Below, piece by piece: positions 1 to 23,471 of a stretch of 23,471 nt of DNA. The notes beneath the pieces were generated by a model. It did not search any database and was not told the origin of the DNA. It saw only the letters and a list, made by a program, of their open reading frames with translations. This stretch comes from a virus. The stretch's first letter is position 1; the number at the start of each line of letters is the position of its first letter. The stretch is from the IMG/VR virus record IMGVR_UViG_3300017783_000218, positions 1 to 23,471 of that record; one strand, given 5' to 3'. The position numbers and the translations under genes were made by a program.

Positions 1-198
1 AACTGCTCCTTTTACTAAATATTTAGTAACACTAGCAGAATTATCGGTTATTTGTACATCTACATAAATGTTTTGAGATACAATATTTGCTACATTTACA
101 CCAATCACAGTTGTTGATGTTGCAGCTGGTGTTGTATAAACACTCAATCCACCTGTTCCTGCAGGTCCTTTTATACTATTTTTAAATACATTTGCCAT
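1..198 (-). CDS. Small phage structural protein, 3' end outside window (partial)
   Basis: The first 66 codons of a minus-strand gene are visible, starting ATG at 198 (MANVFKNSIKG...) and running off the window at base 1. The peptide continues VYTTPAATSTTVIGVNVANI then IYVDVQITDNSASVTKYLVK, an alternating beta pattern. The MANVFKN start and the VYTTPA..TTVIG motif resemble a family of small virion structural proteins in marine T4-like phages; that assignment is from memory of the family. The start is supported by an AGGA seven bases upstream, the best Shine-Dalgarno in the window, and by only four bases separating it from the stop of the upstream 110-residue gene. The same VY.(T/A)P....T opening occurs in the 286-residue protein at 12770-13630, suggesting a shared beta domain. 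The exact role is unknown; a virion surface or tail-tip protein is likely. Confidence 0.75.
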   Translation of the reverse strand, partial: MANVFKNSIKGPAGTGGLSVYTTPAATSTTVIGVNVANIVSQNIYVDVQITDNSASVTKYLVKGAV

Positions 199-202
199 AT
201 CT

Positions 203-535
203 TTATCCTAATGCTATTGAAAATGCCAACGCAGAATCTAATACATCTACACCTTCAACTGTAAATGCGTTTCCATTTGTTACATTTATTGAACCACTTA
301 CTTGAACTGAACCACTATTAATAATATTTACACCACCATCAGTATTTTCCGTACCAACGTTTAATGTTTGTTTTACAGTTAAATTACTAAATTCAGCCTG
401 CTCAACTGTAATATCACCAATAAATGAACCACTAAGTGAACCTGTAAATGAACCAGTGAATGAACCACTCAAATCAGCGTATGCCGAAGGAGCTTGTGTA
501 ATCGAACCGGAAAAACTAGGTTGGTCTATTCTCAT
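203..535 (-). CDS. Mini-fibre protein with SGSF repeats (110 aa)
   Basis: This is a 110-residue protein. Residues 7-40 hold a run of five-to-eight-residue SGSF/TGSF/GSLSGSFIGD repeats. They are followed by a beta-rich stretch (VEQAEFSNLTVKQTLNVG, then VNIINSGSVQVSGSINV) and a hydrophobic end (ALAFSIALG). The SGSFTGSF motif and the GSVQVSGSI phrasing are the same as in the fibre units of the 3,585-residue giant upstream, so this looks like a short paralogue of one fibre unit. It has no signal peptide or membrane segment. It sits between the chaperone-like gene (52-base gap) and the MANVFKN-type gene (4-base gap), and probably belongs to the same late transcript. The likely role is a small fibre or fibre-associated virion protein; this is inferred from composition and context only. 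Confidence 0.75.
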   Translation of the reverse strand: MRIDQPSFSGSITQAPSAYADLSGSFTGSFTGSLSGSFIGDITVEQAEFSNLTVKQTLNVGTENTDGGVNIINSGSVQVSGSINVTNGNAFTVEGVDVLDSALAFSIALG

Positions 536-536
536 T

Positions 537-570
537 GATAATTATCGTTTTCTTTGATATAAATATCAAA
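537..570. promoter_or_regulatory. Palindromic AT-rich intergenic segment
   Basis: The 52-base gap between the chaperone-like gene and the mini-fibre gene holds two perfect inverted repeats: GATAATTATC at 537-546, directly upstream of the mini-fibre start, and TTTGATAT-AA-ATATCAAA at 553-570. Both stems are A/T-rich and neither is followed by a U-tract that would make a good terminator in the direction of transcription. An RNA hairpin near the start codon, a processing site or a protein site are all possible. Chance is also possible in such AT-rich DNA. Confidence 0.25.
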
Positions 571-587
571 TAAATATCTTTTACCTT

Positions 588-1046
588 TTAAGATGGCTTT
601 GTAGGCCATACAATATTATAAGGGTCTGATTGTGTTGTTACATCTCTTAAAGATTGTCTATAATTTTGCCAATCAGTTAGTTGAGAACCTGTGATTGGTG
701 AATCTTGAAATTGAGTCCAATCAGAATTACTCAATAATGTATTTCTACTATCTCTTATATCAGACCACTTTATTTCTTTTCTTGTATTTATTGTAGCTTC
801 ATCTGCATCTGATATTTCATATGTTTGTACATATACTGAACCAGATAAAGTTGGAGTTACTTCTACTACATCTTTAGTGTAATCATCGTCATAACCACTA
901 TCTTTTAATTCAACATTATATACACCAAAAGTTTCCAATAAACTATCTGTGATAATTGTTGGAAAACTTGTATTCTGATTATCAATTTTTAAATTTTGAA
1001 CCGAATATGGATATGTTATAGTTGAACCTGATACTTTTAGATACAT
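588..1046 (-). CDS. Tail assembly chaperone-like protein (152 aa)
   Basis: The C-terminal ~61 residues (about 92-152) match the phage tail assembly chaperone pattern (Phage_tail_APC, PF16778, by recall): W..IR..RN.LL..SDWTQ, then a short linker, W..YRQSLRD, and a final P..IVWP..PS. In this family the module lies beside or within tail-fibre genes and is thought to assist fibre assembly. The N-terminal ~90 residues (MYLKVSGSTITYPYSVQNLK...) form a separate domain with several Asp-rich turns (DSGYDDDYTKD) and no clear assignment. There is no strong Shine-Dalgarno; the start is set by the ATG six bases after the preceding gene's stop. Its position directly downstream of the giant fibre and LRR genes fits a fibre-assembly role. 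Confidence 0.8.
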   Translation of the reverse strand: MYLKVSGSTITYPYSVQNLKIDNQNTSFPTIITDSLLETFGVYNVELKDSGYDDDYTKDVVEVTPTLSGSVYVQTYEISDADEATINTRKEIKWSDIRDSRNTLLSNSDWTQFQDSPITGSQLTDWQNYRQSLRDVTTQSDPYNIVWPTKPS

Positions 1047-1052
1047 AATATT

Positions 1053-1979
1053 TTATTTAAATGTTGCTGGTATCGAACCAAAATTAGTTAAACCACTACA
1101 AAATGCAAAACAATCAGTACCAATAGGTGTTGGAGTTCTTTCAAAAATTTCATCACCACTTGGTGTATCAGTTGGAGTTGCTCCACCTAATGAGTTAGCT
1201 GTTGTTGCCATATTAAATGCATTAGAGAATGTTGTAACCGATTGGTTGTTACTAAAAAAGTTTGATGGAATTGCGGTTATTGACCTACAATTCCTAAATA
1301 CTGATTCAAAGTTTACAACTTGTGTATTGTTATCAAATAATCCACTTGGTATTGATGTTAAAGTTAAACATGCATTGAATGTACCAGAAAAAGATGTTAC
1401 ATTTGTATTATTATCAAATAATCCACTTGGTATCGATGAAATTCCAGTACAAAATACGAATGTATTAACAAAAGAAGTAACATTTGATGAAAAATCAAAT
1501 AAACCATTTGGAATTATTGTTATTCCAGTTTGTCTAAATGTAGAGTTAAATCTAAGTACAGTATTTAATCCTTCGTTTAAGGTTGCATTATTAGAAACAT
1601 CTGATGGGATTGTTGTTAAATTAATACATCCAAAAAAGTCAATTTGTTCAAAATCAATACCTCCCCAATCATCAACTGAACGATATAATCCTTTATATGA
1701 TGAATTGTTATTCACATTAAAACCTGGACAATATCCACTAATTATAATTTGATAAGTACCAGCAGTTGAATATGTATGGAATCTACCAGAATCAAGAGTT
1801 TGTAATATTGTAGTTGTACCACTACTATCACCCCAGTCAACAACTATATTAGGTTGTTTTCCACCAGGTGAAGTTAGGGGCAACTCAAATTGTGTATTTG
1901 CTCCTCCAGTTTGTATTGTAAATTTAAAAGGTCTCACTTGTCCTGCTTCTATTGAAATTAAACGTCTTGCTATACTCAT
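1053..1979 (-). CDS. PKD-like plus DUF285/BspA-type leucine-rich repeat protein (308 aa)
   Basis: Residues ~14-82 look like a PKD-type beta sandwich, with the hallmark V.WGDSSG at 47-54 and HTYSTAGTY at 68-76. Residues ~115-305 are repeats of the type F..C..LTSIP.GLFDNN..V..F, as in DUF285/BspA-like surface proteins. Four copies keep an exact 27-residue period (prolines 157, 184, 211, 238). Each of the last three has a cysteine seven residues before the proline (177, 204, 231); an earlier, less regular turn has C118/P125. The domain family mediates adhesion in other organisms, so a receptor-binding or tail-tip adhesin role is inferred. The start follows the stop of the giant fibre gene by nine bases, without an obvious Shine-Dalgarno. 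No signal peptide is seen, as expected for a virion protein. Confidence 0.85.
   Translation of the reverse strand: MSIARRLISIEAGQVRPFKFTIQTGGANTQFELPLTSPGGKQPNIVVDWGDSSGTTTILQTLDSGRFHTYSTAGTYQIIISGYCPGFNVNNNSSYKGLYRSVDDWGGIDFEQIDFFGCINLTTIPSDVSNNATLNEGLNTVLRFNSTFRQTGITIIPNGLFDFSSNVTSFVNTFVFCTGISSIPSGLFDNNTNVTSFSGTFNACLTLTSIPSGLFDNNTQVVNFESVFRNCRSITAIPSNFFSNNQSVTTFSNAFNMATTANSLGGATPTDTPSGDEIFERTPTPIGTDCFAFCSGLTNFGSIPATFK
1206..1529 (-). repeat. 81-bp (27-aa) leucine-rich repeats, four copies
   Basis: Four in-frame turns of the LRR solenoid lie here. Two adjacent turns are close to identical as DNA: TTATCAAATAATCCACTTGG (+ strand) occurs around 1329 and again around 1410, 81 bases apart, which suggests a relatively recent unit duplication or strong conservation. 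Confidence 0.8.
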
Positions 1980-1988
1980 AACTATTCA

Positions 1989-4900
1989 TTAACTTACATT
2001 GTTTGCACTTAGGAATCCATAATATGTACTCCCCCCATCATAAGTATAGAATACTAATATATCTTTTCCATTTGCTGTTAGTGTTGGTGCTGCTCCATTA
2101 GCCCATTGTATTATACCAGGCCAACTTACAGTTGCAGTACCACCACTTCCATCTTCCAACACCAATGTAAATCCAATTGCACGAGGGCCTGTTGGTGCGT
2201 TTGAAAGAGAAATTGTTATACTACCAGTTCTATTGATTCTAAAGTTGTTACCTTCAGTTAAATCTATATTTGTTGTTCCACTTGAATTACCTATATCGTA
2301 GTAGTTTTCGTGGAATCTTGTAGAGAATGTAGCATCACTTACATCTAAATCACCAGTTACATCTAATAAATTACCATTGAATGTTAAATTAGCTTCTGCA
2401 TTTGCAGTTCCATCACCTTCCATAGTAACAACTCTATCTTCTGCATCATTATCTACATTTAATAATCCACTTGAACCAGATGTACCAGATGAGCCCGAAG
2501 AACCAGTTTCACCTGATGAACCAGAAGTTCCACTTGTACCACTCGTACCACTACTTCCAAATAAAGTACCATCTAAACCAGATGTACCAGCAGTACCAGA
2601 CGAACCTGATGAACCACCCTCTCCAGTTATACCCGATGTACCCGAAGAACCAGAAGTTCCACCTGTTCCACTACTACCACTACTTCCGAATAAAGTACCA
2701 TCTAAACCACTTGTACCAGATGTACCAGCCGTTCCAGATGAACCAGCCGTTGATGCAGTACCAGACGAACCCGATGAACCCGCAGTACCTCTCGTACCAC
2801 TACTACCACTACTTCCAAATAAAGTACCATCTTGTCCAGAAGTACCTGATGTTCCAGCTGAACCACTTTCTCCACTCGTACCAGAAGAACCACTTATTCC
2901 ACTTGTACCGCTTGAACCACTACTTCCGAATAAAGTACCATCTTGTCCAGAAGTACCTGATGAACCAGCAGTTCCACTTACACCAGATGTTCCACTTTCT
3001 CCACTCGTACCACGCGTACCAGAAGAACCAGATGAACCAAAGAAAGTTCCATCAATACCACTTGTACCAGTTGTTCCAGAAGTACCTGATGAACCTCCAG
3101 TACCAGCAGTACCAGCGGTACCTGTTGAACCTGAAGTTCCCGAAGTACCATGTGTACCACTACTTCCAAAGAATGTTCCATCTTGTCCAGAAGAACCTGA
3201 AGTACCAGTTGTACCCGATGTACCAGCAGTTGATGAAGTACCAGATGAGCCAGATGAACCACCAGTACCAGTTGTTCCAGATGAACCAGCTGAACCAAAG
3301 AATGTTCCATCTTGTCCGCTTGTTCCACTCGTTCCACTTACCCCACTACTACCTGATGTTCCAGCACCAGAAGTACCAGAAGTACCAGCCGTACCTGATG
3401 AACCGAAGAATGTTCCATCAACACCTGATGTACCAGTTGTACCACTTGTCCCACTACTACCACTCTCACCGCTTGTACCAGATGTACCTGCTCCACTCGT
3501 ACCAGAAGTACCAGCCGTACCAAAATTAGTTCCATCTAAACCAGAAGAACCTGAAGTTCCAGTTGTACCAGAAGAACCTGATGTTCCAGTTGTACCACTC
3601 GTTCCAGAAGTTCCAGCAGTACCAAAGTTAGTTCCATCTTGTCCAGATGAACCCGAAGTACCATTTGTACCATTAGCTCCATTTTCTCCATCAATACCCG
3701 ATGTACCAGTTGTACCTGAAGAGCCAGCAGTACCAGATGAGCCACTACTACCGCTGGTTCCAGATGTTCCAGAAGTACCACTACTTCCAAAGAACGTTCC
3801 ATCTAATCCAGTTGTTCCAGATGTACCATCACTTCCTAATCCAGAAGTACCCGATGAACCTGCGGTTCCACTTGAACCAGATGAACCGAAGAATGTTCCA
3901 TCTACACCAGAAGAACCTGAAGTTCCACTTGTACCAGACGAACCTGCCGAACCACTTGTCCCACTACTTCCGCTAGTACCATTTGTACCTGATGTACCTG
4001 ATGTTCCACTACTCCCTTCAGCTGATGTACCAGAACTACCACTTGTTCCAGTTGTTCCGCTTGTTCCAGTTGTTCCAGAAGTTCCACTTGTTCCACTACT
4101 TCCCTCTGCGGATGTACCAGAAGAACCTGATGTTCCACTTGTTCCGCTTGTACCACTACTTCCACTTGTTCCAGATGTACCTGATGTACCACTACTTCCT
4201 TCAGCAGATGTACCACTTGTTCCTGCTGAACCTGAAGTTCCAGTTGTTCCGCTTGTTCCAGAAGTACCAGCCGTTCCACTACTTCCCTCAGCTGATGTAC
4301 CTGATGTACCAGTTGTACCAGAAGTACCAGCTGAACCACTTGTTCCATTAGAACCAGATGTACCCGATGTACCTGCTGAACCACTTGTCCCACTACTACC
4401 ACTCGTTCCAGATGTACCAGAAGTTCCACTACTACCACTCGTTCCATCAGAACCACTTGTTCCACTACTACCACTCGTTCCAGATGTACCAGAAGTTCCT
4501 TCAGAACCAGTTGTTCCAGAAGTTCCAGATGTACCCGATGTACCTGCTGAACCTCCACTACCAGACGTTCCACTTGTTCCAGAAGTTCCAGTTGTTCCGC
4601 TTGTTCCAGAAGTACCACTTGTACCACTACTTCCACTTGTTCCAGATGAACCTGATGTTCCGTTTGTACCTGAAGTTCCAGATGTACCAGCCGAACCTGA
4701 TGAACCTTCTGCTCCACTTGTTCCACTTGTTCCAGAAGTACCTGATGTACCATTAGTACCTGTCGAACCAGAAGAACCAGAAGTACCCGATGAACCAGAA
4801 GTACCAGCTGAACCTGAAGAACCTTCTTGTCCACTCGTACCACTACTTCCACTACTTCCGCTTGTTCCACTACTTCCAGAAGAACCACTTGAACCAGAAC

Positions 4901-7900
4901 TTCCGCTTGTACCACTTGTACCAGAACTTCCACTTGTTCCGCTTGTACCACTACTTCCACTTGAACCAGATGAACCCGATGAACCGGATGTACCTCCACT
5001 ACCACTACTTCCGCTTGAACCAGATGTACCCGAAGTTCCACTACTTCCACTTATACCACTTGAACCAGATGAACCCGATGTTCCAGAAGAACCTCCCGTA
5101 CCAGATGAGCCTGAAGTTCCACTTGAACCAGATGTACCTGATGTTCCGTATTTATCAACAATGTTTATTGTTCCAAGCATTGAACCATGAACACTACATT
5201 GGTAATATATGTTATTAGGAGCATTTTCAGGAACTCTATATTCTATTAAAGTAGAAGTACTATGAACTCCAGCTCCTGCATCATTATTTGTTGTACCAGG
5301 CACAGTTGTATTATCACCAGATTCTAATCTTAATGCAAATGGATGTGATGAACTTACATTTGAAACATCAAAGTAATATAATTCACCCCTTACAAGAGTT
5401 AATGATGGTTGGTTTCCACTATATCCATCTATTGTATAATTGTTTCCACCTGGTGTTCTAACAATGAACAAAGCTCCACCTTCTCTACCAGCAGTACCAG
5501 ATGTACCACTCGTTCCAGACGAACCTGATGTTCCAGATGTACCAGTTGAACCTGATGTACCAGCAGTACCAGATGTACCACTACTTCCAGAAGAACCACT
5601 TGAGCCGGAAGAACCAGATGTTCCAGACGTTCCTGAAGTTCCACTACTACCACTCGTTCCACTTGTTCCAGAAGTACCCGATGAACCAGAAGTACCACTA
5701 CTTCCACTTGAACCAGAAGTACCAGATGAACCTGAAGTTCCACTACTACCACTTGTTCCAGCGGTTCCACTACTACCACTTGTCCCACTACTACCACCTG
5801 TTCCACTTGAACCAGAAGTACCAGCAGTACCACTTGTTCCAGCAGTTCCACTACTACCACTTGTACCAGCAGTTCCAGAAGTTCCACTTGAACCAGATGA
5901 ACCAGCCGTTCCAGTAGTACCACTACTACCAGAAGAACCCGATGTACCACCAGTACCAGATGTACCACTTACAGCAGTTACATCTCTTTTGAAAACTTTT
6001 CCAGTTGATTCATCAATAACTAAAACTGTATCTGAACTACCAGTTTGTAATCCTACAAATTGTGTACTACCAGATGATACTAAACTACCACTTACTTCAA
6101 ATCTTCCAACAAATGAACCAGTACCAGTATTTGGTAAGAAATTTTCTCCTAAGAAATCACCAGCATTTAAAGCGAATGAAGCAGTTGCTGCATAAGATGC
6201 TGAAAGTACAGTCATCGATGCCGTTTGGTCATTTCTTACATAATCTTCAGCAGATACAGCGTTTATAGCATAAGATGCTGAAAGAGCGTATGATGCTGAA
6301 AGTACAGTCATCGATGCCGTTTGGTCAGTTCTTACAAAGTTATCAGTATTAAAATCACCAGCGTTTACGGCGAATGAAGCAGTTTCAGCATATGATGCTG
6401 AAAGTACAGTCATTGAAGCCGTTTGGTCATTTTGTATATAGTTATCTAAATTAGCAATCTCAGCAAGAGATGCCGAATCGAATCCAAATAAGTTTGATGC
6501 AGTTTGAGCTAAATCAGCGTTTCTAGCATATGATGCTGATAATACTGAACCTACTACATCACTACCTTGTACAAATCCTGCTAATCTACCACCAGTACCA
6601 ATTACTGCTTGTCCACTTGTCAATCCACTAAATGTTACTCTAACCGATGAACTATCGATTGATTCTATTGCTTGTGGAATAATCTGTCCATTTGAACCAG
6701 TTTCATAAATTTGAACTACTGGATAATCAATAGCGAAATTGTGTTGGAATGTTACCTGAGTTACATCTGAGAATGGGAATACAGCAGTATCACCAAATTG
6801 TGTTACAGGTCTAAATTTGTTTGCATCTGCATCAAATACTAAAATATCTAAATCATCAGGTACATCTATACCAACATTTTCACCTTGGTATGAACCTACG
6901 AATGATGATGTAATTCTTGGTGAGAATATTTCATCCGTTACAGTTATCTTAGATGCACTTACATCGTTTTGGAAGGTTACATCTCCGAAAAATGTTGAAC
7001 CACTATCTATTGACCTAACTACGAATCCATCATCAGGAGTAACCGATGCGGTTACAGAACCACTAAGTATTCTACTTTGGTCTAATCCTTCAATAGCATC
7101 AGCAGGAATATTAAATAATCCCTCACCACTACCACTAAAGAATCCACTTCCAGATGGTATTTCTATATTACCAATAAAAGTAGAACCACTTGTTGGAGAA
7201 AATACCCTAAACCCTTCTATATTATCAACCGATGCACTAATACCACCACTTATGATAAGATTTAATTCTAAATCTTCTAATGCTTCTGCAGGAATATTAA
7301 ATAATCCCCCACCATCACCAGTAAATAATGTACCACTAATTGGTTTATTTACGATTAAACCAGCAGTAGGGTCTACTCTTGCTTCAGCAGCACCAGATAC
7401 AATTCTATCTAATTCTAAATCTTCAAGTGCATCTAATGGAATATTAAATAATCCACCACCATCACCTTTATATAAAGATGCTGTTATTGATTGAGAAACA
7501 TGTAGAGAACCACTAATTTCTACTTTAACTGAACCTGAGTTTATATTTGAATCTAAGTTTTCAACTCTAAAGAAACCTAATGGGTCAACTGATGCAGTTA
7601 CCGAACCAGTAAATATTTTTGATGAATCAATTGCTAAGTTAGCAATATCAATGTTTGTAATCCCACTACCATCACCAGTAATAATACCACCAACATCTAA
7701 AGATTCAGAAATAATAACTGAACCACTAAATGATGAATCTACTGCAATTGATGAGGTTTCGTTAAATACTTTAAATTCAGTTTCCGATAAAGATGCAGTT
7801 GCTGAACCACTTGATAACTGAGTTACGTTTAGTGATAAATTAGCAATATCAATATTTGTTAAACCACTACCATCACCAGTAAATACTCCACCACCACCAA

Positions 7901-10900
7901 CAGTTATTGAACCAGATGTTACAATTGAACCAGTGAATACTGCTCCACCAGTTGGTGCAGTTACTACAAATGTATCACCACTAGCAACCGATGCCGTAGC
8001 AGAACCACTTGAGATAAGAGGAGCAGCTGCTGCTTGTACATTTGTTAATTGAGAACCATCACCAACAAAGAATGATGCACTTACAGATTCAGCAATATCA
8101 ACCGAACCAGTTACTGATAAATTTTTACTTCCAGTTAAGAATCCTATTGATACACTACCACTTACATCTAAAGATGATTTAAATTCTGAACCACTTATTG
8201 CCGTTACTACAAACGATTCTCCACTCTCAACCGATGCCGTAGCAGAACCACTAGCAATTACAGGTGATAAATCAGCTTGTACATTTGTTAATTGAGAACC
8301 ATCCCCTACAAATGAACCAGAGAATGAACCACTAATTTCATCAGCTTCTATTTTATTAGCTGTTATTTTTTCACTTACATCAAAACTACCAGTTACATCT
8401 ACATCTCCTTTGAGAATGTTAGTTGTTACTTCTGGAGTTGTATCTAATAAATTAAATACATTACCATATGATTCTGATTGTGCTGCGTAATAATATAATT
8501 GTGATGGTGCACTAGCTGATGGGGTAATCGTTAAGAAAGCTCCATTAGCACCAGGATTTACACTACTACTAACTACATTAATAAAGTATTGAGAACCACT
8601 GTCAGAATTTGTACCATCTAAATTTTCTGAAATTTTGAAATCAAATCCAGCATTAGAACTATCTGATAAATCAAAATAATAAGGGTTATCTTTAATAGTT
8701 TTAAATGTTGCTTTACCAACACCATCTATAAAGTACCTACTTTCTGATATTATTACTGAACGACTTGTTGGTATATTTTCTAATAAAATAGATGATGAAA
8801 CTACTAAAGAACCAGTTATAGTAGTATCACCTAATATATCAACATCACCTTGAAGAGATGAAGATGTATTTACTACAAATCCCTCATCAGGTGCAATTGA
8901 TGCGGTAAAAGAACCACTAGCTATAAAACTTCGTTGAATTACATCTTCGGAAAGTGCCGATAATGGAATATCAAATAAATCTCTACCACTACCACTAAAC
9001 GAACCACTAAATTCATCAGCTATAATCTTTGGAGTAGTAATTGATTCCGTTACATTTAATGTTCCATCTATTCTTAGATTATCTTCAATTCGTGAATCTA
9101 AGTATGGGAATTCATTAACAACATTAATAACAGCTGACCCAGCCATACCACCATGATTCAAACAATAGTAGTAAAGTTGAGTTGGTGTTTCTGATGTTAT
9201 TAATATACTAACTTGAGAACCTGCACTTCCAGCATCAATACTACCAGTAGTTACACTTGAAGTATATTCAGTTCCAGAAGAATGAATACCATTTAATGTT
9301 GTAGAAAATTTTAATGGGTGAGTTTCATTTGATGTATCTGATTGGTCAAATGTATATGTACTACCACTTACTAAATATAAATCTGGATGTATTTGTCCAT
9401 CTATAAAATATTTGTTACCATCATCAGTTGAACCAACAGTAACTATTTTTGTTAAATTATCTTTTATTTGATTTGATGATGAAATAAATACACTACCACT
9501 AATAGTTACATCATCTTCAAATCTACCAGTTGAGTTTACTTCAAATCCTCTAGTCGGATGAACCGATGCAGTTACTGAACCACTTACAATTCTAAATGCT
9601 TCATCTGTAATTGCTGAACGAGGTATATTAAATAAAGATTCACCACTACCACTAAAAATAGATGCAGATACAGTTCCACTTACATCAATATCACCATCAA
9701 AAGATGCTGATGTATTTACAACAAACCCTAAGTTTGGAGAAATAGATGCCGTTGCTGAACCACTTGATATTCTTGGAGAATCTTCAGAAAGTGCAGATTG
9801 TGGAATATCAAATAAATTAGCACCACTACCACTAAATGATGAACTAACATCAAGTTGTACATTTCCACTTACAAATAAAGAGCCACTAAATATTGAACCA
9901 CTTTCAACAGATTTTACTACAAATCCAAAGTTTGGAGAAACTGATGCGGTTACTGAACCACTTGATATTAATGGTGCATCCTCTGAAAGTGCTGATTGTG
10001 GAATATTAAATAATCCACTACCATCCCCAACAAATCCACTGGAACTTATAAATTTACTTGATGTTAAATTACCAAATATAGAAGTATCACCAAATAATGT
10101 TTGTTTATCACTTCCAGTATTATCACCAAATATATTTGAACCAGAAGAATAAATTATTGATGATGAAATAAAATCAGTAAATATTTCGTTAGCTGTAATT
10201 CTACCAACAACAGTTAAATCATTATCAATTGTTAAATCACCTTGTATAGAAGCTGATGTATTTACTACAAATCCTAAGTTAGGTGAAATAGATGCGGTTG
10301 CTGAACCACTAGCAATTCTAACAGCATCTTCAGAAAGTGCTGATTGAGGGATATTATTTAAATCCGAACCATCACCACTAAATGAACCACTAAATGAACC
10401 AGTAATTTCATCAGCTATAATTTTTGGAACATCTAATGTTTCTGTTATAGAAACACTACCACTAAATTCAGATTTTACTGAACCTGTTCCGAATACTTTA
10501 AATGTACCATCGGGTAAAACCGATGCGGTTACTGAACCAGTTGTGATTAAATTAGAAATTAGTGCATCTTCAACTAACGCAGATTTTGGTATATCAAATA
10601 ATTCCGCACCACTACCACTAAATACACTACCACTACTTAATTGAACACTACCACTAAATATAGAACCACTATCTATTGAGGTTACTCTAAATACATTATC
10701 ATCAGTTGAAGCAGTTACACTACCAGTTCCAATAAAAACTGCTTCTCTCGATACTAACGCTTCAATTGATTCTTGTGCATCATTAGAAAGTGCTGAGAAT
10801 GGTATATCAAATAAATCTTCACCACTACCACTATATTTTGAACCACTATTTAATTGAACTGCACCACTAACAAATACCGAACCACTTAATTCAGTTGTTA

Positions 10901-12746
10901 CTGAAGCCGTTGATTGTACTCTAAAGAAACCATCAGTTGAAACCGATGCGGTTACTGAACCAGTAGATATTAAGTTCGAAATAAGTGCATCATCCGTTAA
11001 TGCAGTTCTTGGTATATTGAATAATTGTTCACCACTACCACTAAAGAATGAACCACTACTTAAAAATACAGAACCTGTAAAAGTAGAACCACTTAATTCT
11101 GATTCTACAACTAATCCAAAGTTTGGAGAAACTGATGCGGTTACTGAACCACTTCTAATATTATTTGTAATAAGTGCATCTTCAGTAAGTGCTGATTTTG
11201 GTATATCAAATAACTCTGCACCACTACCACTAAATATACTACCACTACTTAATCTTAAACTACCACTAAATGTTGAACCACTAGCTTCGGATTTTACAAC
11301 AAATCCATCAGCATCAGAAACCGATGCAGTTACACTACCAGTTGCTAATAAACCAGCTTCAAAAGCAAGAACTGCTTCAACAGCGTCTTGAGCATCATCT
11401 GAAAGTGCTGCTAATGGTACATTAAATAATTTTTCACCACTACCAGAAATAAATGAACCACTACTTAAAAATATTGAACCTGTAAATGTAGAACCACTAT
11501 CTAATGAGTTTACTACAAAACCAGTATCAGGTGATACGGAAGCAGTTACTGAACCACTAATAATTAAATTCGTTTCTAATGCATCTTCGGTAAGTGCTGA
11601 ACGAGGAATATCGAAAAGATTAGCACCACTACCACTAAATATACTACCACTATTAAGTTGAACTGCTCCACTTACAAATATTGAACCACTAAATTCAGAT
11701 TTTACTGAACCAGTTGATTCTACCTTAAAAACTCCAGATGGGTCTAAAGATGCGGTTACTGAACCTGTTACGATTCTTGATGAATCAAATGCATCATCGG
11801 TAAGTGCAGTTCTTGGAATGTTAAAAAGATTTTCACCACTACCACTAAATGAAGAACCACTATTTAATTCTATATTTCCACTAACTAAAAGTGAACCACT
11901 TAATTCAGTTGTTACTGAACTACTACCAAATACTCTAAAGAATCCAGAATCATCAACAGATGCACTTACTGAACCAGTTGCTATGATTGGAGTAACTAAT
12001 GCATCAGGTGCTAGTGCTGATTTTGGAATGTTAAATAATCCCTCACCACTACCACTAAAGAATGAACCACTATTTAATTCAATAGTTCCACTTGCGAATG
12101 TAGAACCACTTAATTCAGTTATTCCTACTATTATAGTATCTGATAAAGATGATGTTCCTTCTACACTAAATCCTCCAGTAACATTTGTATCACCATTTAT
12201 TTCTAATGAACCAGTAATTCCAACTGAACCTGTAAATTCTTGCTTATCAGTAAGTTCATCACCAAAGATATTTGAACCAGATGAAAAAATAACTGAAGAG
12301 GAAATAATTTCTACAATTAATTCTCTAGCTACAATACGATTATCAACAATTAAATCACCAGTAACTCTTACATCACCATCTACATCTACATCACCATCAA
12401 ATGATGATGATACATTTACTAAGAATCCAGTATTTGGTGAAATTGATGCTGATGCAGAACCTGATAATAATCTTACTGCTTCTGGAAGGTTATTTAATTC
12501 AGAACCATCTCCACTAAATGAACCACTAAATGAACCAGTAACTTGCTCTAATTGAAGTGTTGTAACAAATAAACGATTACCATCAGCATCAGAAGCAACA
12601 AGAGCAATAGAACCAGAAGAAAGTGAACCACTCTCAGGTACACCTAAGTTTGGTTCAGCCTCATTCAGCCTTAGATATTCATATCTATTCTCCGATACAT
12701 CGGAGGGCCTTATTACTTTAACCTTTCCGCTTAATAATTGGCTCAT
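1989..12746 (-). CDS. Giant modular tail-fibre/adhesin with fibre units, cupredoxin domains and collagen-like tracts (3,585 aa)
   Basis: Order of parts: residues 1-65 are an N-terminal domain (MSQLLSGKVKVI..., RYEYLRLNEAEPNLGVP) of the type that attaches marine-myophage fibres to the tail. Residues ~70-1915 hold 21 fibre units (GDGS.L..IP or GSG..LF.IP...AL..DA....SGS.TAS). Cupredoxin-like domains 1 and 2 are embedded in them (~1108-1211, ~1335-1434). Next is a small beta domain (~1994-2057, QHNFAIDYPVVQIYE), then SASYA repeats (~2062-2195). A Gly-X-Y tract (~2260-2421), cupredoxin-like domain 3 (~2433-2533) and a second Gly-X-Y tract (~2534-3427) follow. The last 158 residues are globular and resemble phage-fibre C-termini (FHENYYDIG...ISLSNAP). 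There is no signal peptide or transmembrane helix. The frame is uninterrupted over 10.7 kb. The start is 23 bases after the preceding stop with no clear Shine-Dalgarno. A long host-recognition fibre is the likely role; family parts are recognised, the whole architecture is not. Confidence 0.92.
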   Translation of the reverse strand: MSQLLSGKVKVIRPSDVSENRYEYLRLNEAEPNLGVPESGSLSSGSIALVASDADGNRLFVTTLQLEQVTGSFSGSFSGDGSELNNLPEAVRLLSGSASASISPNTGFLVNVSSSFDGDVDVDGDVRVTGDLIVDNRIVARELIVEIISSSVIFSSGSNIFGDELTDKQEFTGSVGITGSLEINGDTNVTGGFSVEGTSSLSDTIIVGITELSGSTFASGTIELNSGSFFSGSGEGLFNIPKSALAPDALVTPIIATGSVSASVDDSGFFRVFGSSSVTTELSGSLLVSGNIELNSGSSFSGSGENLFNIPRTALTDDAFDSSRIVTGSVTASLDPSGVFKVESTGSVKSEFSGSIFVSGAVQLNSGSIFSGSGANLFDIPRSALTEDALETNLIISGSVTASVSPDTGFVVNSLDSGSTFTGSIFLSSGSFISGSGEKLFNVPLAALSDDAQDAVEAVLAFEAGLLATGSVTASVSDADGFVVKSEASGSTFSGSLRLSSGSIFSGSGAELFDIPKSALTEDALITNNIRSGSVTASVSPNFGLVVESELSGSTFTGSVFLSSGSFFSGSGEQLFNIPRTALTDDALISNLISTGSVTASVSTDGFFRVQSTASVTTELSGSVFVSGAVQLNSGSKYSGSGEDLFDIPFSALSNDAQESIEALVSREAVFIGTGSVTASTDDNVFRVTSIDSGSIFSGSVQLSSGSVFSGSGAELFDIPKSALVEDALISNLITTGSVTASVLPDGTFKVFGTGSVKSEFSGSVSITETLDVPKIIADEITGSFSGSFSGDGSDLNNIPQSALSEDAVRIASGSATASISPNLGFVVNTSASIQGDLTIDNDLTVVGRITANEIFTDFISSSIIYSSGSNIFGDNTGSDKQTLFGDTSIFGNLTSSKFISSSGFVGDGSGLFNIPQSALSEDAPLISSGSVTASVSPNFGFVVKSVESGSIFSGSLFVSGNVQLDVSSSFSGSGANLFDIPQSALSEDSPRISSGSATASISPNLGFVVNTSASFDGDIDVSGTVSASIFSGSGESLFNIPRSAITDEAFRIVSGSVTASVHPTRGFEVNSTGRFEDDVTISGSVFISSSNQIKDNLTKIVTVGSTDDGNKYFIDGQIHPDLYLVSGSTYTFDQSDTSNETHPLKFSTTLNGIHSSGTEYTSSVTTGSIDAGSAGSQVSILITSETPTQLYYYCLNHGGMAGSAVINVVNEFPYLDSRIEDNLRIDGTLNVTESITTPKIIADEFSGSFSGSGRDLFDIPLSALSEDVIQRSFIASGSFTASIAPDEGFVVNTSSSLQGDVDILGDTTITGSLVVSSSILLENIPTSRSVIISESRYFIDGVGKATFKTIKDNPYYFDLSDSSNAGFDFKISENLDGTNSDSGSQYFINVVSSSVNPGANGAFLTITPSASAPSQLYYYAAQSESYGNVFNLLDTTPEVTTNILKGDVDVTGSFDVSEKITANKIEADEISGSFSGSFVGDGSQLTNVQADLSPVIASGSATASVESGESFVVTAISGSEFKSSLDVSGSVSIGFLTGSKNLSVTGSVDIAESVSASFFVGDGSQLTNVQAAAAPLISSGSATASVASGDTFVVTAPTGGAVFTGSIVTSGSITVGGGGVFTGDGSGLTNIDIANLSLNVTQLSSGSATASLSETEFKVFNETSSIAVDSSFSGSVIISESLDVGGIITGDGSGITNIDIANLAIDSSKIFTGSVTASVDPLGFFRVENLDSNINSGSVKVEISGSLHVSQSITASLYKGDGGGLFNIPLDALEDLELDRIVSGAAEARVDPTAGLIVNKPISGTLFTGDGGGLFNIPAEALEDLELNLIISGGISASVDNIEGFRVFSPTSGSTFIGNIEIPSGSGFFSGSGEGLFNIPADAIEGLDQSRILSGSVTASVTPDDGFVVRSIDSGSTFFGDVTFQNDVSASKITVTDEIFSPRITSSFVGSYQGENVGIDVPDDLDILVFDADANKFRPVTQFGDTAVFPFSDVTQVTFQHNFAIDYPVVQIYETGSNGQIIPQAIESIDSSSVRVTFSGLTSGQAVIGTGGRLAGFVQGSDVVGSVLSASYARNADLAQTASNLFGFDSASLAEIANLDNYIQNDQTASMTVLSASYAETASFAVNAGDFNTDNFVRTDQTASMTVLSASYALSASYAINAVSAEDYVRNDQTASMTVLSASYAATASFALNAGDFLGENFLPNTGTGSFVGRFEVSGSLVSSGSTQFVGLQTGSSDTVLVIDESTGKVFKRDVTAVSGTSGTGGTSGSSGSSGTTGTAGSSGSSGTSGTAGTSGSSGTAGTSGTAGTSGSSGTGGSSGTSGSSGTAGTSGSSGTSGSSGTSGSSGSSGTSGSSGTSGTSGTSGSSGTSGTSGTSGSSGSSGSSGSSGTSGTAGTSGSTGTSGTSGSSGTSGTSGTAGREGGALFIVRTPGGNNYTIDGYSGNQPSLTLVRGELYYFDVSNVSSSHPFALRLESGDNTTVPGTTNNDAGAGVHSTSTLIEYRVPENAPNNIYYQCSVHGSMLGTINIVDKYGTSGTSGSSGTSGSSGTGGSSGTSGSSGSSGISGSSGTSGTSGSSGSSGSGGTSGSSGSSGSSGSSGTSGTSGSSGTSGTSGSSGSSGSSGSSGTSGSSGSSGTSGQEGSSGSAGTSGSSGTSGSSGSTGTNGTSGTSGTSGTSGAEGSSGSAGTSGTSGTNGTSGSSGTSGSSGTSGTSGTSGTTGTSGTSGTSGSGGSAGTSGTSGTSGTTGSEGTSGTSGTSGSSGTSGSDGTSGSSGTSGTSGTSGSSGTSGSAGTSGTSGSNGTSGSAGTSGTTGTSGTSAEGSSGTAGTSGTSGTTGTSGSAGTSGTSAEGSSGTSGTSGTSGSSGTSGTSGTSGSSGTSAEGSSGTSGTSGTTGTSGTTGTSGSSGTSAEGSSGTSGTSGTNGTSGSSGTSGSAGSSGTSGTSGSSGVDGTFFGSSGSSGTAGSSGTSGLGSDGTSGTTGLDGTFFGSSGTSGTSGTSGSSGSSGTAGSSGTTGTSGIDGENGANGTNGTSGSSGQDGTNFGTAGTSGTSGTTGTSGSSGTTGTSGSSGLDGTNFGTAGTSGTSGAGTSGTSGESGSSGTSGTTGTSGVDGTFFGSSGTAGTSGTSGAGTSGSSGVSGTSGTSGQDGTFFGSAGSSGTTGTGGSSGSSGTSSTAGTSGTTGTSGSSGQDGTFFGSSGTHGTSGTSGSTGTAGTAGTGGSSGTSGTTGTSGIDGTFFGSSGSSGTRGTSGESGTSGVSGTAGSSGTSGQDGTLFGSSGSSGTSGISGSSGTSGESGSAGTSGTSGQDGTLFGSSGSSGTRGTAGSSGSSGTASTAGSSGTAGTSGTSGLDGTLFGSSGSSGTGGTSGSSGTSGITGEGGSSGSSGTAGTSGLDGTLFGSSGTSGTSGTSGSSGETGSSGSSGTSGSSGLLNVDNDAEDRVVTMEGDGTANAEANLTFNGNLLDVTGDLDVSDATFSTRFHENYYDIGNSSGTTNIDLTEGNNFRINRTGSITISLSNAPTGPRAIGFTLVLEDGSGGTATVSWPGIIQWANGAAPTLTANGKDILVFYTYDGGSTYYGFLSANNVS
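2466..5146 (-). repeat. Long proline-free Gly-X-Y (GTS/GSS/GTA) tract, ~894 codons
   Basis: The encoded peptide is an almost unbroken series of G-[T/S]-[S/A/T/G/N] triplets (GTSGTSGSSGTSG...), lacking proline. N- to C-terminal, there is first an irregular part with occasional QEG, AEG, NGT and SDG triplets. Then come four GTS-AE-GSS interruptions (+ strand near 4285, 4197, 4104 and 4014, ~90-base spacing). Last are twelve [L/Q/V/I]DGT[F/L/N]FG units between ~3900 and ~2567, spaced 95-158 bases. Codons vary synonymously (GGT and GGA; ACA and ACT; AGT, TCA and TCT), so the repeat is kept at protein level rather than as a simple DNA satellite. It probably forms a rod or extended spacer. Confidence 0.9.
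4378..4499 (-). repeat. Near-identical 50-bp tandem duplication inside the Gly-X-Y tract
   Basis: Bases 4378-4427 and 4450-4499 are identical at 49 of 50 positions, offset by exactly 72 bases (24 codons, eight Gly-X-Y triplets). The single difference is C versus T at the twelfth base. This is a plausible trace of recent in-frame expansion of the tract. Confidence 0.85.
5147..5449 (-). other. Cupredoxin-like domain 3, complete potential Cu ligands
   Basis: This covers residues ~2433-2533 of the giant fibre, from YTIDGYSG to NIVDKYG, placed between the two Gly-X-Y tracts. Candidate ligands are His2468 in SSHPFAL and the C-x2-H-x2-M motif YYQCSVHGSM (Cys2517, His2520, Met2523). The order His ... 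Cys-His-Met is that of a type 1 copper site; plastocyanins space His and Met further apart (x4). Copper binding is inferred. Confidence 0.75.
5482..5968 (-). repeat. Short proline-free Gly-X-Y tract, ~162 codons
   Basis: Residues ~2260-2421 of the giant fibre consist of GTS/GSS/GTA triplets. The tract starts directly after FKRDVTAVS and ends at GTAGREGGALF, where cupredoxin-like domain 3 begins. It shows none of the DGTFFG interruptions seen in the longer tract. Confidence 0.88.
6196..6429 (-). repeat. SASYA repeats with 36-bp direct DNA repeats
   Basis: Three copies of a 36-base sequence lie at 6196-6231, 6292-6327 and 6394-6429. The first two are identical; the third differs at two positions visible by eye. 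They encode the phrase DQTASMTVLSASYA, and further SASYA/TASFA variants lie between them. Offsets of 96 and 102 bases keep the frame. The phrase is common in phage fibre shafts. Confidence 0.85.
8445..8743 (-). other. Degenerate cupredoxin-like domain 2, ligands lost
   Basis: Residues ~1335-1434 of the giant fibre align with domain 1 from YFIDG through YFDLSDSSN to QLYYY. At the ligand positions, however, it has YYYAAQSESYG: Ala1421, Ser1424 and Tyr1427 replace Cys, His and Met. The HPLKF histidine is replaced within SNAGFDFKIS. The fold is probably kept as a structural module without metal. Confidence 0.7.
9113..9423 (-). other. Cupredoxin-like domain 1, complete potential Cu ligands
   Basis: Residues ~1108-1211 of the giant fibre run from KYFIDGQ to VINVVN. 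Candidate ligands are His1143 (NETHPLKF) and YYYCLNHGGM (Cys1195, His1198, Met1201). The pattern is that of the plastocyanin-like domains found in marine myophage structural proteins, recognised from memory. The domain sits between fibre units rather than at a terminus. Confidence 0.78.
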
Positions 12747-12769
12747 TTATTTGTGTTCTTAATATATAA

Positions 12770-13630
12770 TTATTCGTTTGCACTTTCAAGTATCGATAGA
12801 ATTACCGTTAAATCGGTAGAACCTGATACAATTAGTGAAAATTGTTGTTCTAATACTAATTTACCCGCCACAATCGGTGATAATGAATCTCCAGCAGGTA
12901 TCGTTACATTTGTAATTAAATCAACGGGTTCTTGTTCAACTCTCGTTGGATTTGATATGGTATCAGATATTGCATCAAACAAATTAACTGAAGCACTGAT
13001 TGAACCTGATTCTGCTATTAATGTATTATCAAAAGATTGTGTAACACTATCTTGATATAATCTAGGTATATCAATTGAACCCGTTACAGATTCATTAATA
13101 AGTATTTGTTGTACTAATAAATTAGCGTAATCTATCGATTGATAAGATGCTGTATAATAATCATTAGGTATTAAGATTTCTCCGTTCTTATTATAATAAG
13201 AAAGAGCTGCTTTTTTACTCTGAAGTGTTCCTCCTTCGATTAAATCCGCCTCAACACCATCCACAGCAGTTCTAACATATCCTTCAAAGAAAGAAGATGT
13301 AAAACTAAATGGAATTTGTGTTAAATTGTTTTGAAAATTTGTGTATGCCGCTGATTCTTTTTCTAAAAATGTTTGATTTTTAGCTATAAGTGCGGATGCG
13401 CTTAAAAAACTACCCGAATTACTTATTGAATCTACTTGTGGAACTGGCAAATCCCTATTACTTGTTATACTAATAGTAACGGGTTCATCTGTAGTTCCAG
13501 TATTCGTTATTTGAGCAGATAATAAAATAGTAGAAACTCCTTTTGGAGCTGAATATACTACATCATCATCACCTGTCAAAGTGGTAAGTACGGATTTAAA
13601 TGCGTTTAGTGGTATTAATTCTTCTGCCAT
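12770..13630 (-). CDS. Virion structural protein: beta domain split by a KCxRD-type module (286 aa)
   Basis: Residues 1-62 (MAEELIPLNAFKSV..., VVYSAPKGVSTILLSAQITN) and 236-286 (VDLITNVTIPAGDSL..., GKLVLEQQFSLIV, LTVILSILESANE) look like the two halves of a small beta domain seen in marine-phage structural proteins; the first half resembles the MANVFKN-type gene at 1-198. Between them, residues ~79-183 (KNQTFLEKESAAY, VRTAVDGVEADL, SKKAALSYYN, SIDYANLLVQQIL) align by eye with the repeated module of the giant at 13674-23471. Residues ~195-228 resemble the short linker that follows that module there. The module's invariant Cys is absent. The start ATG is 43 bases after the giant's stop. AGGA lies only one base from the ATG, a poor spacing. 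The role is probably a fibre or tail-tip accessory protein. Confidence 0.8.
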   Translation of the reverse strand: MAEELIPLNAFKSVLTTLTGDDDVVYSAPKGVSTILLSAQITNTGTTDEPVTISITSNRDLPVPQVDSISNSGSFLSASALIAKNQTFLEKESAAYTNFQNNLTQIPFSFTSSFFEGYVRTAVDGVEADLIEGGTLQSKKAALSYYNKNGEILIPNDYYTASYQSIDYANLLVQQILINESVTGSIDIPRLYQDSVTQSFDNTLIAESGSISASVNLFDAISDTISNPTRVEQEPVDLITNVTIPAGDSLSPIVAGKLVLEQQFSLIVSGSTDLTVILSILESANE

Positions 13631-13673
13631 ATCCTATATAAATATTTCTTTTATTTTTATTCACTTTTTTTTA

Positions 13674-16600
13674 TTAATCCTGCAGTGCTAATGAGAATGG
13701 TGTTACAAGTGAGAATAACGATTTAGAGAATGTTCTACCCTCTAATGTACCAGAAGCTTGTTTAATAACAAGACCTCCACCAATTCTAAAGTCACCAAGT
13801 TCGTTACCAGAAGTAAAGAATACTCTACCTCCACCAATTTCAGTAATTTCCTTATCAGGATCAGGTACACCATCACCACCTTGGTTAGGAGGTAATGCTT
13901 TATAAGTTACACCAGCACCAGCGTAAGAGAAATCATGTCCAGTTGTAATAATTAAAGAACCAAACTCTTCAACAGGCGCTTGTCTAGCAGCGAATTGGAA
14001 TTGAGTTCTTAAATATCTATTAGTTTCTGCAGTTTCTTTCTTTTGTTCGTTAATAACAACAGCTGCACTTCCATACACTCCATTGTAATACGATTCAGCC
14101 GCTCTGATACTTCTCTCATTACCACCATAGATGATATCAGTTGCGATAGCATCTAAAATAAATCCAGTATCTCTATAACATTTTTCTTCATTGTAATCAA
14201 AAGTAGGGAATGCCGCATTTGTGTACGATATTGCCTTACCTTGTAATACTTTTTTCTCCGCTCTAAGTGCATTAGCTCCATTTTTATTTAATAAGAATGG
14301 GAATACTAATTGTTGTTGTTTGATTATCTTTTCAGCCAACCCTTTTGAGAAATCAATACCATCAGTTGTTTGTGGTTTTTGTTCCGTAGTTGCGATTGAA
14401 GGAATATAGTAGTAGAATGTACCTGCTTGTACTGCTCTAGCATTACCACCATATGTTAAATCAGTTGCTACTGCATCTATGATGTATCCTAAATCTCTAC
14501 TACAACTAACTTCGTTGTATTCAAACTCACTCCAAGACGAACTTAGATAAGCGATTGTTTCTTTTTGTATAAATGTTGTGTTATCTCTTAATAACTGAAC
14601 ACCATTTTTAATTTCAGCTGATGGATTTATGTATTCTAAGTTTTGAACTACATTTTGTGAAGTTCCATTAGCAAATCTAATTCCATCAATTGTTGGGTCT
14701 AACTGATTAGCTTCTGATGGAGTACCACCCTTAGTTGCTCTTGATGGGTATCTCCAATAGTATAATCCAGCTACTCTACTTCTTTCATTTCCACCGTAAA
14801 CTAAATCAGTTACAGCTGCATCAATTATATATCCAGTATCTCTTCTACATTTATCTTCGTTGTAAGTTACATTACTCCAAGAAGATGATATAAATTCGAT
14901 AGTTTCATTTTGTACGAAACTTCTATTGTTTCTTAGTAATTCAGCCGATGCAGATACTTCAGATGTTGGTGAAACGAATATTGTATTTTCTAATACTTTT
15001 TCAGCCAATCTAGCAGAGTAGTTAATTCCATCAATTGTTTGATTTAATTGTCCGTTTGGATTAGTTTGGTAATTAACAGTTGCATCTGATGGGTATAAGT
15101 AATAGTACTCACCATTTACTCTACCTCTTTCATTTCCACCATATAAGAAATCCGTTGCTACACCATTTAAGATATATCCAGTATCTCTCTTACATTTATC
15201 TTCATTGTAATCAAATGTACTCCAAGAAGATGAGATGTAAGCGATTACTTCATTCTGAATAAATTCTTTATTATCTAAAAGAACTTTATTTCCAGCTAAT
15301 CTCTCAGCCGATGCCGTTACGAATATTTCGTTTTGTACTAATTTACTTGCCACATCACCCGCGTACTTAATACCCGTTGTAGTTGGTTCTAATTGAGTTG
15401 ATGTTGCTGATGAAGGATATTTGTAGTAGTATTCTCCTGCAATCTTACTTCTTTGGTTACCACCATAAAGTAAATCAGTAGATACTGCATCTAAAATATG
15501 TCCAACATCTCTCATACAAGTTGCTTCTACATAATCAAACCCTTCCCAAGAAGAACTTAGGTAAGAAATTGATTCAGATTGAATAAACTCTCTATTATTT
15601 CTAATTAATTCAACTGATGCTGATATTTGAGCTGATGGGAAATCAAATGTTACACCTTTAACGATTTGTTCAGTTAATTGTGATGCGTAATTGATACCAT
15701 CAATAGTTTGTTGAGCTTGAGAACCAGTTCCATTAGCTTCAGATGGGAATTGATAGTAGAACTTAGCGTTTACTACTGATTGAGATACGATTCCATATCT
15801 TAAATCTTCTGCTACACCATTTACAATAAATCCAACATCTCTTCTACACTTAACATCATCATAATCAAATCCTATCCACGAAGAAGAAATATATTCTACA
15901 ACTTCATTTTGTATAAATGGTACACTTTCAGTAATCAATCCATATGTAGTTAGAATATCAGAACCAGTTAATAATGAACCATATTCAAATGCAGGTTGAA
16001 CAACACTTACTGAATTTTGCTCAGTTCTAACAAATGTGTGAACTGATTGTGGTAAATGTTTAATTGCTCCATTTGATGCTGATACGAATGTGTGAACTGA
16101 TTGAGGTAGATGTTTTACAGCGTTTGTTGATGCAGATACAAATGTGTGTACCGAACCAGAAGCACTTCCACCATCTCCTACATTTATTGTAAATGTACCA
16201 GTTTGTCTTTCTAATCCATCATTTGTAGCCGATACAAATGTATGTGTGTTTGTATATGAGGAAGAACCTATGTTTATATCAAACGTATTTGTAGTTACAT
16301 TAGAAATTTCTAACCATCTTCCATTTGGATAATCTATTCCAGCTCTTGGATATGATTTTTCAACAGTATCACCATCCAATACACAAGTATAAGTTAGAGA
16401 ATTATTATCTAATTTGATATAATCACCATTACTAAAATTATGATTAGCTATTGTTATAGTAACATCACCAGTTGATGCGTTATAAGGAGCATCAGTTACA
16501 GTATGTGATGTAGTTCCAACTGAAGTAATAACTATTGATTGTTCAGCGTATGGGTCAGAACCACTTCTTGGATAAGAATGAACAGATGTATCACCATCTT

Positions 16601-19600
16601 GGTCACAAGTAAATGCGAATGATTCATTTTCTAATACTACACTTCTACCAACACCTATACCATGCTGTCCAACAGTTACAATCATATCACCACTTAATGC
16701 GTTGTAATCAACATCCGATGGTGTAAAGAATTTATTTGGACCCGAAATACCAACATTTACAGTCATTGTAGTATCAGTAATATCCGTTATCTTCATTGAA
16801 CGTCCAGCGAATGGGTCAATACCAACTCTTGGATATGATTTAACTGATTGATTATTATCCATATCACAAGTGAAAGCAAATGATTCAATATCTAAAATGA
16901 TACCTTCACCAATACTTAAACTATGACTTTCAACAGTCATTACGAATTCACCCGTTGCTGGGTCATAAGATGCAGTTGTTGGATTAAATTCTACATTAGG
17001 TCCAGACGCTCCTACGTTAACAGTTATAGTATTATTGGTTTTTGAAAGAATTTCTAATTCATTATTGTAAGCAGGTTGTCCAACTGAAGGTAATTTATCT
17101 TCAGTTTTGTTGTTATCCATATCACAAGTAAATGTGAACGATTCAGGTGATAAGTATATACCCTCACCCTCAGTATAAGAATGACTTTCAATTGTTAATA
17201 CAAACTCACCATTTGATGGGTCATAAGTTGCGTTAGTTGGAGTTGAATCTGCTTTTCCATTAGCTATTGCATCTGATACAATTGCGAATGAAGATGAAAT
17301 TGTGTTAAAAATAGTAACATCAGTTATACTACTACCAGTTGCTGGTGAGAATGAAGTTACTTTAATTCCATTATCAGTATTCAAACTTCCTGTTTGAACA
17401 AATAATGTTTCTTTGTTAACTAATTTTTCAATTAAATCTTTAGTATAGATTAATGCATCAGTAGTTTCATCTAATTGATTACCAGTTGCTTCAGATGGGA
17501 ATCTATAATAGAATTCACCAGCAGTTAATGCTCTTTGGTTTCCACCATATCTTAAATCAGTAGCAACAGCATCAATTATGAATCCAGTATCTCTACTACA
17601 ACTTAATTCATTGTATTCAAAGTTTGGATATTTAGCGTTTACGAATGCTACAGTTTCAGCTTGTAAGAATTCTCTATTTTCTCTAATTGTATCATAAACA
17701 AATTCAACTTCATTTGATGCAGTTTGGAAAACAGCTCCACTTACTATTTCAGTTACTATATTTTGTACATAATCAATAGCAGTTACAGTTGGGTCTTTTT
17801 GTCTATTTTCATTTGGTACACCACCACTAATAGCTGCTGATGGGAATCTGTAATAATAATCTCCAGCATTCACACTTCTTTCATTTCCACCATATAATAA
17901 ATCAGTAGAAACTGCATCTATAATATGAGTAATATCTCTTTTACAAGTTATTTCATTATAAGTAAATCCATCCCACGAAGATGATAAGAATTCAATTGTT
18001 TCATTTTGAATAAATTCTCTATTATTTCTAATCAATTCATAAGAACCACTAACTACTGCGGATGCAGTTTGGAACGTATATCCTCTTACAATACTTTCTG
18101 CTAATCTACCAGCATAATTAATACCATCTAAAGTTTGTTGTAATTGTGCACCTTGTGCCTGAGATGGGAAATCATAGTAGAATTTACCATTGAATATAGA
18201 TGCAGAATTTGCGTTATACAACATATCTTCAGCTGCCCCACTTATAATTCCTCCTATATCTCTACTACACTTACTTTCATCATATGATGCAGTTGACCAA
18301 GAAGATGATAAATAAGCAATTGATTCACTTTGAATAAATCCAATATTTTCTTTTAATAAGTTATATGCTGCAATTGTTGTTGGTGATTCTGATGGAGCTC
18401 CATACTCAACAACAGTTGGTAATGAACCAGTTCCATTTTTAACAATATTAGTTACAATTGCAATTGATGATGAAATTAATCTTTGTTGTAATCTATCTCC
18501 AAATGATTCAGATGTAAATTGAACTGCGTCAGTAACTTTAATTAAGTTATCAACATCAGAGTTATTTTTAACAACGTTTGGTTTAACACCCAATCCATTT
18601 TGTAATATATTTTCAATTATACCAACTGATGTATTTACTTTATTAATTTCAATTGATGAACCTACAATAGAAGAAGTAAACTGATTTGCTGAAGTTACTT
18701 TAATATTGTTTTCAGCATTAGTTACTAATTTTGGTAAAATACTTATTGAGTTATTTTCAGTTCTAACAAAAGTATGACCTGCCTGAGGTAAATGTTTAAC
18801 TGCTCCTTTAGATGCAGATACAAATGTATGTAATGATTGAGGTTCATGTTTAACAGCGTTTGCTGAAGCTGATACGAATGTATGTAATGAACCTGAAGCG
18901 CTTCCACCATCACCTACATTTATTGTAAATGTACCAGTTTGTCTCTCAATACCATTTGCTGCAGCTGATATAAATTTGTGTTCTCCTATATATGATGATG
19001 CACCAATATTAATATTAAATGTATTCGTAGTTACATTAGAAATTTCTAGCCATCTTCCAGATGGGTAATCATAACCAGGTCTTGGATATGATTTAGTAGT
19101 TGTATTATCATCTAATACACAAGTATAAGTTAATGCGTTATCAGCAACTTTAACATAATCACCATTACTAAATCCGTGATTGGCGATTGTTAGTGTTACT
19201 ACACCTGTTACTGAGTTGTATGGAGCGTTTGTTGGAGTATGTGATGTTGTACCTACCGAAGTAATCACAATTGATTGTTCAGCGTATGGGTCAGAACCAC
19301 TTCTTGGATAAGAGTGAGTTGTAGCATCTCCATCTTGGTCACAAGTGAACGCAAAAGATTCATTTTCTAATACTACACTTCTTCCTACTCCTAAACCAAA
19401 TGATTCAGTAACAGTTAGAGTCATATCACCACTTAAAGCATCATACGATGCAGTAGTTGGTGTAAAGTATTTATTAGGACCTGATATACCTACATTTACC
19501 GTCATTGTATTTGAAGTTACCGAAGTAAGTTTCATTGAACGTCCAGCGAATGGGTCAATTCCAAATCTAGGATAAGATTTAGTTGATTGGTTGTTATCCA

Positions 19601-22600
19601 TATCACAAGTAAATGCAAATGAACCAGTACTTAATACTATACCTTCTCCAACACTTAATGTGTGAGTTCCAGTTGTAATTACGAAATCACCATTAGCAGG
19701 GTCATAAGTTGCATTAGTTGGAGTCCATTCAATATCAGGATCCGATGCTCCTACATTTACAGTTATAGTATCAGTAGTTTTTGCTGTTATCTCTAATTTA
19801 TTAGTATAAGCAGGTTGTCCAACTGAAGGTAATTTGTGTTCAGTTCTGTTCCCATCCATCGTACAAGTAAATGTAAACGATTCTGGTCTTATATAAATTT
19901 CATCTCCAATATCCAAAGTATGATTTGGAATAGTAACTACAAAGTTTCCATTTGATGGGTCATAAGTTGCTGTTGTTGGAGTAAATGAACCTGTACCATT
20001 TTCTATGATATTAATAATTTCTCCAAATGATGAACTTACAATACCAAATTCAGTATCAGTTACATAAGTACCACTAGCAGTTACATAAGAACCAGTTGTT
20101 AGTTGTTGTGGAGTATCTAATGTATCATCAAACCACTTAGCTAATGCAAATGGTGTATCATCGGTTCCGAATCTAATAATATCATTAATAAACCCTACAC
20201 TACGAGTTACAAATGCTGATTCAACTTCACTACCACTTAGTGAAGAAGTAAATTGAGATGTATCATTAATTTTAATTAATCCTTCAATATTTTCAGTTAA
20301 TATAGGTAAAGTACTTACTGAATCTCGTTGAGTTCTAATAAATGTATGAGCTGATTGAGGTAAATGTTTCAATGCCCCATTGGAAGCTGATACAAAAGTA
20401 TGAACTGATTGAGGTTCATGTTTAACTGCTCTATTGGATGCTGATACGAATGTATGTAATGAACCAGAAGCACTTCCACCATCTCCTACATTAATTGTAA
20501 ACGTTCCATCTTGTCTCTTCAATCCATTAGTAGTTGCTGATACAAATGTATGTGAACCTACATATGGTGAAGAACCTATATTGATATCAAATGTGTTAGT
20601 TGTTACATTTGAAATTTCTAACCATCTTCCACTTGGATAATCGTAATTAGGTCTTGGGTAAGATTTTGTAGTTATATTTTTATCTAATACACAAGTATAA
20701 GTTAGAGAATTATCATCTAATTTTATGTAATCTCCATTATTGAAATTGTGGTTAGCTATTGTAATAGTTACATCACCAGTTGCAGAATCATATGGTGCAT
20801 CGGTTACACTATGAGAAGTAGTTCCAACTGAAGTGATTTTTATTGATTGCTCAGCGTATGGGTCAGAACCACTTCTTGGATAAGAATGAGTAGTTACGTT
20901 ACTATCCATATCACAAGTGAATGCAAATGATTCGTTTTCTAACACCACACTTCTACCAACACCCAATCCGAATGATTCAGTAACAGTTAGAGTCATATCT
21001 CCACTTAGAGAATTGTAAGAAGCAGATACAGGTGTGAAATATTTATTCGGACCTGATACTCCTACATTAAATGTCATTGTAGTATCAGTTACAGCCGTAA
21101 GAGGAAGTGAACGTACTGAATACGGGTCAATACCAACTCTTGGGTAGGATTTAACTGATTGGTCGTTATCCATATCACAAGTAAATGCGAATGATTCAGG
21201 TGACATTACTACACCTTCACCAATACTTAAACTATGACTTGCTACAGTTACAACAAATTCCCCAGTTGCTGGGTCATAAGATGCAGTTGATGGATTGTAT
21301 TCTACATTTGGACCCGATTTACCAACGTTTACAGTTATAGTATCTGATGTTGTTGATTTAATTGTTAATCTATTATCATAAGCAGGTTGTCCAATTGATG
21401 GAAGTTTGTGCTCAGTTCTATTTCCATCCATATCACAAGTGAATACAAATGATTCAGGTTTTAGATAGATACTATCACCACTATGTAAATTATGTTTAGG
21501 TACAGTCATTAAGAAATCACCATTAGCAGGGTCATAAGTTGCTGTTTTAGGTGTGAATGATTCAATACCTGTTTTTATAATTCCAGTTACAATATCATAT
21601 GATTCACTAACTTCAGTTTGATATGAACCACTCAATGCAATTGATGAAGATACTGAATTAAATGATGTTACTTTTATATTTCCATCACTATTAGAAACTT
21701 TAGATGGAGTTTTAGTTATTAATTGAGATAAAACACTTATTGAGTTATTTTGAGTTCTAACAAAAGTATGACCTGCCTGAGGTAGGTGTTTTACTGCTCC
21801 ATTAGAAGCTGATACAAAAGTATGAACTGATTGTGGTAAATGTTTTACAGCGTTTATTGATGCTGATACAAATGTATGTATTGAGCCACTTGCACTTCCA
21901 CCATCTCCAACGTTTATTGTAAATGTTCCAGTTTGTCTTTCTAAACCATTTGTTGTAGCTGATACAAAAGTATGAGCTGATGTGTAAGATGATGAACCAA
22001 TGTTAATATCGAAAGTATTAGTTGTTACATTAGAAATTTCTAACCATCTTCCAGATGGGTAATCATAACCAGGTCTTGGATATGATTTCTCAACACTATT
22101 ACCATCTAATATACAAGTATAGGTTAGAGAATTATCAGAAAGTTTGATATAATCTCCATTACTAAATCCATGTCCTGTGATTGTTATAGTAACATCACCA
22201 GTAGATGCATCATAAGGTGCATTAGTTATAGTATGGGATGTAGTTCCAACTGAATTTATTACAATTGATTGTTCCGCATATGGGTCTGAACCTAATCTTG
22301 GGTAAGAGTGAACAGATGTATCACCATCTTGGTCACAAGTGAAAGCAAAAGATTCGTTTTCTAATACTACACTTCTTCCTACTCCTAATCCGTGCTGTCC
22401 AACAGTTACAACCATATCACCACTCAATGCGTTGTAATCAACATCAGTTGGTGTAAATAATTTATTCGGAGCCGATACTCCAACATTAACAGTCATTGTT
22501 GTATCAGTAACATCAGTTATAATCATTGAACGACCTGCAAATGGGTCTATTCCAAATCGAGGGTAAGATTTAACAGATTGGTTATTGTCCATATCACAAG

Positions 22601-23471
22601 TGAATGCAAATGAACCAGTATCTAATACGATACCCTCACCAATACTTAAACTATGATTACCAGTTGTGATTACAAATTCTCCAGTTGCTGGGTCATAAGA
22701 TGCAGAAGAAGGTGTGAACTCTACATTAGGACCTGATTTACCAACATCCACAGTTATAGTATCTTCGGTTACCGATTTAACTTTTAATTTATTATTATAT
22801 GCTGGTTGTCCAATTGATGGTAATTTATGTTCCGTTCTATTATTATCCATTGTACAAGTGAATACAAACGATTCTGGTCTTATACAAATTTCATCCCCAA
22901 CATCTAAACCATGTTTAGAAATAGTAACTACAAAGTCTCCATTTGATGGGTCATAAGTTGCTGTTGTTGGAGTAAATGTTTTTTGTGTAATTATATCTCT
23001 AACTAAATTCTTAGCATATACAATACCCTCAATAGTTTCTACTTTTTGTACGGTAGTTGCTTCAGATGGGAATAAGTAATAAAATTCTCCACTCTTAATA
23101 CTTCGTTGATTACCACCCCATAAGAAATCGGTTGCAACACCATCTAAGATGTGTCCAACATCTCTTCTACACTTTTCTCTATTATATGTAAAGAATGGGA
23201 ATGTGTAATCAATGTATTCAGTTACTTCTTTTTGAATTAAAGTTCTATTATCTCTAATCGTATTCCAAATACTTAATTTAGTTTCTGAAGGTTGTACTAA
23301 TACTACATTCTGAATTAATTTTTGAACTAAGTTAGCTGCATGTACGATACCATCGATAGTTTGTGTTTTTTGAACACTTGTTGCTTCTGATGGATATAAG
23401 TAATAGTACTCACCAGCAATAACACTTCTTTCATTTCCACCATATCTTAAATCGGTAGATACAGCATCTAA
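13674..23471 (-). CDS. Giant repeat-built virion structural protein, 5' end outside window (partial, >=3,265 aa)
   Basis: The frame is open from the window edge; the first in-window ATG (22850) is internal, lying inside FTCT-MDNN of a repeat, so it is not the start. Visible order: one partial and one complete KCxRD module (~22984-23471), super-repeats 1, 2 and 3 (22981 down to 18728) joined by IKVT..QFTSS linkers, three KCxRD modules (~17397-18369), super-repeat 4 (~15995-17250), six tandem KCxRD modules (~14005-15948), and a C-terminal domain. The C-terminus (LIITTGHDFSYAGAGVTY, GGGRVFFTS, GDFRIGGGLVI) is a recognisable marine T4-like phage structural ending. No signal peptide or membrane segment is visible. 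The gene ends in tandem TAA TAA stops (13671-13676). It is probably a long tail-associated fibre or decorating protein; enzymatic activity is not evident. Confidence 0.92.
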   Translation of the reverse strand, partial: LDAVSTDLRYGGNERSVIAGEYYYLYPSEATSVQKTQTIDGIVHAANLVQKLIQNVVLVQPSETKLSIWNTIRDNRTLIQKEVTEYIDYTFPFFTYNREKCRRDVGHILDGVATDFLWGGNQRSIKSGEFYYLFPSEATTVQKVETIEGIVYAKNLVRDIITQKTFTPTTATYDPSNGDFVVTISKHGLDVGDEICIRPESFVFTCTMDNNRTEHKLPSIGQPAYNNKLKVKSVTEDTITVDVGKSGPNVEFTPSSASYDPATGEFVITTGNHSLSIGEGIVLDTGSFAFTCDMDNNQSVKSYPRFGIDPFAGRSMIITDVTDTTMTVNVGVSAPNKLFTPTDVDYNALSGDMVVTVGQHGLGVGRSVVLENESFAFTCDQDGDTSVHSYPRLGSDPYAEQSIVINSVGTTSHTITNAPYDASTGDVTITITGHGFSNGDYIKLSDNSLTYTCILDGNSVEKSYPRPGYDYPSGRWLEISNVTTNTFDINIGSSSYTSAHTFVSATTNGLERQTGTFTINVGDGGSASGSIHTFVSASINAVKHLPQSVHTFVSASNGAVKHLPQAGHTFVRTQNNSISVLSQLITKTPSKVSNSDGNIKVTSFNSVSSSIALSGSYQTEVSESYDIVTGIIKTGIESFTPKTATYDPANGDFLMTVPKHNLHSGDSIYLKPESFVFTCDMDGNRTEHKLPSIGQPAYDNRLTIKSTTSDTITVNVGKSGPNVEYNPSTASYDPATGEFVVTVASHSLSIGEGVVMSPESFAFTCDMDNDQSVKSYPRVGIDPYSVRSLPLTAVTDTTMTFNVGVSGPNKYFTPVSASYNSLSGDMTLTVTESFGLGVGRSVVLENESFAFTCDMDSNVTTHSYPRSGSDPYAEQSIKITSVGTTSHSVTDAPYDSATGDVTITIANHNFNNGDYIKLDDNSLTYTCVLDKNITTKSYPRPNYDYPSGRWLEISNVTTNTFDINIGSSPYVGSHTFVSATTNGLKRQDGTFTINVGDGGSASGSLHTFVSASNRAVKHEPQSVHTFVSASNGALKHLPQSAHTFIRTQRDSVSTLPILTENIEGLIKINDTSQFTSSLSGSEVESAFVTRSVGFINDIIRFGTDDTPFALAKWFDDTLDTPQQLTTGSYVTASGTYVTDTEFGIVSSSFGEIINIIENGTGSFTPTTATYDPSNGNFVVTIPNHTLDIGDEIYIRPESFTFTCTMDGNRTEHKLPSVGQPAYTNKLEITAKTTDTITVNVGASDPDIEWTPTNATYDPANGDFVITTGTHTLSVGEGIVLSTGSFAFTCDMDNNQSTKSYPRFGIDPFAGRSMKLTSVTSNTMTVNVGISGPNKYFTPTTASYDALSGDMTLTVTESFGLGVGRSVVLENESFAFTCDQDGDATTHSYPRSGSDPYAEQSIVITSVGTTSHTPTNAPYNSVTGVVTLTIANHGFSNGDYVKVADNALTYTCVLDDNTTTKSYPRPGYDYPSGRWLEISNVTTNTFNINIGASSYIGEHKFISAAANGIERQTGTFTINVGDGGSASGSLHTFVSASANAVKHEPQSLHTFVSASKGAVKHLPQAGHTFVRTENNSISILPKLVTNAENNIKVTSANQFTSSIVGSSIEINKVNTSVGIIENILQNGLGVKPNVVKNNSDVDNLIKVTDAVQFTSESFGDRLQQRLISSSIAIVTNIVKNGTGSLPTVVEYGAPSESPTTIAAYNLLKENIGFIQSESIAYLSSSWSTASYDESKCSRDIGGIISGAAEDMLYNANSASIFNGKFYYDFPSQAQGAQLQQTLDGINYAGRLAESIVRGYTFQTASAVVSGSYELIRNNREFIQNETIEFLSSSWDGFTYNEITCKRDITHIIDAVSTDLLYGGNERSVNAGDYYYRFPSAAISGGVPNENRQKDPTVTAIDYVQNIVTEIVSGAVFQTASNEVEFVYDTIRENREFLQAETVAFVNAKYPNFEYNELSCSRDTGFIIDAVATDLRYGGNQRALTAGEFYYRFPSEATGNQLDETTDALIYTKDLIEKLVNKETLFVQTGSLNTDNGIKVTSFSPATGSSITDVTIFNTISSSFAIVSDAIANGKADSTPTNATYDPSNGEFVLTIESHSYTEGEGIYLSPESFTFTCDMDNNKTEDKLPSVGQPAYNNELEILSKTNNTITVNVGASGPNVEFNPTTASYDPATGEFVMTVESHSLSIGEGIILDIESFAFTCDMDNNQSVKSYPRVGIDPFAGRSMKITDITDTTMTVNVGISGPNKFFTPSDVDYNALSGDMIVTVGQHGIGVGRSVVLENESFAFTCDQDGDTSVHSYPRSGSDPYAEQSIVITSVGTTSHTVTDAPYNASTGDVTITIANHNFSNGDYIKLDNNSLTYTCVLDGDTVEKSYPRAGIDYPNGRWLEISNVTTNTFDINIGSSSYTNTHTFVSATNDGLERQTGTFTINVGDGGSASGSVHTFVSASTNAVKHLPQSVHTFVSASNGAIKHLPQSVHTFVRTEQNSVSVVQPAFEYGSLLTGSDILTTYGLITESVPFIQNEVVEYISSSWIGFDYDDVKCRRDVGFIVNGVAEDLRYGIVSQSVVNAKFYYQFPSEANGTGSQAQQTIDGINYASQLTEQIVKGVTFDFPSAQISASVELIRNNREFIQSESISYLSSSWEGFDYVEATCMRDVGHILDAVSTDLLYGGNQRSKIAGEYYYKYPSSATSTQLEPTTTGIKYAGDVASKLVQNEIFVTASAERLAGNKVLLDNKEFIQNEVIAYISSSWSTFDYNEDKCKRDTGYILNGVATDFLYGGNERGRVNGEYYYLYPSDATVNYQTNPNGQLNQTIDGINYSARLAEKVLENTIFVSPTSEVSASAELLRNNRSFVQNETIEFISSSWSNVTYNEDKCRRDTGYIIDAAVTDLVYGGNERSRVAGLYYWRYPSRATKGGTPSEANQLDPTIDGIRFANGTSQNVVQNLEYINPSAEIKNGVQLLRDNTTFIQKETIAYLSSSWSEFEYNEVSCSRDLGYIIDAVATDLTYGGNARAVQAGTFYYYIPSIATTEQKPQTTDGIDFSKGLAEKIIKQQQLVFPFLLNKNGANALRAEKKVLQGKAISYTNAAFPTFDYNEEKCYRDTGFILDAIATDIIYGGNERSIRAAESYYNGVYGSAAVVINEQKKETAETNRYLRTQFQFAARQAPVEEFGSLIITTGHDFSYAGAGVTYKALPPNQGGDGVPDPDKEITEIGGGRVFFTSGNELGDFRIGGGLVIKQASGTLEGRTFSKSLFSLVTPFSLALQD
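14005..15948 (-). repeat. Six tandem KCxRD...YGGNERS modules (~100 aa each)
   Basis: Approximate copies are at 15645-15948, 15322-15614, 14975-15283, 14628-14945, 14303-14600 and 14005-14272. The common pattern is LLRNNREFIQNE.I.Y.SSSW..F.YNE.KC.RD.G.I.DAV.TDL.YGGN.RS..AG.YYY.YPS.A......TIDGI.YA..L...I. The Cys-x-Arg-Asp is kept in every copy. The last copy is the most diverged and merges into the C-terminal domain. Confidence 0.85.
15995..17250 (-). repeat. Super-repeat copy 4 of the giant structural protein
   Basis: Four beta modules in fixed order (PESFTFTCDMDNN/KLPSVGQPAY, FAFTCDMDNN/SYPRVG, FAFTCDQDGD/SYPRSG, LTYTCVLDG/SYPRAG) are followed by the GTFTINVGDGGSASGS segment and four HTFV linkers, ending at SVSVVQ. 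This copy is separated from the other three by three KCxRD modules. Confidence 0.85.
17397..18369 (-). repeat. Three KCxRD modules between super-repeats 3 and 4
   Basis: Copies lie at about 18072-18369, 17730-18047 and 17397-17702. The first has a diverged core (MLYNANSASIFNG in place of LLYGGNERS) but keeps KCSRDIG. The second has TCKRDIT and the third SCSRDTG. Confidence 0.83.
18728..19989 (-). repeat. Super-repeat copy 3 of the giant structural protein
   Basis: It runs from FTPTTATYDPSNGNF to SISILPK with the same four modules and HTFV linkers as the other copies (first linker HKFISA). The anchor encoding KLPSVGQPAY lies at ~19803-19843. Confidence 0.85.
20300..21560 (-). repeat. Super-repeat copy 2 of the giant structural protein
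   Basis: It runs from FTPKTATYDPANGDF to SVSTLPI. The third and fourth modules keep SFAFTCDMDSN and LTYTCVLDKN. The last HTFV linker reads HTFIRTQ. The anchor encoding KLPSIGQPAY lies at ~21375-21415. Confidence 0.85.
21728..22981 (-). repeat. Super-repeat copy 1 of the giant structural protein
   Basis: It runs from FTPTTATYDPSNGDF to SISVLSQ and is the first super-repeat visible in the window. The first module has FVFTCTMDNN/KLPSIGQPAY. It follows a KCxRD module directly, with a short joint at IITQKTFTP. Confidence 0.85.
22984..23471 (-). repeat. KCxRD modules at the window edge (one partial, one complete)
   Basis: The open frame at the edge encodes LDAVSTDLRYGGNERSV..., the C-terminal part of one module (~23290-23471). 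A complete one with KCRRDVGHILDGVATDF and WGGNQRS follows (~22984-23275). More copies may lie beyond the window. Confidence 0.83.

Follow-up and report, generated by a model that had tools for sequence, protein, structure and literature searches.

The fibre protein and its three domains

The window, by which we mean the whole 23,471-nucleotide stretch of viral DNA analysed, contains a long gene for a tail fibre protein in which we found three homologous domains of about 110 residues each, here called D1, D2 and D3 (Table 1). PHROG tail fibre families match the protein at up to E 1.5e-93, chiefly through its collagen-like part, and the Pfam Collagen family matches it at E 5.9e-99. With D1 as the query, the window yielded both D2 (E 5.2e-14, 35% identity) and D3 (E 1.1e-9, 41% identity), and D3 also matches PHROG 677, a baseplate wedge tail fibre connector, at E 1.3e-21. 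D3 is flanked on both sides by collagen-like runs; it and D1 lie inside the fibre chain, away from its C-terminal tip.

Table 1. Features of the fibre gene (positions are those of the window).
Feature	Positions	Strand	Remarks
Tail fibre protein, 3585 aa	1989..12746	-	Single open frame holding D1, D2 and D3; virus contig fragment
D1, cupredoxin-like, full ligand set, aa 1102-1210	9117..9443	-	AlphaFold2 and VIA-align
D2, cupredoxin-like, ligand-less, aa 1329-1438	8433..8762	-	Homology to D1
D3, cupredoxin-like, full ligand set, aa 2426-2536	5139..5471	-	Homology to D1
Collagen-like Gly-X-Y run, N-terminal of D3, aa 2261-2425	5472..5966	-	55 triplets
Collagen-like Gly-X-Y run, C-terminal of D3, aa 2534-2818	4293..5147	-	95 triplets
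H1143 codon, first D1 ligand	9318..9320	-	Aligns with first His ligand of amicyanin
D1 Cys-x2-His-x2-Met, codons 1195-1201	9144..9164	-	Spacing as in amicyanin
H2468 codon, first D3 ligand	5343..5345	-	Residue position in the open frame
D3 Cys-x2-His-x2-Met, codons 2517-2523	5178..5198	-	Residue position in the open frame

The ligand residues

The first-pass annotation had described two of the domains as holding a complete set of copper ligands and the other as holding none, and all eleven residues that it named were found at their positions in the open frame. The type 1 copper ligand set is present at equivalent sequence positions in D1 (H1143, C1195, H1198 and M1201) and in D3 (H2468, C2517, H2520 and M2523), and is absent from D2, in which a Phe (F1368 by count) aligns with the first His and the remaining positions are A1421, S1424 and Y1427. 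The whole 3585-residue protein contains only two Cys, 12 His and seven Met, and both Cys fall inside the Cys-x2-His-x2-Met motifs; since its composition predicts 1.3e-5 such motifs, we rejected a chance origin. The loop is shorter than that of plastocyanin, as had been pointed out, and the statement can be made fuller, in that the His-x2-Met spacing is that of amicyanin.

Fold of the domains

The cupredoxin fold first suspected for D1 was recovered by structure prediction. The AlphaFold2 model (pLDDT 93.9, pTM 0.85) is a Greek-key beta-sandwich, and all 50 of the matches listed for it by VIA-align have the cupredoxin fold, many of them being entries of the same few proteins; the best is the N-terminal part of the Hyphomicrobium nitrite reductase (2dv6_A, residues 28-131; Z 8.7, rmsd 2.4, 93 aligned, 22% identity). 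A Foldseek search of the PDB with D1 was weaker: its best match, at E 5.1e-3, does not reach E 0.001, and among the 50 matches listed 39 were of cupredoxin fold and 11 of other folds. The model of D2 is of moderate confidence (pLDDT 73.7), its best VIA-align match is rusticyanin with a Z of 7.4 (rmsd 2.9, 102 aligned), short of the 8 that VIA-align counts as safe, and its Foldseek list is mixed, with nine of 50 matches of cupredoxin fold and others that include Ig, filamin and peptidylarginine deiminase; the fold of D2 therefore rests mainly on its homology to D1. D3 is predicted to share the fold through its own homology to D1.

That mixed list bears on whether these are ordinary Ig-like domains, in which Tyr-Tyr-x-Cys mimics the core motif of Ig and any likeness to a copper site is accidental. 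Ig domains are indeed named in public records (a note on PHM1_104 and the title of the MED4-213 entry M4QD42), a phmmer search with D1 touches antibody chains at E 0.04, and Ig and filamin matches are numerous in the Foldseek list of D2. However, no Ig chain appears among the 50 VIA-align matches listed for D1, a result that does not exclude families outside those listed. The classical Ig core, moreover, needs a second Cys, whereas D1 and D3 have one each and D2 has none, and all four copper ligands are kept in 37 of 46 diverse copies of the module (see below). We hold an Ig-like identity to be highly improbable on the structure comparison of D1 and the Cys count, with the Foldseek list of D2 counting in the opposite direction.

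Relationship to known cupredoxins

In a profile alignment with four classical cupredoxins the ligands of the module fall on those of the copper proteins, His on His, Cys on Cys, His on His and Met on Met (pairwise E 2.3e-4, probability 44%), in agreement with the ligand assignment originally made. Against a profile of eight cupredoxins the module scored 28.4, compared with 10.2 ± 2.2 for 200 column shuffles (maximum 18.4); with the ligands masked, its similarity to plastocyanins fell to 15.3, no higher than the best of the shuffles (15.4), and common ancestry can therefore not be told from convergence on the copper loop by sequence alone. A bridging member is provided by the second copy in PSSM2_298 of phage P-SSM2, which as a single sequence matches a solved cupredoxin at E 8e-4. 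The whole PSSM2_298 protein lies above the Pfam PF00127 cut-off (23.3 versus 21.2 bits), and the copy scored alone (20.6 or 19.8 bits) lies under it.

The domains of the window itself gave no match to Pfam (including PF00127) or NCBIfam, and PF00127 touches three of 39 family members, with a best E of 0.059. Direct sequence searches of the PDB with D1, or with the profile of our alignment A1 (39 of 44 dereplicated copies; alignment A2 has 16 of 44), returned only weak matches to antibody, HYDIN and other chains (best E 0.041). Six plastocyanin-like genes, with open frames of 112-131 residues and PF00127 scores of 66-72 bits, occur in five of 20 module-bearing records, and across those 20 records the family picks up just two copies of the module in virion proteins, neither of which reaches the cut-off (19.8 and 19.0 bits). 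An origin of the module from the phages' own plastocyanin gene found no support, PF00127 being strong in five of the 20 records and without a match in three relatives (G001-G003).

Presence and absence of the ligands as a set

Using a profile blind to the ligand columns, we found that, of 46 copies sharing less than 70% identity, 37 have all four ligands, eight have none and one has the Met alone. The all-or-none fraction of 0.978 compares with 0.431 expected and a maximum of 0.609 in 10,000 column permutations, in which relatedness is ignored. Eighteen of 230 matches had been set aside because the four positions were not all covered; their distinct rows include two with Asn-Asn-Met and three reading HCH-, of which one is ended by a contig edge and two are aligned as HCHM by the A1 profile. 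The A1 profile, unlike the ligand-blind one, contains the ligand columns, and with it a scan of the 20 records gave 52 distinct stretches, six loci on bacterial contigs excluded. Forty of these span all four positions, and 31 have four ligands, eight none and one a single ligand; among the 12 incomplete stretches, two (L166) are the halves of one domain and jointly carry all four. An earlier tally of 80 distinct copies, from loci L001-L113 and the window, gave 74 with all four ligands, four reading FASY or FTSY, one incomplete with Asn-Asn-Met and one that ends before the Met. One of the locus searches kept the best 80 of 454 confirmed places, and the loci are skewed to ligand-bearing copies because the search patterns partly include ligand residues. 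Across homologues, then, the ligands co-vary as a set, and independent variation, which the first-pass annotation had said would refute its reading, was not the pattern found.

These counts strain the idea that the ligands are a weakly constrained relic of a cellular cupredoxin ancestor, the fibre using the sandwich alone. Several ligand-less copies do exist, and D1 has a dN/dS of 0.785 between the window and its 82% relative, a value based on only about nine synonymous changes. But under weak constraint incomplete sets of one to three ligands should be common. After column permutation an average of 57% of copies are partial; we found one in 46, which makes such a relic very improbable.

Phylogeny and selection

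On a tree of the copies the ligand label switches five times, at least two of the switches being forced by well supported branches; the tree is built from few columns, 26 of its 58 inner branches are open, its bootstrap is unsettled, and the one-ligand copy was scored as ligand-less. D2 sits on a long branch (1.58) with an unsupported placement. The tree is unrooted and cannot show that ligand-free forms arose by loss; this direction is assumed, because the cupredoxins outside the family carry ligands. With a pairwise dN/dS of 0.25, D2 appears to be under purifying selection. This value, the homology of D2 to D1 and the joint presence or absence of the ligands go some way towards the earlier proposal that the metal site is selected in some copies and the fold alone in others.

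Spread of the module

Among 50,697 phage records, D1 matches 232, D3 323 and D2 18. We scanned 20 records in full, selected because each has a match (10 named phages and 10 IMG/VR contigs), and found one to five matched places in each, in different proteins. In P-SSM7, gp9 combines a T4 gp9/10 N-terminal domain with the cupredoxin-like module; S-TIM5 is another cultured phage that carries the module, and PSS2_gp080 is a free-standing version of 112 residues. Judged by these sequence matches, the domain is a widespread module of marine phage tail and baseplate proteins: the arrangement originally described for this fibre stands, but it is not special to the fibre, several ligand-less copies being found elsewhere. 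The same domain is also seen at the end of marine bacterial proteins that, judged by eye, resemble surface lipoproteins. No psbA was found in the three relatives, fragments of 102, 75 and 36 kb, so that a cyanobacterial host is neither shown nor excluded. Among the listed titles and beginnings of abstracts from an open-access library, none describes a phage tail with a cupredoxin or copper domain; the search lacks preprints and subscription journals for the most part, and absence is not proven by it.

The module occurs in tail fibres, in a proximal fibre protein and in a connector of the baseplate, locations that would suit a copper domain that acts as a receptor-contact element, binding or recognizing host surface proteins or glycans through its metal edge. 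Known cupredoxins dock by the edge that bears the copper loop, and the domain's place in the lipoprotein-like bacterial proteins points the same way. We nevertheless think this putative role unlikely; D1 and D3 lie within the chain rather than at its C-terminal tip.

Proposed role of the module

Our preferred reading, to which we assign a probability of about 60%, is that these domains form an exchangeable decoration module, a beta-sandwich with a type 1 copper site in its standard form and with ligand-free versions kept for the fold. D1, D2 and D3 would be copies of one cupredoxin-fold module that marine phages have inserted into proteins of the tail fibre and baseplate, in the way that Ig-like decoration domains serve in other phages. 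In the standard module an early strand would supply one His, and a loop as short as that of amicyanin, just ahead of the last strand, would supply Cys-x2-His-x2-Met. A cupredoxin normally receives its metal outside the cytoplasm, after export, and phage fibres are made in the cytoplasm, a point that we counted against a copper site; the putative site would load copper after the virion has left the reducing, copper-poor cytoplasm of its host. We infer that the bound metal would then lock the exposed end of the domain, in a shape that may serve both stability and contact with the cell surface. The first-pass annotation had suggested that copper might stabilise the shaft, act as a redox sensor or attach the fibre to a host surface that bears copper. 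Where the exposed end is not needed, all four ligands would be lost together and the sandwich would remain as a spacer or protein contact, of which D2 may be an example.

The metal itself could be otherwise: a real site of cupredoxin descent might in seawater virions hold another metal, for example zinc, or mostly none, and serve only in holding the fold. Free copper in seawater is very low, ligands that are present or absent as a set suit any metal, and D2 persists ligand-free at its low dN/dS. Against this stand the residue-level match to copper proteins and the make-up of the set, for His-Cys-His-Met with its single Cys is what textbooks give for type 1 copper and is not usual for zinc; we regard a different or absent metal as fairly unlikely.

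Ocean phages have, in their tail and baseplate proteins, repeatedly made use of a fold known from cellular copper electron carriers, with most copies keeping the ligand set intact across deep divergence. Many annotations of 'hypothetical' or 'tail fibre' proteins thereby become a testable statement about metal in virions, for which the ligand-bearing and ligand-free copies form a natural paired set for experiments, and which bears on the entry of metal into phage adsorption and on marine copper speciation.

Comparison with known systems

Amicyanin is a free periplasmic electron carrier that takes its electrons from methylamine dehydrogenase. This type 1 copper protein (PDB 1aac) shares with the module a His and, on the loop that leads into the last strand, Cys-x2-His-x2-Met at identical spacing; it differs in having Asn after the first His, where the module has Pro, and the module is a domain within a phage fibre, hence we have not filed it as an amicyanin. 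The nitrite reductase region that best matches D1 likewise belongs to a cellular enzyme. For plastocyanin (PF00127) all four ligand positions align in the profile alignment, and Cys, His and Met in a second alignment of 21 columns only; the true plastocyanin genes of cyanophages score far above the PF00127 cut-off, and the two module copies that this family finds in the same records fall below it. The Ig-like decoration domains of phage tails are also beta-sandwich modules inserted in virion proteins, but have a different topology from the cupredoxin-like module and no copper ligands.

A metal has also been proposed in the tail fibres of T4 (gp37) and of alterophage R22Y, for which one report (PMC11705849) describes iron-binding HxH motifs. 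The likeness lies in the proposed metal; the difference is in the histidine pairs and octahedral iron of those fibres, and a scan of the whole 3585-residue fibre found no HxH motif. Loaded type 1 copper sites in marine phage tails, used at the host surface, would be the copper counterpart of the proposed iron 'Trojan horse', an extension that we consider quite improbable. If it were true, the metal of the fibre would be a bait or glue for metal-handling proteins of the host surface, this fibre would contribute up to about 36 copper sites per virion, given six trimeric fibres, and virions would make up a small share of the copper ligands present in seawater.

The fibre protein and its three related domains

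The minus-strand ORF at 1989-12746 of the 23,471-base virus record encodes a 3585-aa protein that in PHROG matches tail fibre families best. The first-pass annotation had placed in it three cupredoxin-like domains, bounded here as D1 (residues 1102-1210), D2 (1329-1438) and D3 (2426-2536), and every ligand-position residue that it named was found where it had put it: the set His plus Cys-x2-His-x2-Met is H1143/C1195/H1198/M1201 in D1 and H2468/C2517/H2520/M2523 in D3, and D2 has A1421/S1424/Y1427. At the place of the first His, D2 has F1368. The protein contains two Cys residues, both in Cys-x2-His-x2-Met motifs, of which 1.3e-5 would be expected from its composition. The three domains are homologous, since a search with D1 found both D2 (E 5.2e-14) and D3 (E 1.1e-9). 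D1 lies inside the FSGSG-type repeat region, 118 residues separate its end from the start of D2, and D3 is flanked on both sides by collagen-like runs. The G+C content at window positions 2001-6000, mostly over the collagen-like part of the gene, is 0.41-0.48, compared with about 0.31-0.36 elsewhere. The neighbouring 308-aa protein has repeats such as IPSGLFDNNT, by eye like BspA-like leucine-rich surface repeats; its single Pfam match fell far under the cut-off.

Features of the fibre protein (residues), neighbouring genes (window positions) and other proteins that carry the module (L numbers, loci in other records)
Feature	Location	Strand	Remarks
FSGSG-x-x-LF[DN]IP-type repeat, ten copies	230 to 1881		3585-aa protein
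Collagen-like Gly-X-Y run	2261-2425		3585-aa protein
Collagen-like Gly-X-Y runs	2534 to 3429		3585-aa protein; with breaks
Second giant tail protein, at least 3265 aa	13674-23471	-	Runs off window edge; made of repeated blocks, 14 stretches matching PHROG 5342 (tail fibre)
308-aa protein	1053-1979	-	PHROG 9915 (unknown function) match
Tail fibre assembly chaperone-like protein	588-1046	-	Pfam Phage_tail_APC, E 1.2e-17
P-SSM2 proximal tail fibre			Module host
P-SSM7 gp9	L116, 3071-4294		T4 gp9/10 N-terminal domain, cupredoxin-like C-terminal domain
P-HM1 PHM1_104	L117, 5629-11127		Subtilase domain, two cupredoxin-like copies
Fibres of Mosig and Melnitz			Module hosts
P-SCSP2 (Autographiviridae phage) protein			Unnamed; module host
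PSS2_gp080	L121, 3992-4330		112-aa free-standing single domain; labelled baseplate wedge subunit

Ligands present together or absent together

In order not to select copies by their ligands, we searched with a family profile in which the four ligand columns were masked. The 212 matches spanning the four positions were reduced to 46 at < 70% identity, of which 37 had all four ligands, eight had none and one had Met alone; the four ligands of these homologues were present or absent as a set in 45 of 46 copies. The all-or-none fraction of 0.978 compares with a mean of 0.431 and a maximum of 0.609 in 10,000 trials with permuted columns, a test that kinship inflates. Scanning 20 records whole, each chosen for having a match, gave 40 distinct stretches across the four positions (31 with four ligands, eight with none and one with a single ligand).

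Because relatedness inflates the permutation, changes of ligand state were counted on a 61-copy tree made with the ligand columns left out, which has few columns and leaves 26 of its 58 inner branches open. Five changes were counted (3-5 in bootstraps), at least two of them forced by well supported branches, and thus the ligand set appears to have changed as one unit, more than once. The ligand-less state of D2 is shared by an 81% identical relative (Phe/Thr/Ser/Tyr), against which its dN/dS is 0.25; the values are 0.23 for D3 and 0.785, with few synonymous changes, for D1.

Predicted folds of D1 and D2

A cupredoxin fold had been proposed for these domains, and for D1 structure prediction agrees. 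The AlphaFold2 model, from 39 sequences, has a mean pLDDT of 93.9 (95 for the block that includes Cys and the second His, 89 for the next one, which includes Met) and a pTM of 0.85. Foldseek gave weak matches in the PDB, none of them at E 0.001 and the best at 5.1e-3; of the 50 listed, 39 were cupredoxins, nitrite reductases or multicopper oxidases. All 50 rows that VIA-align listed from the Foldseek candidates are proteins of cupredoxin fold, many rows repeating the same proteins; Z 8 was reached by 11 of 998 chains, among them nitrite reductase 2dv6_A residues 28-131 (Z 8.7, rmsd 2.4, 93 aligned) and rusticyanin 2cal (Z 8.4, rmsd 2.9, 98 aligned). In the model, the first His (45) stands directly ahead of strand 47-50, Cys97 closes strand 92-97, and His100 and Met103 lie on the loop preceding strand 108-111, an arrangement that characterises type 1 copper sites. 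Matches to the model in BFVD include two pithovirus proteins predicted as beta-sandwiches (A0A481Z6J5, E 7.1e-7; A0A481Z7Q7, E 5.5e-6).

Confidence is lower for the D2 model (pLDDT 73.7), which was built from 16 sequences. Its best VIA-align matches, rusticyanin (Z 7.4, rmsd 2.9, 102 aligned) and 2dv6 (Z 7.2, rmsd 2.9, 94 aligned), lie under the tool's required Z of 8, its Foldseek list is mixed (nine of 50 rows with a cupredoxin fold, others including Ig, filamin and peptidylarginine deiminase) and its alignment includes D1-type rows; the assignment of a cupredoxin fold to D2 therefore rests mainly on homology to D1.

Likeness to cellular copper proteins

Compared with a profile of amicyanin, two plastocyanins and one pseudoazurin, the module profile placed its four ligands on their four ligands (pair E 2.3e-4, probability 44%). 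Against five cyanophage plastocyanins, two classical plastocyanins and amicyanin, the alignment covered the Cys-His-Met loop only (21 columns) and scored 28.4; the reversed profile scored 11.5, and 200 column shuffles gave 10.2 ± 2.2 (maximum 18.4). When the ligands were masked the score was 15.3, about the maximum of 100 shuffles (15.4), so that the sequence likeness lies mostly in the copper loop.

The link is strengthened by a bridging copy, the second in the P-SSM2 fibre PSSM2_298, which the family profile found at E 8.6e-7 and which matched a solved cupredoxin at E 8e-4 in plain phmmer; up to E 1, 16 of its 17 phmmer matches were cupredoxins or copper enzymes and one was a cytochrome f chain. 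The whole protein scores 23.3 bits against a PF00127 cut-off of 21.2, and the copy as a lone domain 20.6 or 19.8, below it.

Spread of the module

Among 50,697 phage records, D1 matched 232, D3 323 and D2 18 (tblastn, E 0.001); almost all bear the names of Synechococcus phages, Prochlorococcus phages or cyanophages, and a few those of Pelagibacter and Methylophilales phages. The 20 chosen records have one to five matched places each. From the architecture of P-SSM7 gp9, the module may sit at that end of the cyanophage baseplate connector which contacts the fibre. PSS2_gp080 retains Met alone of the four ligands. PF07686, given in the PHM1_104 record, was not found up to E 0.1 in a Pfam search of that protein.

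Four copies in bacterial contigs (L179, L180, L181 and L183; three marine Gammaproteobacteria, one SAR86) have all four ligands, and each forms the end of a protein that by eye resembles a surface lipoprotein. In a Pelagibacteraceae genome bin (L182, 2699-4459), the module occurs in a gene resembling a podophage tail fibre by eye, which makes it probable that phage DNA is present in the bin. The 102-kb relative G001 has an extra copy (L166, 69200-69740) in a 3362-aa frame; it has all four ligands, but an insertion breaks its match to the profile in two.

Interpretation and comparison with known systems

On the simplest account, this is a mobile decoration module of cupredoxin fold; in its standard form it would have a type 1 copper site, and forms without the ligands would be retained for the sandwich alone. 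We infer that the site may be loaded with metal in virions and may matter for stability or adsorption. On assumed numbers, a virion with six trimeric fibres, each carrying D1 and D3, would hold 36 putative sites. With an assumed 1e10 of these virions in each litre, about 6e-13 M metal would be bound, an amount that is negligible beside total dissolved copper, though not beside the free copper ion.

In the titles and abstract openings of the literature searched, no phage tail is described as having a cupredoxin or copper domain; iron-binding HxH motifs are reported in phage fibres (PMC11705849). The Cys-x2-His-x2-Met of the module has the same spacing as in amicyanin. Cyanophages with plastocyanin genes are already known, and five of the 20 scanned records have one or two such genes, separate from the module.
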